From: Halobacteriales archaeon QS_3_64_16
GTDB taxonomy: Archaea > Halobacteriota > Halobacteria > Halobacteriales > Halococcaceae
Direction: 5' to 3'
Length of the DNA stretch: 64,000 nucleotides
Assembly (NCBI GenBank): GCA_003021705.1
Contig: PXRJ01000015.1
Location: 1 to 64,000 of the forward strand
Every line of letters starts with the position of its first letter. Position 1 is the first letter of the stretch. The notes beneath the pieces are model-generated. The model was given only the letters and a program-made list of their open reading frames with translations. It was not told where the DNA came from and did no database searches. A program made the translations under genes and the position numbers. Positions 1 through 64,000 of this stretch are shown here, one piece after another.

Positions 1-579
1 CTCGGTCGAGACGTCTCGACCGAAGTGGGCGCGGGGATTCAGGGTTCCGTTGGCGTGATTCTTCACTGCGACGTGGGCTAACTGCTCGTCGGTGGTGCCG
101 TGCTCGTGCATATGGCGTTTGGTGAGCAGGGCAAAGACCCCGGGAAAGGTGAGCCCGGAGGGCTGTTCGTACTGGCGATGGGAAGCGCTCGCGAAGATGC
201 GGGTCATCTCCCCCGTCCCGAGGCCGGTCTCGGGCGTACAGCGCTCGACTCCACCAACGAGAACGGTGTCGTGCCGTCCCGATTCGACGGCCTCGACTGC
301 GTGTTTGAAGGCGTTCGAGGAGGTCGCACAGGCGTCCTCGTAGCGTTGGGCGGGCACGCCGGCGAGGCCGACGTGGGAGGAAAGCGTCGGCGCGAGGTGG
401 GTGTCGTTTTCGGTCTGGCCGCCCATTGCGTTCCCGAAGTACAGCGCGTCGATCTCCCCGCTACCGACTCTCGCGTCGTCGAAGGCGGGGAAGGCCGCCT
501 CGGCGAACAGTTCTGGGAGCGTCCCCTCGTGGACGCCGAAGGGCGTCATTCCGACGCCGATCACGCTTGCTCGTGGCAT
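1..579 (-). CDS. Thiolase family protein (acetyl-CoA acetyltransferase-like), 3' end outside window
   Basis: Only the first 193 residues are present, because the frame runs off the left edge without a stop. The start is the ATG at 577-579, giving the opening MPRASVIGVGMTPFG that is usual for archaeal SCP-x-like thiolases. The segment EDACATSSNAF carries the likely acyl-accepting cysteine at residue 84, and VLVGGVERCT follows as in thiolase-fold enzymes. Family members condense or cleave acyl-CoA; archaeal ones often pair with an OB-fold/zinc ribbon partner gene and some act in isoprenoid synthesis. The partner would lie off the left edge, so the substrate cannot be inferred. Family certain, reaction unproven. 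Confidence 0.85.
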   Translation of the reverse strand, partial: MPRASVIGVGMTPFGVHEGTLPELFAEAAFPAFDDARVGSGEIDALYFGNAMGGQTENDTHLAPTLSSHVGLAGVPAQRYEDACATSSNAFKHAVEAVESGRHDTVLVGGVERCTPETGLGTGEMTRIFASASHRQYEQPSGLTFPGVFALLTKRHMHEHGTTDEQLAHVAVKNHANGTLNPRAHFGRDVSTE

Positions 580-695
580 CGCCTCCCAGTACTGGGTCGA
601 ACCGAATAACTCTGCGGGCGCTGCGGCGCTGTTGCGGCTGCGGTGCTGTCGCGGTAGCGGACAAGTATGCTCGGCACGAGTGAGCCGAAGTCGTT

Positions 696-718
696 CGAAA
701 GGCGCTCCGCGCCTTTCG
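696..718. repeat. Strong stem-loop in the gap between aconitase and thiolase
   Basis: Two perfect 10-base arms, CGAAAGGCGC and GCGCCTTTCG, are separated by TCC. A second, weaker pair (CGAGAC / GTCTCG) follows within about 30 bases. The 243-base gap (580-822) shows no coding frame. The hairpin could be a transcript end structure or a remnant of a short interspersed repeat. Confidence 0.5.
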
Positions 719-808
719 TGATGACGAGACAGCCTTGCCGTCTCGAACCACGAACGAGCGTTTTCAGTCGAGGTTTTCACTGAGCCCGCAGTGAACGAGG
801 ACCTCAGC

Positions 809-815
809 AAAAAAA
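809..815 (-). terminator. Oligo-T terminator of aconitase gene
   Basis: Seven A on the + strand give a run of seven T on the transcribed strand, 8 bases past the aconitase stop. Short T-runs directly after the stop codon are the usual intrinsic terminator in archaea. Confidence 0.55.
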
Positions 816-822
816 GTCGGTG

Positions 823-2793
823 TTAGTCGTCGGCGGATGCCGCGCCCGACCCTTCCTGCTTGGCGCGGGTGTGGGGCAGCTTACCACCGTCCGCGAGGAT
901 CTCGCGTTCGCGCTCGGAGGCTTCGAGCACGCCAGTTGCCTCCCAGTCGTCGTTCACGCGGATGGTGAATTCCTCAGCCCCCGAGCGCACGGCCCCGGCG
1001 ACGTCGTCGACGATCTCGATGTCGTCACCCTCCTCGATCTTCTCGTGGGTCTCTTCATCGATTTCGAGTGGGAGCAGCCCGAAGTTGAAGAGGTTCGCCT
1101 TGTGGATGCGGGCGAAGGACTGGGCGAGAACGCCTTCGACGCCCAGGTACATCGGACAGAGCGCGGCGTGTTCCCGTGAACTCCCTTGGCCGTAGTTCTC
1201 CCCAGCGACGAGGAAGCCACCGTCGGAATCGAGCGCGCGCTGGGCGAAGTCCTCGTCCACTCTCGATAAGGTGAACTCGGAGAGCTTGGGGATGTTAGAC
1301 CGGTACATCAGGATGTCCTGGGTCGCCGGGATAATGTGGTCGGTCGTGATATTATCATCCATCTTGAGCAGGGTCGGGCCGGCGAGGTGTTCCTCCAAGG
1401 GGTCCTTGAGGGGAACGTCGCCGATGTTCGGACCCTTGACGAGGCCGTCGTCGACCCGTTCTTCGGGTGCGATGAGGTCGGCTTTCGACCCGCTGTACTC
1501 CTCGGGGAGCTCGAAGCCGGGCGCTTCGAGATCGCCGAGTTCCTCGGCGAGGTCCCGGGGATCGATTATCTCGCCTTTGAGCGCGGCGGCCGCGGCGACT
1601 TCCGGCGAACAGAGATACACCGAGTCGTCCTCGATGCCCGAGCGGCCCTCGAAGTTGCGATTGAACGTTCGCAACGAGACTGAATCCGACGCCGGTACGT
1701 GGCCGATCCCGATGCAGGCTCCACAGGTCGCTTCCGAGAAGTTGACGCCGGCGGCCATGAGTTCGGCGGTCATGCCCTGACGGGCAAGGATTTCGGAGGC
1801 CTGTTTCGAGCCGGGCGCGACGATCATCTCGGTTTTCTTGTTGATCTCACGTCCTTCTAGCATCTTCGCGGCGGGCAGGATGTCCTCGTAGCCGCCGTTC
1901 GTACACGAGCCGACGATGACCTGATCGACCGACTGGCCCGCTGCCTCGCCCACCGGGACGACGTTGTCGGGCATGGAGGGCTGGGCGATGAGCGGCTCTA
2001 GATCGCTGAGATCGACCGTGATCTGATCGGCGTACTCGGCGTCCTGGTCGGGCTGGAGTTCGGTGTACTGATCGCTCCGGCCGAGCTTCTGTAAGTACTC
2101 TTCGGTCCTCTCGTCGGTACCGAAGAGCGAGGAGGTCGCCCCGAGTTCGGTGCCCATGTTCGTGATCGTCATCCGCTCTGGGACCGAGAGGCTCGCCGCG
2201 CCGGGGCCGGTGTACTCGAGGATCTTCCCGACGCCTCCCTTCACGGAGAGGCGACGCAGCATCTCCAAGATGACGTCCTTCGCGGTCGCCCACTCCGGCA
2301 GTTCGCCTTCCAGGTGGACGTTGACGACTTCCGGCATCTCGATGTAGTACGGTCCCCCACCCATCGCGACCGCGACGTCCAGTCCTCCCGACCCGATCGC
2401 GAGCTGACCCAGCCCTCCTGGGGTCGGCGTGTGTGAGTCCGACCCTAAGAGGGTCTTTCCGGGCGCGGCGAAGTTCTCGCGGTGGACGTTGTGACAGATG
2501 CCATTCCCGGGCCGCGAGAAGTGTGCACCGAAGGTCCCTGCCGCCGACCGGAGGAACCGGTGGTCGTCGCTGTTCTTGAAGTCGAACTGGTAGGTCTGGT
2601 GGTCGCAGTACTGGGCGGCGAGTTCGGTCTGGACCTCGTCCAGACCGAGGGCCTCGAACTGCAACCAGACCAGCGTACCCGTTGTATCCTGGGTGAGGAC
2701 CTGATCGATGTCGATACCGATCTCCTCGCCCACCTCGAGTTCGCCGTCAGCGAGGTGGTCGCTGAGAATCTTTTCGGTGACTGTCTGACCCAT
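823..2793 (-). CDS. acn: Aconitate hydratase
   Basis: This TCA-cycle enzyme interconverts citrate and isocitrate with a [4Fe-4S] cluster in the cytoplasm. The 656-residue protein is the compact archaeal form. The cluster ligands are visible as Cys297 in VGSCTNGGYEDI and Cys357/Cys360 in ATCGACIGIGHVP. HTPTPGGLG lies near residue 121 and the mobile swivel domain carries NYGQGSSREHAAL. The ATG at 2793 lies about 25 bases below a TATA box, so the mRNA is probably leaderless. It is transcribed alone, with an oligo-T run just after its stop. Family assignment is firm; specificity for citrate rather than a homologue rests on overall similarity. Confidence 0.95.
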   Translation of the reverse strand: MGQTVTEKILSDHLADGELEVGEEIGIDIDQVLTQDTTGTLVWLQFEALGLDEVQTELAAQYCDHQTYQFDFKNSDDHRFLRSAAGTFGAHFSRPGNGICHNVHRENFAAPGKTLLGSDSHTPTPGGLGQLAIGSGGLDVAVAMGGGPYYIEMPEVVNVHLEGELPEWATAKDVILEMLRRLSVKGGVGKILEYTGPGAASLSVPERMTITNMGTELGATSSLFGTDERTEEYLQKLGRSDQYTELQPDQDAEYADQITVDLSDLEPLIAQPSMPDNVVPVGEAAGQSVDQVIVGSCTNGGYEDILPAAKMLEGREINKKTEMIVAPGSKQASEILARQGMTAELMAAGVNFSEATCGACIGIGHVPASDSVSLRTFNRNFEGRSGIEDDSVYLCSPEVAAAAALKGEIIDPRDLAEELGDLEAPGFELPEEYSGSKADLIAPEERVDDGLVKGPNIGDVPLKDPLEEHLAGPTLLKMDDNITTDHIIPATQDILMYRSNIPKLSEFTLSRVDEDFAQRALDSDGGFLVAGENYGQGSSREHAALCPMYLGVEGVLAQSFARIHKANLFNFGLLPLEIDEETHEKIEEGDDIEIVDDVAGAVRSGAEEFTIRVNDDWEATGVLEASEREREILADGGKLPHTRAKQEGSGAASADD

Positions 2794-2815
2794 ACACGGT
2801 GATCGACGGCGAGCG

Positions 2816-2824
2816 AATATAAAT
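2816..2824 (-). promoter_or_regulatory. TATA box of aconitase gene
   Basis: On the minus strand this reads ATTTATATT, centred about 27 bases before the acn ATG. That spacing places the transcription start at or next to the start codon. Confidence 0.6.
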
Positions 2825-2860
2825 CCGGTGCGTTCCCCTGCCGTGTAGACACCTATCGTC

Positions 2861-2886
2861 CGGCGTGCCGGTCGACCGGCACGCCG
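2861..2886. repeat. 26-base perfect palindrome
   Basis: The half-site CGGCGTGCCGGTC is followed immediately by its exact reverse complement. It lies between the acn promoter and the broken UspA gene, and the surviving UspA frame begins inside it. It may be a cruciform-forming deletion endpoint, an operator or a transcript hairpin. Confidence 0.6.
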
Positions 2887-3310
2887 CCGGTTCGCGGTCG
2901 ATCCCGCCGCGCGCCACGATGCCGTCCTCGAGGTACTCTACGTGATCGACACCCACAGCCAGGCTGCTCGGATCAGTCCGGGGATGGTCCGCGAGCAGTA
3001 GGGTCCGTACGGACGGAACGCGACCGGACGCGCCGTCGAGTGTGCGGAAGCCGTCGGCGTCGAGGCCAGCGAGACGATCGTCGAGGACGACTCGCCCTCC
3101 CAGACGATTCTCGCATACGCCGACGAGCAGGACTGTGATCTGATCGTGATGGGTACCCACGGCCGTACCGGGCTCGATCGCGTGTTCCTCGGTAGCATGA
3201 CCGAGCGGGTCGTCCGCCGTGCCCCGATTCCAGTTCTCACCGTCGGCATGACTACCGAGGAAGCCAAAGCAACTGAGGAGACCGAAGAGACCGAGCGGAT
3301 CGAGCGGTAA
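2882..3310 (+). pseudogene. UspA-type universal stress protein, truncated and interrupted
   Basis: The frame encodes VLEVLYVIDTHSQ early on and then DCDLIVMGTHGRTGLDRVFL and SMTERVVRRAPIPVLTV, the conserved C-terminal half of UspA domains, including the ATP-binding GTHGRTG segment. The N-terminal strand that normally opens the family (a Met followed by ILVPTDGS-like sequence) is absent; the frame emerges from a palindrome instead. A TAG stop interrupts at 2999-3001, after MVREQ. The end is a short Glu/Thr-rich tail with stop TAA at 3308. Probably a decayed gene; a sequencing error could explain the TAG but not the missing start. Confidence 0.75.
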
Positions 3311-3445
3311 CGCCCGATAGCAGGGCGTCGATCCCTTCCCTTCCCCTCTCCCGTATTCTCGCGCTCGCGTTCGTGTCGTTTCGAGGATCCATCGGGGCAC
3401 CGTCGGACCCGATAGAGACTTGCCGCGGCTCCCCACAGCGAGAGC

Positions 3446-3997
3446 GTGTTCGAATCCGGAGCGTTCGTCGCCGAGCAGCTCTCGCCGGTAGACCCCGAAC
3501 AAGTACAGCCAAACGGCGTCGACCTCACGCTCGACGCCCTCTTCCGCCAGTGCGAGCCCGGTCGCATCGCCCGGGACGGAAAGCGGGTCGGCGAGCGCGA
3601 GACGGTCTCGCCGGAAGAGGGCGCTCGCGAGGGAAACGGCAGCGATGGGGACGAAGCGGGCAGCAACGACGCCGCCATACCGACCTACCGGCTCTCACCT
3701 GGGGGCTACGTCGCTCGCTACGCCGAGACGATCGCAGTCCCCGAGGGCCACGTCGGGTTCGTCTACCCTCGGTCCTCGCTCATGCGTAACTCCTGTACGA
3801 TCGATACGGCCGTCTGGGACGCCGGCTACCGCGGCCGCGGCGAGGGCCTCCTCGAAGCCTATCACGAGATCGAGATCGAACGCGGTGCCCGCATCGCCCA
3901 GTTCGTCCTCGCGCGTGCCGAGCACGAGGGAACCTACGAGGGTGGCTACCAAGGTGAAAATATAGATAATGTAAATGATACCAACAACCTCAAATAG
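3446..3997 (+). CDS. dut: dUTPase / dCTP deaminase family protein
   Basis: These enzymes remove dUTP, or deaminate dCTP, so uracil is not built into DNA and dUMP is supplied for dTMP. The 183-residue protein starts at GTG 3446. It shows NGVDLTLD, then GFVYPRSSLMRN and WDAGYRGRGEG, the nucleotide-binding motifs of the trimeric dUTPase/DCD fold. An acidic glycine-rich insert of about 27 residues (ERETVSPEEG onward) precedes the core, as is common in haloarchaeal versions. The last codons are unusually AT-rich and encode an Asn/Asp-rich tail. dUTPase activity is the usual annotation; sequence alone does not exclude deaminase activity. Confidence 0.85.
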   Translation: MFESGAFVAEQLSPVDPEQVQPNGVDLTLDALFRQCEPGRIARDGKRVGERETVSPEEGAREGNGSDGDEAGSNDAAIPTYRLSPGGYVARYAETIAVPEGHVGFVYPRSSLMRNSCTIDTAVWDAGYRGRGEGLLEAYHEIEIERGARIAQFVLARAEHEGTYEGGYQGENIDNVNDTNNLK

Positions 3998-4024
3998 GAG
4001 TGTAATTTACGACCGTGACAGTAC

Positions 4025-6523
4025 ATGGGTTCCCCCGAACGAGTAGCGCCGATCGAGGCCGACGCTATGGAGTCGCCGGCAGAAGCCCTCTTTCTCGCCG
4101 ATTCCGAGCGTTCCTTCGAGGCCGTCGCGTCACTGCTGGAGACCGAACACGGCATCGGCGTCAGGGTCGCGAGCGACGACGAGGCGGCGCTCGATCGCGT
4201 CGGCAGCGTCGACTGTATCGTTCGTGCCTATCGTCCTGCCGACCGGGAGCCGGCGACTGTCTCGGGGCTCGACGCGGCCGATATCGCTCCCTCGATACCG
4301 ACCGTCATCGTCTGTGCGGACGGAATCGAAGCAGCCCGGGCGCTCTCGGCGGGTGCGGACCGATGTGTCCAGGACGAGGGCGAGTCGGTGGCACTGGCTG
4401 CCCACCTCGCCGCCGCGATCCGCCGGGAGCGTGACGATCGGGAGCGCGAGCGCGCTCGGTACGAGGAGCGCGAGTTCCTCACGAGCGCGCTCGATACGCT
4501 GCCCGACGTGTTCTACGCCGTCGATCCCGACGGTCGGCTGACACACTGGAACGATCGCCTAAACCAGGTCACTAGCTACAGCGACGCCGAACTCGCCGGA
4601 ATGACGCCCGAGGACCTCGTTGCCGAGGAGGACACGGAATCGCGCTCGGCGGCGACTCGATGTGCCGCCCGAGCGGGATCGATCAAGCGGGAAGTAACGC
4701 TACACACGAAGGCGGGCGAGGCGATCCCCTACGAGGTCACGAGCGCGCCCTACAGTGTGGGCAAAGCGGGCGACAGCGCGAACGACGACGGGGACGGCGT
4801 CGCCGGATGGTGTGGGATCGGCCGGGACATCACCGAGCGCAGGGAACGCGAACGCGACCTCCGCGCGGAACAGTCCTTCTCCGAGAGCGTACTCGATGCG
4901 ATTCCCGACGTGTTCTACGCGATCGACGATCGAGGGGAATTTCTCCGATGGAACGATCGGTTGAACGAGGCGACGGGCTACACGGACGCCGAGCTCGCAG
5001 GGATGGACCCCCTCTCGCTCGTCGCAAGCGAGGACCGCGAGTCGGTCGCCGAGGCGATGACGACCGTCTTCGCCGGCGGCGAGGCACAAACCAGGAACTC
5101 GCGGCTTCGGAGGAAGGACGACGAGGAGATCCCCTACGAGTTCAACGGCTCGACGCTGACCGACGCCGATGGCGAGATCGTCGGCCTGGCGGGGACGGCC
5201 CGGGACGTCACCGAGCGCCGCCACCGCGAGCGCGCGCTTCGCTACCAGGCCGACCGTCTGGAGCGCCTCGATCGCATCAACGCCGTCATCCGCGACGTCG
5301 ATCGGGCACTCGTTCGTGCCTCGACGCGCGAGGAGGTAGAACGCGAGGTCTGTGAGCGCCTCGCGAGCGCGACCCCCTACCGTTTCGCCTGGATCGGCGA
5401 GAGCGAGGGAGGGGCGGTGACACCCCGGACGTGGGCCGGCGTCGAGGACGGCTATCTCGACGCACAGGAAGCGGGGGGCGGAGACGCCGAGAGCCCGGAG
5501 AAGGGAACGGCTATCGACAGGAGCGAGGCCAGCGACGTGAGGACGGCTCGGACGGCGATCCGAACGGGCGATATCCAGGTCGTCCAGCAGATCGCCGAGG
5601 AATCTGGCTGTGAGCCCTGGCGCGAGGCCGCACTCGATCGTGGGTATCGGTCCGTGGCGGCCGTTCCGCTCATCTACCGCGGGACGACCTACGGGGTGTT
5701 GTGCATCTACGCTTCCGATCCGAACGCCTTCGAGGATACCGAGCGCACAGTCATAGACGAACTCGCCGGGACGATCGCGTATGCGATCAGTGCCGCCGAA
5801 CGCCGTCGCGCGCTCATGACCGACACCGTGATCGAGGTTACGCTCGCGATCTGTGATCCCTCTCGATTCTTACTCGGCCTCTCGGCCGATCTCGACTGCC
5901 ACCTCGCCCTCGAGGGTCTCGTCCCCCAACCCAATGGCTCGCTCGTCGAGTTCGTCTCCATCGAGGGTGTGCCGGCCTCGGCAGTCCTCGAACGGGCGAG
6001 CGAAGCGGGTGTCGAGGCGACGGTTGTGAGCGACGCTCCAAGTGGGAACGTGAACGACACCGAGAGCGTCGTCCGCTTTCTTGTGCCCGGCCATGATTCC
6101 TCGATCAGCGCCGCCCTCGCGGATCACGGTGGGGTCCTCACCGAAGCGACCGCCGAGGGCGGCGAGGCACGGATCGTCGCCGAGTTCCCGACCGATACCG
6201 ACGTCCGTGCGGTTCTCGCCGCCCTCGAGTCGAACTACCCCGATACCGAACTCCTCGCCCGACAGGAGCGCGAGCGTACCGACGCGAGCGGCACACGCCT
6301 GCGCGGGGCCCTCGCCGACGCGCTCACCGATCGTCAGCACGAGATCCTCGAAACGGCCTACCACGCGGGCTACTTCGAGTGGCCCCGCGAGCGTTCCGGC
6401 GAGGAGTTAGCCGATTCCTTCGACGTCGCCAAGCCGACGCTCCACGAACACCTCCGGGCGGCCGAGCGAAAGCTGCTCGGGACCTTTTTCGACCAGCGAT
6501 TGCCGGAGCAGAACGCTCCGTAG
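4025..6523 (+). CDS. PAS/GAF sensor with Bat and HTH-10 domains (bacterioopsin-activator-like regulator)
   Basis: This is an 832-residue cytoplasmic one-component sensor and transcription regulator. In order it has: a receiver-like N-terminus (about 15-120; PTVIVCADGIEAARALSAGA); two PAS domains (about 150-275 and 285-400), each with FYA(V/I)D and a GRDIT/ARDVTERR end; a GAF domain (about 405-600); a Bat domain (about 610-755); and a C-terminal HTH-10 (LTDRQHEILETAYHAGYFEW, then ADSFDVAKPTLHEHLRAAE). There are no membrane segments. Haloarchaeal proteins of this build respond to light, oxygen or redox cues, but the ligand here is unknown. The neighbouring downstream genes share a palindromic promoter element, making this protein a candidate binder. 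That link is inference from position. Confidence 0.9.
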   Translation: MGSPERVAPIEADAMESPAEALFLADSERSFEAVASLLETEHGIGVRVASDDEAALDRVGSVDCIVRAYRPADREPATVSGLDAADIAPSIPTVIVCADGIEAARALSAGADRCVQDEGESVALAAHLAAAIRRERDDRERERARYEEREFLTSALDTLPDVFYAVDPDGRLTHWNDRLNQVTSYSDAELAGMTPEDLVAEEDTESRSAATRCAARAGSIKREVTLHTKAGEAIPYEVTSAPYSVGKAGDSANDDGDGVAGWCGIGRDITERRERERDLRAEQSFSESVLDAIPDVFYAIDDRGEFLRWNDRLNEATGYTDAELAGMDPLSLVASEDRESVAEAMTTVFAGGEAQTRNSRLRRKDDEEIPYEFNGSTLTDADGEIVGLAGTARDVTERRHRERALRYQADRLERLDRINAVIRDVDRALVRASTREEVEREVCERLASATPYRFAWIGESEGGAVTPRTWAGVEDGYLDAQEAGGGDAESPEKGTAIDRSEASDVRTARTAIRTGDIQVVQQIAEESGCEPWREAALDRGYRSVAAVPLIYRGTTYGVLCIYASDPNAFEDTERTVIDELAGTIAYAISAAERRRALMTDTVIEVTLAICDPSRFLLGLSADLDCHLALEGLVPQPNGSLVEFVSIEGVPASAVLERASEAGVEATVVSDAPSGNVNDTESVVRFLVPGHDSSISAALADHGGVLTEATAEGGEARIVAEFPTDTDVRAVLAALESNYPDTELLARQERERTDASGTRLRGALADALTDRQHEILETAYHAGYFEWPRERSGEELADSFDVAKPTLHEHLRAAERKLLGTFFDQRLPEQNAP

Positions 6524-6542
6524 TTAGGTAGCTCCCTCGAGT

Positions 6543-6558
6543 CCCTAACGAGTTAGGG
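6543..6558. promoter_or_regulatory. Palindromic operator upstream of subtilase gene
   Basis: CCCTAACGAGTTAGGG is a perfect inverted repeat with 7-base arms around GA. It ends 41 bases before the subtilase ATG. A near-identical element sits at the same distance before the LVIVD gene (8262-8277), and an extra GTTAGG half-site lies at 6523. Likely a regulator-binding site. Confidence 0.65.
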
Positions 6559-6598
6559 TCGGTCTTCTTTCCCCTCCGATCCGTGTTCGATACTTGCA

Positions 6599-8083
6599 AT
6601 GACCGACAGCAACGAAGCGGACGACGCGCGCGACAGCTCGGGATCGGGACTCTCGCGACGAGCGGCGATGAAGACCGTCGGCGCGGCGGGAGCCGGTGCG
6701 CTCGTGCCCTTCGGGATCGGTTCGGCCGCCGGCCAGTCCTCGGGCGGGACGATCGACGACGCGCTCGATACGTCGAGCGACAGTTCTCAGGAGGTGCTGG
6801 TGGTCTTCGAGACGATCGACGACACCAGTCTCTTGGAGGACTTCGACCTCGCGAACGGCTATCACGCCTTCGAGGTGCTGCCCATCGCCTACACCGAACT
6901 CACCGGCACACAGATCGAGGAGGTCGCGGGCGATGCTACAGTTCGCTACGTCGAGAAGAACAAAGAACTCGACTATCACAACGACGACGCTCGCGAGGTC
7001 ACGGGGGCCGGTACCGTCCAGACCGATCTCGGCTATTCGGGCGAGTCGGTGCACTCGGTCGTGATCGACTCGGGGATCGACGGTACCCACCCCGACCATC
7101 AGGAGAACTTGGTTGGTCACTGGCGCTACGTCAACCCTTTGTCGAGCAGTGACGGGACGATCTGGCTACCGGCGAGCGACGCCGACACCGACGACAACGG
7201 CCACGGGACCCATACTTCGGGGACGGTCGCGGGCGACGGCTCGGCGAGCGACGGTCACTGGCGCGGGATGGCGCCCGCGGCCGATCTCACGGTGTACTCG
7301 GCGGGCCTGTCCCTATTTGTCGTCAAGGCCGTCGCGGCGTTCGACCACATGCTCGCGCGCAAGCGCGCAGGTGAAACCGACGTACAGGTGGTCTCGAATT
7401 CCTACGGTAGCTCCGGCCCCGAGGACTTCAACCCCGACGGCTCGCTCGAAGTCGCCACCTGGGAGTCCTTCAAGCAAAACGTTCTGCCGGTGTTCTCGGC
7501 TGGGAACTCCGGGCCGGGAACGAACACGTTGAACGCCTACACGAAAGCGCCCCACGTACTGGGCGTCGCCGCGAACAAAGACGACAAAACGGTCACGGAC
7601 TTTTCCTCCAGAGGGCGAAAACCGAGCTACGACGGCGAGACGAACTACGACCGGAAGGAAGCGCTCGGCAACCTCGAAACGTACTACGAGTCCGGCGACG
7701 CTTCCGGGCCGCTCGGCATCTATCGCAACGGCGTCGGCGCGCCGGGCAACGCGGTGATGAGCACAATGGGTCCCACCGACCCGCTCCAGGGTCTCAACCC
7801 CGACGACGAACCCTTCTACGCGGCCATCTCGGGCACCTCGATGTCCTGTCCGGGGATCGCGGGCATCGCGACCCTCGTGATCGACGCTGCTCGACAGAAC
7901 GGCGAGGGCACCCCCGATTCGATCGACGTGCTCAAGACGATCGAAGCGACCGCCGATGACGCACTGGACAGTTACAACCCCTGGAACATCGGTACGGGCT
8001 TCGTCGACGCCGTCGATGCCGTCTCCCGCGCCGAGAAGGGCCAGTTCGCTTCGTTCGGTCAGATCAAACTCGTCGATTACTGA
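6599..8083 (+). CDS. Tat-exported subtilisin-like serine protease (S8, halolysin-like)
   Basis: An extracellular protease of 494 residues. The N-terminus carries a Tat signal, SRRAAMKTVGAAGAGALVPF, followed by Ala/Gly. An inhibitor-like propeptide (about 50-130, ending YVEKNKELDY) precedes the catalytic domain. The catalytic triad is visible: Asp in VVIDSGIDGTHPDH, His in DNGHGTHTSGT and Ser in ISGTSMSCPGIAG, with the oxyanion Asn in VFSAGNSGPG. No C-terminal PKD or other extension is present, so it is shorter than classical halolysins. It lies downstream of the Bat-type regulator and has its own palindrome-containing promoter. Start ATG 6599 fits the signal peptide. Confidence 0.92.
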   Translation: MTDSNEADDARDSSGSGLSRRAAMKTVGAAGAGALVPFGIGSAAGQSSGGTIDDALDTSSDSSQEVLVVFETIDDTSLLEDFDLANGYHAFEVLPIAYTELTGTQIEEVAGDATVRYVEKNKELDYHNDDAREVTGAGTVQTDLGYSGESVHSVVIDSGIDGTHPDHQENLVGHWRYVNPLSSSDGTIWLPASDADTDDNGHGTHTSGTVAGDGSASDGHWRGMAPAADLTVYSAGLSLFVVKAVAAFDHMLARKRAGETDVQVVSNSYGSSGPEDFNPDGSLEVATWESFKQNVLPVFSAGNSGPGTNTLNAYTKAPHVLGVAANKDDKTVTDFSSRGRKPSYDGETNYDRKEALGNLETYYESGDASGPLGIYRNGVGAPGNAVMSTMGPTDPLQGLNPDDEPFYAAISGTSMSCPGIAGIATLVIDAARQNGEGTPDSIDVLKTIEATADDALDSYNPWNIGTGFVDAVDAVSRAEKGQFASFGQIKLVDY

Positions 8084-8261
8084 ACGGCGATAGCGCCCCT
8101 CGGCTCTTCTCGATGCTCCCGTCGTCCGTTTTCCGTTGTATCTCCGTCCGTCGTGCCTTGGCGGGAACTGCTCCGAGCCCCGGCCGGTGTCGTGTCCTGT
8201 TGAGTCGTGTCGCACTGTATTGTCTCGTCTTCGACCGGCGTGTCCACGGTCGCCCGTGAAT

Positions 8262-8277
8262 CCCTAACTCGTTAGGT
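8262..8277. promoter_or_regulatory. Second copy of the CCCTAAC-palindrome, upstream of LVIVD gene
   Basis: CCCTAACTCGTTAGGT matches the element at 6543-6558 except for the central dinucleotide and the last base. It also ends exactly 41 bases before an ATG. The flanking DNA is otherwise dissimilar, so the match is not a simple recent duplication of the whole promoter. Confidence 0.65.
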
Positions 8278-8317
8278 CCGGCGTTGACATGCGGCGAGCG
8301 CCAATCGGAGTGATACG

Positions 8318-9817
8318 ATGGCACCGAAGAGCGGGTCGAACGGACGTGAGGTTTCGCGACGCACAGTTCTGGAGACGACCGGCGCTGCGCTCGCGGGCGG
8401 GGCGTTCTCGCTCGCCGCCTCCGGCGGCCTCGCGAGCGCCCACGAGTTCTCGGGCGACACCTCCACAGGAACTACCTCGAGCAGCCACGATCACACCGAC
8501 GCGAGCACCCACGGGAAGACGGGCAACGCCGAACTCCTCGACTACCATAGTTTGGGTGCCGTCGGCTCCTCGGCCGAGAGCGGCACGGCCGATAGCCCAC
8601 ACTACGGCGGGATCACTGAACTCCGCACCAATGGGGACTACGCCTACGTCGGCTGTTTCTCCTCCGATAACCCGACCGGTGACCGCGGGATGGCCGTCCT
8701 CGATATCAGCGAATTCAACGCCGCCGAGAAACCGAAAGAACTCCGGGCGGCCGAACTCTCAGTTGTCGCCTTCCTGCGCAACGACGACCCCGCGGCCGCG
8801 GTGATGGACGTCAAAGTAAGTGCCGACGGCCAGTTCGTCTTCCTCTCGAAACAGCCCTACACCGCGTTGTTCGACGAGACCGACCCGAAGCCCGACACCG
8901 ACGGCGACGGTGCGAGTGCCTCCGCGAGTGCGCTCCAGGCTATCGACGTGAGCGATCCGGCGAACCCACTCGTCGTCGGGACCTACGACGCCTGGACGAC
9001 GGGACCGCACAACGCTACCTACCACGAGATCGACGGCGAGGAGTACGTCTTCGCCGTGAAAGACCTGGGTGATGGTACGTCGGGGCTGTACGCCTTCCGC
9101 TTCGAACGCACGACCGGGGCACTCGCCCTCCTCAATCGCTGGACGTACGACGGAGACCTCGGCGTCGGCGACGGTGGCCTCGCGTACATCCACGACATCA
9201 CTATCCAGGACGACCCGCGACTCGACACCCCGGTCGGCTACCTCTCCTACTGGGATCAGGGGCTATTCGCCCTCGATCTCGCTGATCCAACAAATATCGA
9301 GATGCTGGGACATTACTCGATGAACGCCGCCCACTACGCCGAACCCGCCCCGACTTACCTCGACGGTACACGGGTCCTCGTCGCCGGGCAAGAGCTATCG
9401 AGCCAACAGGACGGCTCGTCGGGGACGGTCTATCTGCTCGACGCCGACGGCCTCGATAGGGGTTTCGACGGAACGGACAACGTCGCCCGACTCGACGAGT
9501 GGAACTGGCAGGAGAACGTCTCCTTCGAGAACTTCACGCTCAGCCCACACAACTTCGACGTCACCGCCGACGGCCGGGTCCATCTTGGTCACTACCACGG
9601 CGGGACTCGCTTCCTGGCGATCGACGTCAGTGGGGAGTCACTGGCCGAGGAGGGCTACTTCCAGGCCGCCAAAGAGGTCCCGGAATCCTCGAAGACAGAG
9701 GGACTGAACCACGCCGCGCCCTTTACGTGGTCGGCAGTCGAACACGAGGGCGTCACCTACGTCTCGGATACCAACACTGGGGTCTATGCGATCCGGTACA
9801 AACCCGGCGGTACCTGA
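8318..9817 (+). CDS. Tat-exported LVIVD-repeat (beta-propeller-like) protein
   Basis: A 499-residue secreted protein. The signal REVSRRTVLETTGAALAGGA has the twin arginines and is followed by a His/Thr/Ser-rich linker (SSSHDHTDASTHG). The body has repeated strands of the type YAYVGCFSS...GMAVLDIS, ALQAIDVSDPANPLVVGTYD, GLFALDLADPTNIEMLGHYS and HYHGGTRFLAIDVSGESLAE, the pattern of LVIVD repeats that form propellers. No catalytic motif is recognisable; such proteins are thought to bind ligands or partners outside the cell. It shares the palindrome promoter with the preceding protease gene, suggesting co-expression. Confidence 0.85.
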   Translation: MAPKSGSNGREVSRRTVLETTGAALAGGAFSLAASGGLASAHEFSGDTSTGTTSSSHDHTDASTHGKTGNAELLDYHSLGAVGSSAESGTADSPHYGGITELRTNGDYAYVGCFSSDNPTGDRGMAVLDISEFNAAEKPKELRAAELSVVAFLRNDDPAAAVMDVKVSADGQFVFLSKQPYTALFDETDPKPDTDGDGASASASALQAIDVSDPANPLVVGTYDAWTTGPHNATYHEIDGEEYVFAVKDLGDGTSGLYAFRFERTTGALALLNRWTYDGDLGVGDGGLAYIHDITIQDDPRLDTPVGYLSYWDQGLFALDLADPTNIEMLGHYSMNAAHYAEPAPTYLDGTRVLVAGQELSSQQDGSSGTVYLLDADGLDRGFDGTDNVARLDEWNWQENVSFENFTLSPHNFDVTADGRVHLGHYHGGTRFLAIDVSGESLAEEGYFQAAKEVPESSKTEGLNHAAPFTWSAVEHEGVTYVSDTNTGVYAIRYKPGGT

Positions 9818-9901
9818 GGGGCACCCGTTGATCCGAATCGGGGACGGTCGCCCGGAGCCACCGGATGGCTACGATCACCGACCTTTCCCGATCACCTCTC
9901 C

Positions 9902-10402
9902 TCACCCCTCGTCGTGGCTGATCTCCGAGGCGATCCACGCGCCGAGCGTCGCGCCATAGATCACGTGGCTCGCGTGAAAGATCACGACCTCGTCCAGATC
10001 GAGATCGAGGCCGAGCAGCCGATCGAGCACGACGTGGATGCCGAACAGCGAGGAGCACAGTCCATAGATCGAGCCGAGGAGGAGTCCATAGCTCTCGGCT
10101 CGCCCCGATTCGTTCGGGGCCAGGTCGGTGAACCCCCAGGCGAAGAAGCCGCCGGTGACCATTCCGTACAGCAGGTGCAACCCGAGCGCGAGGAGCCGGT
10201 ACTGCGAGGGGTCCTCGCCGCCGAGATACTGTGCACAGAGATGTGCCGATGGTGGCAGGGACTCGGAGATCGGCATGCGAAAGGCCGTCATCGCGACGGT
10301 CGCGACCAACCCACCCGTTAGTCCCAGTTTCAGCGACCGCCGGTCGAGCCATCCGGGAAGCGCCGTTGCTGGGCTCTCGCTATCGGGGACGCTCATGGTC
10401 AC
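9902..10402 (-). CDS. Conserved haloarchaeal four-helix membrane protein
   Basis: I do not know its function. The 166 residues contain four predicted membrane helices: LTGGLVATVAMTAF, LLYGMVTGGFFAWGF, YGLLLGSIYGLCSSLF and VIFHASHVIYGATLGAWIA. Histidines in or next to helices (LGLHLLYG, FHASHVIYG) could bind a metal or heme, but no set motif is visible. A short acidic loop with Asn and Glu (LAPNESGRAES) joins helices two and three. A second ATG two codons in is an equally good start. It lies convergent with the LVIVD gene and is not obviously in an operon. Confidence 0.7.
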   Translation of the reverse strand: MTMSVPDSESPATALPGWLDRRSLKLGLTGGLVATVAMTAFRMPISESLPPSAHLCAQYLGGEDPSQYRLLALGLHLLYGMVTGGFFAWGFTDLAPNESGRAESYGLLLGSIYGLCSSLFGIHVVLDRLLGLDLDLDEVVIFHASHVIYGATLGAWIASEISHDEG

Positions 10403-10499
10403 CGATCACTCGCCCCGTGGGCAAAGAGCCACGGCTGGCGTGTGCGACGAGGGTCGGTGTGGCACTCGCTACCTCGCTATGTGTCGATAGATCCCCTGT

Positions 10500-13184
10500 T
10501 CAGACGAGCAGATCGCTCTCGGCGTGGGCTTCCGAGCGGTTGGTCGCTGCCCGCTGAGTGACTTCGATCCGATGGTCGGCGGCGTCGATCAACTCGTCGG
10601 TGTGTGAGACGACGATGGTCTGTTCGACGCCGATTTCCCGCATCCGCGAGACCACGCCGTCGATCCGCTCGATGTGGCCCGCATCGAGATGTGCGGTCGG
10701 CTCGTCCAAGATGAGCGGGGGCATCGGCGCGGTGCCCTGAGCGCCTTCGACGAGTAACTGGTAGATCCCACACCGGAGCGCGAGATTGAATAGCACCTGC
10801 TCGCCCCCCGAGAGCTTGCCGGGCGCGAGGGTCGCGCCGCTTTTCTCGTGGATCGTCGCGCGGTATTCTCCATCGAGCGTGATCCGGTCGTAGGCGTCGT
10901 TCCGGTAGGCCAGATCGAAGACCTCGTTGACCAGCCGTTCGAGCGCCGCGATGTTGCGCTGGCGCAGATCCGCGCGCAAGTCGGCGTACATCCCCTGGAG
11001 TGCTTCGCATTCCTCGTAGAGCGACGTGAGTGCTGCGGCTCGCTCTTCGAGATCCGCCCGGCGCTCGCGGAGCTCCTCGAGCTGCTCGAGTTCGCTCTCG
11101 ATCCGGCCGCGCTGGTTCTGGAGCCCATCGCGGCGGGTTTCTGCCGCTTCGAGGTCCTCGTCGATCATCTCGATCCGCTCTTCGCACTTCCTTTTTGTCT
11201 CCTTCGCCTCGGCGACGCGTTCCTCCTTGACCTGCTCTTCGAGATCCATCAGACGTGAGCGTCTCTCTTCGAGCCCTTCGCGCCGCTCGTCGAGCAACTC
11301 GCCGAGGTGTTCGTGACGTTCTTCGATCCGTGTCCGTTCGGTTTCGAGGTCCGAACGCCGTTCCTCGGCATCGATCGCCGTTTCCAGCAGTGCGCCGCGC
11401 TCTTCGAGACCCGCCCGGCGCTCGCGCAGCGCCTCTAGATCGCTCTCGTAGGCCTCGACCTCTTCGAGACGTTCCTCGCGTTCGGTGTGCGTCGCCTCGG
11501 CTTCCTCGCTCGCCTCGCTCGCCTCCTCGCGGTAGCGCTCGGCTTGATCCTTCTTGTCCGTGATGGCCTCGGTGCGCCCCTCCAGTACCTCCGTTTTGCC
11601 CTCGCGTTTGTCCCGCAGCATCCCCACGGTCGTCTCGACCTCCCGGAGGTCCTCGGCCCGCTCGATCCGCTCGTCGATCCCCTCGATCTCCTCGCGTAGC
11701 TCCTCGCGCCTACTCTCGAGTTCCGCTACCTGCTCGCGGTCCTCGTCGAGGGAGTGGACGTGCGGGGAGCCCTCGACGTCCTGGCCACAGGTCGGACACT
11801 TCCCCGCCTCGCGCAGGTCCTCGGCGCGCTCGATTCCTTTCCGGGTCGCCTTCAGCTCGCTCGTGATGCCGGTCAACTCCTCGTCGACGTCCTCCCGTTC
11901 AGCCTCGGTTTCCGAACGCAATGACTCGGCCTCGCCGAACTCGATCGGTGCGTCCTCGAAGCGCCCTTTTGCTTCTGCGATCCGCTCGTCGATACTCTCG
12001 ATCTCCCCGTGCGTTTCCTCGATCGCCGTTTTTGCCTCTTCGATCTCCTCGTCGAGAGCCTGGGCCTGCTGTTCACGTTTTTCGGCCCGTTCGTCGAGTT
12101 CCTCGGCTTCCTCCTCTAGGTCCGCTCGCTGCTCGCGTGCCTGCTCGGCGCGTAGTTCTGTAGTACTGATCTCGTCCTCGACGTCTTCGATCTCCTCCTC
12201 GACCGCTGCGTGTGTGTCCTCGATCGCCGCCCGCTCCGCGTCGGCCGCGATATCGACGCCCTCACCCGCCGCGTTCTCGAGTGCCTCGCGGACCTCTCCT
12301 TTCGCCCGCTCGATCCGCTCGTCGATGTCTTCCAGTTCCTCTTCGAGATCCTCACGGCTCGCTTCGGTCTCCTCGATCGTTTCTTCGAGATCATTGACCC
12401 GCTTGCGGGCGTCGGCCAGCTCCGCGCGTGCTTCCTCCTGTGTCTCGATGGTCGCCTCGGCCTCGGACTTGCGCTCCGCGGCCGTCTCGCGCTCTTCGCG
12501 GAGCTCCTCGATGCGCTCGCCGATCTCCTCTAACTGTGTTCCGACCCGTTTGCGGACTGCCTGGAGCTCGTCTTCGCTTTTGTCCTCTAGCTGGTCGGTC
12601 ACGTCCGAAAGCGCCCCGGCGACTGAGTCCCTGACGTGTTTCACCCCGAGGCGTGCCTGTGAGGCCCGATCCCGGTAGGTTTCGAGCACGCCTAGTCGGA
12701 CGAGCCCGTCGATGATGTCCTGGCGTTCGCCCGGCGAGGCCTCGACGAGCTTGTTCACCTCACCCTGACGGACGTATGCACAGGCGAGAAAGCTCTCGGC
12801 GTCCATGCGAAATAGCGAGGCGATCCGGTCGTCGACCGCCCGCACCTGGTCAAAGCGGCCCTCGGGGGTCTCCAGCACCGCGACGTCCTGGCTCGCCCGG
12901 TCCTGAGAGCGCTTGAGTTCTCGGCGAACGCGGTACTCCCCGCCAGCGTGGGTGAACCAAAGCGCGACCGAACAGCGCTCGGCATCGGTGGTGATGACGT
13001 CTTCCAGGGTGGCGTTCGCGGTTCGCAGCGCCGCCGCGCCGTACAGTGCGAAGAAACACGCCTCGAGCAGCGAGGACTTGCCCACACCGTTCACTCCTCG
13101 GACGACCGTTACCCCCGGCTCGAAGCGGACGTCCGCGTCCTCGAAACACCGATACCCCTTGACTGTGAGTCGATCGAATCGCAT
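10500..13184 (-). CDS. rad50: Rad50 DNA double-strand-break repair ATPase
   Basis: Partner of Mre11 in the complex that tethers and processes DNA ends. The 894 residues have a Walker A loop near the N-terminus (VNGVGKSSLLEACFFALYG) and a very long Glu/Arg-rich coiled coil from about 170 to 740. A zinc hook, GKCPTCGQDVEG, sits near residue 462 at the tip. At the C-terminus are the ABC signature LSGGEQVLFNLALRCG and Walker B PPLILDEPTAHLD. All catalytic parts are intact. It begins 20 bases after the mre11 stop and is surely co-transcribed with it. The low-complexity coil creates long open frames on the opposite strand that are not genes. Confidence 0.97.
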   Translation of the reverse strand: MRFDRLTVKGYRCFEDADVRFEPGVTVVRGVNGVGKSSLLEACFFALYGAAALRTANATLEDVITTDAERCSVALWFTHAGGEYRVRRELKRSQDRASQDVAVLETPEGRFDQVRAVDDRIASLFRMDAESFLACAYVRQGEVNKLVEASPGERQDIIDGLVRLGVLETYRDRASQARLGVKHVRDSVAGALSDVTDQLEDKSEDELQAVRKRVGTQLEEIGERIEELREERETAAERKSEAEATIETQEEARAELADARKRVNDLEETIEETEASREDLEEELEDIDERIERAKGEVREALENAAGEGVDIAADAERAAIEDTHAAVEEEIEDVEDEISTTELRAEQAREQRADLEEEAEELDERAEKREQQAQALDEEIEEAKTAIEETHGEIESIDERIAEAKGRFEDAPIEFGEAESLRSETEAEREDVDEELTGITSELKATRKGIERAEDLREAGKCPTCGQDVEGSPHVHSLDEDREQVAELESRREELREEIEGIDERIERAEDLREVETTVGMLRDKREGKTEVLEGRTEAITDKKDQAERYREEASEASEEAEATHTEREERLEEVEAYESDLEALRERRAGLEERGALLETAIDAEERRSDLETERTRIEERHEHLGELLDERREGLEERRSRLMDLEEQVKEERVAEAKETKRKCEERIEMIDEDLEAAETRRDGLQNQRGRIESELEQLEELRERRADLEERAAALTSLYEECEALQGMYADLRADLRQRNIAALERLVNEVFDLAYRNDAYDRITLDGEYRATIHEKSGATLAPGKLSGGEQVLFNLALRCGIYQLLVEGAQGTAPMPPLILDEPTAHLDAGHIERIDGVVSRMREIGVEQTIVVSHTDELIDAADHRIEVTQRAATNRSEAHAESDLLV

Positions 13185-13204
13185 TCGTTGCTCTCAGTCC
13201 TCGA

Positions 13205-14752
13205 TTAGTCCCAGAGCGTCGATTGTGTCGTTCGATCGCCGTTCTCTTCGCTCCGGCCCGCTGTCCCGTTCTCGCCGTCCTCGCCTCGATTCCGTTCTTC
13301 CGCGTCGCTCTCCCCGCCTTTCATCGCCGACTCGACTGCCGCCGTCTCGGATGCTGTCCCCTCGGCTACCGCGGATCCGTTCGATGGTTCGCCCTCGGTT
13401 CCGCTCGCGCTTTCGTCCCCTTCGGCGTCGAGTGCCGGCTCGGACGTCGGCTCCACGTCGGAACTCGCTTCGTTCGCTGCCGTCACGTCCGCCGGCTCTC
13501 CCGACGCTGGCTCCCAATTGCCTTCGCTCCCTGCGTCTACCGGCATCTCGTCGGCCGAGTCCGGCTCGCTGCGTTCGAACGCTTCTGGGGACCCATCGAG
13601 CCACTCGCGCACGCGCGCTTCGACCGTCTCGGTGACGTTCGAGTCGGGGACCGCGTCGGTCTCGCGCACGAGCTCTTCGATCTCGCGGCCATTCTCGCTC
13701 AGGCCTACGGTCTGGCGTCGCTGCTCGACCGCGCGATCGGGATCGGCGAAAGCCACCTCGCCGTACTCGCCGCCTGCGTTGTCGAACTCCCGGCGGTCGT
13801 TGACCCTGACGGTAAGGGCGTCGCGCCCGAGCCCGCGTTCCTCGATCGGCCCGCTCGATACCCGCTCGCCACCGCCGGTGAGCGTGACGACTAGTACTGC
13901 GTCGGCGAGAACCGTCTCTTCCTCGACCTCTTCGATCGCCTCTAGCACCCGATCGAGACCGTCGCCCTCACGCATATCGACGTCGACGTAGACGAACTCG
14001 CGAGTCTCGAGTTCCACCGAACGACGCTCGATCTCACCGGCCGACGAGACCTCGACCAGGTCGAATTTCCGGCGATCGCGCTGGTCGGCGGCCGTGCGTT
14101 CGGTCGAGCCCGGATAGCTGAGGGAGGTGCCGAACTCCGAAAGGGTCGTCTCCTGGTTGGTGTGGTCGTCGCCCGCGAGGATCGCATCGAGTTCGACGGA
14201 ACTCCGCCGGCAGATCGCCCGTGCGTCCCAGTCGCCGTTCGGGAAGGGTTCGAAGAGGCCGTGCGCCACGAGCAGCGCCGCGTCGGCGTCGGTCGCTTCT
14301 TTGGGGTTGAAGTCGTACTCCAATCGATCCCGCCGTCCCGGCTCGACGTGATCGAGCCCGTAGAGCGCGACCTGAGACGCTTCCGTTCCGTCTCCGTTCT
14401 CACCGCTTCGGATAGTATAACCGCTCTCGCCGAGGCGGGTCGCGAGCCCGAGCGACTCGAAGACGTCGATCCACTGTTGGTCGCGGGTCCCGTCGTGGTT
14501 CCCGACGATCGAGAGAAAGGGGATGTCGGCCGCCGCTAAGCGTTTGAGCCCTTCCAATGTGTCCGATAGTGCGTCGATCCCCGGCCGACTGGAGTTGAAC
14601 AGGTCGCCCGCGTGGACGACCGCATCGACGTCTCGGGTGATGGCTTGCTCGATCGCCTCGTAGAACGCCTCGCGGAAGTCCGCCTCGCGCTCCGGGCGGT
14701 GGTACTGGCGATACCCCAGGTGGGTGTCGGCCGTGTGTAACAGCGTGACCAT
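13205..14752 (-). CDS. mre11: Mre11 double-strand-break repair nuclease
   Basis: Mn-dependent phosphoesterase that trims DNA ends together with Rad50. The metal-binding motifs are HTADTHLGYRQ at the N-terminus, VVHAGDLFNS, IVGNHDGTRDQ and VAHGLFEP, then ILAGDDHTNQ in the place of the usual GH(I/V)H motif. After the catalytic and capping parts comes a roughly 130-residue acidic, Ser/Glu/Ala-rich tail typical of haloarchaeal Mre11. The frame is open 11 codons further upstream, but the ATG at 14752 directly opens the conserved MVTLLHTADTH and lies about 30 bases below a TATA box, so I place the start there (515 residues). First gene of the mre11-rad50 operon. Confidence 0.95.
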   Translation of the reverse strand: MVTLLHTADTHLGYRQYHRPEREADFREAFYEAIEQAITRDVDAVVHAGDLFNSSRPGIDALSDTLEGLKRLAAADIPFLSIVGNHDGTRDQQWIDVFESLGLATRLGESGYTIRSGENGDGTEASQVALYGLDHVEPGRRDRLEYDFNPKEATDADAALLVAHGLFEPFPNGDWDARAICRRSSVELDAILAGDDHTNQETTLSEFGTSLSYPGSTERTAADQRDRRKFDLVEVSSAGEIERRSVELETREFVYVDVDMREGDGLDRVLEAIEEVEEETVLADAVLVVTLTGGGERVSSGPIEERGLGRDALTVRVNDRREFDNAGGEYGEVAFADPDRAVEQRRQTVGLSENGREIEELVRETDAVPDSNVTETVEARVREWLDGSPEAFERSEPDSADEMPVDAGSEGNWEPASGEPADVTAANEASSDVEPTSEPALDAEGDESASGTEGEPSNGSAVAEGTASETAAVESAMKGGESDAEERNRGEDGENGTAGRSEENGDRTTQSTLWD

Positions 14753-14780
14753 TCGGTTGCTCCCGCGTAGTTCGGGCGCG

Positions 14781-14789
14781 TACATAAAC
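14781..14789 (-). promoter_or_regulatory. TATA box of mre11-rad50 operon
   Basis: Minus-strand GTTTATGTA, about 30 bases before the mre11 ATG. It lies inside the upstream extension of the frame, which argues against the longer start. Confidence 0.5.
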
Positions 14790-14840
14790 CCGTCCGACGG
14801 CCCGATCGTCGGTCCCCTCGGCCGCTCGGCAGCTACGGAA

Positions 14841-14849
14841 CTATTATGA
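14841..14849 (+). promoter_or_regulatory. TATA-like box of the alcohol dehydrogenase module
   Basis: CTATTATGA centred 27 bases before the dehydrogenase ATG at 14872. A leaderless transcript for the dehydrogenase-amidohydrolase-DUF59 module is likely. Confidence 0.5.
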
Positions 14850-14871
14850 CCTGCCGGGCTAGCCGTCCATC

Positions 14872-15942
14872 ATGCGTGCTGCCATGTACCACGGACGGGA
14901 GGACATCCGTATCGAGGAGGTAGAGGAGAAGAGCGTGGGGGCCGAGGAGGTACGCGTCGAGATCGACTCCGGGGGGATCTGCGGCTCGGATCTCCACGAG
15001 TACGCAGCCGGCCCGATCTTCGTTCCCGACGAGGAGCCCCATCCAGTGTCGGGCGAGACCGCGCCCATCGGCATGGGGCACGAGTTCAGCGGCGTCCTCG
15101 TCGAGATCGGCGACGGGGTCGAGGGCCTCGCGGAAGGCGATCGAGTCGCGATCAACCCGCTTCTCTACTGTGGGGAGTGTCGCCAGTGTATCGAGGGGAA
15201 CTACCACGTCTGTGACTCGGTGGGGTTCGTCGGTCTGGCCGGCGGTGGTGGGGGGTTCGCCGAAAGCGTCGTCGTCGCCGCGGAGAAGGCCGTCCTGCTC
15301 GCCGAAGGCGTCTCCCTCGAGGCTGGCGCGCTGGTCGAGCCGCTGGCCGTTGGTCTCCATGCGGTCCGTCGCTCCGACCTCCGGGCGGGCGATACGGTCG
15401 CGGTCTTCGGCGGCGGGCCGATCGGCCTCTCGGTAGTTCAGTGCGCGCGAGCCGCAGGTGCCGGGCGAATCGTCGTCTCCGAACCCCGGGACGCTCGCCG
15501 GGCCCGGGCCGCTGACTGTGGGGCTGACCGCCTCGTCGATCCGACGGCAGAGGACGCCATTGAGACCGTTGGGTCCGCAACCGACGGCGGTGCCGACCGG
15601 GCTTTCGAAGTCGCCGGCATCGAGGCGACGTTCAACGCTGCGCTCCGAAGCACGCGGCCGACCGGAACCACCACGGTCGTGAGCATCTGGGAGGACGCGG
15701 CGACCATACGCCCGAACGACGTCGTGCTCGGCGAGCGGACCGTCACCGGTACTCTCGCGTACCTCGCCGGCCCGCGCTCGGGCGAGGAGTACGGCATGGT
15801 GATCGACATGCTCGCGGCGGGACGACTCGATCCCGACCCGCTGATCACTGATCGCATCGCCCTCGAGGATATCGTCGATAGAGGGTTCGAGCGGCTCCTC
15901 GATGCCAGTAGCGAGCAAGTGAAGATCATGGTCGAACCGTGA
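14872..15942 (+). CDS. Zinc-dependent medium-chain alcohol dehydrogenase (2,3-butanediol dehydrogenase-like)
   Basis: NAD(P)-dependent oxidation of a secondary or primary alcohol is expected. The 356 residues include the catalytic zinc site (GGICGSDLHEY with Cys, then GMGHEFSGVL with His-Glu), a complete structural zinc site (CGECRQC plus a fourth Cys in NYHVC) and a Rossmann motif VAVFGGGPIGLSVV. The layout fits the (R,R)-butanediol dehydrogenase branch. It precedes an amidohydrolase-fold gene and a DUF59 gene on the same strand; this trio resembles accessory genes of actinobacterial propane-type monooxygenase clusters, although no hydroxylase is seen here. The alcohol substrate is unknown. 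Confidence 0.9.
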   Translation: MRAAMYHGREDIRIEEVEEKSVGAEEVRVEIDSGGICGSDLHEYAAGPIFVPDEEPHPVSGETAPIGMGHEFSGVLVEIGDGVEGLAEGDRVAINPLLYCGECRQCIEGNYHVCDSVGFVGLAGGGGGFAESVVVAAEKAVLLAEGVSLEAGALVEPLAVGLHAVRRSDLRAGDTVAVFGGGPIGLSVVQCARAAGAGRIVVSEPRDARRARAADCGADRLVDPTAEDAIETVGSATDGGADRAFEVAGIEATFNAALRSTRPTGTTTVVSIWEDAATIRPNDVVLGERTVTGTLAYLAGPRSGEEYGMVIDMLAAGRLDPDPLITDRIALEDIVDRGFERLLDASSEQVKIMVEP

Positions 15943-16081
15943 GGCCCCGCCGACCCGCGCGACTGCGTTCACCGGAATCCTTTTGATCCTGGCTAGTGAG
16001 GACAATTAACGTGATTGCTAGTAACATAGCACAGTGTCGGTCCGTACTAGGATCGAACACCGGCTCCGACATTACAACACC

Positions 16082-17179
16082 ATGATCGACTTAGAAGAGA
16101 CGTTCATCTACGACGCGGTGGTACACGCTTACAACCTCGCCCCGGCGAACTACCGCAACGAACAGCACGCGGAAGGCATCACCGAGATGATTTTTGGGAC
16201 GGTCGATGCGGCCGCGCCACCGGGCTATCGACTCACGCGTGATGGGTTCGTCCGTAACTGGGGCGTCGAGGAACTAGCGAACATGCTGTTTCTCGAGAGC
16301 GACACGGACATGGCGACCTTCCAGTCCCTCCCACTTTATGCCTACCACGATGGGCTCACGGCGAATCAGAACTGTGTCGAGGCCGTCGGGAACTACCCCG
16401 AGCGATTCCTCGGCTTCGCGAACATCGACCCGCTGCGCGAGGGCTGGGAAGAATCACTCGAAGAACAGGTCGAGGCCGTCGACCCAGTCGGACTGAAGCT
16501 CTACCCCTCCCACTGGGGCGAGGACTTCCATCAGGGCTGGCGCATGGACGACGAGTCGGTCGCCTACCCGGTCTTCGAGAAGGCGAAATCCCTGGAGATC
16601 GATCTGATCGAGGTCCACAAGGCGATCCCCTTCGGTCCGGTGCCCCGCGATCCCTACCATCCCGGCGACGTCGACGACGCGTGTGCGAACTTCCCGGAGA
16701 TCGACTTCGGGCTGGTGCATGGGGGACTCGCGTTCACCGAGGAGACCGCCTGGCAGATGGCTCGCTTCCCGAACCTGCACATCAACATGGAGACCTTGGG
16801 CGTGCAACTCGCGGCGAACGAACGGGCTTTCGCCGAAACGTTGGCAAAAATCATCTCGATCGGCGGCGAGGCGGTCCTCGATCGGATGTACTGGGGCTCG
16901 GCGGCGATGGCCTATCACCCCCAGCCCGAACTCGAAGCGCTGCGAGACTTCGAGTGGCCCGACGATCTCAGACAACGGGGCATTGCCTTTAGTGACATGC
17001 CCGAGATCACCGACGAGCACAAGAAAAATATTCTGGGGCGGAACTACGCCGACCTCGTCGGTCTCGATGTCGAGGCCGCTCGGGAACGCTTGGCCGACGA
17101 CGAGTTCAGCACCCAGACCGACGAGTCGGGGCTCGCCGATCCCTTCTCGACGACGAACGCCGCCCCCGAGGTGTACTGA
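16082..17179 (+). CDS. Amidohydrolase-fold (TIM-barrel) protein with incomplete metal site
   Basis: A 365-residue amidohydrolase-2 family protein. I start it at ATG 16082 (MIDLEETFIYDAVVHAYN); the frame is open for 16 more codons upstream but these look non-coding. Barrel-strand motifs are visible: DAVVHAYNLAP, IDLIEVHKAIPFGP, IDFGLVHGGLAF and DRMYWGSAAMAYHP. Members that hydrolyse or decarboxylate have an HxH on strand 1 and an Asp in a WGSD-like motif on strand 8; here these read H-A-Y and WGSA, so two or three metal ligands are missing. A non-hydrolytic, perhaps chaperone-like, role is possible. The DUF59 gene follows after 2 bases, so the two are translationally linked. Confidence 0.85.
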   Translation: MIDLEETFIYDAVVHAYNLAPANYRNEQHAEGITEMIFGTVDAAAPPGYRLTRDGFVRNWGVEELANMLFLESDTDMATFQSLPLYAYHDGLTANQNCVEAVGNYPERFLGFANIDPLREGWEESLEEQVEAVDPVGLKLYPSHWGEDFHQGWRMDDESVAYPVFEKAKSLEIDLIEVHKAIPFGPVPRDPYHPGDVDDACANFPEIDFGLVHGGLAFTEETAWQMARFPNLHINMETLGVQLAANERAFAETLAKIISIGGEAVLDRMYWGSAAMAYHPQPELEALRDFEWPDDLRQRGIAFSDMPEITDEHKKNILGRNYADLVGLDVEAARERLADDEFSTQTDESGLADPFSTTNAAPEVY

Positions 17180-17181
17180 TC

Positions 17182-17610
17182 GTGAGCGAGACGAGTGAGA
17201 CGGACGAAATCAAGGGGAGCGAACCCTCTGCGCTCGCGGTTCGCGAGGAGTTGGACAGGATCGTCGATCCCTGCAGCGAGGCCCGAGGAACTGACATCAG
17301 CATCGTCGAAATGGGGCTGCTCAAGAAAATCGAGATCGAGGACGGCGTGGTCGACATCGAACTACGCATCACCTCGCCCTCCTGCATGATGGTCGGCTAT
17401 TTCATCGAGCAGGCGAACGAACGTGTCGGCACACTACCCGGAGTCGAAGCGGTGAAGTTGAAGACTGACGCGGGACTGTCCTGGCGCGAGGGGATGATGA
17501 GCGAGACAGCGAAAGAACGCCGACGCGAACACCAGACCGCGCTCGCCGAGCGCTATGGCCAGGAAGCGGACTCGGCAGCGACGCAGGCGGCTCCTGTTTC
17601 CGAAGACTGA
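17182..17610 (+). CDS. DUF59/MIP18-type metal-sulfur cluster assembly factor
   Basis: The 142 residues start at GTG 17182, two bases after the amidohydrolase stop. The core holds LDRIVDPCSEARGTDISIVE and LRITSPSCMMVGYFIEQAN; Cys in DPCS and in TSPSC match the conserved positions of SufT/PaaD-like proteins, which help insert iron-sulfur or other iron centres. The C-terminus is charged and helical (SETAKERRREHQTALAERYG). Because it is tied to the amidohydrolase-fold gene rather than to suf genes, it may mature one specific metalloenzyme, not the general Fe-S pool. That last point is inference. Confidence 0.85.
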   Translation: MSETSETDEIKGSEPSALAVREELDRIVDPCSEARGTDISIVEMGLLKKIEIEDGVVDIELRITSPSCMMVGYFIEQANERVGTLPGVEAVKLKTDAGLSWREGMMSETAKERRREHQTALAERYGQEADSAATQAAPVSED

Positions 17611-17775
17611 CCGACGCGATCGCTCGCTTCGTTAGCTCTTCGCTCGTCTTCGATCGACCAGTCACGGGTGTTTTTCCCGTCGTACCTGCGTTCTCGCCGT
17701 TTTCGGTGCCTCTTGCCCTTCCGAGACACCAGTCGATTCCGATGACTCGTTCGATTCGGTATCGCGATATGAGGT

Positions 17776-18687
17776 TTACGGCGCTTCGACCCCGCGTATC
17801 GAGTCGAACTCCCCGGTCCTGATCGCCTGGGCGAGTGCCTTCGTGTCGACGTCGGGCACCTGCTGGGGATGTTTTTGCCGGAAGTACCCCACCAGGTTCG
17901 AGAGGTCACGTTCGAGAAAGTCCTCGGCGTTGGGGTGGTCGGTCCCGACGGCCTGGGGCCAATCGAAGATCGTTACTCCCTTGCTGGCGACGAAGACGTT
18001 GTACTGGCTCATGTCGGCGTGGACGTATCCCGCCTCGTAGGCTTTCCCCACCTCTCGAAGGATCAGATCAAGAATCGGCCGTGCCTGCTCGGGTTCCAGA
18101 CGCGCACGCGAGAGTTCGACCCCTTCCATTCGATCCATGAGTAGCGCGTGACGGTTCTGATCGATCGGTCGCGGGACGCGAACCCCCGGGTAGAGATCGG
18201 CGAGCACCTCGTACTCGCGCTCGGCGGCCTGCCGGGCGGTATAGAGCCAGGAGCCGTGCTCGCTGTCTGCGGTGTACTCCCGTTCCTTGTCGACCGCCCG
18301 GAACTCGGTGTAGCCCTCGCGGTGGTACTTGAGCGCTAAGGGCTTGTACGAGCGGACCTCGTAGACGTCGCTTTCCTTTCCGACCCCGAGGGGCGTGCCG
18401 ATCTCCTCGATCGCACCGCGCTCGGCGAAGGTATGCAACGCGAGTGCGTCGTAGCCCTCGAAGGTGAGTTGGTAGCCCTCGTACTGGATCGTCCGGCGTT
18501 CGAGCAACCCCCGCTGCTTACACCGATCGATCCGGTAGGTGACGTCCTCGGCGGTGAGCCGGGAGAACTCCGGTAGTTTCCCCCGAGAAACCCACTCGCT
18601 GTAGCGCATCCCCTGCTCGATACCCGACAGGAGGTAGAAGTCCTCGGGTTCGAGATCCTGCATCTCGTTTGCGACGTTCCGCACCAT
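17776..18687 (-). CDS. rio2: RIO2-type serine/threonine protein kinase
   Basis: Atypical kinase that in archaea and eukaryotes acts in small ribosomal subunit maturation. The N-terminal winged helix (EPEDFYLLSGIEQGMRYSEW, then LTAEDVTYRIDRCKQRGLL) is the hallmark of RIO2. The kinase part has a glycine loop GTPLGVGKESDVYEV, catalytic loop YVHADMSQYNVFV and metal-binding IFDWPQAV. The start is placed at ATG 18687 (MVRNVANEMQDLEPED); a further in-frame ATG upstream falls inside the TATA box, so it is unlikely. 303 residues, monocistronic. Confidence 0.93.
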   Translation of the reverse strand: MVRNVANEMQDLEPEDFYLLSGIEQGMRYSEWVSRGKLPEFSRLTAEDVTYRIDRCKQRGLLERRTIQYEGYQLTFEGYDALALHTFAERGAIEEIGTPLGVGKESDVYEVRSYKPLALKYHREGYTEFRAVDKEREYTADSEHGSWLYTARQAAEREYEVLADLYPGVRVPRPIDQNRHALLMDRMEGVELSRARLEPEQARPILDLILREVGKAYEAGYVHADMSQYNVFVASKGVTIFDWPQAVGTDHPNAEDFLERDLSNLVGYFRQKHPQQVPDVDTKALAQAIRTGEFDSIRGVEAP

Positions 18688-18743
18688 TGGGTCTCCTACC
18701 CCCGCGGCGGGCAAAAGCCCCGCGAGTCCCTGGTTCGGCTCGC

Positions 18744-18750
18744 TATAAAT
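18744..18750 (-). promoter_or_regulatory. TATA box of the RIO2 kinase gene
   Basis: Minus-strand ATTTATA lies about 60 bases before the chosen ATG, implying a short leader of about 30 bases. Confidence 0.5.
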
Positions 18751-18753
18751 CAT

Positions 18754-18999
18754 ATATCACGATATCGAATCCTATTCGGATAATCTCTCCCGTCGAACAG
18801 GTTCCGATCGGCGCTCTTCCCATAGACGGCCTCGCGTACCATGCGATAGCGGTTAGCTTCCGGGCGTCGATCGGGATCTCACGGGGTGTCCACGCGATGC
18901 TATCGAGGACCATCTATGTGAGTCCCGGCCGACGAGCGACCGTCGGCCGGCGACCGGCCTACCGATCACTGGTTCCGATCCGGACACGCCTCACAGATC
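18754..18999. other. Intergenic region, no gene seen
   Basis: Divergent spacer between the RIO2 kinase and the next + strand gene. Besides the kinase TATA box at its edge I see no coding frame with haloarchaeal composition, no RNA gene and no clear repeat. Confidence 0.5.
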
Positions 19000-19515
19000 A
19001 TGCCAGCCACCGATTCAGCTCGTAGGGATGGAGACGGACTGCTCACCGCGTCGTTGTTCGTACGCTCGCTCTCGCCGGAGGGCGCACGGGTCGAACAGGA
19101 GAGCGTGATCGACCGCCTCCAGGCACTGCGGGGTCGGGGGATACTCGCGGATGTCTCGCTCACGATCTGGGGCTCCCGGCTGCGACCGACCTCGGCCCAC
19201 AGAACCGAGACCGGCGGGGAGATCCTCGACACGATCGACCGGCTCGAAGCGTGGGCCGATCGACAGGAACCTCCTCGGTCGCTGTGTTTCGATTCGCGAA
19301 CCGTTCGCTCGACGATCACCGGCGAGCATGAGACCGAACTCGTCTTGCCTCTTATCTGTCTCGCGGTCTCGGAGGGCGACCATCTTCGATGTGTTGCACC
19401 CTGGCGCGAGGGTGAGGTAGTACACACGGTCACGGACTGTCTTGACGCGATCTCCGATCCGACCGCGATCGAGGCCCACCCACCGACCGAGGACGTCGAT
19501 CCGCTGCTCCAGTGA
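19000..19515 (+). CDS. Conserved haloarchaeal protein, HTH-domain type
   Basis: The 171-residue protein belongs to a family frequent in haloarchaea and usually labelled HTH domain protein. It has ASLFVRSLSPEGARVEQESV, then VIDRLQALRGRGILADVSLT, TIWGSRLRP, a conserved FDSRTVRSTITGEHETELVLP and a closing VHTVTDCLDAI. The pattern suggests a ferredoxin-like or winged core with a conserved Thr/Ile/Thr strand, not a classical repressor. No membrane segment or signal is seen. Its function is unknown to me; the neighbours (RIO2 kinase, lipoate ligase) do not suggest one. The start ATG 19000 precedes a short polar stretch that may be dispensable. Confidence 0.75.
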   Translation: MPATDSARRDGDGLLTASLFVRSLSPEGARVEQESVIDRLQALRGRGILADVSLTIWGSRLRPTSAHRTETGGEILDTIDRLEAWADRQEPPRSLCFDSRTVRSTITGEHETELVLPLICLAVSEGDHLRCVAPWREGEVVHTVTDCLDAISDPTAIEAHPPTEDVDPLLQ

Positions 19516-19593
19516 GATTCCAAGCACCAATGGTGTCGCCTGGCCCCCGCCAGCGTCACAACCACTTTCGTCTCGGGACTTTTTGGTCGTGGT

Positions 19594-20412
19594 ATGACGA
19601 CGCTCGCCGATCGGGACTGGCGACTCATCGCCGAGGACACTCGTGATGGCGCGACGAACATGGCGCTCGACGAGATCGCTGCCGAAACCGCCGCGGCCGG
19701 TGGCCCGCGAACCCTTCGGATCTACCGCTGGGACCCCTCGACGCTCTCGCTTGGGTATCACCAGAAGCCCGAGACCGTCGACTGGGAGTTCTGTGACCGG
19801 GAGGACATCGACGTCGTGCGCCGCCAGACCGGCGGCGGCGGGATCTATCACGACAGCTACGGGGACATCTCCTACTCGATCGTTGCACCCGCCGCCGAGC
19901 TCCCGAGCGATCTGATGGAGTGTTACGAACTCCTCTGTGAGCCGATCTTGGAGGCGTTCTCACGTATGGGCGTCGAAGCGACGTTCGCCGAGGAGTCACG
20001 CCCAGCGATCTACGAGCCGGCGTGTTACCTCAGAGCGCTCCACCCAGCCCACGACGTAGTCGCCGGGGGCAAGAAGGTGAGCGGCAACGCCCAGTATCGG
20101 CGGCGGGACGCGGTCGTCCAGCACGGTTCACTCACCTACTTGGTCGACGCCGACCGCCATCTCGCGGTCTTCGACGACTCGGAGGTGAGCTCCGAGGCGT
20201 TCCGCGAGCGGGTGACCGGCATCGACGAGTACACCGACGTCGAGCGCTCCGGGGCGGTCGCGGCGCTCGCCGATACCCTCGGCGAGTGGGCCGACGCCGA
20301 TCCGGGTAGATGGAACGACGGCGAACTCTCGCGCGCACGCGAGCGCGCGAAAGAGAAATACACAACCGACGCGTGGAACCGAGGTCGGACAAGCGGCCGG
20401 GCGACGCGGTAG
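19594..20412 (+). CDS. Lipoate/biotin-type protein ligase family protein
   Basis: Attaches lipoate or octanoate to E2 or H proteins in the LplA fold. The 272 residues contain NMALDEIAAE, STLSLGYHQKPET, the nucleotide-binding VVRRQTGGGGIYHDSYGDIS and the lysine motif VAGGKKVSGNAQYRRRDAV followed by QHGSL. The C-terminal accessory domain of bacterial LplA is short or missing, as in archaeal bipartite ligases. No lplB-like gene is adjacent. It is preceded by the HTH-type unknown, with 78 bases between, and followed by the CRISPR relic. Octanoyl transfer or a different acyl group cannot be excluded. Confidence 0.85.
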   Translation: MTTLADRDWRLIAEDTRDGATNMALDEIAAETAAAGGPRTLRIYRWDPSTLSLGYHQKPETVDWEFCDREDIDVVRRQTGGGGIYHDSYGDISYSIVAPAAELPSDLMECYELLCEPILEAFSRMGVEATFAEESRPAIYEPACYLRALHPAHDVVAGGKKVSGNAQYRRRDAVVQHGSLTYLVDADRHLAVFDDSEVSSEAFRERVTGIDEYTDVERSGAVAALADTLGEWADADPGRWNDGELSRARERAKEKYTTDAWNRGRTSGRATR

Positions 20413-20644
20413 CAGTCGTTCTCGGGTACGGTGTCGGCACAACGGCGAATCGGCGGGTGGCCCGCTCACTTCGCGGCCCTCTCGAAGAGAGACCGTCCGT
20501 GCGAATCCGAGTCCCGGGCGTCGACCGTTCTCCCGTAGAGCATCGATCGTCGACCCCCTGGGGTAGAGCGAGTATTGGAGGTCGACGGGACTCTTATGTC
20601 CCCAGTGACGAAGAGGGGGTATCGCGCCCGCCGAATCGGGCTTG
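20413..20644. other. Intergenic region upstream of the CRISPR relic
   Basis: No coding frame or RNA gene is evident. If the array is read in the repeat orientation used here, this stretch occupies the leader position, but it is GC-rich and lacks the AT-rich leader expected of an active array. Confidence 0.45.
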
Positions 20645-20807
20645 GTTACAGACGAACTATAGTGGGATCAATGTAACTCATGTCTGCTCATACCAGTCAG
20701 CAGCTAGCATCGTTACAGACGAACTATAGTGGGATCAATGTCGCCTCGTAGGGTATGGCCACCATTGCCCGAGTATCGTTACAGACGAACCATAGTGGGA
20801 TCAATGT
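20645..20807 (+). CRISPR. Minimal CRISPR array: three repeats, two spacers
   Basis: Three 30-base repeats lie at 20645-20674, 20712-20741 and 20778-20807. Each begins GTTACAGACGAAC and ends GTGGGATCAATGT. The first two are identical; the third differs by one base (C for T at position 14). The spacers are 37 and 36 bases and unrelated to each other. The repeat resembles the haloarchaeal type I-B repeat, recalled as starting GTTTCAGACGAACCC and containing TTGTGGG, and matches it at about 22 of 30 positions. No cas gene and no AT-rich leader is in the window. Most likely an orphan or decaying array. Confidence 0.8.
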
Positions 20808-20877
20808 CCGTCGTCCGGAATGATACCATACAGCGAGAAGTCGAAGTCGCTTTGTCCCCGACGGTCGGACCGGGGCT

Positions 20878-21732
20878 ATGTCTCGATCGACTCCACGCAC
20901 CCGTATCGGCGCGCACGTCTCGGTCGCCGGCGGGATCGACAACGCTGTGCCCCGCCAGCGCGAGATCGGCGGGAACTGCGGGCAGGTGTTCACCCACTCC
21001 CCACAGGTCTGGAAGCAACCGCCGGTCGATCCCGAAGTAGCCGAACGCTTCCGCGAGGAAAACGCCGCTATCGATGGTCCGTGGGTGATCCACGCCTCCT
21101 ATCTCGTCAACCTCGCGACCCCGAAAGACGACCTGCACGAGAAGTCGATCACCAGTTTGCAGAAGGAACTCGACGCCGCCGAGGAGTTGGGCATCGAGTA
21201 CGTGAACGTCCATCTCGGTGCTCACACCGGCAGCGGCGTTGAGCAGGGTCTGGAGAACGCCGCAAGTGCGATCGACGAACTAGACGTGCCCGACGGGGTA
21301 GAACTCCTGATCGAGAGCGACGCCGGCAGCGGGACGAAACTCGGCGGTGAGCTCGGCCACCTCGAAGCCGTCCTCAAGTACACCGACACCGACGTCGGGG
21401 TCTGTCTCGATACCGCCCACACGTTCGCCGCAGGTTACGATCTCTCGACCGCTGCTGGTGTCACCGAGACGGTCGAAGAATTCGACGAGCGTGTCGGGCT
21501 CGACTCGCTTCGGTGTCTCCATCTCAATGACTCGAAACACCCCTGTGGGTCGAACGCCGACGAACACGCCCATATCGGCGAGGGCGAGATCGGCGACGCG
21601 GGCATGAAATCGGTCGTCACCCACGACGTGCTCGGCGATCTGCCACTGATCTTAGAAACCCCGACCGAGGACGGCCGTAGCTACGCCTGGAACGTCGAAC
21701 GCGTCAAGCAACTGCGCGGCGAGAGCGATTGA
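20878..21732 (+). CDS. nfo: Endonuclease IV (deoxyribonuclease IV)
   Basis: Base excision repair enzyme that cuts DNA 5' to abasic sites using three zinc ions in a TIM barrel. The 284 residues include [72 protein letters not shown] and [10 protein letters not shown]. These supply the usual His, Glu and Asp ligands ([32 protein letters not shown]). Full length for the family. The start ATG 20878 is 71 bases past the last CRISPR repeat; no clear TATA box is seen in that short gap, so its promoter may overlap the array. Confidence 0.95.
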
Positions 21733-21774
21733 ACTCGGCGTTCAGCTCTTGCGGACAGGGTGGAGCCCCCCTTC

Positions 21775-22014
21775 TCAATAGCCGCCACCCCCCTCTTCAC
21801 CTTCACCGCCCTCTCCGCCTCCTCCACCTTCGTTTTCGCCGCCGCCTTCGCCGCCACCCTGCTCACCCTCGCCGCTTCCACCCTCACCGTCTTCTTCTCC
21901 ACCCCCGCCCTCGCCCCCACCGCCGGGGGCCGCACAGCCGGCGAGTCCCGCCGTCAGCAGGAGACCAGTAGCTCGGATCGCCCGCCGTCGCGTCGTGGTT
22001 CGGTTGCTGTTCAT
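21775..22014 (-). CDS. Small Gly/Glu-rich Tat lipoprotein
   Basis: A 79-residue secreted lipid-anchored protein. The N-terminus has twin arginines and a lipobox (TTTRRRAIRATGLLLTAGLA, with the lipobox cysteine next). The whole mature part, about 50 residues, is only Gly and Glu with a few Asp, Ser, Gln and Asn, ending in Gly-Tyr. Such a chain is likely disordered and highly negative at the cell surface. The start ATG 22014 is chosen because it opens the signal; the frame is open further upstream. No function is known. It is convergent with endonuclease IV, with 42 bases between. Confidence 0.65.
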   Translation of the reverse strand: MNSNRTTTRRRAIRATGLLLTAGLAGCAAPGGGGEGGGGEEDGEGGSGEGEQGGGEGGGENEGGGGGEGGEGEEGGGGY

Positions 22015-22121
22015 CTCGTTCGCCACGAACAAATAGCGTATGGGTCCCGGCCGGACTATCGACGAACGGTCCCACCAGTTCGAATCGCCGGTTTCGACGG
22101 CTATCGATCGTCGATTCCGCC

Positions 22122-22784
22122 TCACACCACGTCACCACGTACCGTCGTCCCCTCCTGACTCGCTCGGTACGTCGAAACCGCTTCGGCGGCCTCGCTCGCT
22201 TCGTCTTCGTCCATTCCGATCATTCCCAAGGATTCCGCGAGCGTTGGGAAGACGAACTCGCCGGTGCGAAGTTTCTCGAAAGCCGTCTCGCTGCGAGCCC
22301 CCTCGGCCCAGAGACACACCCCGCGCGGGTCGAGGATCTGCTCGTAGTTCCCGCGGGCCATCGCCCCCCGTAGCCGCTGGGTGACGTTGTCCTCGAAGCT
22401 CGCGTTACAGACCTCCAGGTGGATCGGCTCGTCGCCCTCGATGAGGTGTGCTGCCAGGCACTTCTCGGGGGCGGCGTGACCGTTGGCGTTCGCCCGGAGG
22501 AACTCGGGATGGGCGTCGGCCCACTCGGCTCGCACCGTTTTCCCGACGCCCTCGATACCGTGGGACTCGCGGAACTCTTCTTCCCGATCGGCGTCGCCGT
22601 GGAACAAGAGGTCCTTCGTCAGGTAGACGTCGAGCCGGGAGATTGGGTCGAGACCCAGCGCTAGATCGCCGTAGACCCAGACCTCCCGTACGGGAACGGG
22701 CAACTCGTCGCTCGCGACCCGATCGACGAGCCGGGTGACCCGTTCGATCGCCGTCGATCGTTCGGTTCCCGTCGAATCTTCCAT
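22122..22784 (-). CDS. Conserved haloarchaeal protein of unknown function (nucleotidyltransferase-like N-terminus)
   Basis: The 220 residues begin with an acidic stretch, then VREVWVYGDLALGLDPISRLDVYLTKDLLF. A G-D-L-x-L-G...D-x-Y pattern like this recalls a degenerate nucleotidyltransferase fold. The remainder has conserved-looking HAAPEKCLAAHLIEGDEPIH, LEVCNASFEDNVTQRLRGAM and FPTLAESLGMIGMDEDEASE. There is no signal or membrane helix. The family seems widespread in haloarchaea but I cannot name a function. It is transcribed away from the GH15 gene. Confidence 0.75.
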   Translation of the reverse strand: MEDSTGTERSTAIERVTRLVDRVASDELPVPVREVWVYGDLALGLDPISRLDVYLTKDLLFHGDADREEEFRESHGIEGVGKTVRAEWADAHPEFLRANANGHAAPEKCLAAHLIEGDEPIHLEVCNASFEDNVTQRLRGAMARGNYEQILDPRGVCLWAEGARSETAFEKLRTGEFVFPTLAESLGMIGMDEDEASEAAEAVSTYRASQEGTTVRGDVV

Positions 22785-23066
22785 CGTCGTCCCCTACCCG
22801 CTCGCTGACAAAAACGGTTTCCGCTGTCGCTCCTCTCGCCGATAGTTCCGATACCGAAGTGTGACTCGAAAACCCTCTGATCCGGCCGACGCCGACGGCC
22901 CCACCGGGAGAATCCTAGCGTGACTCAACCGCCCCCAGGCCGAGTAGAGGTAAGTCCCCTCGGACTTTCGTCCGTAAGTTGCCCGTTCGTTACTACGTAC
23001 GTATAGGTTCACACCGGCCAATAGTGTTAAGTGACGAAAGCTCCCATTATTTACGTTGCTATTCAT

Positions 23067-25040
23067 ATGAAATACAAGTCCTTAGAGGAGTACGGTCTCC
23101 TCGGGAACAGCGAAACCTGTTCGCTCGTCGGGACGGACGGGTCGATCGACTGGTTCCCGGTCCCGGAACTCGCCTCCCCGAGCGTGTTCGCGGCGCTGCT
23201 CGACGCCGAACGCGGCGGATTTTCCGCCATCCGGCCCACGGACGAGTACGACAGCGAGCAGTCCTACGTCCCCCGGACCAACGTCTTGGAGACCACCTTC
23301 GAGACCGACTCGGGTATCGTGACGCTCACCGATTTCATGCCCGTCGTCGGTAACGACCGCATCCCCGACGTTCCCGCGCGAGCGATCTACCGGCAGGTCG
23401 AGTGCCACAGCGGGGCCGTCGAGATCGAAGTCGAGTTCGCCCCTCGCTTCGATTACGCCCGCGCCGAGACGACGATCGGACCCATCGAGGACGGCGTTCT
23501 CGCCCGTAGCGAGGGCGAATCCCTCTTTCTCGGCGGTTCGCTCCCCCTCGCTATCGAGGACGGCGAGGCCGTCGCACGCGGGACCCGAACCCTCGAGACG
23601 GGCGAGAGTCTTCGGTTCTCCCTCCAGTACGGGACGTGCGAGCCCCTCTCATCGGCCGCCTTCGAACGGGCGCTTTCGGGCACGATCGCCTACTGGCGCG
23701 AGTGGGCGCGTCGGTGTACCCATCCCTCCCGGTGTGTCTTCGACAGCCCGCGCTACGATCTGGTGGTCCGCTCGGCACTCACACTCAAACTACTGATCCA
23801 TCACTCGACCGGCGCGATCGCGGCGGCACCGACGACCTCCCTCCCCGAGGAGCTTGGGGGAGTGCGCAACTGGGATTACCGGTATAGCTGGCTTCGGGAC
23901 AGTGCCCTTGCTGTCCAGGCGCTCTACCGGCTCGGTAACACCGCCGAGGCGAAGCGATACCTCTCGTGGTGTCTCGGACTGGCCGAGAGCGACCTCGTCG
24001 ATCTCGACGGACCCCTCTACCGCCCCATCTATGGGCTCCGTGGCGAGACCGAACTCGAGGAGGAGGTACTGGACGGCCTCGAGGGCTATCGCGGGTCGAG
24101 CCCGGTTCGGGTTGGCAACGCCGCACGCGAGCAGCGCCAGCTCGACGTCTACGGCGAACTCGTCCTCGCGGTCCAGGAAACCTCCCGGCATGGCGAGACC
24201 CTTTCGGAAGGGACTTGGCCGACCGTCCGCCGGCTGATCGAGTACGTTCGGATGGTTTGGGACGAACCCGGCAGCGGGATTTGGGAGGTCCGGAGCGAAC
24301 CGCGACAGTTCGTCTACTCGAAGGTGATGTGCTGGGTCGCGCTCGATCGCGGGATCGCACTCGCCGAGTCCCAGGGCTTCGACGCCCCGATCGAGGAGTG
24401 GCGCGCGTGTCGCGAGGAGATCAGAGCGATCGTCCTTCGAGAGGGGTTCGATCCCTCGATCGGCGAGCAGGGGAGTTTCACCCGTACGTTCGAGGGCAGT
24501 GGCGAGGACGCCGACCTCGACGCCACCTCCCTCCTGCTGCCGGTCGTCGGCTTCCTGCCCTTCGAGGATCCACGGGTCCAGGGGACGATCGACGCGGTGC
24601 TCGACCGACTGAGGACCGAGGAAGGGCTGGTCTATCGCTACGAGGCCGACGACGGCGTCGCCGGCGGCGACAATCCATTCCTGCTCTGTTCGTTCTGGCT
24701 GGTCGACGCACTCGCCCTGTCGGGCCGGATCGCGGAGGCCGAAGCCATCTTCGAGTCCGTGGTCGAGTACGCCAGTCCGCTCGGACTGTTCGCCGAGGAA
24801 GTCGATCCCGCGACGGGCGAAGCCCGAGGAAACTTCCCCCAGGCGTTTAGCCACATCGGATTGATCAACTCCGCGCTGTACCTGAGCGAGGCTCGTGAAC
24901 GGGTCCTCGACACCGAAGCTCTTGACGAGCCCGCTCGTCCCGGCGAACCCGCCGAACCCGTTGAACCTACCGAAAGCGCCCCGGACCCGATCGGTACCGA
25001 AGCGAGCGAGATCGAGGGCGAACCGGGGCAATCGGACTGA
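23067..25040 (+). CDS. Glycoside hydrolase family 15 protein (glucoamylase/trehalase-like)
   Basis: A 657-residue enzyme expected to release glucose from alpha-glucans or trehalose. The N-terminal beta-sandwich (MKYKSLEEYGLLGNSETCSL, VGTDGSIDWFPVPE) leads into the (alpha/alpha)6 catalytic barrel with NWDYRYSWLRDSA. The two catalytic glutamates are probably in GLEGYRGSSPVRVGN and in LFAEEVDPATGEARGNFPQA followed by FSHIGLINSA. There is no signal peptide, so it should act in the cytoplasm. A Pro/Glu-rich tail of about 50 residues follows. The ATG 23067 is chosen over an ATG 12 codons upstream because the family starts at MKYK/IEDYG. Substrate not fixed by sequence. Confidence 0.92.
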   Translation: MKYKSLEEYGLLGNSETCSLVGTDGSIDWFPVPELASPSVFAALLDAERGGFSAIRPTDEYDSEQSYVPRTNVLETTFETDSGIVTLTDFMPVVGNDRIPDVPARAIYRQVECHSGAVEIEVEFAPRFDYARAETTIGPIEDGVLARSEGESLFLGGSLPLAIEDGEAVARGTRTLETGESLRFSLQYGTCEPLSSAAFERALSGTIAYWREWARRCTHPSRCVFDSPRYDLVVRSALTLKLLIHHSTGAIAAAPTTSLPEELGGVRNWDYRYSWLRDSALAVQALYRLGNTAEAKRYLSWCLGLAESDLVDLDGPLYRPIYGLRGETELEEEVLDGLEGYRGSSPVRVGNAAREQRQLDVYGELVLAVQETSRHGETLSEGTWPTVRRLIEYVRMVWDEPGSGIWEVRSEPRQFVYSKVMCWVALDRGIALAESQGFDAPIEEWRACREEIRAIVLREGFDPSIGEQGSFTRTFEGSGEDADLDATSLLLPVVGFLPFEDPRVQGTIDAVLDRLRTEEGLVYRYEADDGVAGGDNPFLLCSFWLVDALALSGRIAEAEAIFESVVEYASPLGLFAEEVDPATGEARGNFPQAFSHIGLINSALYLSEARERVLDTEALDEPARPGEPAEPVEPTESAPDPIGTEASEIEGEPGQSD

Positions 25041-25085
25041 CCTTTCGATCTCGATCCAGCCGTCGAGACTGACTCCCGCTCCCCG

Positions 25086-26375
25086 TTAGCTCTCCGCCGC
25101 CTGCCGGGTCGTTCGCTCTTCCCTGCTACGATCTCGAACGCCGAGTGCGATCACACTGGCGTCGAGCGCCCAGAGTACCCCGATCGCGAGCACCGCGCCC
25201 CGGATACCGACCCCTCCGGCGACCGCCCCGCCGAGAAACGGGCCGATCGTCCCACCGACCGATCCGGTGGTCTTGTACGCTCCGATCAGCGACCCCTCAC
25301 CGCCCTCCGGAGCCGACTCGTAGCGAAGTGCGGTCTGTGCCGGTCCCACGAAGGCGCTCGCAACCCCGCCGAGGGCCATCAACGCGACCGGGAGGATCGG
25401 CACCCAGGCGAGAACGAGCCCGATCGTCACGGCGGACCAGATCCCCTTCCCGAGGATAAGGGTCCGTTTCCGTCCGGCGCCGTCGGCGAGCGTCCCGCCG
25501 ACGGGGACGAAAACGAGAATACCGACACCGAGCCCGCTCCAGGCGAGGCTCACGGCTGCCGGACCACCGCCGACAGTCTCCGTGAGTAGGGGCGCGAATA
25601 GCGGGCTCAGTGCGGCCGTCCCGATCTGTGCCAGGAGCCCGCTCACCAGTAGCGCGCCGACGGTAGTGGTGAGTCGTTCGCGGACGTGATCGGTCGCCGA
25701 GCGTGCCGAGGACAGCGAGCCGCCGAAACTCGTCCCACCGAACACTGATTCGCCCCTCGGCTCGTGATCACTACGTGGGAGCCAGACGAGAACGACTCCA
25801 CCCAGCAGCGTGAGACCGCCGAGGACGAGAAACGGCGTCGCCAGTGTGCCGATCGTCGCGAGCGTCCCACCTAATACCGGCCCGACGGCGATCGAGACCA
25901 CGCCGGCGGCGTGGTAGGCGGCCATAACGCTGCCGCGGCTCTCCTCCTCGGAGACGTCTCCCAGGTAGGCAGTGGTCGGAGCGCTTCGCATCGCCATCGC
26001 CGCGCCGTCGAGCCCGCGAAAGAGCAGTAGCGTCGTCGGGTCGCCCGCGAGCCCGACGCCGAGCACCGACAGCCCTCCCAGAATCATGCCAGCGACGATC
26101 CAGGGTCTCCTACCAGTTCGATCCGCGAGATAGCCGAAGGGCGTGCTCAGGAGCGTGCTCACCCCTGTCGGGAGCGTAAAGAGCAGTCCCAGAAAAACCG
26201 GACCGGCACCTAACTGCTCGGCGTAGATCGGCAGCAGCGGCACGACGACCGATGTCGAGGCTTTATCGAGCAGATTGGCGAGCGCGAGTACCGCGAGCCG
26301 TCGGTCGCGCAACTCGCTGAGCGAGCCGTAGTACTCTACGATCGATGCGAACAGTCGTTGTGGTCGTCCCTGCAT
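25086..26375 (-). CDS. MFS transporter
   Basis: A 429-residue major facilitator carrier with about 12 hydrophobic helices in the cytoplasmic membrane. Motif A is clear after helix 2 (FGYLADRTGRRPWIVAGM) and a related loop follows helix 8 (GTLADGAGRKRTLILGKG). The central loop holds a short acidic/serine stretch. The build resembles drug/proton antiporters (DHA1). It converges with the GH15 gene, with 45 bases between, and shows no sugar-specific feature, so a link to GH15 is not supported. Substrate unknown. Confidence 0.85.
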   Translation of the reverse strand: MQGRPQRLFASIVEYYGSLSELRDRRLAVLALANLLDKASTSVVVPLLPIYAEQLGAGPVFLGLLFTLPTGVSTLLSTPFGYLADRTGRRPWIVAGMILGGLSVLGVGLAGDPTTLLLFRGLDGAAMAMRSAPTTAYLGDVSEEESRGSVMAAYHAAGVVSIAVGPVLGGTLATIGTLATPFLVLGGLTLLGGVVLVWLPRSDHEPRGESVFGGTSFGGSLSSARSATDHVRERLTTTVGALLVSGLLAQIGTAALSPLFAPLLTETVGGGPAAVSLAWSGLGVGILVFVPVGGTLADGAGRKRTLILGKGIWSAVTIGLVLAWVPILPVALMALGGVASAFVGPAQTALRYESAPEGGEGSLIGAYKTTGSVGGTIGPFLGGAVAGGVGIRGAVLAIGVLWALDASVIALGVRDRSREERTTRQAAES

Positions 26376-26756
26376 TTCTCATAGCGGGTCAGGTATTCGA
26401 AGCGCTGTGGCTCGGCGATCGGAAACGAGCTGATCGAACCTACCGGGAGCGCCGATGACCCGCGTCGGACGTCCGAAAAGTCCGTCAGACGCCGCGGAAT
26501 CCGAACTCCATACAACCGACGTTTCCGAGCGCGAACAAAAGGCTTGCGCCGATTCGAAGGACACTCACTGTCGATTCTGCACTCGCGGTGTGGTCCAGTT
26601 CTCCTCCTGCGAGCGAGCCGGAGGTGAGTGAGCGGCTTTTTGGTGCAGATTTTTGGAGGAGAGGTGCCCGCAGCGCGCCGTAGGCGCGCGAGGACACCCG
26701 ACGACAAAAAGGTCCGAGACGAAACCGACAAACCCGCTGCGGGGAGAGCACGGGTA
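26376..26756. other. Intergenic region, no gene seen
   Basis: Divergent spacer between the MFS gene and ncsA. I see no RNA gene, no repeat and no open frame with coding composition. A long frame joining the 5' side of ncsA is open, but it has an Arg-rich, non-haloarchaeal composition and ncsA proper begins at the zinc-binding Met. Confidence 0.5.
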
Positions 26757-27761
26757 ATGGATTGCGACCGCTGTTCTCGTCCGGCGGTTCACTTCGCGGC
26801 GTACTCGGGGACACACCTCTGTGAGACCCACCTGTGTCGCTCCGTCGAGAAACGGGTGCGTCGTCGGATCCGCTCGGATAACCTGATCGGTCCCGACGCC
26901 ACCCCCGAAAACCCCGAGACCTGGCTAATCGGCCTCTCGGGCGGGAAGGACAGCGTCGTTCTCACCCGGATTCTCGACGAGACCTTCGCCGAGGACCCCC
27001 GGATCAGACTCGTCTGTCTCACGATCCACGAGGGCATCGAGGGCTATCGGGACGCGAGCCTGGACGCCGCAACCGAGCTGGTCGAATCAGTAGGACTCGA
27101 ACACGAGTCGCTGAGCTACGCCGAGGAGTTCGACCTGGAGATGGACGAGGTAGTCGAGGCGAACCCCGAGGGGATGGCTCCCTGTGCGTACTGTGGGGTC
27201 TTCCGCCGGGATCTGCTCGAAGCAGGTGCGACCGAGTGCGGCGCCGACAAACTGCTCACTGGTCACAACCTGGACGACGAGGCCCAGACCGCCTTAATGA
27301 ACTTCCTCGAGGGCGACATCCGCCAGATCGCGAAACACTTCGACGCGAGCTTAGGGGGGTTCGATCAGCGTGGTGAGACCGAGGCGTTCGTCCCGCGCGC
27401 GAAGCCCCTGCGGGACGTTCCCGAAAAGGAGATCGCGCTGTACGCCCACCTGCGCGATCTGCCCGTTCACATGGCCGAGTGTCCTCACGCGAGCGAGGCT
27501 TACCGTGGCGAGATCCAGGAACTCCTTCTGGATCTCGAGGAGAACCACCCCGGGACGCGCCACTCGATACTGGCGGGCTACGAGGAACTCGCCGCCCTCG
27601 CGGCCCGCGGGTACCGCGGTGATGACACTGACGAGGCGGCCGGCGCTGATAGCCAGGAAAACGGCCCCGCTCTCGAGGAGTGTGAGCGCTGTGGCGCGGC
27701 GACCACACAGGATCATTGTCGGAAGTGCCAGCTCGTCGCAAGCATCCACGCTGCCGACTAA
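26757..27761 (+). CDS. ncsA: tRNA 2-thiolation protein NcsA (Ctu1/TtcA family)
   Basis: ATP-dependent thiolation of tRNA wobble uridine 34; in Haloferax this uses the ubiquitin-like carrier SAMP2. The 334 residues start with a zinc finger, MDCDRCSRPAVHF and LCETHLC. The PP-loop is IGLSGGKDSVVLT. Then come APCAYCGVFRRDLLEAGA, GHNLDDEAQTALMNFL and a C-terminal zinc ribbon, CERCGAATTQDHCRKCQ. All the elements of the archaeal/eukaryotic Ctu1 family are intact. ATG 26757 is chosen because it opens the first zinc finger. It stands alone, with no thiamine or molybdenum cofactor genes near. Confidence 0.93.
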   Translation: MDCDRCSRPAVHFAAYSGTHLCETHLCRSVEKRVRRRIRSDNLIGPDATPENPETWLIGLSGGKDSVVLTRILDETFAEDPRIRLVCLTIHEGIEGYRDASLDAATELVESVGLEHESLSYAEEFDLEMDEVVEANPEGMAPCAYCGVFRRDLLEAGATECGADKLLTGHNLDDEAQTALMNFLEGDIRQIAKHFDASLGGFDQRGETEAFVPRAKPLRDVPEKEIALYAHLRDLPVHMAECPHASEAYRGEIQELLLDLEENHPGTRHSILAGYEELAALAARGYRGDDTDEAAGADSQENGPALEECERCGAATTQDHCRKCQLVASIHAAD

Positions 27762-27993
27762 CTCGACGGATCGATGGCGACGGCCGGTCGGGCTTTTCCC
27801 TTCCGACTCGCTCACGTCGGGGCCTCGGTTCGCGCTGATCGAGCGCGTCTCTCTCTGAAAGATGGCGGATCGTGCTCGCCGACGAACATCGCCCGACAGC
27901 ACGTCGGGCGAACTCAGCCGGATGTTCGGCGGTGGAGAGCCGGTCGTTCGTCAGTCGAGGGGTGTGCGGGCGAGCGATCGTAGCACGGAGACC

Positions 27994-29193
27994 TCAGCGG
28001 ACGACGTCGAGGCCGTGATTGCGCTCGCTCTCGGGAAGGCGGCCGCCATCGCTCTGTGCATTGCTACTACTGCTCCCCTGAGCGTTCCCGGCGCTGGCGT
28101 CGCCGAAGCTATAGCCTTCATCGGTGTGCTGGAGGGCTCGTCGGGACTGATCAGCCTGGTGCTGGGCGTCGGGACCGAGGATCTGGGCGGACTGGACGCC
28201 GGTCATGATCGCCATCACCCGCACTTTACCCTTGTACTCCTCGCGGATGCGTGCGCCCCAGATGACGTTCGCGTCCGCTTCGAGGCGGCCGGTGATGTCC
28301 TGGGCGATGCCTTCTGCTTCCTTGAGAGTGAGGTCCGGACCGCCGGTGATGTGGACCAATCCTCCAGAAGCACCACCATAATCGACGTCGAGCAGGGGGT
28401 GGTTCATCGCGTCCTTGACCACCTCGTCGGTTTTGTTCTTGTCCTGCGTTTCGCCGACCAGCATGACCGCGACGCCGCCTTGGTTCATGATGGCGGTCAT
28501 GTCGGCGTAATCCAGGTTGATCAGGGAGGGCTGGGTGATCGTCTCGGAGATCCCTTTGACCGTCTCGGCGATGATCTGGTCCATCACCGAGAAAGCCTTG
28601 CCGATGGGCAGGTTCGGCACGTAGTCCAGTAGTCGATTGTTGTCTAGCACGATGATCGAGTCGGCCTCGCTACGCAGGCTCTCTAAGCCTTCCTCGGCCC
28701 GAACGGTCCGGGCGCGCTCGACGGTAAAGGGCGTCGAGACCATCCCGACGACGATCGCGCCTTCCTCCTTGGCGATCTTCGCGACAATGGGGGCCGCACC
28801 GGTGCCGGTCCCGCCGCCCATCCCCGCGGTGACGAAGACGAGATCCGCATCGCCCAGAACGTCCTTGACGGTGCCCCGGGCCATCTCGGTCGCGCGCTCG
28901 CCCATCTCTGGGTTGCCGCCCGCACCCAGTCCTCCAGTGAGGGATTTGCCGACGAGCACCCGCGAGTCGGCTTCGATCATCTGAAGGTGCTGCTTGTCAG
29001 TGTTGATGGCGACGGTCTCTGCACCCTCGATGCCCATATTATAGAGGCGATTGACGGTGTTGTTACCAGCGCCGCCACAGCCGACGACGACGATGCGCGG
29101 ATCACCGAACTCGTCGATATCGGTGTCGGCCTCGTTTCTGGCCTGTTCCTCGCGTTCTGCGTTCTCGAGGGCGTCCTGTACTATGTCCTGCAT
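27994..29193 (-). CDS. ftsZ2: Cell division tubulin homologue FtsZ2
   Basis: GTPase that drives ring constriction in haloarchaea, which use FtsZ1 and FtsZ2 for different steps. The 399 residues start [13 protein letters not shown], the FtsZ2-type opening. GTP-binding motifs are [34 protein letters not shown] and [13 protein letters not shown]; the T7 loop is [12 protein letters not shown]. The C-terminal tail is Gln/Ser/Gly-rich and ends in a charged peptide. It starts only 2 bases after cdrS and is surely co-transcribed with it. No other division gene is near except cdrL upstream. Confidence 0.96.
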
Positions 29194-29195
29194 CG

Positions 29196-29411
29196 TCAGA
29201 CCTTCGCCCAGCTGCGATCGGTCGAACGACGATCGGTCGAGCGCCGGTCGGAGGTTCGCTCAGCTCGGTCGGCACGATCGTCTTCCTCGGCGATCATCTC
29301 ACGGACAGCCGAACGGATTGCCTCGCTTCGATTAGGGTAGGCCCCGGTCTCGACCATTTGCTCGACGTCCTCGATCTGCTGCTTCGGAATACGTAGTGTC
29401 ACACGCTCCAT
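29196..29411 (-). CDS. cdrS: Ribbon-helix-helix cell division regulator CdrS
   Basis: A 71-residue DNA-binding protein. The first 45 residues are a ribbon-helix-helix fold: [20 protein letters not shown] and [15 protein letters not shown]. The tail is a charged repeat ([12 protein letters not shown]). In Halobacterium and Haloferax the same gene directly upstream of ftsZ2 controls division genes. The ATG 29411 opens the ribbon strand; an upstream ATG eight codons away lacks support. The 2-base gap to ftsZ2 fixes the operon. Two inverted repeats upstream suggest autoregulation or control by CdrL. Confidence 0.9.
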
Positions 29412-29457
29412 GATTTGTATGTCCCCTTTGAGCAAGACGGTGAGCGGGTCGTGTGCT

Positions 29458-29474
29458 CGTCTGTCTTACAGACG
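29458..29474. repeat. Inverted repeat in the cdrS-ftsZ2 leader
   Basis: CGTCTGT and ACAGACG form perfect 7-base arms around CTT, 47 bases before the cdrS ATG. It could be an mRNA hairpin in the leader or a second operator. Confidence 0.5.
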
Positions 29475-29518
29475 GAAACCGCCACACGGCGGCCCGTTCC
29501 GGTTCGATCCGGTCTGCT

Positions 29519-29536
29519 GTAAGACGGCCGTCTTAC
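29519..29536. promoter_or_regulatory. 18-base palindromic operator at the cdrS-ftsZ2 transcription start
   Basis: GTAAGACGGCCGTCTTAC is a perfect palindrome. It begins where transcription should start, about 26 bases below the TATA box at 29561-29568. A half-site GTAAGACGG recurs at 29582-29590 on the other side of the TATA box. A dimeric ribbon-helix-helix protein (CdrL or CdrS) is the natural candidate binder. Confidence 0.65.
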
Positions 29537-29560
29537 GCAGTCGTATGCTCTGACTGAATC

Positions 29561-29568
29561 ATAATAAA
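29561..29568 (-). promoter_or_regulatory. TATA box of the cdrS-ftsZ2 operon
   Basis: Minus-strand TTTATTAT within an AT-rich stretch that stands out from its surroundings. It predicts a leader of about 125 bases before cdrS, unusually long for a haloarchaeal mRNA. Confidence 0.6.
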
Positions 29569-29643
29569 AGCTTTGACTACCGTAAGACGGAACGCATACG
29601 GACAGTTTACGCCCGGCAAACGCCATTTCGTGGCCGTGCGGGG

Positions 29644-30183
29644 CTATTCGAGTACGTCCGCAGCGGGCGTTCGGGCACCGCATGCAGGACAGAACGCCCA
29701 ATCTGATCGGAGTTCCTCGCCGCATTCACAGAACGCTTTACTCGTGTTTTCGCCGCAATTAGGGCAGTAAACGTGCTCTGCGTCGATGGTTTCGCCACAC
29801 TGTCCACACGTCTTACGTTCCGCGTCCGACGCGTCCGCGGGCTCCTCGCGGCCCGTCTTACGCGTTGTTTCTTCTTCGTTGGACACCTCCACTGAGTCGG
29901 CCGCTACGCCTTCGAGCGTGATGTTTACGTTGACGTCGGAGCCCTGCGCGGGCGCAAACGCGTTCGACAGTCGATCGGCGACGAGGGTATCGATACGTTC
30001 GACGAGGAGGTCGTCAAGGCTCGAATCACCTTCCAAGGGCTGTTTACGGCCGGTTTGCGACCGACCTGCGCTACCTTCGACGTACTCGCGCAGCGCCTTC
30101 CGCATGACCTCGCTCTTCGAGCCGTCGAACTCGTCCAGTCGATGGACGAGATCGTCGTCGGCCCGGAACGTTATCTTGCTCAA
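29644..30183 (-). CDS. cdrL: CdrL-like regulator: ribbon-helix-helix plus double zinc ribbon
   Basis: A 179-residue DNA-binding protein. The N-terminus (SKITFRADDDLVHRLDEFDG, SKSEVMRKALREYVEG) is a ribbon-helix-helix domain. A middle linker follows, and the C-terminus has two zinc ribbons: CGQCGETIDAEHVYCPNCG and CECGEELRSDWAFCPACG. Its place upstream of cdrS-ftsZ2 matches the cdrL gene of other haloarchaea. The start is uncertain: the conserved domain begins at a TTG (30183), while the frame is open upstream without coding-like sequence. It lies 232 bases from cdrS with operators between, so it has a separate transcript and probably controls that promoter. Confidence 0.8.
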   Translation of the reverse strand: MSKITFRADDDLVHRLDEFDGSKSEVMRKALREYVEGSAGRSQTGRKQPLEGDSSLDDLLVERIDTLVADRLSNAFAPAQGSDVNVNITLEGVAADSVEVSNEEETTRKTGREEPADASDAERKTCGQCGETIDAEHVYCPNCGENTSKAFCECGEELRSDWAFCPACGARTPAADVLE

Positions 30184-30359
30184 CGGTGTCCGACGGGTCG
30201 TCTCCCAGGGATATGTATCTTCCGCGCCGGCTGACGGGCGTCTGACGGCCGCTGTCCGACGTACGATTCGTGTCGGCGGGCGTGTCCGACGGTCCACCCC
30301 TCGATGCTCGTCGATCGAAGGAAACGGTTAAGTCCGGCGACGGCCCTACTCGTAAGTGT

Positions 30360-30433
30360 CCGCGCTTAGCTCAGCCTGGCAGAGCAGCCGACTGTAGATC
30401 GGCTTGTCCCCCGTTCAATTCGGGGAGTGCGGA
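30360..30433 (+). tRNA. tRNA-Tyr (anticodon GTA)
   Basis: A 74-base cloverleaf. The acceptor stem CCGCGCT pairs with AGTGCGG (one G-U) and the discriminator is A. C1-G72 and A73 are the archaeal tyrosine identity elements. The D-arm begins TAGCTCAG, the anticodon stem is CCGA/TCGG around CTGTAGA, and the T-arm is CCCCGTTCAATTCGGGG. CCA is not encoded and no intron is seen. Confidence 0.95.
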
Positions 30434-30551
30434 CCTCTCGTATCTGAGTTAGTGAGTGAAACGAACGTAGCGAAGATCGAGAGTCCAATCGAGTCGAATT
30501 GAGTACGGGAGTCGCAGCGCGCGAACGGCGTGAGCGTGACCGTCTTTCGAA

Positions 30552-30580
30552 GTTCAATTCGGGGAGTGCGGACCTCTCGT
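30552..30580 (+). repeat. Second copy of the tRNA-Tyr 3' end (putative att site)
   Basis: These 29 bases repeat exactly 30413-30441, which cover the T-loop, the 3' half of the T-stem, the acceptor strand and 8 flanking bases of tRNA-Tyr. About 110 unrelated bases lie between the copies. Duplication of a tRNA 3' end is the mark left by tyrosine-recombinase integration; here it looks like the scar of a lost element. Confidence 0.7.
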
Positions 30581-30643
30581 TTCGACCTGCTTGGCTGTTG
30601 GCCTCCCTACGATCGAACGGTGCTACATGTATGTTCCGACCCA

Positions 30644-31486
30644 TCACCCTTCGGTGAGGAAGCCTTCGACGTGTTCGGTGTAGGCGTCGGGTCGGTCTTC
30701 CATTACCCAGTGACCGGCGTCTTCGAGGCCGACGCACTCACCGCCGATGTCCTCGATCAGTCGCTCGCCGTCCTCGATCGGCTGTTCGGCGTCCGCCGCG
30801 CCCCACAGACAGAGCAACTCGGCATCGATCTCTCCATAGTCGATCTCAGTCGTGTGATTGGTGTTGGTCGCGACCGCCGCGCGGGCGAACGCTCGCTGGC
30901 CCTCCAGCCGGAGCCAGGGTGCCTCGATACCTGCGGTCCACTCGGGGTCGGGTTCCTCCCGTTCGAGTCCGCCGAGGAACGCCCCGTTTAGTTCGTCTCG
31001 AAATTCCTCAGGATTCATCTCCGTCGTCCGTGGCAGCCCGAGATCCACGATGTAGTCGACCGGCCAGGAGCCATAGCAGGTCGCGTTCGAGCATACCAGC
31101 CGGTCGATTCGGCCGTCGGTGTGGGCCCCGTACCGGAGCGCAACGCCCCCGCCGATGTCGTGGGAAACGACGTGGAACCGGTCGAGCTCGAGCTCCTCGA
31201 CGAGTCCGGCGAGCACTTGCTCTTGGGCGCGGATCGAACGATCGAAGCCCTCTCGTCGGTCGCTATTCCCGTAGCCCATCAGGTCCGGCACGATCGTCCG
31301 GAACTGGTCTTCCAATCGTGGGGCGACCTGCCGCCAGAGAAACGACCAGGTCGGAATCCCGTGGAGGAAAATAACGGGTTCGCCGCTCCCCGCGTCGCGG
31401 TAGGCGAGATCGAGTTCGTGACCGTCGACGGCGACGGTCGTTCGCTCCTGGGCCTCGCTCCAGCGCTCGTGATCCATCGGTCCCAT
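30644..31486 (-). CDS. Haloalkane dehalogenase-like alpha/beta hydrolase
   Basis: A 280-residue alpha/beta hydrolase. The oxyanion segment is HGIPTWSFLW, the nucleophile elbow is VVSHDIGGGVAL with Asp as nucleophile, and the catalytic His is in EDAGHWVMED. An Asp nucleophile with HGxPTW is typical of haloalkane dehalogenases and epoxide hydrolases, not esterases. The start is taken at ATG 31486; a second ATG three codons later is possible. The frame extends further upstream but in non-coding-like sequence. It is divergent from the M24 gene. True substrate unknown. Confidence 0.88.
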   Translation of the reverse strand: MGPMDHERWSEAQERTTVAVDGHELDLAYRDAGSGEPVIFLHGIPTWSFLWRQVAPRLEDQFRTIVPDLMGYGNSDRREGFDRSIRAQEQVLAGLVEELELDRFHVVSHDIGGGVALRYGAHTDGRIDRLVCSNATCYGSWPVDYIVDLGLPRTTEMNPEEFRDELNGAFLGGLEREEPDPEWTAGIEAPWLRLEGQRAFARAAVATNTNHTTEIDYGEIDAELLCLWGAADAEQPIEDGERLIEDIGGECVGLEDAGHWVMEDRPDAYTEHVEGFLTEG

Positions 31487-31591
31487 CGAGGTCTGGACGG
31501 CCCATGAGGGTTCCGCGATGCCCGCCGTCGGACGCCCCCTCGAAGTACCGAGGGGCGTCCGGTTTTTGTTCCTGGGTCGTCGATCAGGTGC

Positions 31592-32788
31592 ATGCCGACC
31601 CGCGTTCCCGACAGCGAGTTCGACGACCGCCTCGTCGCCGTCCGTGATCGTCTCGCCGACACCGACGCCGGCGCTGCGATATTCTTCGGGGCGACGGCCA
31701 TCGAGTACCTCACCGGCTTTCACCACATCCAGACCGAACGACCGGTCTGTCTGGCCGTCTCTCCTGACCAGGTGTCGATCACGGTCCCGCGCCTCGAAGT
31801 CGAACGCGTCTCACCCAACCCACGGATCGGGTCAGTACACTCCTACTTCGACTATCCCGGCGGGACCCCTCTCGAGGTAGCGGTAGAAATGGTAGAGACA
31901 ATAGACGCCGAGACGGTCGCTGCCGACGCCGACAGTGCGCCGGGCGTAATGGGCTACGACGGTCCCTCGCTATCGGACTTTCTTACAGTCGAAACCCAGG
32001 ACTGGGTCTCGCGGCTGCGCTGGGAGAAATCGGCAAGCGAAATCGACCTCGTTCGTGAGTCCTCGCGATGGGCGAACCTCGGCCATCGCTACCTCGCCGA
32101 TCACACCGCGGTCGGCACACACCCAGTCACGGTGAGCCAGCGCGCTTCGATGGAGGCCTCCCGGGCGATGCTCGATACGCTCGGCGAGCGGTATGCCGTC
32201 CGAACTCGGGGCGGCGGCCCAGTGCACGCGGGGTACATCTCGGGCGAAGAGACCGCCCTACCGCATGGCCACACTCCCAACGAGCGCCTCTCGCCGGGCG
32301 ATGTCCTGATCACTGGCGCGACGGCGAACGTCGATGGGTACTTCTCCGAACTCGAGCGGACGATGTTCGTCCGGGAGTACTCCAACGAGCAGGCCTACTA
32401 CTTCGAGCTGATGAGCGAACTCCAGGAGACCGCCATCAACGCGATCGCTCCTGGCGTTCCAGTGAGCGAGATCGACGAGGCGGTCGTTTCCTACGCCGAG
32501 GAGCAAGGGATTGTGGATCTCCTGCGGCACCACGTCGGGCACAACATCGGTCTCGGAGCCCACGAGCCGCCCTACCTCGATCGCGGCTGGGAGGCACAGG
32601 TCGACGAATACGGCCAGCAGGGCGACGCCGAGATCGCCCCTGGCCAGATCTACACGATTGAACCCGGTCTCTACACCGAGACGGAGGGTTATCGTCACTC
32701 CGATACCGTTCTGGTGACCGAAGACGGTACCGAGACGCTCACCTACTACCCTCGTGACATCGAGTCGAACGTCGTTGGCCGCGAGTAG
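31592..32788 (+). CDS. M24 family (Xaa-Pro peptidase/creatinase-like) protein with altered metal ligands
   Basis: A 398-residue pita-bread-fold protein with an N-terminal creatinase domain and a C-terminal M24 domain. In metallo-peptidases of the family two Asp, one His and two Glu bind metal. Here the first region reads LITGATANVDGYFSELERTM (Thr and Glu in place of the two Asp), His is kept in HHVGHNIGLGAH, Glu is kept in IEPGLY, and the last Glu becomes Ser in YRHSDTVLV. That pattern is like creatinase and ectoine-hydrolase relatives, which work without metal. A C-N hydrolase acting on a small metabolite is therefore more likely than a peptidase. Confidence 0.85.
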   Translation: MPTRVPDSEFDDRLVAVRDRLADTDAGAAIFFGATAIEYLTGFHHIQTERPVCLAVSPDQVSITVPRLEVERVSPNPRIGSVHSYFDYPGGTPLEVAVEMVETIDAETVAADADSAPGVMGYDGPSLSDFLTVETQDWVSRLRWEKSASEIDLVRESSRWANLGHRYLADHTAVGTHPVTVSQRASMEASRAMLDTLGERYAVRTRGGGPVHAGYISGEETALPHGHTPNERLSPGDVLITGATANVDGYFSELERTMFVREYSNEQAYYFELMSELQETAINAIAPGVPVSEIDEAVVSYAEEQGIVDLLRHHVGHNIGLGAHEPPYLDRGWEAQVDEYGQQGDAEIAPGQIYTIEPGLYTETEGYRHSDTVLVTEDGTETLTYYPRDIESNVVGRE

Positions 32789-32911
32789 GAAACCGGAACG
32801 CCGGCCCCACGAGCGCCCGGCCGGTGTGACTCGCCGAGCGGACGACCGGGCGCGCCAGGCCACGCTCGCGGAGAGAGTCGATCACCCCGCGTTTACGCGC
32901 TGGCGACGGGG

Positions 32912-33817
32912 TTACCCGGGGCTCGAAGTGGTTATAGCAGTGCTCGCTCGTTCCGCGTTCGCGGGCACGTAGACATCCGTGTCGAAGGTTCTCGTCGCGC
33001 CGGCGTTGACCGTTCCGACCGGATAGGTATCGCGTCTGACGAGGTTGCCCTCGCCGTCTGCGAGCGCAACGACCAACTCGATGCTTACGGCCTCGCCTTC
33101 GTTCTCGATGTTCGTTTCGGTGCGCGCGAGTTCGTCGTTCACCGACGCCACGTCGACCTCCTCGCCATCGCCGTCGTAAAAGCGAGTGCCGGTCACCGAG
33201 AGCTGGTCGGCGGCGTCGTTCCGAACGTATCGAAACAGCCGTTCGCTGATCTCGTCGTGGATCTCCATCCCCTGCGAGCCCTCCTCGAACAGCACGCTGA
33301 TCGGGTTCAGATCCGCGCGAAGGTCGCTGGCGATGTTGGCACGATTACTTCTGGTCGTCTTCAGGCGCTTGTACTCCCGTATGAACTCGTCGAACTCACC
33401 GGGGAGGTCCCCGTCGAACATCTCGTAGTAAGCTCTGAGTTCCTCGTCGAAGTTGATGATCGGTGGGAGCGAGTACCTGGTACCGGAGGTCGGCGTCCAG
33501 GGTCTTTTGTTCTTGTCGCCCCCGACGGTACCCTCGCTCTCGCGCTTGCGCTCGACGTCCTCGTCGAAGTACCCGAGCGTCTCTAACAGCGAGGCCACGA
33601 TTGCGCTCAGGACGGCGACGAGAAGCACTCCCGCGGTGAGGAGAAAGCGAATCCCTTCCGGGAGTGTGAACTGGAAGACGGCGATGAACACACAGGTCAC
33701 GGCTCCGACGACGAGGAAGAACGATCCCAGGTTCGGGTTCTCCCCGGTGAGCGGCGTGAGGGCTTCGAAGAACTCGTTCGAGGTCTGCCCGTCGGACGTC
33801 GAGTCGTCCGCACCCAT
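32912..33817 (-). CDS. Haloarchaeal membrane-anchored protein of unknown function
   Basis: The 301 residues have a short cytoplasmic or external N-terminus, two helices (LGSFFLVVGAVTCVFIAVFQ, then LLTAGVLLVAVLSAIVASLL) and a soluble acidic C-terminal part of about 200 residues. The C-terminus ends in a strand-rich domain (VVALADGEGNLVRRDTYPVG, RTFDTDVYVPAN) that resembles a small beta-sandwich. I recognise no family. Its ATG overlaps the stop of the preceding small membrane protein by one base (TAATG), so both are made from one transcript. Confidence 0.75.
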   Translation of the reverse strand: MGADDSTSDGQTSNEFFEALTPLTGENPNLGSFFLVVGAVTCVFIAVFQFTLPEGIRFLLTAGVLLVAVLSAIVASLLETLGYFDEDVERKRESEGTVGGDKNKRPWTPTSGTRYSLPPIINFDEELRAYYEMFDGDLPGEFDEFIREYKRLKTTRSNRANIASDLRADLNPISVLFEEGSQGMEIHDEISERLFRYVRNDAADQLSVTGTRFYDGDGEEVDVASVNDELARTETNIENEGEAVSIELVVALADGEGNLVRRDTYPVGTVNAGATRTFDTDVYVPANAERASTAITTSSPG

Positions 33818-34050
33818 TAGTCGGAGGTGGCAGCGCCGCCCAAGTTCTGCTCGGCGGCACGCTGGAGCACCCCGATGAGATGGGAGACCCAGAGCCCGGC
33901 GGTGAAGCCAAACGCTGTGCCGACGGCTGCGGTGCGGGTGAGGTCGTCGAGCGGCGCGAGCGCGAAAGCAAGCGTCAGGCCGCCGAAGATCACCATCAGT
34001 CCGTACTGAACGCGGGTCTGACGGTCGACGCGTTTGAGCTGGTCTATCAC
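33817..34050 (-). CDS. Small two-helix membrane protein
   Basis: The 77 residues start at GTG 34050 (VIDQLKRVDRQTRVQYG) and have two helices, GLMVIFGGLTLAFALAPL and AAVGTAFGFTAGLWVSHLIG. The ORF is open to an ATG at 34137, but a TATA box at 34077-34084 places transcription start within three bases of the GTG, so the mRNA is leaderless and the longer form cannot be made from it. It is coupled to the larger membrane protein that follows. Function unknown. Confidence 0.7.
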   Translation of the reverse strand: MIDQLKRVDRQTRVQYGLMVIFGGLTLAFALAPLDDLTRTAAVGTAFGFTAGLWVSHLIGVLQRAAEQNLGGAATSD

Positions 34051-34076
34051 GAGTTGACACGGATAGGGGTCCGGCG

Positions 34077-34084
34077 ATAATAAA
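34077..34084 (-). promoter_or_regulatory. TATA box of the two-gene membrane protein operon
   Basis: Minus-strand TTTATTAT, centred about 30 bases before the GTG start at 34050. It decides the start of the small membrane protein. Confidence 0.6.
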
Positions 34085-34196
34085 CCCTCTCGACGCGCTA
34101 CACACTGGCATCGCTCGCCGCTCGTCGCGCTCCTCATCGACCCGCTCCGCGTGCCGCGAGGACTACCTTCTTTACCCTCTCCCTCCTTCCATCACC

Positions 34197-34829
34197 GTGG
34201 CCGTCTCCTTCGACCTCTTCGATACGCTCGTCTCGGTTCCCCGGCCCGAGGATACCCCCGAAGCGATCGCCGCGGAACTCGACGCTCGGGACGTCCCGGT
34301 CCCTGTGGACTGGGAGGCCGCCGGCCGCGAGGCCGCCGCCGCGATCGACGCCACCGAGGGCGAGGAGGTCTCGATCACGACCTACGTGACCCGCGCGCTC
34401 GCGACCCGTGACGTCCACCCCGAAGAGAGAGTGATCGAGAGCGCGGTGCTCGCTGCCTTCGACCGGCCGGTCGAGACTCGCGATGGTGCCGTCGAAGCAG
34501 TGACCGCCGCTGGCTCCCGTGGATCAGTGGGCGTGCTTTCGAACTGTAGCGTCTCCGGCCTCGTCGAGCGAACCCTACAGCGATCGGCGATCGACCTCAA
34601 TGGGCTCGACGCGATCGTTTCGAGTGCGGATCTCGGCTGGCGCAAGCCCCACGAACGAGCCTTCCAGGCGATCGCCGCAGGTCTCGACGTCTCGCTTACC
34701 GATCTCATCCACGTCGGCGACGACCCCTACGACGACGGCGGTGCGGGTGACGTCGGCGCGACGGCCGTGCTTCTGGGAGACGTCCCGCTCGCCGAACTCC
34801 CGACGTATCTGGAGGCGAGGGGGAAATGA
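34197..34829 (+). CDS. HAD family hydrolase, first gene of the cobalamin cluster
   Basis: A 210-residue haloacid dehalogenase-type phosphatase. Motif I is FDLFDTLV (Asp nucleophile and second Asp), motif II VGVLSNCSVSG, motif III GWRKPHERAF and motif IV HVGDDPYDD. The start is GTG 34197. Its stop overlaps the cbiB start (ATGA), so it is translationally coupled to cobalamin assembly. Cobalamin synthesis needs a phosphatase for alpha-ribazole or adenosylcobalamin phosphate, and no CobC or CobZ-like gene is in the cluster, so this is a candidate for that step. The link is inference from position. Confidence 0.85.
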   Translation: MAVSFDLFDTLVSVPRPEDTPEAIAAELDARDVPVPVDWEAAGREAAAAIDATEGEEVSITTYVTRALATRDVHPEERVIESAVLAAFDRPVETRDGAVEAVTAAGSRGSVGVLSNCSVSGLVERTLQRSAIDLNGLDAIVSSADLGWRKPHERAFQAIAAGLDVSLTDLIHVGDDPYDDGGAGDVGATAVLLGDVPLAELPTYLEARGK

Positions 34830-35986
34830 GACAACTCGACGCGACCGAGTACCGCGCTGGCGAGGCGATCTGCCTCGCATTCGCGCTCGATACCCTCCTC
34901 GCCGAACCGCCCGCTCGAATCCATCCGGTAGCGCTGTTCGGCCGCCTCGTTGCCCCGATCGACCGCGAGTGGCGCTTTCCCCACGCGGTCGGTGCATGCG
35001 CGGTCGCCACGCTTCCGCTCGCGGCCGCTGGCGTCGCTGCCGGCGCGGTCACCGTGGCCGACCGTCTCCCCATCTCTCCTACCACTATTGCTACCGCCGA
35101 CACCGCTGCCGGTCGCCGTCGCTGTTCGCTCACGTCCGATACGCCTAGCATCCCCGGCACGCTTCTCGCCGCGGGCGTGCTCTTCGCGACGACGAGCCGC
35201 CGAATGCTTACCGGCACTGCTCGATCGGTCGTCGCCGATTCCGAGCACGCCCTCCCACGGGCCCGCCGGGAGCTGCGAGCGCTCGCCGGGCGTGATAGTT
35301 CGGAATTGTCGGCCGGACAGGTCAGAAGCGCCGCCGTCGAGTCAACGAGCGAGAACCTCTCGGATGGATTTCTCGCTCCACTGCTCGCTTTTGCACTTTT
35401 CGCCCCCCGCTCGCTCCCCGCAGCGGCAGGGGCGAGCGCCTGGGTCAAGGCAGTGAACACGATGGACTCGATGCTCGGCTACCGATCCGTTCCTACTGGT
35501 TGGGCACCCGCCCGCCTCGATGATCTCATTATGTGGCTGCCCGCCCGCCTCACCGCCGTCCCCCTCGCGTTCGCTGCCGGCGACCCGACCGCACTCCGCC
35601 GGGCGGCCGCGTGGGCGGACGAACCCTCCTCGCCGAACGCGGGGTGGCCGATGGCGACGCTCGCCGCACTGCTCGACGTTCGCCTCGAAAAGCCCGGTGC
35701 CTATGTGCTCGCTCCCTCGAAGGACCTCCCAACGGTCGCCAAGGCGAACGCCGGTATCGCCGTCGTCGAACGCGGGGCCCTGCTGGCCGTCCTCGCCGCG
35801 TGCTTGGTCGTCGCGATCGCTCCGGCGAACGAAAAGGATCGATCGGCCCCGTCGTCGGCGGACGATCGACACGACGCCTCACGAGACGGTCAGCGCGAGG
35901 CGTCGCGATCCGTATTATCATCCCTGTCGGGCGGCTGGTCCGCCCGTATTCGAACGTTCCTTCGGAGGTGGCTACCGTGGTCCTAA
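34826..35986 (+). CDS. cbiB: Adenosylcobinamide-phosphate synthase CbiB
   Basis: Membrane enzyme that joins adenosylcobyric acid to aminopropanol phosphate. The 386 residues contain the family opening CLAFALDTLLAEPPARIHPV, then SENLSDGFLAPLLAFALF and a core AGASAWVKAVNTMDSMLGYR. Several hydrophobic helices are present. Ser/Asp-rich inserts (DTAAGRRRCSLTSDTP and near the C-terminus) make it somewhat longer than the usual 300-320 residues. It overlaps the HAD gene by 4 bases and cobS by 10. Part of a single compact operon. Confidence 0.93.
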   Translation: MRQLDATEYRAGEAICLAFALDTLLAEPPARIHPVALFGRLVAPIDREWRFPHAVGACAVATLPLAAAGVAAGAVTVADRLPISPTTIATADTAAGRRRCSLTSDTPSIPGTLLAAGVLFATTSRRMLTGTARSVVADSEHALPRARRELRALAGRDSSELSAGQVRSAAVESTSENLSDGFLAPLLAFALFAPRSLPAAAGASAWVKAVNTMDSMLGYRSVPTGWAPARLDDLIMWLPARLTAVPLAFAAGDPTALRRAAAWADEPSSPNAGWPMATLAALLDVRLEKPGAYVLAPSKDLPTVAKANAGIAVVERGALLAVLAACLVVAIAPANEKDRSAPSSADDRHDASRDGQREASRSVLSSLSGGWSARIRTFLRRWLPWS

Positions 35987-36768
35987 CCGCCCTCGGCGGC
36001 GCGCTCGGCGCACTCTCCCGACTGCCCGTCGGTCGTTCGGAAGAGGCTTGGAACGCCTTCCGGCGGGCACCGCTTACCATCCCGCTGGCAGGCTACGTTA
36101 TCGGCGCGATCGTCGCGTTTCCGTTCCTGCTTATCGGCGCGCCCGTCACCACTTTCCTGGGGATTGGCGTGCCGCTTCTGACTGCCGCCGTTCTCTACGT
36201 CGCTCTCGTCTATTTCCTCACCGGAATCAGCCACGTCGACGGGCTGGCCGACCTGGCCGACGGGGCGGCGACCTACGGCACCGCAGAGGAGCGGCTCGAC
36301 GTCATGGCCGATCCCGCCACTGGTGCGGCCGGCACGCTCGCGGTCTCGGTGGTCGTCGTCGCGCTCGCGTTCGGTGCGTTCGGGCTCGTGAGTGCCGGCG
36401 TCGGTCCGGCGATCCCCTTCGCGGTGGCGCTCTGTGCGGAGGTGAGCGCGAAGACCGGCATGGCGACGCTCGTCTGTTTCGGCGAGGCTGCCCACGAGGG
36501 CCTCGGTTCCCAGTTAGTCGAGAGTTCGGACTGGCGCTCTGCCGTTCCGGTCGCGACGGCCGCCGTTCCTGTACTCTTCCTCGCACCGATCCGCGGCGGA
36601 CCGACACTGCTCGCGACGCTGCTCGCGGGCCCGGCGGTCGCACTCGCGTTGCTCGCCTGGTCGCGACGCGAACTGGGCGGGGTCACTGGCGACGTGCTCG
36701 GCGCGGCGAACGAACTCGGACGAGTAGTCGCGATCCATGCGGGGGTGGTAGCGTGGACGCTGTTTTGA
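35977..36768 (+). CDS. cobS: Adenosylcobinamide-GDP ribazoletransferase CobS
   Basis: Membrane enzyme that joins adenosylcobinamide-GDP with alpha-ribazole or its phosphate to complete cobalamin. The 263 residues start at GTG 35977, with a GGAGGTG ribosome binding site 8 bases upstream inside cbiB. LGALSRLPVGRSEEAWNAF, FLTGISHVDGLADLADGAAT and GTLAVSVVVVALAFGAFGL are typical, with the Asp-rich GLADLADG loop as the metal-binding active site. The frame is open upstream into cbiB but is only the shadow frame there. Confidence 0.93.
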   Translation: MVLTALGGALGALSRLPVGRSEEAWNAFRRAPLTIPLAGYVIGAIVAFPFLLIGAPVTTFLGIGVPLLTAAVLYVALVYFLTGISHVDGLADLADGAATYGTAEERLDVMADPATGAAGTLAVSVVVVALAFGAFGLVSAGVGPAIPFAVALCAEVSAKTGMATLVCFGEAAHEGLGSQLVESSDWRSAVPVATAAVPVLFLAPIRGGPTLLATLLAGPAVALALLAWSRRELGGVTGDVLGAANELGRVVAIHAGVVAWTLF

Positions 36769-37511
36769 TGTGTGGCGGCCAGGGCACCCGGCTCGAAAGT
36801 ACCGAAAACGACCCCGACCCCGACCTGACCGAAAAACCACTCGTCGGCGTTCGTGAGCGAGCGATGATCGACCGGGTGCTCGCCGCGCTGCTCGGAAGTC
36901 GCGTCGAGACGATCTATCCCGTTCTCTCCCCACACACCCCCGAGACTCGCAGTCACCTCACGACCCTCTTCGACGGTGACGCCCGGAGAGACGGCCTCGG
37001 CCGTTTCGACGTTTCGGACGACGTCGACACCGATCGAACCGACGCGAGCCCCATCGATATACTCGAAGCCCCCGGCGAGGGCTACGTCGCGGATCTCGGC
37101 TACGCGCTCGATCGCGTCTCTCCTCCCGTGCTCACCGTTGCCTGTGATCTCCCGCTGCTCTCCTCGGCGCTGATCGATCGGGCGCTCGACCGTACTGGAG
37201 GTACTCGAGGGTCGCTCGCGGTCTACGTCCCCGGGGCGCTGAAACGACAGCTCGGCGTGAGCACCGACACGACCTGGAACCAGGGTGGTCGAGAACTCGC
37301 GCCGACCGGTCTGAACGTCGTCGCGAGCGACCAGATGACAAACACGAAGGCCGAGCGCGACGAGGACCGCCCGATGGGAGCGACCGATGCTGAGAGCGAC
37401 ACTGAAACTGGCGCGACCGACGAGACGGTCTGGGTGAGCTACGACGCCCGCCTCGCGGTGAACGTCAATCGTCCTTCGGATCTGGCTGTCGCGGAGGCAC
37501 TATGCGAGTAG
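36753..37511 (+). CDS. cobY: Adenosylcobinamide-phosphate guanylyltransferase CobY
   Basis: Archaeal non-homologous replacement of the guanylyltransferase domain of CobU: transfers GMP from GTP to cobinamide phosphate. The 252 residues open at GTG 36753 with DAVLMCGGQGTRLE, the nucleotide-binding loop, then TEKPLVGVRERAMIDRVL and VLTVACDLPLLS. An acidic insert of about 35 residues lies near the C-terminus. The start overlaps cobS by 16 bases; an ATG five codons later would cut the first strand. Well supported by motif and context. Confidence 0.9.
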   Translation: MDAVLMCGGQGTRLESTENDPDPDLTEKPLVGVRERAMIDRVLAALLGSRVETIYPVLSPHTPETRSHLTTLFDGDARRDGLGRFDVSDDVDTDRTDASPIDILEAPGEGYVADLGYALDRVSPPVLTVACDLPLLSSALIDRALDRTGGTRGSLAVYVPGALKRQLGVSTDTTWNQGGRELAPTGLNVVASDQMTNTKAERDEDRPMGATDAESDTETGATDETVWVSYDARLAVNVNRPSDLAVAEALCE

Positions 37512-37591
37512 TCACCATCGTCGAGTCTTTACCTTCCGAACGCAAAGTAAAACTCTCTCGAATCTCGTCTCCACCGAGTGGTGGTCGCTGA
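37502..37591 (+). CDS. Possible 29-codon ORF bridging cobY and cobD
   Basis: An ATG overlaps the cobY stop by 10 bases, and the TGA overlaps the cobD ATG by one base (TGATG). The peptide is basic (MRVVTIVESLPSERKVKLSR, then a Ser/Pro/Gly end), unlike the acidic proteins around it. It could simply be chance spacing, a coupling ORF that carries ribosomes from cobY to cobD, or a remnant. No homology is known to me. Confidence 0.25.
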   Translation: MRVVTIVESLPSERKVKLSRISSPPSGGR

Positions 37592-38631
37592 TGGACCCTG
37601 ACGCCACCGCGAGCGTTGGTCGGGTGCCCCATGGGAGCAGCGACGACTTCGAGCTACTGGATTTCAGCGCGAACGTCAATCCACGGGTTCCCGAGGGCGT
37701 CAGGGAGGTCTACAGTGATGCGCTCGATCGTGTCCGGCGCTACCCGAACGACGAGTATCCCGAGTACAGGAACGCTGCCGCTGCCCACGTCGGCTGCGAA
37801 CCTTCTCAGGTGATCCCGACGCCCGGCGGGCTCGCGGCGCTCCGGCTCGCGATCGAAGCTGTGGTGCATAAGAACGATAGCGTCCTCGTTCCCTATCCGA
37901 GTTTCAGCGAATATGCCCGCGAAGTCCGCCTCCAGGGCGCGACGCCGGAGTTCGTCCCCCAGGACGCGCTCTGCGAAGCCGATCCCGCGGGGCACGCGCT
38001 CGCGATCTGCTGTACGCCGAACAACCCGACCGGCAACGCGTACGACGTAGCCGAACTCCGAGCGTTCGCGAGGCGCTGTGCCGAGAGCGATACCGTGGTG
38101 CTCGTCGACGAGGCCTTCTTGGGCTTTACCGACTGCGAGTCACTCGCTGCCACCGTGCCGCCACTGGAGAACATTATCGTCGCGCGCTCGCTCACAAAGC
38201 TCTTCGGACTGCCGGGATTGAGGGCCGGCTTCGCCGTCGCGACCGGCGAGTACCAAAGACGGATCGAGAACACCCGGCGAGCCTGGGCGCTCGGGACGCC
38301 CGCCGCCAGGGTAGGCACGCACTGTCTTCGGGATCGGGAGTTCGTCCGCGAAACGCGTTCACGCGTTCGGGAGGAACGGGCTCGCCTGATCGAGCGTCTC
38401 CCCGACGCTCTGGACGTCTCCCCCTCCGAGGCCCCGTTTCTGTGCTGTGATCTCGCCGAGAGCGACCTCGAGGCCGATCACCTCCTCGACGCCGCCCGCG
38501 AGCAGGGACTCGCACTGCGGGACGCGCGGACTTTCCGAGGACTCGACTCACACATCAGAGTCGCAGTGCGCACCCCCGAGGAAAACGACCGGCTGCTCGC
38601 CGTTCTTGAGGAGGCCCTCGCTGATGGGTGA
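37591..38631 (+). CDS. cobD: Threonine-phosphate decarboxylase CobD (PLP-dependent)
   Basis: Makes (R)-1-amino-2-propanol phosphate for the nucleotide loop. The 346 residues are a class I/II aminotransferase fold: DFSANVNPRVPEGVREVY, RYPNDEYPEYRNAAA, TPGGLAALRLAIEAV and CCTPNNPTGNAYD, with the PLP lysine in RSLTKLFGLPGLRAGF. It is close to histidinol-phosphate aminotransferase, but the cobalamin context decides the call. It overlaps cbiZ by 8 bases. Confidence 0.9.
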   Translation: MDPDATASVGRVPHGSSDDFELLDFSANVNPRVPEGVREVYSDALDRVRRYPNDEYPEYRNAAAAHVGCEPSQVIPTPGGLAALRLAIEAVVHKNDSVLVPYPSFSEYAREVRLQGATPEFVPQDALCEADPAGHALAICCTPNNPTGNAYDVAELRAFARRCAESDTVVLVDEAFLGFTDCESLAATVPPLENIIVARSLTKLFGLPGLRAGFAVATGEYQRRIENTRRAWALGTPAARVGTHCLRDREFVRETRSRVREERARLIERLPDALDVSPSEAPFLCCDLAESDLEADHLLDAAREQGLALRDARTFRGLDSHIRVAVRTPEENDRLLAVLEEALADG

Positions 38632-39520
38632 TCGGATGGACGAACACGACACCGGGAGAAGGGCCGGCGACGGCGACCGCGACGATCGGCATCCGGGCGA
38701 TAGCGATTCTCTCGTCGAGACGACCGTCCGTGAGGAGGTGCTTCGGGTTCGTCGACCGGGGACGCGGTGGCTCTCCTCGGGCCGGGGCGGTGGGTTTCGC
38801 GTCGCCAATGCGGCGTACAACTGCTCCGTTCCGACCGGCTTCGCCCGCACCGATCTCGACGCCTACGTCCTGGAGCGACGCCGGGATGCGAGCTTTCCCG
38901 AGCCGGGACCGGCGCTGTTGACCGGCCTCTCGCTACGTCATGCCCGTGGTGCTTGGAGCGCTTCGGTGGCCGCGATCGCTACCGCCGGGCTCTCGAACCC
39001 CGCGGCGCTCCCGATATCCACTGGAGTCGAGGCCGAGGACGAGTTCGACGCTGCTGCCGTGGCCGGTAGCGGCGATCGTCGGCGTGCTACCGGCACTGAC
39101 AGCGAGAGCATCGAGGGCCTCGACGACGGAGCCGAGGACGCTGCTACCGAGGACTTCCCGCCGACAGGGACGGTGAATCTGGTGATCGTCACCGACCGCG
39201 CGCTCGACGACGCGGGCCTGACGACGCTGCTGGCGAGTAGCGTCGAGGCGAAGACCGCGACCTTGCTCGCGCTGACGGGTTTTTCGGGGACGACGAGCGA
39301 TGCGGTCGTCGTCGGTTGTGATCCCGCGGGCGAGCGCGCGGGCTTCGCCGGAAGCGCGACGCCGATCGGCACAGCGGCCCGGGCCTGTGTCAGGGACGCG
39401 GTTCGCGGAAGCCTTCGGTCGCGCTATCCCAACGGGGAGGTCCCGCGATCGGTCGAGACGGCCGAATACGGCGTTCGGACGACGCGTTCGACCCAGCCGT
39501 TCCACCCCTCTGGATGGTGA
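38624..39520 (+). CDS. cbiZ: Adenosylcobinamide amidohydrolase CbiZ
   Basis: Salvages cobinamide by cutting off the aminopropanol to give adenosylcobyric acid, which CbiB then reuses. The 298 residues have an acidic N-terminus, then TRWLSSGRGGGFRVANAAYN, ALLTGLSLRHARG, IATAGLSNPAALP and TVNLVIVTDRALDDAGL, characteristic of the family. A roughly 40-residue acidic insert follows the ATAGLSNP motif. ATG 38624 is chosen; another ATG four codons on is possible. Its presence shows the cluster scavenges imported corrinoids rather than relying only on de novo synthesis. Confidence 0.9.
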   Translation: MGDRMDEHDTGRRAGDGDRDDRHPGDSDSLVETTVREEVLRVRRPGTRWLSSGRGGGFRVANAAYNCSVPTGFARTDLDAYVLERRRDASFPEPGPALLTGLSLRHARGAWSASVAAIATAGLSNPAALPISTGVEAEDEFDAAAVAGSGDRRRATGTDSESIEGLDDGAEDAATEDFPPTGTVNLVIVTDRALDDAGLTTLLASSVEAKTATLLALTGFSGTTSDAVVVGCDPAGERAGFAGSATPIGTAARACVRDAVRGSLRSRYPNGEVPRSVETAEYGVRTTRSTQPFHPSGW

Positions 39521-39598
39521 GCGTCCTTCCTATGCCCCTCTCGGTTCGACCGCCACTACGACCGTAGACTGATACCGGCGGCCGTCGTGGCCCGAAGT

Positions 39599-40348
39599 AT
39601 GCCCGACGACCACGAGGTCGGATTCGACGACACTGACGGGACCGACGCACCTGACGATGGCGAGAACTCGACGACTGCCGAGGACCGACAGGCCCGAACG
39701 CCCGGCAAGGGTCGGACTCCCGAAGCCCGGTCGATCGAGGCCAGTGCCCCCGAGGAGTTCGGCCTTCTGCAACTGTGGTGGGGCGACGGCAAAGGCAAGT
39801 CCACGGCGGCGATGGGGATGGGCTTTCGCGCGGCGGGGCATGGTTATCGCGTCCACATGCTCCAGTTCCTCAAGGGCGGGGCCTCCAGCGTCGAGGACGT
39901 CCGCGGGGAGTACAACGCGATCGCCGCGATGCCGGGGTTCACCTACGAGAACTCCGGGCACTACGGCTGGCACGCCCTACCCGACGAGAGCGCCGACGAC
40001 GACCACGCGGCCAGCGCACGCGGCGGCTTCGAGCGCGCTCGCGAGCTGATCGACGCGGCGGGAAACGCCGATCTGACCTCGCCGCTCGCACTCGACGGCT
40101 CGCCCGAGGCGGGACTCCACATGTTGATTTTAGACGAGGTCCTCTACGCTGCCGATCGAGAACTGGTCGAGCCCGAAGAACTGGTCGAGCTGATCGAATC
40201 GAAACCCGACGGGCTGGAACTCGTGGCGACCGGCGGGCATAGCGAACCTGACTATCTGACCGAGCACGCCGATCTCGTGACCGAAGTCAGGAAGGGAAAA
40301 CACCCGATCGACGCCGGCCAGCGCGCCCGGAAGGGCACCGAGTACTGA
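39599..40348 (+). CDS. cobA: Cob(I)yrinic acid a,c-diamide adenosyltransferase (CobA/CobO type)
   Basis: Attaches the adenosyl group of ATP to cobalt(I) corrinoids. The 249 residues begin with an acidic 40-residue tail, then LLQLWWGDGKGKSTAAMGMG (P-loop), LQFLKGGASSVEDV and MLILDEVLYAADRELV, with LVATGGHSEPDYLTEHADLV near the end. The tail before the P-loop is longer than in bacterial CobA. The start ATG 39599 is used; a GTG four codons before is possible. It is separated from cbiZ by 78 bases, perhaps with its own promoter, and ends the cluster. Confidence 0.93.
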   Translation: MPDDHEVGFDDTDGTDAPDDGENSTTAEDRQARTPGKGRTPEARSIEASAPEEFGLLQLWWGDGKGKSTAAMGMGFRAAGHGYRVHMLQFLKGGASSVEDVRGEYNAIAAMPGFTYENSGHYGWHALPDESADDDHAASARGGFERARELIDAAGNADLTSPLALDGSPEAGLHMLILDEVLYAADRELVEPEELVELIESKPDGLELVATGGHSEPDYLTEHADLVTEVRKGKHPIDAGQRARKGTEY

Positions 40349-40417
40349 GGAATCGGTTTCGGCCGGCCGTCGTCCCGAAAGCGATTCGACGGCTCTCTCC
40401 CGGCGTCGAACCGGCCG

Positions 40418-41923
40418 CTATCGAACAGCGAACCCTCCCGGTCGGCTCCGCCGTCCCGACCCGTCCGCGGGGACAGGGCCGTAATAGTCGTTGACGAACT
40501 CTCGTTTCCACCAGTCGCCGGTCTCACGTCTCTCCTCGGCGGTGGTGTACTCGTAGCGATAGCGACGGACGCGAACGTGGGTCGGGGCCTCGCCGTCGAA
40601 AGGATCCTCCCGGAAGAGATCTCGAACGTCCTCGTCGCCCTCTAAGAGCTTGCCGACGAACGCGGGGAACCACTGGCGGCGGGGCTGGGGCGTCATGGCC
40701 GCGAACCACAGCTGCCAGTCGAGCCGCAGGTGATAGGGAGCCCACTGTGGGGGCCGTCGTCCCGGGTCCGTCGGTTTCCCCTCGAACTCGTAGGGCTCCC
40801 AGTCGGTCTCGTCGGTGGGTTCGTCGTCCTGGGTGCCCTCGATCACGAGCTCGTAGCGCTCGCGGGTGATCGAACCGAACGCGCCGTAAGTGTTGACGAG
40901 ATGCAACGGATCGAAGCTCCGATTCATGGCCTGGCTATCCGCAAGCAGATTCCGGACCGGCCAGTAGCTCAGTACGATCACCACCACCAAGACGAGGATG
41001 ACTACCCCCTGGAGAGCGAGGCTGGGTGGCGTCGTCGTGACCGGCCTGACCTGCGCGACCGATGCGATCGGTGTGATCGACCCGACCGGCAGGAGTGCTG
41101 CGAGCGGAGCGAGCAGCGCGTCCTCGAAGGTGCTGATCGCGAGGACGATAGTGAGTGCGTTCAGCCACGCGAAGTTCCCGGTCAGGAGCAACCAGCCCTG
41201 ATAGCAAATCGTCACGAGCCCGGCGACCGCCGCGAGGGGCTGGGGGGCGAAGTAAAAGAAGGGAACGACCAGCTCGACGACGTGGTGCACCCCGACGCTG
41301 GCTCTATGGACTCGCTTCGGCAGCTTGTCGGCGTACCAGCTAACGGGGTTTGGCATCGGCTGGGTCTCGTAGTGGTAGTACAGACAGGTGAGATCGCGCC
41401 AGCACGGATCGTTCCGGAGCTTGATCAGCCCCGCGCCGAACATCACTCGGAAGAGTACCCATCGTAGCAACCAGATGACGATATCGGGTGGTGCGGTTCC
41501 GATTCCGCCGAGAAAGATCGAGAGAAAACCCGTCTCCAACAAGAGGGTCTCCCAGCCGAAGCTATAGAAGATCCGGCCGACGTTCACGAAGGATAGATAC
41601 AACAGCCACAGTAATCCCCAGACGACCATCGAACTAGCTGTGCCGAACAGCCCGGCGATCCCGGTGACCGCGAGCACGGACAATCCGACGCCGACCCAGG
41701 CCAGAGCCCGGATCGCTCGATCGCTCGCTACCCAATAGAAGAGACTCGGAGCGTCGCGGAAGGGGACCTGCTCGGTGAACTCCCTAAAGGGAACGACGCC
41801 GTCCTCGCCGAGCAAGGGGACGAACTGCTTTGCCGCCCCGAGAAAGGCGAGCAGATAGACGACTCCGAGCGCGCGCCGAAAGAACAGACGAACGAACCAG
41901 TACTCGCCTATATCGATTACCAT
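40418..41923 (-). CDS. Lipase maturation factor family membrane protein
   Basis: A 501-residue protein of the LMF1-like family, a group of multi-pass membrane proteins present in vertebrates and many prokaryotes. About eight helices occupy the first 340 residues (LGVVYLLAFLGAAKQFVPLL, FVNVGRIFYSFGWETLLLE, RVMFGAGLIKLRNDPCWRD). The C-terminal domain has FGSITRERYELVIEGTQDD, EPYEFEGKPTDPGRRPPQWA and YHLRLDWQLWFAAM, the conserved core. In vertebrates LMF1 helps lipases fold in the ER; the prokaryotic role is unknown. No lipase gene is near. Confidence 0.9.
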   Translation of the reverse strand: MVIDIGEYWFVRLFFRRALGVVYLLAFLGAAKQFVPLLGEDGVVPFREFTEQVPFRDAPSLFYWVASDRAIRALAWVGVGLSVLAVTGIAGLFGTASSMVVWGLLWLLYLSFVNVGRIFYSFGWETLLLETGFLSIFLGGIGTAPPDIVIWLLRWVLFRVMFGAGLIKLRNDPCWRDLTCLYYHYETQPMPNPVSWYADKLPKRVHRASVGVHHVVELVVPFFYFAPQPLAAVAGLVTICYQGWLLLTGNFAWLNALTIVLAISTFEDALLAPLAALLPVGSITPIASVAQVRPVTTTPPSLALQGVVILVLVVVIVLSYWPVRNLLADSQAMNRSFDPLHLVNTYGAFGSITRERYELVIEGTQDDEPTDETDWEPYEFEGKPTDPGRRPPQWAPYHLRLDWQLWFAAMTPQPRRQWFPAFVGKLLEGDEDVRDLFREDPFDGEAPTHVRVRRYRYEYTTAEERRETGDWWKREFVNDYYGPVPADGSGRRSRPGGFAVR

Positions 41924-42128
41924 TCTGCGTTCGTGTTCGGTGCTACGACCTCACTTCCGTTTCTAATGTCTCGACTCACGACGCTTGTGGTCGGTGGCGT
42001 CGCCATCGGTCCCTGCTTCCGTTCTCGCGTGGCATCTGCTATCGAGTTCTCGAACGATAGTGCCAGGACCAGCTACGGTCACGGCCGAGCGGCTCCTTGC
42101 CGCGTCCGCTTCGCGAGTCTACAGCGGT

Positions 42129-42548
42129 CTACAGCTGGCCTTCGCTCATGTTGAGCGGCTCGAACAGCGCCTCGAACTCGCTGGGGAGCTGGTTGCGCGC
42201 GTCCTCGAGTTCGCTGCCGCTGACGGCGTTGCCGAGTACCGAGGTCACGCCGCGGATGTGCTGTTCGGCCTCGTCGGTATCGGCGACCGAGGAGCCCGCC
42301 CCTTCGCGCTCGCGTTCGAAGACGCGCTCGACGAACTCCTCGACGGAGAACTCCTCGGCTTCCGCGCTCTCGCCGGTCAACGTCTCGTCGAGCCGGGTGG
42401 GAAGCTGGGAGGCAATGTTTTCGGCCTCGCCTTCGGTGAGGCGCTGGCCGAGCACTTCGAGAGTCGCGTTGGTCGCCGCGTACGCTGCGTCGTCCGAATC
42501 GAGCTCTGTGCGCCGCTTGACGGCGCTGATGAATTCCTCTTTCCGCAT
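42129..42548 (-). CDS. DUF2267 domain protein
   Basis: A 139-residue cytoplasmic helical protein with two DUF2267-type repeats: MRKEEFISAVKRRTELDSDD, then ATLEVLGQRLTEGEAENIAS, and the second half beginning FSVEEFVERVFERE and ending RNQLPSEFEALFEPLNMSEG. Such proteins are small all-alpha acidic proteins common in halophiles and in bacteria; a role in stress or nucleoid binding has been suggested but is not proven. A decayed paralogue sits just upstream and another intact one at 46509-46940. Confidence 0.85.
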   Translation of the reverse strand: MRKEEFISAVKRRTELDSDDAAYAATNATLEVLGQRLTEGEAENIASQLPTRLDETLTGESAEAEEFSVEEFVERVFEREREGAGSSVADTDEAEQHIRGVTSVLGNAVSGSELEDARNQLPSEFEALFEPLNMSEGQL

Positions 42549-42654
42549 AGTCGAACCGAAGGTCGAGTTGCCTTCGGGGAGTTCCTCCGTCCGCCACTGG
42601 GTTCAGCGCAGGGCTTTCGCTCGCAGGCCAACCAGTTCTCGCCGAACGCGACGC

Positions 42655-42944
42655 CCCTTCGCTTCTCGCTCGATCGACGCTGAGGTCGGCCCGCTGCTCG
42701 GGTTCGTACTCGCGTACCCGTTCGACGGCTCCTCGGGCGGGAACTGCTCTGCCTCTTGCCCTCGGCGCCGGTCGGCGCTCTTCCCAAGTTCCCGAGAAGC
42801 AGGGTGGCGAGGTCACCGGCCTGCCCGCGGGCGAATCCGCTCGCTGAGCACGCGAAGGGTCGCCTCCGCGGCCGCCATCGCCCCCTCCCGGGAGTCGAGG
42901 TCCGCGCGCGATTCGACGCCGCTCAGGAACACCTGGTCGTTCAT
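42655..42944 (-). pseudogene. DUF2267 gene broken by several frameshifts
   Basis: The ATG at 42944 opens MNDQVFLSGVESRADLDSRE and ATLRVLSERI, the normal start of a DUF2267 protein, but the frame then stops. In other minus-strand frames the rest follows in order: GQAGDLATLLLGNLG, then GQEAEQFPPEE, then AVERVREYEPEQRADLSVDR, matching successive parts of the domain. At least three shifts are needed. Too many to be sequencing errors, so this is a decaying paralogue of the neighbouring gene. The 5' boundary is clear; the 3' boundary is approximate. Confidence 0.75.
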
Positions 42945-43100
42945 AGCCGGTCGGTCGGGAGCGAACCGGTTCGGCGTTGGGGCCTGCGAACACGAGGTAG
43001 CTCGACGGGAAAAGAGGGCTGGGAACTCGCTCCATCGCAGTTCGTTCCAACCGAGCGAACCGAAACGGATAAGAACGGATCGTCCGAACCGGAAATCGAA

Positions 43101-43185
43101 GCCGGGGTAGCCTAGCCTGGCCAAGGCGGTTGCCTCGAAAGCAACTGTCCTCACGGACTCGTGAGTTCAAATCTCACCCCCGGCG
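43101..43185 (+). tRNA. tRNA-Ser (anticodon CGA)
   Basis: Class II tRNA of 85 bases. The acceptor GCCGGGG pairs with CCCCGGC and the discriminator is G, as required for serine. The anticodon arm is GTTGC/GCAAC around CTCGAAA. A long variable arm follows (CTGTCCTCACGGACTC), then the T-arm GTGAG/CTCAC around TTCAAAT. CCA is not encoded. Confidence 0.95.
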
Positions 43186-43304
43186 CTCATTCCGCTATCG
43201 TGGTTCCGACAGTGCTCGGAGCGAGTACGAACTAGAGACCGGTCGCTCTGAGCGCGATCGACAGAAACGGTGACGAGCGCGATCGAAAAGAACGAGAACT
43301 CCTT

Positions 43305-44294
43305 TCAGGCGACCGCGCGGGCTTCGCCTTCGACTTCTAGGAGTTCCTTGTACCGATTGCGGATCGTGACCTCGCTTACGTCCGCGACCTCACTGACCTC
43401 GCTTTGGGTCACCCGCTGGTTGGTGAGCAACGCGGCGGCATAGACTGCCGCTGCGGCGAGTCCGACCGGGCTCTTCCCGCTGTGGGCACCCTCCCGCTTG
43501 GTGGTCTCTAAGAGTTCGCGGGCGCGCTGTTCGACCTCGTCGCTCACGTCCAGATCCGAGGCGAAGCGACCGACGTAACTCGTCGGATCCGCGGGCTTGA
43601 TGCCCAGGCCCAGTTCCCGGACGACGTACCGATAGGCGCGCTCGAACTCCATCTGATTGATTCGGCTTACTTCCGCGACCTCGTCGATGCTGCGGGGGAC
43701 GCCTGCCTGCCGGGCCGCAGCGTGGAGGGCGGCCGTCGAGATCGCCTCGATCGAGCGTCCAGGAAGCAAGTCCTCGTCGAGTGCCCGGCGATAAATCACG
43801 CTCGCGGTCTCCCGGACGTTCTCAGGCAGTCCAAGCGCCGAGGCCATCCGCTCGATCTCGCCCAAGGCCTGCTTGAGATTTCGCTCCTTTGCGTCCCGCG
43901 TCCGGAACCGTTCGTCCCAGGTCCGGAGCCGCTGCATCTTCGCGCGCTGGCGGGAACTGAGCGTGTTACCATACGCGTCCTTATCACGCCAGTCGATATT
44001 CGTAGACAAGCCCTGGTCGTGCATCATCTTCGTCGTGGGCGCTCCCACGCGGGACTTCTCGTCTTTTTCGCTGGAATCGAAGGCTCGCCACTCCGGGCCG
44101 CGATCGACGGTGTCCTCGTCGATGACCAGGCCACATTCCTCACAGATCGTCTCGCCGTGCTCGGCGTCGCTCACCAAGCGGCCGCCACACTCCGGGCAGG
44201 TCACTGTCGACTCCGCCCGATCGGTGCGCTCGCCCTCGCTTTGCTCGCGCTCCTCGGTGCGCTCTGATCGCGTTCTGAATCGAGTGTCTGTCAT
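43305..44294 (-). CDS. tfb: Transcription initiation factor TFB
   Basis: Archaeal TFIIB that recruits RNA polymerase to TBP-bound promoters. The 329 residues have an N-terminal zinc ribbon (CPECGGRLVSDAEHGETICE and the next Cys), then the B-reader with WRAFDSSEKDEKSRVGAPTT, and two cyclin folds ending in the DNA-binding SEVADVSEVTIRNRYKELLE. Haloarchaea carry many tfb copies with different promoter preference; which paralogue this is cannot be told from the window. Start ATG 44294 is taken; the ATG 14 codons upstream adds a non-conserved piece. Confidence 0.95.
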   Translation of the reverse strand: MTDTRFRTRSERTEEREQSEGERTDRAESTVTCPECGGRLVSDAEHGETICEECGLVIDEDTVDRGPEWRAFDSSEKDEKSRVGAPTTKMMHDQGLSTNIDWRDKDAYGNTLSSRQRAKMQRLRTWDERFRTRDAKERNLKQALGEIERMASALGLPENVRETASVIYRRALDEDLLPGRSIEAISTAALHAAARQAGVPRSIDEVAEVSRINQMEFERAYRYVVRELGLGIKPADPTSYVGRFASDLDVSDEVEQRARELLETTKREGAHSGKSPVGLAAAAVYAAALLTNQRVTQSEVSEVADVSEVTIRNRYKELLEVEGEARAVA

Positions 44295-44390
44295 GATGTC
44301 GTCACCGTTCGAGGTAGGGGTCTGACTCCGGGGCAAGACGAACCGAAAACCCGGAAGCCACGCTTCGTATTTAGCGAAACGATCGTATCC

Positions 44391-44398
44391 TACTTAAA
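44391..44398 (-). promoter_or_regulatory. Probable TATA box of the tfb gene
   Basis: Minus-strand ATTTAAGTA-type box about 100 bases before the tfb ATG. A second AT-rich stretch (CTAAATACG) occurs about 25 bases nearer. The transcript likely has a leader of about 70 bases, unlike most genes here. Confidence 0.4.
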
Positions 44399-44640
44399 TG
44401 CTTCGTCGTTTTTCCTCACCGTTTCGAGACCGATACGGTCGGAATCCTGTCACTGCGATCTCCTCCCGCTAGCGAGGCCGCTCGACGCCGCCTTTCGCCG
44501 GTCGCTTCCCTTCTCCGAGGCGGGCCGCTCAGAGGGACTCGGTCGGCCAGTGCGTACCCATTCGTCCACCGGCCTGCTCGGGCTGTTTGATCCTCGTTTA
44601 CACTTCGAGGAGCCCCCGGGTAGGGGTGTCGCTTTCCTAT

Positions 44641-44868
44641 GCAGGCAGCGCGGACAACCGGTCGGACGAGGCCGATCCACACGAGGCCGACGCCGGCCCC
44701 GTCTGAGAAGGCGGAGAAGCTGACGTCGAGACCGACAAGAAGGTAGACGAAGCCGCACGGAACTCGGAGGCCGAAGGGGAACTCGAGGACTCGATCGAAT
44801 GCGAGTAGATCGCTCGCAACTCGGCGAACCCTAATGCCCACCGCGACGAGGAACCGTTCGACAACTGA
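44641..44868 (+). pseudogene. Acidic reading frame with two stops (possible gene remnant)
   Basis: One + strand frame encodes ADNRSDEADPHEADAG, then after a TGA (44704) EGGEADVETDKKVDEAARNS and EAEGELEDSIECE, and after a TAG (44806) a short acidic end with stop at 44866. The composition is that of haloarchaeal coding DNA, and it stands out from the spacer, but I find no start codon or family. It is a weak call. The rest of 44399-44935 shows no gene. Confidence 0.3.
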
Positions 44869-44935
44869 CCGGGTTCCCAAACCGTTTCTCGTTCGCGTTC
44901 CGCCCGGTTCGATCGTGATACTCGACTCTTCTCTG

Positions 44936-45331
44936 TCAGTCCACGACGTCCTCGGACTCGCGCTCGTCGAGCGTCCCGAGGTCCCGTTCGGGGTTCGCCT
45001 CGCCCATGCCGCCCGCTTCGCCGGAGATCTCGCCGTGGACGGCTTCCCTGACTTCCTCCGGCGAGCCGTACTCCTCGCCAGCCAGCCGGTCGAAAACGCT
45101 GCCCAGTGACTCGGTTTCGTTCGCCATCTCCAGTTCCTGGTCGCCGTACTCCATTGCGAGGTCCTCGCTCGCAACGGGGTATTCGACGTCGTCGAAGTAG
45201 CCATCCAACTCCCGAGCGGCGTCCTCGGCGCTTTTGGCGCGCTCGCGTCGCCGTCGGCCAGCGGCCTCGGTGACGTCCTCGCTCCCCTCGCTCGTCGTCC
45301 GGTCGTCCGTATTCGGTCTTTCGCCAGCCAT
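44936..45331 (-). CDS. DUF5789 family protein
   Basis: A 131-residue acidic protein of a family common in haloarchaea. The conserved core is ARELDGYFDDVEYPVASEDL, AMEYGDQELEM and LGSVFDRLAGEEYGSPEEVR, with a closing glycine-rich and charged tail. No signal or membrane helix. Function unknown. The start ATG 45331 opens the acidic leader (MAGERPNTDDRTTSEGSED); an ATG 15 codons earlier adds cysteine-rich sequence unlike the family and is rejected. Confidence 0.8.
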   Translation of the reverse strand: MAGERPNTDDRTTSEGSEDVTEAAGRRRRERAKSAEDAARELDGYFDDVEYPVASEDLAMEYGDQELEMANETESLGSVFDRLAGEEYGSPEEVREAVHGEISGEAGGMGEANPERDLGTLDERESEDVVD

Positions 45332-45545
45332 TGCTCCGTTCGTGTGCCGGCACTCACAAAACGGTGGTGCTGGCATACCCTCGCCCGGGACGACCCCTAT
45401 CGTCCGGGCGTTCGCCTGTCTCCAGCGTTGATCGCCCCTGCTATTCGACCGTCTCGGCTGCCGCCGTTCTGGGTACGAAGAGGAACCGAGAGCAGCGATA
45501 GGGCCGGAAGTACCGAAGGGTCGCTCTCTCCCTCCACCGACGAGG

Positions 45546-45552
45546 TATTTAT
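45546..45552 (+). promoter_or_regulatory. TATA box of the SRAP gene
   Basis: TATTTAT centred about 31 bases before ATG 45580, in otherwise GC-rich DNA. It supports a leaderless transcript and the choice of the MCGR start over an upstream GTG. Confidence 0.55.
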
Positions 45553-45579
45553 CGACGTGTGGACCCTCTCTCTCTCTAT

Positions 45580-46335
45580 ATGTGTGGCCGCTATACGATC
45601 TTCATGGTCGATACGGATTTCGAGGAGCGATTCGGAGCCGTGCCCCGAGACTCGCTCGACCCACGATACAACGCCGCGCCGGGCCAGGACCTCCCCGTGA
45701 TCCGCGACGACTCGCCGACGGAGATCACCCGCCTACACTGGGGCCTGATTCCGGGGTGGGCCGAAGAGAGGAGTACTAACTTCATTAACGCTCGCGCCGA
45801 AACGCTACGCGAGAAACGCAGTTTCGCCGAGCCCTTCGAGCAGCGGCGCTGTCTCGTGCTCGCGGATGGGTTCTACGAGTGGGCCGAGACCAACGCGGGC
45901 AAACAGCCCTACCGGATCACCGCAGCGGACGACGAGCCGTTCTGTCTAGCCGGCCTCTGGGAGCGCTGGACGCCGCCCGATACTCAGAGCGATCTCGGCG
46001 CGTTCACAGATGGTGTCACCGATAGTGAGGATGACAGCGCCGGCTCCACGGCGGGGCCCGACCCCATCGAGACGTTCACGATCGTAACGACCGACGCGAA
46101 CGAGACGGTAGGTTCTCTCCATCACCGAATGCCGGTCGTCCTCCCGCGGGACGGCGAGCGGCGCTGGCTCGAGGACGATCCCGGGGACCTCGACGACCTG
46201 CTGGCCCCCTACTCAGGAGGGATGCAGGCCTACCCGGTCTCCCAGGCGGTGAACGACCCCTCGAACGACGCTCCCGAACTGATCACCGAGGTCGATCCCG
46301 GGAGCGAACCCGGAACCGGAGCCGAAGCCGACTGA
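45580..46335 (+). CDS. SOS-response-associated peptidase (SRAP/HMCES/YedK family)
   Basis: Forms a covalent thiazolidine link through its N-terminal cysteine to abasic sites in single-stranded DNA, shielding them. The 251 residues start MCGRYTIF, with the essential Cys2 exposed after Met removal. The other active-site groups are visible: Asn and Glu in FINARAETL, Glu in LADGFYEWAE, and His in LHHRMPVVLP. An acidic Asp/Ser insert (GVTDSEDDSAGSTAG) is a halophilic addition. The ATG 45580 is the only start that leaves Cys second; it follows a TATA box by about 30 bases. Confidence 0.95.
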   Translation: MCGRYTIFMVDTDFEERFGAVPRDSLDPRYNAAPGQDLPVIRDDSPTEITRLHWGLIPGWAEERSTNFINARAETLREKRSFAEPFEQRRCLVLADGFYEWAETNAGKQPYRITAADDEPFCLAGLWERWTPPDTQSDLGAFTDGVTDSEDDSAGSTAGPDPIETFTIVTTDANETVGSLHHRMPVVLPRDGERRWLEDDPGDLDDLLAPYSGGMQAYPVSQAVNDPSNDAPELITEVDPGSEPGTGAEAD

Positions 46336-46508
46336 CCGGCCGCTGCAGTGGCCCCAGGCGGTCCCGATCGAGCGGTCCCGGGCGATCGTTTTCCAGCGGT
46401 CGATCCGGTCTCAGTCACTCGATTTCGGGCTCAACCGATCACCCCTCGCCTGCCTCCCTCGCGCATGCAGGCCTGGTCGTTATTCCGATGGCACCCCTTC
46501 GAGTGAGT

Positions 46509-46940
46509 ATGGACCACGATACCTTTATGGGCAAAGTACAGCAGCGCGCCGATCTCTCGAATCGCGGCGAGGCCGACACGGCCACGCGAGCTACCCTCAC
46601 GACGCTCGGCGAGCGCATCGAGGCAGGCGAAGCCGACGATCTGGCTTCCCAGCTTCCCGTCGAGATCGATCGCTACCTAGAGGAAGCCGAGTCCGGCCAG
46701 CGCTTCGACTTCGAGGAGTTCGCCACCCGCGTCGCCGATCGGGTCGAACTCGACTCGCTGGCCGATCGGCCCGGCCAGCTCGCCCAGGCCGTTATGAGCG
46801 TCGTCGCCGACGCGACCGACACCGGCCAACTCCAAGACATCGTTACTCACCTGCCTCAGGACGAGGGCTACGGTCGCCTGCTCGATTTCGCCGAGGAGGA
46901 ACCGGAGATCGACGAGGAAGAAGTACCCGAGCGCGACTGA
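46509..46940 (+). CDS. DUF2267 domain protein (second intact paralogue)
   Basis: A 143-residue helical acidic protein. The first repeat is MDHDTFMGKVQQRADLSNRG, ATLTTLGERIEAGEADDLAS and QLPVEIDRYLEEAE; the second is FDFEEFATRVADRVELDSLA and LQDIVTHLPQDEGYGRLLDF. It differs enough from the 42129-42548 gene to be an old paralogue. ATG 46509 opens the domain; upstream in-frame codons are not conserved. Function unknown. Confidence 0.85.
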   Translation: MDHDTFMGKVQQRADLSNRGEADTATRATLTTLGERIEAGEADDLASQLPVEIDRYLEEAESGQRFDFEEFATRVADRVELDSLADRPGQLAQAVMSVVADATDTGQLQDIVTHLPQDEGYGRLLDFAEEEPEIDEEEVPERD

Positions 46941-47103
46941 CTCGACGGACACTCTTTGAGCGACCGATCCACGACTTATTTGTCCTCGCAGGCCCGATCT
47001 CGATGCTGCTCGGGACCGAACCCTGACCGACAGTTATAGACATCAGTGACATCGCCACCTCGGTTCGATCCTCGTTTAGCCGAACTCGATTGCCTATCGG
47101 TCC

Positions 47104-47277
47104 TCACTCACTGAAGGGGTTGTACCGGCCGTTGATATCCCACTCGTGGATGCAGTAGGGATCGGCCGGCGAGTCGCTCACGATCAGCCAGCCCTCCGCC
47201 TCCTCGTCCCAGGTGTCTCGCCGGCCACAGCGCTCGCATTCGCGTTCCCGGGGCGGAACGATGGTTCGGTTTGTCAT
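47104..47277 (-). CDS. Small zinc-binding-type haloarchaeal protein
   Basis: A 57-residue protein: MTNRTIVPPRERECERCGRR, then DTWDEEAEGWLIVSDSPADP, a third Cys, and the end IHEWDINGRYNPFSE. Two cysteines in CERCG could bind zinc together with Cys and His in YCIHEW. It looks like a conserved haloarchaeal small protein, but I cannot name a function. The start ATG 47277 is the first that gives an acidic haloarchaeal composition. Confidence 0.65.
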   Translation of the reverse strand: MTNRTIVPPRERECERCGRRDTWDEEAEGWLIVSDSPADPYCIHEWDINGRYNPFSE

Positions 47278-47490
47278 GCCCCTCCTACCCGTCCTCGGTT
47301 CATGAATACCCCGCTCTCGCCCCGGCAATCACCTCGCATCGATCGGGGCGGTGGGGTCTCGATTCCGGGGTCCGGGTGTGTAGCGAGCGCTCCCGATCGC
47401 ATCCGTCCTCACCTGCTCTGCTGGTAGCGAAGGCGCTCGCAAGCACGTCGCCTTTCGGTCTGGACCGAGAGAACTTCGAGGTGAGCAGCC

Positions 47491-48507
47491 ATGAGTAGTC
47501 CGGAGGCGTCGAACCGACAGGCACGGACCGGCGAGAGCAGCGCGCGGCTGTGGGTACTGCTCGACGCGCGTCGATCGGCGATCGTGGCCATGATGGCCGT
47601 CGCGATCTTTCTCGCGCTCGTTCTCCTGAGCACGCTCGATCCGTCCCCGCTGGCGGAAAGTAGCGGTGATCCGATCGATACGGCCTTCCAGGGGCTCATC
47701 GGTGCCGTCATCACCGGCGTGTCGCTGGTCGTCTCGATCACGCAATTGAGTCTCTCCCAAGAACTCGGGCCGGTCGGCGGCCAGCGCGATCGGATGGACT
47801 CCTCGCTGGGACTCCAGGACGACATCGAGAGCGCGGCCGGGGAGATCGAATCCCCCGACCCCTCGACGTACCTCCGCTTGCTCTGTGTCGCGAGCCGAAA
47901 GCAAGCCAGCGCGCTCCAGTCGGCAGTCGCCGAAAGCGACGACGAGCTGTTGGGCGAGCGGGTCGATCGTTTCGCCTCTCGAGTCGTCGAGAACGCGGAA
48001 GGGATCGAGACCGAACTCGCGGACGCACGCTTCGGGGACTTCGCCGTGATCCGAGCGGCGCTCAACTACAATTACTCCTGGAAGATCTATGCGGCCCGAC
48101 GGCTGCGGATCGAACACACAGACAGCATCGACGAGCAGGCGAGCGAAGCCTTCGAGGACATAGTCGATACGCTCTCGCTGTTCGGCCCGGCCCGGGAGTA
48201 CTTCAAAACGCAGTACGTCCAGTGGGAACTGGTCAATCTCTCGCGGACGATCATCTACGCTGCGATCCCGGCGCTAGTCGTCTCGATCGCAACGGTGTTT
48301 TACGTCGACGAGACCGCTCTTAGCGGTATGACCTTCGGCATCAGCAATCTGACCTGGGTCGCCAGCGCGAGCGCGACGATCGCCGTCCTTCCATTCCTAG
48401 TTCTCGTCGCCTACATGCTCCGGCTCGCCACGATCTCGAAACGAACCGGGACCACCGGACCGTTCATCCTCCGGGAGGCAGAACGCCTCGACGTCTTCGA
48501 TTGGTGA
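47491..48507 (+). CDS. Haloarchaeal membrane protein of unknown function
   Basis: The 338 residues have a polar N-terminus, four hydrophobic segments (RSAIVAMMAVAIFLALVLLS, FQGLIGAVITGVSLVVSITQ, TIIYAAIPALVVSIATVFYV, ASATIAVLPFLVLVAYML) and a cytoplasmic or outer acidic domain of about 130 residues between helices two and three. That domain contains NYNYSWKIYAARRLRIEH and FKTQYVQWELVNLSRTIIYA, which look conserved. A GAGGTG ribosome binding site lies about 12 bases before the ATG. Role unknown. Confidence 0.75.
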   Translation: MSSPEASNRQARTGESSARLWVLLDARRSAIVAMMAVAIFLALVLLSTLDPSPLAESSGDPIDTAFQGLIGAVITGVSLVVSITQLSLSQELGPVGGQRDRMDSSLGLQDDIESAAGEIESPDPSTYLRLLCVASRKQASALQSAVAESDDELLGERVDRFASRVVENAEGIETELADARFGDFAVIRAALNYNYSWKIYAARRLRIEHTDSIDEQASEAFEDIVDTLSLFGPAREYFKTQYVQWELVNLSRTIIYAAIPALVVSIATVFYVDETALSGMTFGISNLTWVASASATIAVLPFLVLVAYMLRLATISKRTGTTGPFILREAERLDVFDW

Positions 48508-48654
48508 AGAGGACGACCTATCGGCCCGATCGGCCGGCGTTGGCGTCGTCTCTCGCCCGGAACGATTGGCGAACCGGGCGAGCCGATCCGAGCATCGACC
48601 TCCGCCGTACGCCGATCGGCAACCGATATGTGCCGCCCGGGTTATCGTCGAACC

Positions 48655-49164
48655 GTGTCACGACTCGCGCTCCCGCTCGATCCCTGGGTGCCGCTCGCCG
48701 TCTCGTCCTCACCCTCGCTCGCGATTGCGCTTCGACTCCTCCTCGGTGTCCTCGCCGGAGCGCTCGCGACGCTCGCGATGGACGCTCTCATGGCCCGCAT
48801 CGAGGAGGGCGGGACGCCGCCGCGGGTCGCCAGTGGCGTCCTCACTGAGACCCGCCCCGACGAGGCTCCCCGTCGGCTGGCCTCGGCCGTGCACTACGTC
48901 GCCGGCGCGCTGTCGGGCCCGCTGTTCGTCTGGATACTCCTCGTCGCCGAGGGTCTGCTGGGAGCCGGTCCCCTGGCAGTGTTCGTAGCAGTTCTCGCGT
49001 TCTACCCGCTGATGGTCGGCTTTTTCGTAGCGATCGTCCTCCAGCGCTCGCGTGGGGTCTCGTGGGAGCGACGCCGGGCCATCGGACGGGCGTGGGCACT
49101 CGAAGCCGCGCTATACCTCGCAGTTCTGGTCCCGCTGGTCGTTCTCACATCGGTCGTCGTCTGA
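48655..49164 (+). CDS. Membrane protein of unknown function
   Basis: About 169 residues with four helices: LAIALRLLLGVLAGALATLA, LSGPLFVWILLVAEGLLG, LAVFVAVLAFYPLMVGFFVA and ALEAALYLAVLVPLVVL. The start is uncertain: the GTG at 48655 lies 28 bases after a weak TATA-like CGATATGT and may be leaderless, while an ATG nine codons earlier would add Arg- and Cys-containing residues. Between helices one and two is ALMARIEEGGTPPRVASGVL. Function unknown; converges with the next gene. Confidence 0.65.
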   Translation: MSRLALPLDPWVPLAVSSSPSLAIALRLLLGVLAGALATLAMDALMARIEEGGTPPRVASGVLTETRPDEAPRRLASAVHYVAGALSGPLFVWILLVAEGLLGAGPLAVFVAVLAFYPLMVGFFVAIVLQRSRGVSWERRRAIGRAWALEAALYLAVLVPLVVLTSVVV

Positions 49165-49209
49165 TCGGCGTCGTCCCGGTCATTTTCCCCCGTGTCGCGC
49201 CTCTTCCGT

Positions 49210-49527
49210 TCAGAACAGTCGCCGCGCGCTCCAGGCGACGCCGCTCGCCAAGTTCCGCGCGGCACCGATCGGATCGATCCCCATATCGGGGTTCTCGGTC
49301 GGCTCGAAGCCGGCGACGAGGTCCGCCCGCGGAACGCAGGTCACCTCGCCGGTCGCCCGCCGCCGTCCTTCTCCATCGGTGACCCTGAGGAGCGCGACCG
49401 GATTACCGGTCCCGACGACGCGATAGACGCCGGGCGCGATACCCGGGGCGGTCCCGCGAGGTTCGTAGTGGTCGTACGGTTCCGGCTCGCTTACGGGTCC
49501 GATCGATGGCCGCAGGCGGCTTGATCC
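49210..49527 (-). CDS. Coding frame without a standard start codon (unknown protein)
   Basis: A minus-strand frame of about 105 codons, ending TGA at 49210-49212, has strong haloarchaeal codon use and protein-like sequence: EPEPYDHYEPRGTAPGIAPG, VYRVVGTGNPVALLRVTDGE and ADLVAGFEPTENPDMGIDPI, ending in LASGVAWSARRLF. No ATG, GTG or TTG occurs in frame between the upstream stop and the conserved part; a CTG at 49513-49515 and a GGAGG-type sequence further upstream are present. Either a rare start is used, or the 5' end is damaged. No family known to me. Confidence 0.5.
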   Translation of the reverse strand, partial: GSSRLRPSIGPVSEPEPYDHYEPRGTAPGIAPGVYRVVGTGNPVALLRVTDGEGRRRATGEVTCVPRADLVAGFEPTENPDMGIDPIGAARNLASGVAWSARRLF

Positions 49528-49629
49528 TTTCTCCGCTCGTAAGCCCCTCCCTCCTCCTGTAATCGATCCGGACTCCCCCTTCGGTAGCCGATTCGCCCCC
49601 AGCTCCGTCGGCGATTTCGGTTGGCTCGG

Positions 49630-50205
49630 CTACTCTCCATCGAGTGCTTGGCCACCGACGAACAGCTCGGTGCCGGCCTCACGGCTCTCGGCGAAGCCCT
49701 CGCGGTACTCCATGAGCTGAAAGAGAACGCCAGTCGGGTTCCGCGGTGAGACGAACGTCTCGCGCCAGTCCTCTCCGTCCGCCCGATCGACGACCTCCAT
49801 CCCAGCCCCTTCGATCCGATCGATCGCCCGGTCCAGATCCCCGACCTCGAGCGTGATGTGGTGTAAGCCCGGCCCGTAGCGATCGAGGAAGTCGGTGAGG
49901 AAACTCCTATCCTCACTCTCACTACCACCATTACCATCACCACCGCTACTGGCGTCCTCGCCGTCGGTCTCACCGCCACTCGTCCCACCAGGTTCGATCA
50001 GCTCGAGCCGGGAACCGTTCCCGAGTCGGTAGTACGCCCAGGTAAAGTCCTCTAAGGGTTCCTCGAGGAACTTCTCCGCGCCGAAGGCCAATAGTACCGG
50101 TTCGGCCGCCTCGATCGATTCGACGGCGATCCCCACGTGATCGACGCGCATCGAAACGTCACCGTTCCCCGCCGTCTTCCCTGTCCCAGTGTCGTCGGCT
50201 CGCAT
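49630..50205 (-). CDS. VOC-fold protein, methylmalonyl-CoA epimerase-like
   Basis: Two VOC modules: MRVDHVGIAVESIEAAEPVL and PGLHHITLEVGDLDRAIDRI, with closing GVLFQLMEYREG. Metal ligands expected in epimerases are His in RVDHVG and LHHITL and Glu in RLELIEP or near the end, so they are present. A roughly 30-residue Gly/Ser/Asp/Glu insert separates the halves. The start is taken at ATG 50205, about 25 bases below a TATTATG box; ATG 50151 would also keep the fold. If correct, it would link propionyl-CoA carboxylase and mutase reactions, but neither is nearby. Confidence 0.75.
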   Translation of the reverse strand: MRADDTGTGKTAGNGDVSMRVDHVGIAVESIEAAEPVLLAFGAEKFLEEPLEDFTWAYYRLGNGSRLELIEPGGTSGGETDGEDASSGGDGNGGSESEDRSFLTDFLDRYGPGLHHITLEVGDLDRAIDRIEGAGMEVVDRADGEDWRETFVSPRNPTGVLFQLMEYREGFAESREAGTELFVGGQALDGE

Positions 50206-50326
50206 GGTGTCCTCGACTGGGGCCGGCGACATAATACCCGAGACCGATCGCTCGTGATTCGTCCCTGCAGTATTCGGAGTGGCTCCACACCGATTGTCCT
50301 CGGTCGGTGCCTACCGTCGGAGAACG

Positions 50327-50787
50327 CTATCCGTTTACCTCGGAGAACCGTTCGAGGACCTCTTGCGGAACCGTGTTGACGTACTCGAAGGACTCGGCCT
50401 CACACAACCGCTCGAAGTCCCGATCGGTCGTGACGATCCGATCGGCCTCGGTCTCGCGGGCGAGCGCGACGTAGAAACAGTCGTAGACATCGTGGTTCTT
50501 CTCGGCGCTGATCTCGTAGGCTGCGAGGATCGTCTCACTGTCGACGTTTACGAACGTTGCCGGGTGCTGGAGCAACGAGGAGACGGCGTTTCGAGCGTCG
50601 AGCGCACCGAACCCGAACTCACCGAGTAGCCACTGAACCCGAAGCGGTAGATACCCGAACAGCAACAACGTGTTCTCGCCCGTAGCGCCGGCCCGGTCTC
50701 CTCGGCGACGTAGGCGTGTCCGAGATGGTCGTCGACGAGTTGAATCGTCAACGCGTTGGGGTCGGGTAGCGTTCGCCGACCGCTCAT
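50327..50787 (-). pseudogene. VapC-type PIN-domain toxin, frameshifted
   Basis: The ATG at 50787 opens RRTLPDPNALTIQLVDDHLG and AYVAEETGPALRA, the N-terminus of a PIN toxin. After that the frame is wrong. In another frame the protein resumes TLLLFGYLPLRVQWLLGE, then NHDVYDCFYVALARE and RIVTTDRDFERLCEAESFEY, to a stop at 50327. A one-base loss near 50690 explains the break. The acidic PIN residues are in NALTIQLVDD, VYDCFY and TTDRDF. The start overlaps the antitoxin stop by 4 bases. Inactive as written unless the shift is a sequencing error. Confidence 0.75.
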
Positions 50788-51053
50788 TCCACTGACGACC
50801 CTCCGAAAGTCGCCTCGCCCGCGTCCCGAAATGCTTCCTCGCTCCACTCTCCACCCCGCGTTAGCGTCTCGAGTTCCGGCAGCCGCCGCACGAGGCGGAT
50901 GTCGCCTCCCTGCCGGACGACCGCGAATTCGGTCCCTTCGTCGAGATCGAGATCCTCTCGAAGCTCTTTCGGGATCGTTATTCGGGCCCCGGTCGTTGAG
51001 CTGTGCGATACCGTACTCTCCGTCCGGTCCGGTTCTGTCCTCGTCGTTTGCAC
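50784..51053 (-). CDS. AbrB/SpoVT-type antitoxin (VapB-like)
   Basis: An 89-residue DNA-binding protein of the swapped-hairpin type: SSTTGARITIPKELREDLDL and DEGTEFAVVRQGGDIRLVRR, with a C-terminal acidic, toxin-binding helix (GGEWSEEAFRDAGEATF). It overlaps the PIN toxin by ATGA, the usual antitoxin-first arrangement of VapBC. The antitoxin frame is intact while the toxin is shifted. Start ATG 51053 is the first Met; the real start may be a few codons later. Confidence 0.8.
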   Translation of the reverse strand: MQTTRTEPDRTESTVSHSSTTGARITIPKELREDLDLDEGTEFAVVRQGGDIRLVRRLPELETLTRGGEWSEEAFRDAGEATFGGSSVE

Positions 51054-51555
51054 TCACCTCTTCTCCCCTATTCGACAAATGTACTTCGGTCACGATAGTA
51101 CTTGGTGATCGAATTCGTCCGATCGATACGATCGACACGAGTCGCCGATTGCTTCCTCTTTCGCCCTTCTTTCGGTCCCTCGCTACCGATCGGGGCTGCT
51201 TCGAGACCGTGACTAGAAACCTCCGGTTCGTGACGCCGATCCACGCGTATGTGTGTCCGTACCGTTTCATGGCTACGTACCGACTCTCATAGCGGTCTAT
51301 GGGTCCCGTCCAACCCCCGATGGACTCGCAACGATAGTCCGCAGTGCCGGTAACCATGTGGGAAATAGGGGTTATGATGCCGGTGTTAGAAAGCCCATCG
51401 TTTTTATGCACCGCCGTGTTCCTTTCGGTCGGGACGGTCGTTCGCGGCGGGTCCGTACCCGTCGACGAGTCCGAAAGGGGGAGCTGTAGCCCGCCCCCGA
51501 CCGTCAGCCCCTGTGTGCTGGGCGCGTCAGCCACGTTCGGTCGATAGATACCATC
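51054..51555. other. Long spacer between the VapBC remnant and the comA operon
   Basis: No coding frame or RNA gene is convincing. A T-rich GTTTTTATGCACC near 51400-51412 could be the TATA box of the comA operon, which would then have a leader of about 250 bases. Several short GC-rich inverted repeats occur at about 51440-51500, but I recognise no riboswitch. Confidence 0.4.
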
Positions 51556-51684
51556 ATGTCAGACCCATCAGCGTCGAACGGGACGGCTGTGAGGCACAGA
51601 TACACCGACGACCGTCAGCCGGGCCGGACCCCGCGCTCGGCGATCGTCGGCGAACCACCGCGAACCCGCCGGGGAGAAACGTAG
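51556..51684 (+). CDS. Possible small ORF directly upstream of comA
   Basis: An ATG at 51556 opens a 42-codon frame, MSDPSASNGTAVRHRYTDDR then a Pro/Arg/Thr end, with stop TAG two bases before the comA GTG. The close coupling is suggestive, but the peptide is basic and I know no relative. It could be a leader peptide that couples translation to comA, or chance. Confidence 0.3.
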   Translation: MSDPSASNGTAVRHRYTDDRQPGRTPRSAIVGEPPRTRRGET

Positions 51685-51686
51685 CC

Positions 51687-52568
51687 GTGCTCGACTTTCT
51701 GGAGCTACCGGAACGACCGGAAAAGCCCCGCGAGACGGGTCTCACCCACGTTCTCGATCCGGGACTGGGCACAGGGCAGGCATGCGATCGCTTGGATGCC
51801 TGTGGGGAGTTCGTCGACATCGTCAAACTCGGCTGGGGCACCGGCTACGTAACCGAGTGTCTTCCCGAGAAAGTCGCGCTGTATCAGGAATACGGTATTC
51901 CCGTCTGTTTCGGCGGGACACTGTTCGAACTCGCCGCGTTGCAGGGGCAGGTCGAGGAGTACGTCGACGCGCTCGCCGATCTCGGCGTCGACCACGTCGA
52001 GGTCTCGACGGGCGTCATCGAGATGGATCACGACCGGAAATGCGAGCTGATCGACGACCTCTCCGAGGACTTCGTCGTGCTATCCGAAATCGGTCGCAAG
52101 GACTCCGAGGAGGGACTGTCCCCCCAGGAGTGGAGCACACAGGCCGCCCGCGAACTCGACGCGGGCGCCTGGAAGGTAGTTACCGAAGGGCGATCGAGCG
52201 GTACCACCGGCGTCTACGACGCCGAGGGCGGCGTTCGTTCGGAACTGATCGACGGGCTCACCGCCGAGATCGCGGCCGATCGGATCCTCTTCGAAGCACC
52301 ACGGAAAGACCAACAGATCTGGTTCATCGAGGAACTAAGTCCTTCGGTGAACCTCGGCAACATCGACATGACCGACGTCATCCCCTTAGAGACCCTTCGT
52401 CAGGGGTTACGAAGCGATACCCTACATATGATTCACTCCGATGAGAGAACGACTCACGAAGAACCGACCGACGGAAAAACGACCAGCGCCGAGACGCCGT
52501 CGAACGAGACCCACGACGAGGAGAAGCCGCTCCGAAGCGCGCCTCGAACGGGAGGTCACCGTCGATGA
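51687..52568 (+). CDS. comA: Phosphosulfolactate synthase ComA
   Basis: Adds sulfite to phosphoenolpyruvate to give (2R)-phosphosulfolactate, the first step of coenzyme M synthesis in some methanogens. It is also used by organisms without coenzyme M to make sulfolactate. The 293 residues form a TIM barrel: KPRETGLTHVLDPGLGTGQA, VDIVKLGWGTGYVTE, IPVCFGGTLFELAALQGQVE, VEVSTGVIEMDHDRK and SEIGRKDSE. A roughly 45-residue acidic Thr/Glu tail is extra. GTG 51687 is chosen because it opens LDFLELPERPEKP; the upstream frame is Arg-rich. It overlaps the next gene by ATGA. Confidence 0.92.
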   Translation: MLDFLELPERPEKPRETGLTHVLDPGLGTGQACDRLDACGEFVDIVKLGWGTGYVTECLPEKVALYQEYGIPVCFGGTLFELAALQGQVEEYVDALADLGVDHVEVSTGVIEMDHDRKCELIDDLSEDFVVLSEIGRKDSEEGLSPQEWSTQAARELDAGAWKVVTEGRSSGTTGVYDAEGGVRSELIDGLTAEIAADRILFEAPRKDQQIWFIEELSPSVNLGNIDMTDVIPLETLRQGLRSDTLHMIHSDERTTHEEPTDGKTTSAETPSNETHDEEKPLRSAPRTGGHRR

Positions 52569-52975
52569 TTGAGAACGAACACATCTTCCATCTCGCGATC
52601 CCAACCGACGACCTCGATCGCGCCGAGGAGTTCTACGTCGAGGGCATGGGCGCGGAGAAAGCCCGGCGCTACGAGGACCGTCTGACGCTGAACTTCTACG
52701 GCGATCAGATCGTCTGTCACAAAGCCCCGGCCGAGGAGATCGTCGACGAGGAGGACGTACGGATGTATCCCCGGCACTTCGGCGTGACGATGACCGACGA
52801 GGAGGACTTCGAGGCACTGCTCGAAAGCGCTCGCGAGAGGGACCTCTCGTTTTTCCAGGAGCCGATGATCCGCTTCGAGGGCGAGAGCGACGAGCACCGG
52901 ACCTTCTTCCTCCAGGACCCTTCCAATAACCTACTGGAATTCAAGTGGTACAACAACCAGGAGCAGATGTACTGA
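52565..52975 (+). CDS. VOC-superfamily protein between comA and comB
   Basis: A 136-residue glyoxalase/dioxygenase-fold protein. The sequence starts MIENEHIFHLAIPTDDLDRA, has PRHFGVTMTDEEDFEAL in the middle and TFFLQDPSNNLLEFKWYNN at the end. His in IFHLAI, His in RHFGV and Glu in LLEFKW occupy the usual metal-binding places. It overlaps comA by 4 bases and comB by 1 (TGATG), so it is made with them. Its role in sulfolactate metabolism is unknown: an epimerase, a lyase or a chaperone for an unstable intermediate are possible. That is inference from the operon. Confidence 0.88.
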   Translation: MIENEHIFHLAIPTDDLDRAEEFYVEGMGAEKARRYEDRLTLNFYGDQIVCHKAPAEEIVDEEDVRMYPRHFGVTMTDEEDFEALLESARERDLSFFQEPMIRFEGESDEHRTFFLQDPSNNLLEFKWYNNQEQMY

Positions 52976-53988
52976 TGGACGTTACAGTTCTTTCCGCTTC
53001 GGACGCCGAGGAGGCCCTTACCGAAGAGGACTGTGCGGTAGTTATCGACGCCCTGCGCGCGAGCGCAACGGCGATCGCCCTGCTCGAATCCGGCGCGAAA
53101 AGCGTCGTGCCGGTCGCAGGCGACGGGGCCGATCGTTTCGGCGAGGAAGTCCTCAAGGTCGGCGAGCACCACGGCGAGCGCATCGAGGGCTTCGATCTGG
53201 GGAACTCCCCTCTCGCGGTCCGCGAGCGAGCCGATCTCTTCGACGGCGAGGACGTCGTGCTCCGAACGACCAATGGCACGCGATGTGTCGAGCGCGTTGA
53301 CGGCGCGGGCACCGTCGTGATGGGCTCGCTGCTCAACGCCGAAGCACTGATCGAGACCTGTCGCGACCGCCTGTCCGCCGAGTCCCGCGTCGTCTTCGTG
53401 CCGGCCGGCCGGCGGGGCGACCCGGCCCCAGAGGACACCTACACGGCGGTTGCCCTCGCTCGTCGCCTCCAGGCGGCACTCGGCGATCCAGTGACGGCGA
53501 GCGCCCCCGAAGGCGACCTGTCCGAGCCAATCACGGAGGCAGGCACGGACGCGAATACGGGTACGAACACGGTGGCGACCGCGGCTCCCGCGACGGCCGG
53601 GGGCTCGGAGCCCGCCGCCGAATCCGGTGAGGCAACGAGTGCCGAAACCGGCGATCTCCGACCGGCCGAGGAGGTCTTCGTCGAGTCCGATACCGGCCGC
53701 TTCCTCGCCTCGATGAATTGGGAAGAAGACGTGCACTTTTGTGCACAGGCAGACGTCTTTGGGGCGGTGCCGGTGCTCGAGGACGGCCGGTTCGTTGACG
53801 GCCACCCCCCCCCGGGATCGGCCACCAGCGGCGCGGACCGAACGGAAAATGCGACCACGGAGGTTCCGGACGAAGAGGGGTCTAGCGAACCCGATACCTC
53901 ACACTTGGACGACGTCGATCCGAGCTGTGGCTGTGTCGGGGTCTGGGAACACCTCTCCGAGCAGCGCAGCGCGAACGGCGATCGATGA
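52975..53988 (+). CDS. comB: 2-phosphosulfolactate phosphatase ComB
   Basis: Mg-dependent phosphatase that releases sulfolactate from ComA's product. The 337 residues hold CAVVIDALRASATAIALLES, GFDLGNSPLAVRE, VLRTTNGTRCVERVDGAGTV and EDTYTAVALARRL, the family signature. It is much longer than the usual 230-240 residues, because an acidic Ala/Thr/Gly/Glu insert of about 70 residues sits between GDPVTA and FVESDTGRF, and another acidic tail follows. The core is intact. ATG 52975 overlaps the VOC stop. No comC or comDE follows, so the pathway in the window stops at sulfolactate. Confidence 0.9.
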   Translation: MDVTVLSASDAEEALTEEDCAVVIDALRASATAIALLESGAKSVVPVAGDGADRFGEEVLKVGEHHGERIEGFDLGNSPLAVRERADLFDGEDVVLRTTNGTRCVERVDGAGTVVMGSLLNAEALIETCRDRLSAESRVVFVPAGRRGDPAPEDTYTAVALARRLQAALGDPVTASAPEGDLSEPITEAGTDANTGTNTVATAAPATAGGSEPAAESGEATSAETGDLRPAEEVFVESDTGRFLASMNWEEDVHFCAQADVFGAVPVLEDGRFVDGHPPPGSATSGADRTENATTEVPDEEGSSEPDTSHLDDVDPSCGCVGVWEHLSEQRSANGDR

Positions 53989-54092
53989 TCTCTCCCTCTC
54001 TGTACCGGCGCCGTCCCCACGACGATTCCGAGCGTTCGGCAGCGATGCTGGGAGAAAAGGGGTATATTGACCCAGTGTGTGAAAGGAATGCG

Positions 54093-54100
54093 TTTTTAAC
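54093..54100 (+). promoter_or_regulatory. Probable TATA box of the tctCBA operon
   Basis: TTTTTAAC in GC-rich DNA between comB and tctC. It would give a transcript with a roughly 100-base leader. A second AT-rich GGTATATTG lies about 30 bases before it. Read-through from comB is also possible. Confidence 0.4.
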
Positions 54101-54225
54101 AGTAGGCAATCAGGGTTACAGTCGAGAAGGCGGGGAAGGGGAGCACGAGCAGACCGCAAGCAGCGGGTGAGCCGCCTCGGCAGTCGAGTTCCTTCTCCGT
54201 CCCTATCGACGACGATAGCGACCCC

Positions 54226-55389
54226 ATGATGAACGAGAACGATCACAACGACTCCGACCCGACCGCGGAGCGCGACGAAGCATCGACCCGACGGCGATTC
54301 CTGCAGGCCTCGACCATCGCGGGCGTCGGCGCGCTCGCCGGCTGCGTCGGCGGCGGTGGTATCAGTTCCGGCAGTGATAGCAGCGGCGACGGTGGCAACG
54401 GCGGCGGTGGCGGTAGCGGCGGCTCGACCGACGGTAACAGTAGTAGCAGTGGCGGCGGTGGCTACCCCTCGAAACCGATCACCGTCGTCGTTCCCTGGTC
54501 ACAGGGCGGCGGCACCGATCGCTCGACGCGTGCGCTCACGCCGACGTGGTCGAACGTCATCGGCGGGAACTTCGCCGTCCAGAACTATTCCGGCGGGTCC
54601 ACACAGATCGGCGGCGAGCAGATGTACAACGCCACCCCGAACGGTTACAACGTCGGGATGTGGAACCTCCCGCAGATGCCCGCGACCTGGATCTTCCAGG
54701 ACGCGTCCTATCGCGCCGATGACTTCGATTACATCGGTACCAATCACGCCGATCCCACCCTCTGGATCGCGCCGAAGGGACGGTCCTACGGAGATATGAA
54801 CGAGTTCCTCGAGTACGCCCGAAAGAACGGTGGAGACGTCACGGTTGGACTCACCTCCGCGGTCGGGAACACCGCCCTCTCGGCGCTTTTGGTGAAAGAC
54901 ACCTACGACCTGGAGTTTCAGTTGGTCAACCTCGAGGGGGGTTCTTCGGTCCGGAAGGCGATCCTAGCCGGGGACGTCGATGCCGCAGTTAACCAACCCT
55001 GGGCGTTCAACCCTGCGAACAAGGGTAAAGCGACCGGGCTGGGGACCCACACCGAAGAATCCCAGAGCCTCTGGCCGAGCGTCCCGAGTTTCGACGAACT
55101 CGGGCTCTCGGAGCTGCCCTACCCCGAACCCGCGACGGTCCAATGGAAGCTGATGTTGGCCCCGAGCGGCCTGCAGGAACAGTACCCCGATCGCTACGAG
55201 ACACTGGTTGCGACCTACGAGAAGGCGATGATGGCCGATCCCTACCGAAAGCGGGCCGAGGACCTCTCGGGGCTCAGCGAGATCATCGAGTACAACCCGC
55301 CCGAGGAGACCCAGAAGATCGTTGAGGAGAACGTGACGAAGATGAACGAGTACAAGCCGCTTTTCGACCAGTACCTCTCGGGCAACTGA
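54226..55389 (+). CDS. tctC: Tripartite tricarboxylate transporter substrate-binding protein (TctC-like Tat lipoprotein)
   Basis: Extracytoplasmic receptor that captures a carboxylate or sulfonate and delivers it to TctAB. The 387 residues start with an acidic leader, then twin arginines and a lipobox (STRRRFLQASTIAGVGALAG, then Cys), and a Gly/Ser/Asp linker of about 50 residues. The mature domain has SKPITVVVPWSQGGGTDRST, VGLTSAVGNTALSALLVKDT and AGDVDAAVNQPWAFNPANKG, characteristic of Bug receptors. Substrate is not fixed; TctC relatives bind citrate, tricarballylate, terephthalate or sulfolactate. Position next to comB suggests a sulfonate. Confidence 0.9.
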   Translation: MMNENDHNDSDPTAERDEASTRRRFLQASTIAGVGALAGCVGGGGISSGSDSSGDGGNGGGGGSGGSTDGNSSSSGGGGYPSKPITVVVPWSQGGGTDRSTRALTPTWSNVIGGNFAVQNYSGGSTQIGGEQMYNATPNGYNVGMWNLPQMPATWIFQDASYRADDFDYIGTNHADPTLWIAPKGRSYGDMNEFLEYARKNGGDVTVGLTSAVGNTALSALLVKDTYDLEFQLVNLEGGSSVRKAILAGDVDAAVNQPWAFNPANKGKATGLGTHTEESQSLWPSVPSFDELGLSELPYPEPATVQWKLMLAPSGLQEQYPDRYETLVATYEKAMMADPYRKRAEDLSGLSEIIEYNPPEETQKIVEENVTKMNEYKPLFDQYLSGN

Positions 55390-55410
55390 TCGGTTCGAGA
55401 GTTCTCCGAA

Positions 55411-56034
55411 ATGACAAACACACGATTTCCGGAACTCGCGTTCGGAGCCGGTGGCTATCGCATCGCACTTGACCCGGGCGAAGCGCTCTTCCCGGGCCTC
55501 GTTGCCCTGTTCGGGGCGTACTACTACCTCGATACCCGGGGGCTGCCCGGCCAATCGGTGTTGTACGCCCATCCCCTATTGTACGTCACGCTCGCGCTCG
55601 CCCTCCTCGTGGTCGCCTTCCACATCGTCGATATCGAGCCGGAAGAGAGGGACGACACAGCGTCGAGTGAGAGTGGTGACAGCGACGTCAAGGGAGGGAG
55701 CACCGAACGGAAAGGGGAGAGCCGCGCGATGTCGGCCGTCGAGGCGGCAGATAGAGACGCCGAGAGCAGGGACGAACGAACCGATACTGACCGGTATTTC
55801 AACCGACATACCGCCGCGGGCCTGGTGGTAGCGAGCGTCGCGTACTTCCAACTCGTCCAGTTGCTAGGATTCCTCCTCCCGTCGGTCGCTTTCTGTGGCG
55901 TCGTCCTCTACATGTTTGGCGAGCGAAACTTCTCCGCGCTCGTCGGGTACTCGATCGGGTTCTCGGCCGTCGTCTACGCCGTGTTCGGCTACTGGCTCAA
56001 CGTTCCGATCCAACCGCTCGTGGTGCCGATCTGA
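55411..56034 (+). CDS. tctB: Tripartite tricarboxylate transporter small membrane subunit (TctB-like)
   Basis: The 207 residues have two helices in the first third (GEALFPGLVALFGAYYYLDT, LLYVTLALALLVVAFHIVDI) and two or three in the last (LVVASVAYFQLVQLLGFLLP, LVGYSIGFSAVVYAVFGYWL). Between them is a 60-residue acidic Ser/Glu/Lys loop, an expansion over bacterial TctB. Order tctC-tctB-tctA with 21- and 3-base gaps is the standard operon. The subunit is required for transport together with TctA. Confidence 0.85.
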   Translation: MTNTRFPELAFGAGGYRIALDPGEALFPGLVALFGAYYYLDTRGLPGQSVLYAHPLLYVTLALALLVVAFHIVDIEPEERDDTASSESGDSDVKGGSTERKGESRAMSAVEAADRDAESRDERTDTDRYFNRHTAAGLVVASVAYFQLVQLLGFLLPSVAFCGVVLYMFGERNFSALVGYSIGFSAVVYAVFGYWLNVPIQPLVVPI

Positions 56035-56037
56035 CCG

Positions 56038-57609
56038 ATGATCGATGCAAGCCTTCCGCTACTGATCGATCTCGTTCGTAGTGTGGCACCTGACCCGTCG
56101 ATGCCCGTCGCTTTCGTCAGCGGCGTCATGAGCGAGGGTCTCGGTGTACTATTCCAGCCGATCGTCCTGTTGGCGGTCGTACTCGGAACGGCACTCGGTA
56201 TCGTCTTCGGTGCGATCCCGGGGTTTTCGGCGACCATGACGCTTATTCTCCTGACGCCGGTGACGATACCCCTCTCGCCGGTCGTCGCGCTTATTCTGCT
56301 CGTCTCGGCGTATGGTGGGGCGGTCTATGGAGGCTCGATCCCGGCGATTCTCATCAACACGCCTGGCGCACCGGGATCGGTCGTCACCTGCTGGGACGGC
56401 TACGAACTCACCCGGCAGGGACGGGCGGTCTATGCCCTAGCTGTCTCGGCGCTGGTCTCCGGAATTGCCGGGCTCATCGCCGCCAGCACGCTACTACTAG
56501 CGGCTCCCTTCATCGCGGAGTTCGCGCTTTCCTTCGGTGGCCCGGAGTTGTTCCTACTATCGGCGTTCGCGCTGACGATTATCCCGGCCGCGAAGGACGC
56601 TTCGCTCACGAAGGGGCTGCTCGCCGGCGCGTTCGGGCTATTGATCGGCACTGTCGGCAACGACCCACAGCTCGCCCGCCCGCGGGCGACCTTCGGCCTC
56701 ACAATTCTCAGGGACGGCTTCGATTACATTGTCGTCCTCATCGGCCTATTCGTCTTCACTGAGATGATCCGACTGGCGATGCGTGGTTCGATGGTCAACA
56801 CCGGCGGGGAGGGTGCTACCGGGGCCGGGGGCTACGCGCAGACGATCGAGGGGATTCGAGACGTCCTCGCACGGCCGGTCGATTTCCTCCGGGCAACGGC
56901 GATCGGCACCCTCGTCGGCTCACTCCCCGGAGCCGGGGCGGACGTGGCGAACTTCGTCTCGTATAACGAGGCCCAGCGGTGGGCGAGCGAGGAGGTGGCC
57001 GATCGGTACGGAACGGGGATCATCGAGGGCGTCATCGCCGCCGACGCGAGCAACAATGCAACCCAAGGCGGCGCGCTCATCCCCACGCTCACGCTCGGGA
57101 TCCCCGGCAGCGGCTCGACGGCGGCGTTGCTCGGCGCGCTCGCGATCCACGGCATCCAACCTGGGCCGGGGATCTTCCAGCGATCCGGCCCGCTCGTCTA
57201 CGCGATGATCTTCTCGCTGTTTCTGGGGAACGCCCTCATCTTGGTCTATGGACTGAGTGGCTCGCGGTACTTCGGGAAGGTAGCGTACGTCCCGATCCGC
57301 TACATCATCCCAGGGGTCGTGATCCTCGCGGTTGTCGGCGCGCTGGCTGTTCGCAACGCACCCTTCGACATCCTCGTGATGTTCGCTGCGGGCCTGCTGG
57401 GACTAGTCTTTCTCAAGTACGACTACCCGCTCGTCAGCCCCGTGCTCGGCGTCATCCTCGGCTCGATCGCGGAGACAGGCTTCATCCAGGGGTGGTTGCT
57501 CAACCAGCAGGACCCGATAGCCTTTCTCACCAACAGCGCCGTCTCGGTCGGTTTGCTGGTTCTGATCGTACTCTCGCTCGCGATCACGTTCGTCAAGAAC
57601 TACCGCTGA
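56038..57609 (+). CDS. tctA: Tripartite tricarboxylate transporter large membrane subunit (TctA)
   Basis: The 523-residue channel subunit with about 12 helices. Family landmarks are GIVFGAIPGFSATMTLILLT, YGGAVYGGSIPAILINTPGA and PGSVVTCWDGYELTRQGRA, then GTLVGSLPGAGADVANFVSY and NNATQGGALIPTLTLGIPGS. The two Gly/Pro motif regions (near residues 65 and 290) are the conserved substrate-path segments. It is the last gene of the tct operon; the ALDH gene converges with it about 100 bases on. Confidence 0.93.
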   Translation: MIDASLPLLIDLVRSVAPDPSMPVAFVSGVMSEGLGVLFQPIVLLAVVLGTALGIVFGAIPGFSATMTLILLTPVTIPLSPVVALILLVSAYGGAVYGGSIPAILINTPGAPGSVVTCWDGYELTRQGRAVYALAVSALVSGIAGLIAASTLLLAAPFIAEFALSFGGPELFLLSAFALTIIPAAKDASLTKGLLAGAFGLLIGTVGNDPQLARPRATFGLTILRDGFDYIVVLIGLFVFTEMIRLAMRGSMVNTGGEGATGAGGYAQTIEGIRDVLARPVDFLRATAIGTLVGSLPGAGADVANFVSYNEAQRWASEEVADRYGTGIIEGVIAADASNNATQGGALIPTLTLGIPGSGSTAALLGALAIHGIQPGPGIFQRSGPLVYAMIFSLFLGNALILVYGLSGSRYFGKVAYVPIRYIIPGVVILAVVGALAVRNAPFDILVMFAAGLLGLVFLKYDYPLVSPVLGVILGSIAETGFIQGWLLNQQDPIAFLTNSAVSVGLLVLIVLSLAITFVKNYR

Positions 57610-57713
57610 CCGTCCTCTCTTCTCTCACCTTCTTCTTCCCTCCTCCTTCTTTCTCCTCGTCTTCGAACGATCATCGATTGCCTTCGGGCAGGGGCTGACT
57701 CGATGCCTGACTC

Positions 57714-59150
57714 CTACTCTCCGTGCTCGTCGAGATACGAGCCGAACAGGTCCTCTTCGCTCGGGGGGTCGGGCTCGATCGTCTCGGCGACGGTCGTCGT
57801 ATTGAGGAAGTGAGTGTAATCGAGGTTTTCGTCGAGCTGATTTCCGCCCCAAGTACCTGCACCCATCGAGAGGGTGACGTTCAGCCCGTTCTCGAAGCTG
57901 CCGCCGTTGCCGACACACTGGGGCTGGTTGATCAGCAGGCGACAGACGTCGATTGCGTGTCCGACCCGCTCGGTATGGCTCTCGTCGGTGGTATGCAATC
58001 CACAGGAGTGGCCGCTACCCTCGTAATCGAGGATCTCCTGGGTGGTCTCGAGTGCCCCCTCGAAGTCCGGTGCTGCGAAGGTCGTGAGCACGACCGAGAT
58101 CTTCTCGCCTGAAAGCGGGTAGTCCGGGCCGATGCCCTGGCCTTCGACGAGGAAGAACTCGGCCTCCCGGGCGGCCGCGCTCTCCAGGCCGGCGGTCGCG
58201 GCGATCTCTTCGGGCGGCTGGCCCGTAACCTCGCCGCTGAGCGACCCGTGCCCGTCGGGGAACATCGTTACCTCCAGTTTCTCGCGCTCCTTCTCATCAC
58301 ATAGATAGCCGCCCGCGTCTTCGAGGGCTGCGATGGCCTCCTCGTAGACCGACTCGACGATCACCGCCGAATTGTCGCTCGAACAGCTCGTCGCGTAATC
58401 GAACGTCTTGCTCGTTGCGATCCGCTCGGCGGTCGCCGCCAAATCGGCGCTCTCGTCGATGATCGAGACCGCGTTGCCTTCTCCGACGTTGTAGTTCGGC
58501 GTCCCCGATCGTTCGCCCCGGCGGACGTTGTTCGCCGACCCGGTCACCTGGAGCAGATCAACCCGATCCATCAGCTCGTAGGTCTTTGCTTTGCTCACGG
58601 GCGGGGGCACCATCTGTACCAGGTCGGTCGGTGCACCCACTTTCTCGAGCTCCGTATGAACGTACTCGAGGACCTTCTCACAGGTCTCCAGACCGCTCGG
58701 CGAGGGTGAGAGGACCACCGCGTTCTTACCCTTGAGCGCCATCATGGCGATGTTCGTCGGTGTGGCACCCGGGTTCGTTGACGGAACGACCGCACCGACG
58801 ACGCCGACCGGTTTCGCGATCTCGGTGATGCCATCCTCCTCCTCGCGATCGATCACGCCGACAGAGGGTTCGCCGAGCAGATCGTTGAGCGTCCCGAAGG
58901 TCTTCCGGCGTTTCTTCGCGGTCTTGTCCGTGACATTTCCGAGCCCGGTAGTCTCGACGGCGATCTCGGAGATCTCCTCGGCGCGCTCCTCCTCGTAGAT
59001 CGCCCAGGCGACCGCCTGTACGAGTTCGTCTACCTGTTCCTGGTCGTAGTCAGCGATCGCGCCCATCGCGCGTTCGCCGCGTTCGATCACCGTCTCGATG
59101 ACGTCCTCGGGTTCCTGGGATTCCTGCCGCTCCTTGGACTCCAGGGTCAT
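57714..59150 (-). CDS. Acylating aldehyde dehydrogenase (EutE/PduP/SauS type)
   Basis: Oxidises an aldehyde to an acyl-CoA or the reverse. The 478-residue protein has KPVGVVGAVVPSTNPGATPT, MALKGKNAVVLSPSPSG and the catalytic cysteine in DYATSCSSDNSAVIVES. That Cys-Ser-Ser context matches CoA-acylating enzymes rather than ordinary ALDH. EutE, PduP and the sulfoacetaldehyde dehydrogenase SauS belong here. The ATG 59150 is preferred: it lies about 30 bases below GGTATAC, and an upstream TTG would be weak. It converges with tctA and is divergent from the MFS gene. Substrate is unproven; the comA-comB context makes sulfoacetaldehyde plausible. Confidence 0.88.
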   Translation of the reverse strand: MTLESKERQESQEPEDVIETVIERGERAMGAIADYDQEQVDELVQAVAWAIYEEERAEEISEIAVETTGLGNVTDKTAKKRRKTFGTLNDLLGEPSVGVIDREEEDGITEIAKPVGVVGAVVPSTNPGATPTNIAMMALKGKNAVVLSPSPSGLETCEKVLEYVHTELEKVGAPTDLVQMVPPPVSKAKTYELMDRVDLLQVTGSANNVRRGERSGTPNYNVGEGNAVSIIDESADLAATAERIATSKTFDYATSCSSDNSAVIVESVYEEAIAALEDAGGYLCDEKEREKLEVTMFPDGHGSLSGEVTGQPPEEIAATAGLESAAAREAEFFLVEGQGIGPDYPLSGEKISVVLTTFAAPDFEGALETTQEILDYEGSGHSCGLHTTDESHTERVGHAIDVCRLLINQPQCVGNGGSFENGLNVTLSMGAGTWGGNQLDENLDYTHFLNTTTVAETIEPDPPSEEDLFGSYLDEHGE

Positions 59151-59421
59151 AACCTGGTCGTTCGACCCCTCGACGGGTATACCTTTGGCATGCAGATCCT
59201 CCAACGCTCGAGTCGCTCGGAGTTTCAACCTCCGTATACCGAACTACGCTGTTCCTCGTCGTGGCTGAAGCGGGACTCTGTTGTCCATGGATCGAGCGAA
59301 GTGCTTTTCCTCGCCGGCCGTCGCATCGATGTATGCTCGACTACTTTAGTGCCGTCGCTCGCTCGTCTGACGATCGGCCGATAGCGCCGGTATCGCGTGC
59401 GGTATCGATAGATCCCCCGCG

Positions 59422-60663
59422 GTGAGCGGTCGGCAGCGCTTCGAGGGCCCCTGGGGGCTCGTCGCGGGAAGCTGGCTGCTCGCCGCCGCGTTGAACGCCT
59501 ACATTATCGTCCCGGCGAGCTTCCTTCCGGTTCTCTCCGAGCAGTTGGCCATCGACGCGACGGCCGCCAGCTGGATCGTGAGCGCGCTCTTTGCGGTCGG
59601 CGTCCTCGTCGGCATCCCCGCCGGTATCGTCCTCGATCGCGTCGACAACCGGTGGGCGGCGACGCTCGCAGCAGTCAGCCTGTTCGCCGCCTGTCTCTGG
59701 AGCTGGCAGGCCGCCCGAGGAGGATCGTACTGGTCGCTGCTCGCCGCGCGGGCGTTCGCCGGGCTCTCCTTCCCGCTGATCTGGAGCGCCTGTATCAATC
59801 TCATCGGCCGGACCTTCGACGCCACGAACCGGGCGAGTGCCGTCGGGGTTTTCACGACGAGCGCTCCGGCCGGCTTTGCCGTCGGCCAGTTCACCGGCCC
59901 GCTGATCGTCGCCCGCTTCGGGTGGGCCGCTCCCTTCGCGGTCTTTTCGATCCCGGTCGCCCTCTCCGGGGCGGCCTTTCACCTCACGAGCCGCAGCGCC
60001 AGTCGCGCCGATCGCGCCGCTCGCGCCGATGGTGGCACGGCCGACTCCGATTCCAAACCCGAACCTCAGCCCCAGCTCGCGGAGTTCAAACGCGTCCTCA
60101 CCGACCCCAATGTCCTCTCGACCGCGGGGATGGGTTTCGTGGCCTACTCGGCCTATGTCTTTTTCAATAGCTGGATGCCGACCTACCTCACCGAGGAGCT
60201 CGGCCTCTCGCTCGCAGCGAGTGGGCTGCTCGTCGCGGTGTTTCCCGCGATCGGCGTGCTCTCGCGCAGCGGCAGTGGCTTCATCTCCGATCGCTTCCTC
60301 TCCCAGCGCCGCCGGCCGATCGTCTCTGTCGCCTTCGCCGCCACGCTCCCGTTGGTGGGCGTGATCGCTCTTACCGAACTCACCCCGCTGGTCGCCGGCG
60401 CCTTGCTGCTCGCCGGGTTGTTCATCCAACTGGGAATCGGCATCCTCTTTACCTACGTCCAGGAGCTCGTCGAGCCGACGGTCACCGCGACCGCGCTCGC
60501 GGCGCTGACGACGATGAGCTCCTTCGGCTCCTTCTCCGCGCCGGTGATCGCCGGCTACCTCATCGAATCGACTCGCACCTACTTCGCAGCGTTTGGCTAT
60601 GCGGCCCTCGTCGTCGGCCTCGGCGTCGTACTCGCCTACTACAGTCCGGAACCGAACCGATAG
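59422..60663 (+). CDS. MFS transporter (anion or organic acid carrier)
   Basis: A 413-residue carrier starting at GTG 59422 with about 12 helices. Motif A variants appear after helix 2 (IPAGIVLDRVDNRWAATLAA) and helix 8 (SGFISDRFLSQRRRP). A charged loop with Arg/Ala (ASRADRAARADGGTADSDSK) separates the halves. The overall build is like oxalate/formate or CynX-type carriers. In bacteria the sulfoacetate carrier SauU is an MFS protein next to SauS; here an MFS gene is divergent from a SauS-like gene, so sulfonate or another organic anion is plausible. Substrate unproven. Confidence 0.85.
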   Translation: MSGRQRFEGPWGLVAGSWLLAAALNAYIIVPASFLPVLSEQLAIDATAASWIVSALFAVGVLVGIPAGIVLDRVDNRWAATLAAVSLFAACLWSWQAARGGSYWSLLAARAFAGLSFPLIWSACINLIGRTFDATNRASAVGVFTTSAPAGFAVGQFTGPLIVARFGWAAPFAVFSIPVALSGAAFHLTSRSASRADRAARADGGTADSDSKPEPQPQLAEFKRVLTDPNVLSTAGMGFVAYSAYVFFNSWMPTYLTEELGLSLAASGLLVAVFPAIGVLSRSGSGFISDRFLSQRRRPIVSVAFAATLPLVGVIALTELTPLVAGALLLAGLFIQLGIGILFTYVQELVEPTVTATALAALTTMSSFGSFSAPVIAGYLIESTRTYFAAFGYAALVVGLGVVLAYYSPEPNR

Positions 60664-60825
60664 CGACGGCGACCAGCCGATCGCCCTCCCGTGTGCTCGG
60701 CCCAGGACTAACGCTCGAGACGAACCCGTGAGAATCGACGGCCGAGGCTCGATCGACGCCAGTGAGGGGTCCGAAAGCGCCCGATCAAGGGAAAGGGCCT
60801 TCCGGCAAGCGTGGGCACTCGACCC

Positions 60826-62040
60826 ATGAGCCAGTCCAACCAGTCGGATCAGTCGGGCCAACCCCTCGATGGCATCGAAGTGATCGATCTCGGCCAGATC
60901 TATAATGGCCCGTACTGCTCACTCGTTCTCGCGTGTCTCGGCGCGGACGTCATCAAGGTCGAACCGCCCTTCGGCGAGCCGCTTCGCTCCCGGGTCGAGG
61001 AGGGCGAACCCCCCGAGCTGGTGATGCTCAACTCCTCGAAGCGCGACGTCACACTGAATCTCAAATCCGACCGAGGCATGGAGATCTTCAAGGAACTCGT
61101 CCGGGACGCCGATGTCCTCGTCGAGAACTACGCGGTGGGGACGATGGAAAAACTCGGGCTTGGCTACGAGACCCTCTCCGAGATGAATCCCGAGTTGATC
61201 TACGCCCACGGTAGCGGCTTCGGTGACTCGGGGCCCAAGAGCGAGCGCCGCGCGATGGACCTCATCATCCAGGCGACCGGCGGCGTCATGGAAGGCACCG
61301 GTTTCGAGGACGGCCCCCCGGTGAAGACGGGCATGGCCCCGGGCGACTTCTTAGGGGGCATTCACCTCGCGACCGGCGTGCTCGGCGCACTCTTCCAGCG
61401 CGAGCGCACGGGCGAGGGCCAGTTCGTCGAGGCGAGCATGTACGAGGCGGTCGTTCCGGCGCTGCTCTCCCAGCTCGGTTCCTACTACAAGGACGAGGAG
61501 GTCCCCCCGCGGACGGGCAACCGCCACAGCTCGCTCGCGAAATGTCCTTATAACGCCTACGAGACCGAGGAAGGCTATATCGCGATCCTCTGTGCTTCCG
61601 ACGAGCACTGGCGGACACTGCTGAAAGCGATCGGCCGCGAGGACCTGCTCGGCGACGAACGCTTCGATACCAACGTGAAACGCCTCGACCACATGGCCGA
61701 GATCGATACGATGATCGAGGAGTGGACCCGCGACCGGGATCGCCACGAGTTAGAGGACGGACTCATCGCCGCCGGCGTGCCCTGTGGGGCGGTCCAGACC
61801 ATCGAGGAGGTCATCCACGATCCACACCTCGAAGAGCGGGGGATGATGACCGAGGTCGAGCACCCCGACTTCCCTGAGGGCATCCGAGTCCCCGGGACGC
61901 CGATCCGCTTTTCGGACGCGGCCCTGCCCGAGATCGAACGCGCCCCCCGAAAGGGCGAGGACAACGACGCGGTGTATGGAGAGAAGGTCGGGCTCTCCGA
62001 AGCGGAGATCGAAGCGCTTGAAGCCGACGGTGTGATTTAG
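60826..62040 (+). CDS. Class III CoA-transferase (CaiB/BaiF family)
   Basis: Transfers CoA between carboxylic acids through an enzyme-bound anhydride. The 404 residues have the N-terminal DGIEVIDLGQIYNGPYCSLV and CLGADVIKVEPPFGEPLR, then NSSKRDVTLNLKSDRGMEIF. The catalytic Asp is in RRAMDLIIQATGGVMEGTGF, the usual place, and a closing domain follows (NRHSSLAKCPYNAYETEEGY, GVPCGAVQTIEEVIHDPH). It lies downstream of the MFS gene, same strand, with 162 bases between. With an acylating ALDH near, a CoA ester of the same acid is the likely substrate. ATG 60826 is preferred to a GTG five codons earlier. Confidence 0.93.
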   Translation: MSQSNQSDQSGQPLDGIEVIDLGQIYNGPYCSLVLACLGADVIKVEPPFGEPLRSRVEEGEPPELVMLNSSKRDVTLNLKSDRGMEIFKELVRDADVLVENYAVGTMEKLGLGYETLSEMNPELIYAHGSGFGDSGPKSERRAMDLIIQATGGVMEGTGFEDGPPVKTGMAPGDFLGGIHLATGVLGALFQRERTGEGQFVEASMYEAVVPALLSQLGSYYKDEEVPPRTGNRHSSLAKCPYNAYETEEGYIAILCASDEHWRTLLKAIGREDLLGDERFDTNVKRLDHMAEIDTMIEEWTRDRDRHELEDGLIAAGVPCGAVQTIEEVIHDPHLEERGMMTEVEHPDFPEGIRVPGTPIRFSDAALPEIERAPRKGEDNDAVYGEKVGLSEAEIEALEADGVI

Positions 62041-62122
62041 GTCGGCTCCGGAAAATCGATTCGATCACTACTCCTTCGCTTCGGGTCGAACGTTATACCC
62101 TTGCCCACCTCCCATCGATCAC

Positions 62123-62677
62123 ATGGGCTTTCACACCTATCCGATCGAGCGCGCCGACAACTTGGAGGACTCCTGGCGCTACGAGTTCTGCTCGGCAGAG
62201 GAGCTGCTCGCGCTGTTCGATCCTACTCCCGAGGACGCTATCGCCGATCTGGGCAGCGGAACGGGATTTTATACCGACGACGTCGCACCCTATCCCGAGA
62301 CGGTCTATGCAGTCGACGTCCAGGAGGAGATGCACGACTACTATCGCGAGAAGGGTCTCCCCGAGACCGTCGAAACGGTCACCGCCGAGATCGCCGACCT
62401 GCCCTTCGAGGACAGCGCGATAGATGCCGCCTTCTCGACGATGACCTACCACGAGTTCGCCGACAGGGACTCACTCGCCGAGCTCGCCCGCGTTCTCCGG
62501 CCCGGTGGCAGGGTAGGCATCGTCGACTGGTCGGCCGCAGGCACCGGCGAGGAAGGTCCCGCGCTCGACGAGCGCTTCGACCTCGATCGGGCGGTCTCGG
62601 ATCTGGAGGCCCAAGGCTTCGAGATCACTCACGCGAGCGCTCGCCGCGAGACGTTCGTGCTCGCCGCAGAGCTATGA
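62123..62677 (+). CDS. Class I SAM-dependent methyltransferase
   Basis: A 184-residue Rossmann methyltransferase. The SAM loop is AIADLGSGTGFYTDDVAPYP, followed by VYAVDVQEEMHDYYREKG, then TAEIADLPFEDSAIDAAFST and ARVLRPGGRVGIVDWSAAGT. The ending RETFVLAAEL is typical. Most like the UbiE/Methyltransf_11 group; substrate unknown. It follows the CoA-transferase after 82 bases, with no sign of tight coupling. Confidence 0.85.
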   Translation: MGFHTYPIERADNLEDSWRYEFCSAEELLALFDPTPEDAIADLGSGTGFYTDDVAPYPETVYAVDVQEEMHDYYREKGLPETVETVTAEIADLPFEDSAIDAAFSTMTYHEFADRDSLAELARVLRPGGRVGIVDWSAAGTGEEGPALDERFDLDRAVSDLEAQGFEITHASARRETFVLAAEL

Positions 62678-62748
62678 GAGACTCCTCTCGACAGGTCCGA
62701 GCGCCGCTACGATATATACGTCATCTAGGGTTCAGTGTCGGACTAGTG

Positions 62749-62763
62749 TGTTACAGCGTAACA
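62749..62763. promoter_or_regulatory. Inverted repeat upstream of the small zinc ribbon gene
   Basis: TGTTAC and GTAACA flank AGC, about 30 bases before ATG 62794. An AT-rich ATATATAC (62713-62719) lies further upstream as a possible TATA box. The arrangement suggests an operator. Confidence 0.4.
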
Positions 62764-62793
62764 GTTATTTCGATCTCCCTGCTACGCCTTACC

Positions 62794-62928
62794 ATGGTAC
62801 GATCCGATCCGTATACGGCAGATGAGGGCGAGTACGAGTGTATCGATTGTGGATATCGAGCCGGTGAGGGTGGGCGCTGTCCGGATTGCGGCGGCGATCT
62901 GAAGAACATCTCCGTTCCACGCGAGTAA
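62794..62928 (+). CDS. Small rubrerythrin-like zinc ribbon protein
   Basis: A 44-residue protein: MVRSDPYTADEGEYECIDCG, YRAGEGGRCPDCGGDL and KNISVPRE. Two CxxC pairs about 14 residues apart form one rubredoxin-like or zinc ribbon site. This short protein is widespread in haloarchaea and is often called a rubrerythrin-like domain protein. Role unknown. ATG 62794 is the first start after the inverted repeat. Confidence 0.75.
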   Translation: MVRSDPYTADEGEYECIDCGYRAGEGGRCPDCGGDLKNISVPRE

Positions 62929-62996
62929 CCGACGACGATCGAGGGGCTCGTTGGTCTTTCCCCAATCGTGTCTTGCCGACGGTGCTCGAGTAGCTC

Positions 62997-63452
62997 TCAG
63001 AAATCCGGCAGGTCCTCGGGCGGCTCGTATTCGGCCTCCCAGTCGATATAGTCGTCCTTCAGGACCTCACAGACGATCTGGCCGAGTTCCGTGAGCCCGG
63101 CGTTGATCGCAGAGACCGTCCCCCAGGAGTCGAGTTCGGGATGGATCTCGCGCTCGCGCCAGTCCTCGGGGATGCCCGGCGCGTGATAACCCACCCGGTC
63201 GGCGAAGTCGTCCCAGAAGAAATCGAAGCGGCTCACCAGATCGAGTTCGCGAGCCACCCGCCACTCGAACTCGCTCATCGCCGCGCTCGCTGCCCACTGT
63301 TCGAAGGCTTCCTCCCAGGCACCCTCATCGAGGAACTCCTGGAGTTGCTCGCGACGGTACTCGTCGCTCGAAACGCTCGCATCCTCGTACTCCTCGGTGC
63401 TCTGCCCGATGTTCAGCTCCGGCGGTGCCGGTGGCTCGACGTCGAGTCCCAT
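62997..63452 (-). CDS. Conserved haloarchaeal acidic protein
   Basis: A 151-residue acidic cytoplasmic protein: YRREQLQEFLDEGAWEEAFE, WRVARELDLVSRFDFFWDDF and PELDSWGTVSAINAGLTELG, ending in IDWEAEYEPPEDLPDF. Mostly helical with many Trp, Phe and Glu. I do not recognise a functional family. It is on the same strand as purM but separated by 121 bases. Confidence 0.7.
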   Translation of the reverse strand: MGLDVEPPAPPELNIGQSTEEYEDASVSSDEYRREQLQEFLDEGAWEEAFEQWAASAAMSEFEWRVARELDLVSRFDFFWDDFADRVGYHAPGIPEDWREREIHPELDSWGTVSAINAGLTELGQIVCEVLKDDYIDWEAEYEPPEDLPDF

Positions 63453-63573
63453 AGGATCGAAACGATCCCGCCGCCCATAAACTCCCCCGCGAGTCGAGTC
63501 CTTCCTCCAGTACGATTCTCGTTCCGTACGATTCCGACCCCTCGGCTCGATCGGTACTCCTGTTCGAGGCGGC

Positions 63574-64000
63574 TCACTCGATCACGACGCCGCCGACTGC
63601 GACGCCCGACCCTTCCTCGACGCGGCCGATCACCCGCCCGTCGGTCTCCGCACACAGTGCTTCGGCGTCTTCCGGCGGGAGGGTAACGACGAACCCCGTG
63701 CCCATATTAAACGTCGAGTACATCTCCTCGTCGCTCACCGACCCCTGGTTCTGGACGAACGCGAAGACGGGCTGGGGATCGAAGGCCTCGTCGATCGCGT
63801 AGCGATAGTTTCCCATCCGCGAGAGGTTCCCCCAGCCGCCGCCGGTGACGTGGGCCGCGGCGTGGGTACCGTGTTCGCGAAGCGGGGAGAGGAGGTGGGT
63901 GTAGATCCGCGTCGGCTTCAAGAGGACGTCGCCGATCGAGCTACCGGGATCGTCGGGAAACGAGTCGGTATAGTCGTGCTCGCGGGTCACGGCCTGCCGA
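63574..64000 (-). CDS. purM: Phosphoribosylformylglycinamidine cyclo-ligase PurM, 5' end outside window
   Basis: Fifth step of purine synthesis: ATP-dependent closing of the imidazole ring. The frame stays open to the right edge, so the N-terminus is missing. The visible 142 residues are the C-terminal domain: IGDVLLKPTRIYTHLLSPLR, THAAAHVTGGGWGNLSRMGN, NQGSVSDEEMYSTFNMGTGF and EETDGRVIG-like GRVIGRVEEGSGV. These are the conserved PurM motifs (HxTGGG, NMG.G). It ends with a short strand, VAVGGVVIE. Confidence 0.92.
   Translation of the reverse strand, partial: RQAVTREHDYTDSFPDDPGSSIGDVLLKPTRIYTHLLSPLREHGTHAAAHVTGGGWGNLSRMGNYRYAIDEAFDPQPVFAFVQNQGSVSDEEMYSTFNMGTGFVVTLPPEDAEALCAETDGRVIGRVEEGSGVAVGGVVIE

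Follow-up and report, generated by a model that had tools for sequence, protein, structure and literature searches.

Nine genes between positions 51,687 and 62,040 of the window, a stretch of 64,000 nucleotides from Halobacteriales archaeon QS_3_64_16 (contig PXRJ01000015.1), are in our judgement best read as two neighbouring units: a sau module and a comA–VOC–comB trio. This reading has reasonable probability as long as no role in sulfite capture is included in it. The sau module very probably serves the import of sulfoacetate, its activation by a CoA-transferase, and reduction of the thioester by SauS. All nine genes are complete frames, each with one terminal stop, as established by a frame check of the window sequence. 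An earlier sequence-only reading had reported the same genes, and all are present with Pfam matches that agree with the assigned families; the overlaps that it described within the trio were also confirmed (4 bases between comA and the VOC gene, and 1 base between the VOC gene and comB). Likewise, the window is devoid of comC, comDE, and xsc, as had been stated, and genome-wide searches returned relatives on other contigs only, or none.

Table 1. Genes of the locus, with positions in the window and the family matches of their products.
Gene	Position	Strand	Features
comA	51687-52568	+	GTG start; C-terminal acidic tail; PF02679 280 bits; bacterial/methanogen-kind phosphosulfolactate synthase
VOC-fold metalloenzyme candidate	52565-52975	+	PF00903 (Glyoxalase) 44 bits; conserved H9, H52, H71, E125
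comB, 2-phosphosulfolactate phosphatase	52975-53988	+	PF04029 (2-ph_phosp) 158 bits, two stretches
tctC, tripartite tricarboxylate transporter substrate-binding protein	54226-55389	+	PF03401 64 bits; lipoprotein-like N-terminus
tctB, small membrane subunit	55411-56034	+	PF07331 56 bits
tctA, large membrane subunit	56038-57609	+	PF01970 430 bits
sauS, CoA-acylating sulfoacetaldehyde dehydrogenase, 478 aa	57714-59150	-	Aldedh 68 bits; NF047625 655 bits
MFS carrier	59422-60663	+	PF07690 (MFS_1) 157 bits
class III (CaiB-type) CoA-transferase	60826-62040	+	PF02515 (CoA_transf_3) 403 bits

The aldehyde dehydrogenase is the only one of the nine products whose assignment was sharpened by the NCBIfam search, in which it scored 655 bits against the curated cut-off of 600 for the SauS family model NF047625; its proposed identity as an acylating enzyme thus passed at equivalog level. 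With a candidate catalytic Cys256 in the motif YATSCSSD, the enzyme most likely turns sulfoacetyl-CoA into sulfoacetaldehyde, an activity predicted from this tested family assignment. The distribution of SauS was surveyed in 394 haloarchaeal genomes, including that of the window (G000, 79% complete), and eight possess a copy over the cut-off (G000, G343, G327, G029, G258, G228, G244, and G199). Homologues of the window CoA-transferase with 69% identity or more occur in exactly the same eight genomes, and the next best copies (61–63% identity) occur in genomes without SauS over the cut-off (naive p 7e-17, with related genomes counted as independent). The two genes lie no more than about 13.5 kb apart in all eight, and tct genes are present at every SauS locus, counting G258, which has no separate tctB call, and G029, where tctA falls beyond the stretch examined. 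In G228, G244, and G199, the genes for CaiB, SauS, and TctABC follow one another without interruption; in G327, SauS, Xsc, Pta, NrfD/molybdopterin, CaiB, TctCBA, and TauE are encoded in this order within about 23 kb; and a plasmid of Halomarina sp. PSR21 brings together SauS, an Fe-ADH, Xsc over the cut-off, Pta, CaiB, TctCBA, and a class III aminotransferase. Genes for SauS, a CoA-activating enzyme, and an importer, the latter two with predicted substrates, therefore stand together in 8/8 genomes. Because of this joint occurrence, and the Xsc of relatives, we regard SauS, the CoA-transferase, and TctCBA as a haloarchaeal sulfoacetate module. The suggested linkage of tct, SauS, and CoA-transferase genes for C2-sulfonate use is accordingly upheld, the loci being shared with Xsc and Pta in relatives.

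In the proposed mechanism, TctCBA would import sulfoacetate, the CaiB-type protein would form its thioester, sulfoacetyl-CoA, by taking CoA from an acyl-CoA donor, and SauS would then yield sulfoacetaldehyde. The CaiB-type protein has a candidate catalytic Asp174 in GDFLGG and falls below the equivalog cut-off of its best NCBIfam model (322 versus 700 bits); we propose it as a sulfoacetate CoA-transferase on the grounds of family and neighbourhood. No ATP-dependent sulfoacetate–CoA ligase of the SauT or SauCD type is found among the genes of the window locus, where the CoA-transferase is found instead. The copies beside SauS in other genomes are 52–63% (TctC, beside SauS/CaiB) and 68–77% (TctA) identical to those of the window. 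The tct genes track SauS rather than comAB, and therefore sulfoacetate is the likelier candidate ligand of TctC; sulfolactate is disfavoured, given that tct genes also occur beside SauS/CaiB in genomes without the trio. The MFS carrier, 62% identical to one encoded ~6 kb from xsc in G211, is probably an accessory sulfonate transporter.

In relatives, Xsc would free sulfite and acetyl phosphate from sulfoacetaldehyde, with recovery of the acetyl group via Pta or AckA and oxidation of the sulfite, probably by a molybdopterin/NrfD complex. Xsc is present in three of the eight SauS genomes (G343, G327, and G029) and on the Halomarina plasmid; in the sister genome G343, Xsc over the cut-off lies beside AckA, in an island whose syntenic position in G000 holds ABC transporter genes. 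Neither Xsc over the cut-off nor an NrfD-type partner was found in G000 or in G258, G228, G244, and G199, the last four being 96–99% complete. Support for desulfonation among the trio genomes is thus limited to G343, the only one of the four with Xsc over the cut-off.

The comA–VOC–comB trio occurs in four of the 394 genomes (G000, G343, G228, and G258), which span two haloarchaeal families. G343 and G228 keep both its gene order and its overlaps, and G258 keeps the order. The best solved match to ComA is Bacillus subtilis 1u83 (E 4.6e-57), with core motifs retained that are common to 1u83 and 9cm1; the protein exceeds the gathering score of PF02679 and falls below the cut-off of the archaeal NCBIfam equivalog TIGR03849 (243 versus 280 bits). 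Trees separate this bacterial/methanogen kind of ComA from the common haloarchaeal kind, and only that separation was used, since a few common-haloarchaeal rows had been translated from the wrong strand (L012 and L022 in one tree, L013 in the other). The ComA common in haloarchaea, found as a 747-base match and about 28% identical, was set aside as a different clade; it lies near MmgE/PrpD in G244, G343, and Haladaptatus. ComB matches 2yyv (E 7.3e-26) and passes PF04029 (158 bits, cut-off 26), and it falls below the NCBIfam equivalog models (best 118 versus 235 bits). The window protein carries an acidic tail and a low-complexity acidic insert, which is missing from the G228 and G258 homologues. 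The VOC gene is confined to exactly the four genomes with bacterial/methanogen-kind ComA. Its product matches 3rri of Alicyclobacillus acidocaldarius with 157.7 bits, and a structure model matches the same fold; the model is weak (mean pLDDT 65), and the fold match therefore adds little beyond sequence. Neighbours of VOC homologues on bacterial plasmids showed no sulfonate link in the three examined. Neither VOC nor ComB was found beside comA in 79 bacterial loci using HMMs built from four haloarchaeal sequences, by which a diverged bacterial ComB could be missed.

By analogy with known ComA and ComB chemistry, the trio probably makes sulfolactate, specifically the (R)-isomer, from PEP and sulfite, and the VOC protein may act on a phosphosulfolactate or sulfolactate intermediate. 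Of the sequence-only reading of a sulfonate locus, the import and use of C2 compounds is thus supported, C3 synthesis is plausible, and their union in one pathway is unsupported. Similarly, tct, aldehyde dehydrogenase, and CoA-transferase genes always occur together, and they accompany comA–comB only in a subset of genomes. All four trio genomes possess SauS, found in 8/394 overall (naive p 7e-8, with related genomes counted as independent), and in three of them no more than about 13 kb separates the trio from sauS; it is on a separate contig in G228, and half of the sau genomes (G244, G199, G029, and G327) are without it.

These distributions allow more than one role for the trio. It may be functionally independent of sau, for example in making sulfolactate as an osmolyte or counter-ion, with its nearness to sauS reflecting arrival in the same gene-gain region. 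The unlinked copy in G228, the four sau genomes without a trio, and the rare and patchy occurrence of both units are consistent with independence, as are bacterial ComA loci of the same broad kind (including halophilic Balneolaceae), which have no SauS, TctCBA, or CaiB homologue in the flanks examined. The presence of SauS in every trio genome, across two families, argues against it, and we hold independence to be a serious contender at somewhat below even chances. Our best guess at why the trio lies here, a tentative one and no better than independence, is that it captures sulfite as organosulfonates are broken down, the resulting sulfolactate being retained or exported. It is unlikely that the Xsc-less genomes use an undescribed route for sulfoacetaldehyde, joined with the trio in a new sulfonate pathway for recapturing sulfite or for connecting C3 with C2 sulfonates, the VOC protein supplying a new (phospho)sulfolactate step.

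A single pathway from ComA to SauS could also run in the biosynthetic direction, with sulfolactate oxidized and decarboxylated by ComC- and ComDE-like enzymes to sulfoacetaldehyde, and SauS and the CoA-transferase reversed to give sulfoacetate for export. G000 does encode an Ldh_2 (ComC-family) protein on contig C23 and ComD/ComE-like neighbours on C58, several sau genomes are without Xsc, and bacteria with the sulfo-TK variant run SauS-type enzymes towards sulfoacetate (PMC12890257). However, the ComDE-like pair falls below the cut-off (127 and 137 bits) among sugar-acid-type genes; ComD-like proteins are missing from G343, G258, and G228, leaving G000 as the only trio genome with one; and Ldh_2, present in two of the four, is missing from G343 and G228. 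The sau module, moreover, accompanies Xsc in four relatives, and TTT systems are known as importers. The joined pathway is thus not borne out, its biosynthetic form is improbable, and coenzyme M synthesis is rejected for want of ComC and ComDE common to the trio genomes. There is only a small chance that the SauS, CaiB, and Tct proteins use another acid, such as a C2–C4 carboxylate, with SauS over-called. The four nearly complete sau genomes without Xsc would fit such a substrate, as would the resemblance of the CoA-transferase to succinyl-CoA:mesaconate and oxalate enzymes (NCBIfam matches) and a succinate-semialdehyde enzyme as the closest solved structure to the dehydrogenase. Against this, SauS exceeds its curated cut-off, and the window copy shares 91% identity with the SauS of G343, a genome with Xsc, and 69–73% with the Xsc-adjoining copies of G327, G029, and Halomarina.

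The preferred sulfoacetate module shares with the bacterial SauS pathway an acylating SauS, the sequence from acid to CoA thioester to sulfoacetaldehyde, and, in some relatives, Xsc downstream; it differs in its archaeal host, its TTT importer rather than an MFS carrier only, and its class III CoA-transferase in place of an AMP- or ADP-forming ligase. SauT works with SauS in Cupriavidus necator. Bilophila wadsworthia uses SauCD (PMC12890257). The CoA-transferase most likely replaces these ATP-dependent ligases, a step not described in bacteria. Plasmids of Azospirillum and Indioceanicola (NZ_CP032324 and NZ_CP030128) carry the same TctC–TctB–TctA–SauS row, along with Pta, Xsc, and a molybdopterin/DmsC-type complex, but with SauS about 50% identical and a SucCD-like CoA ligase pair instead of the CoA-transferase. 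The trio shares the ComA and ComB families with methanogen coenzyme M biosynthesis (ComA, ComB, ComC, and ComDE). It differs in that its genomes have no ComC/ComDE in common, that a VOC gene separates comA from comB, and that no other coenzyme M-linked genes were seen. The bacterial coenzyme M cluster on the Mycolicibacterium chubuense NBB4 plasmid has a ComA of the same broad clade, followed there by lyase and PLP genes rather than VOC and comB. The B. subtilis ComA differs in lineage and context, and we know of no VOC partner for it.

Among the open-access papers searched, none describes the metabolism of sulfoacetate or sulfoacetaldehyde in haloarchaea. If the module functions as proposed, archaea of hypersaline waters would join the consumers of sulfoacetate, activating it by a CoA-transferase and not by an ATP-dependent ligase. 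Cultured carriers of the sau module exist in Haloterrigena sp. KLK7, in which no Xsc was found, and in Halomarina sp. PSR21, which has Xsc. The conserved comA–VOC–comB unit suggests a new function for a VOC protein that is open to experiment.

All nine genes of the locus (comA, a VOC gene, comB, tctC, tctB, tctA, sauS, an MFS gene and a CoA-transferase gene) are intact, in the order that the sequence-only reading had given. The comA-VOC-comB trio is tightly packed, with overlaps of 4 bases (comA/VOC) and 1 base (VOC/comB); 237 bases separate comB from the compact tctC-tctB-tctA genes (gaps of 21 and 3 bases), and sauS, convergent with tctA, is followed by two plus-strand genes, those for the MFS carrier and the CoA-transferase. 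The window spans bases 1–64,000 of the 87,645-base contig C15 of a 2.83-Mb genome (G000; 70 contigs, 79% complete), and the entire region recurs in a same-genus genome, Halobacteriales archaeon QH_8_64_26 (G343).

The aldehyde dehydrogenase scores 655 bits against the SauS equivalog model (cut-off 600), which bears out its earlier reading as acylating and identifies it, by sequence, as SauS. This cut-off is exceeded in 8 of 394 genomes of the class: G000, G343, G258, G228, G244, G327, G029 and the plasmid-bearing Haloterrigena sp. KLK7 (G199). CoA-transferases at least 69% identical to that of the window occur in exactly these eight, each no more than ~13.5 kb from sauS; the next-best are 61–63% identical, all in genomes without SauS over the cut-off (naive hypergeometric p = 7e-17, the genomes being related and not independent). 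Tct genes lie at the sauS locus in 8/8, and G228, G244 and G199 carry a single run, CaiB-SauS-TctA-TctB-TctC. SauS, the CoA-transferase and TctCBA thus form one module. Azospirillum and Indioceanicola plasmids share the TctCBA-SauS arrangement and add Pta and Xsc, but use a SucCD-like ligase, and Sulfitobacter, Paracoccus and Caballeronia an AMP-binding one, whereas haloarchaea have the class III CoA-transferase instead. From its position, and by exclusion, we infer that this enzyme forms sulfoacetyl-CoA.

Xsc, which releases sulfite and acetyl phosphate from sulfoacetaldehyde, occurs at several relatives' loci. In G029, SauS, Xsc (671 bits), Pta, CaiB and Tct genes adjoin one another; at the G327 locus the additional genes encode Xsc (672 bits, slightly under the 676 cut-off), Pta, a 4Fe-4S/NrfD protein, a molybdopterin oxidoreductase and a TauE-type carrier. 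A Halomarina sp. PSR21 plasmid brings together SauS, Fe-ADH, Xsc (701 bits, above cut-off), Pta, CaiB, TctCBA, a class III aminotransferase and TRAP genes, together with, by similarity, the same redox pair; this island would serve sulfoacetate and probably also taurine (aminotransferase, TRAP) and isethionate (Fe-ADH). With the module's co-occurrence, these loci make the proposed C2-sulfonate function well supported, and narrow it to sulfoacetate, which would be taken up, activated by a step unlike known bacterial ones and converted.

The window genome's sister, G343, has its Xsc (702 bits) on a contig other than that of the sau region, in the company of acetate kinase, Fe-ADH and the redox pair. 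An acetate kinase gene was found in none of 11 other haloarchaeal genomes searched. Xsc also accompanies Pta in the SauS-less family relatives G211 (L101), G158 (L102) and G255 (L105), with Fe-ADH, and an aminotransferase close by, in G211 and G158, which suggests taurine or isethionate use.

Xsc was not found in G000 and is absent from G258, G228, G244 and G199 (96–99% complete); these five also lack an NrfD-type partner. Either these species therefore send sulfoacetaldehyde elsewhere, or the module serves another end too. Where G343 has its Xsc island, G000 keeps the ADH and Thi4 flanks, with ABC transporter genes in between. Thi4 near xsc/sau loci perhaps supplies thiamine diphosphate for Xsc; G000 retains the gene without xsc. 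Among 12 genomes searched, only G000 has a ComDE-like (sulfopyruvate decarboxylase-like) pair, under cut-off.

Coordinates of individual features
Feature	Location	Remark
Halomarina sp. PSR21 plasmid island	L187, NZ_CP119993.1 366780-396207	unannotated
Thi4-family thiazole synthase genes beside xsc/sau loci	L101:11978-12904; L068:2376-3326; L100:6997-7962; L205:6419-7384	
Acetate kinase gene, G343	L100:11227-12414	next to xsc
ComDE-like alpha/beta pair, G000	L098:3757-4852	among sugar-acid-type genes
Second VOC gene	window 49630-50232 (-)	upstream of comA
Common haloarchaeal ComA	L104:207-1043; L070:9468-10301; L203:5986-6810	

The VOC model matches exactly four genomes (G000, G343, G258 and G228), and in 4/4 the gene sits between comA and comB. 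All four carry SauS (naive p = 7e-8), and since they come from two families the independent evidence for this co-occurrence is weaker. The trio lies ~5–6 kb from sauS in G000 and G343 and ~11–12 kb in G258; in G228 the two are on separate contigs. The proposed sulfolactate unit is real and coupled to the sau module by occurrence; its role we infer. The window ComA best matches the Bacillus subtilis chain 1u83 among solved structures, and in the named genome collection the sequences nearest to it, G343 aside, are bacterial (45–56% identity; Actinomycetota, Myxococcota, Balneolaceae and others). The tree separates (support 90/87) the four trio ComAs, together with those of bacteria and methanogens, from the kind of ComA common in haloarchaea. 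The VOC protein matches 3rri, an Alicyclobacillus protein described in the PDB only by its glyoxalase family, at 157.7 bits, sharing H9, H52, H71 and E125. The second VOC gene shows a distant methylmalonyl-CoA epimerase likeness (46.6 bits; cut-off 115). ComA occurs in 59/394 genomes, mostly as the common kind, only ~28% identical to the window protein; this kind probably differs in function, and lies near MmgE/PrpD genes in the three loci inspected.
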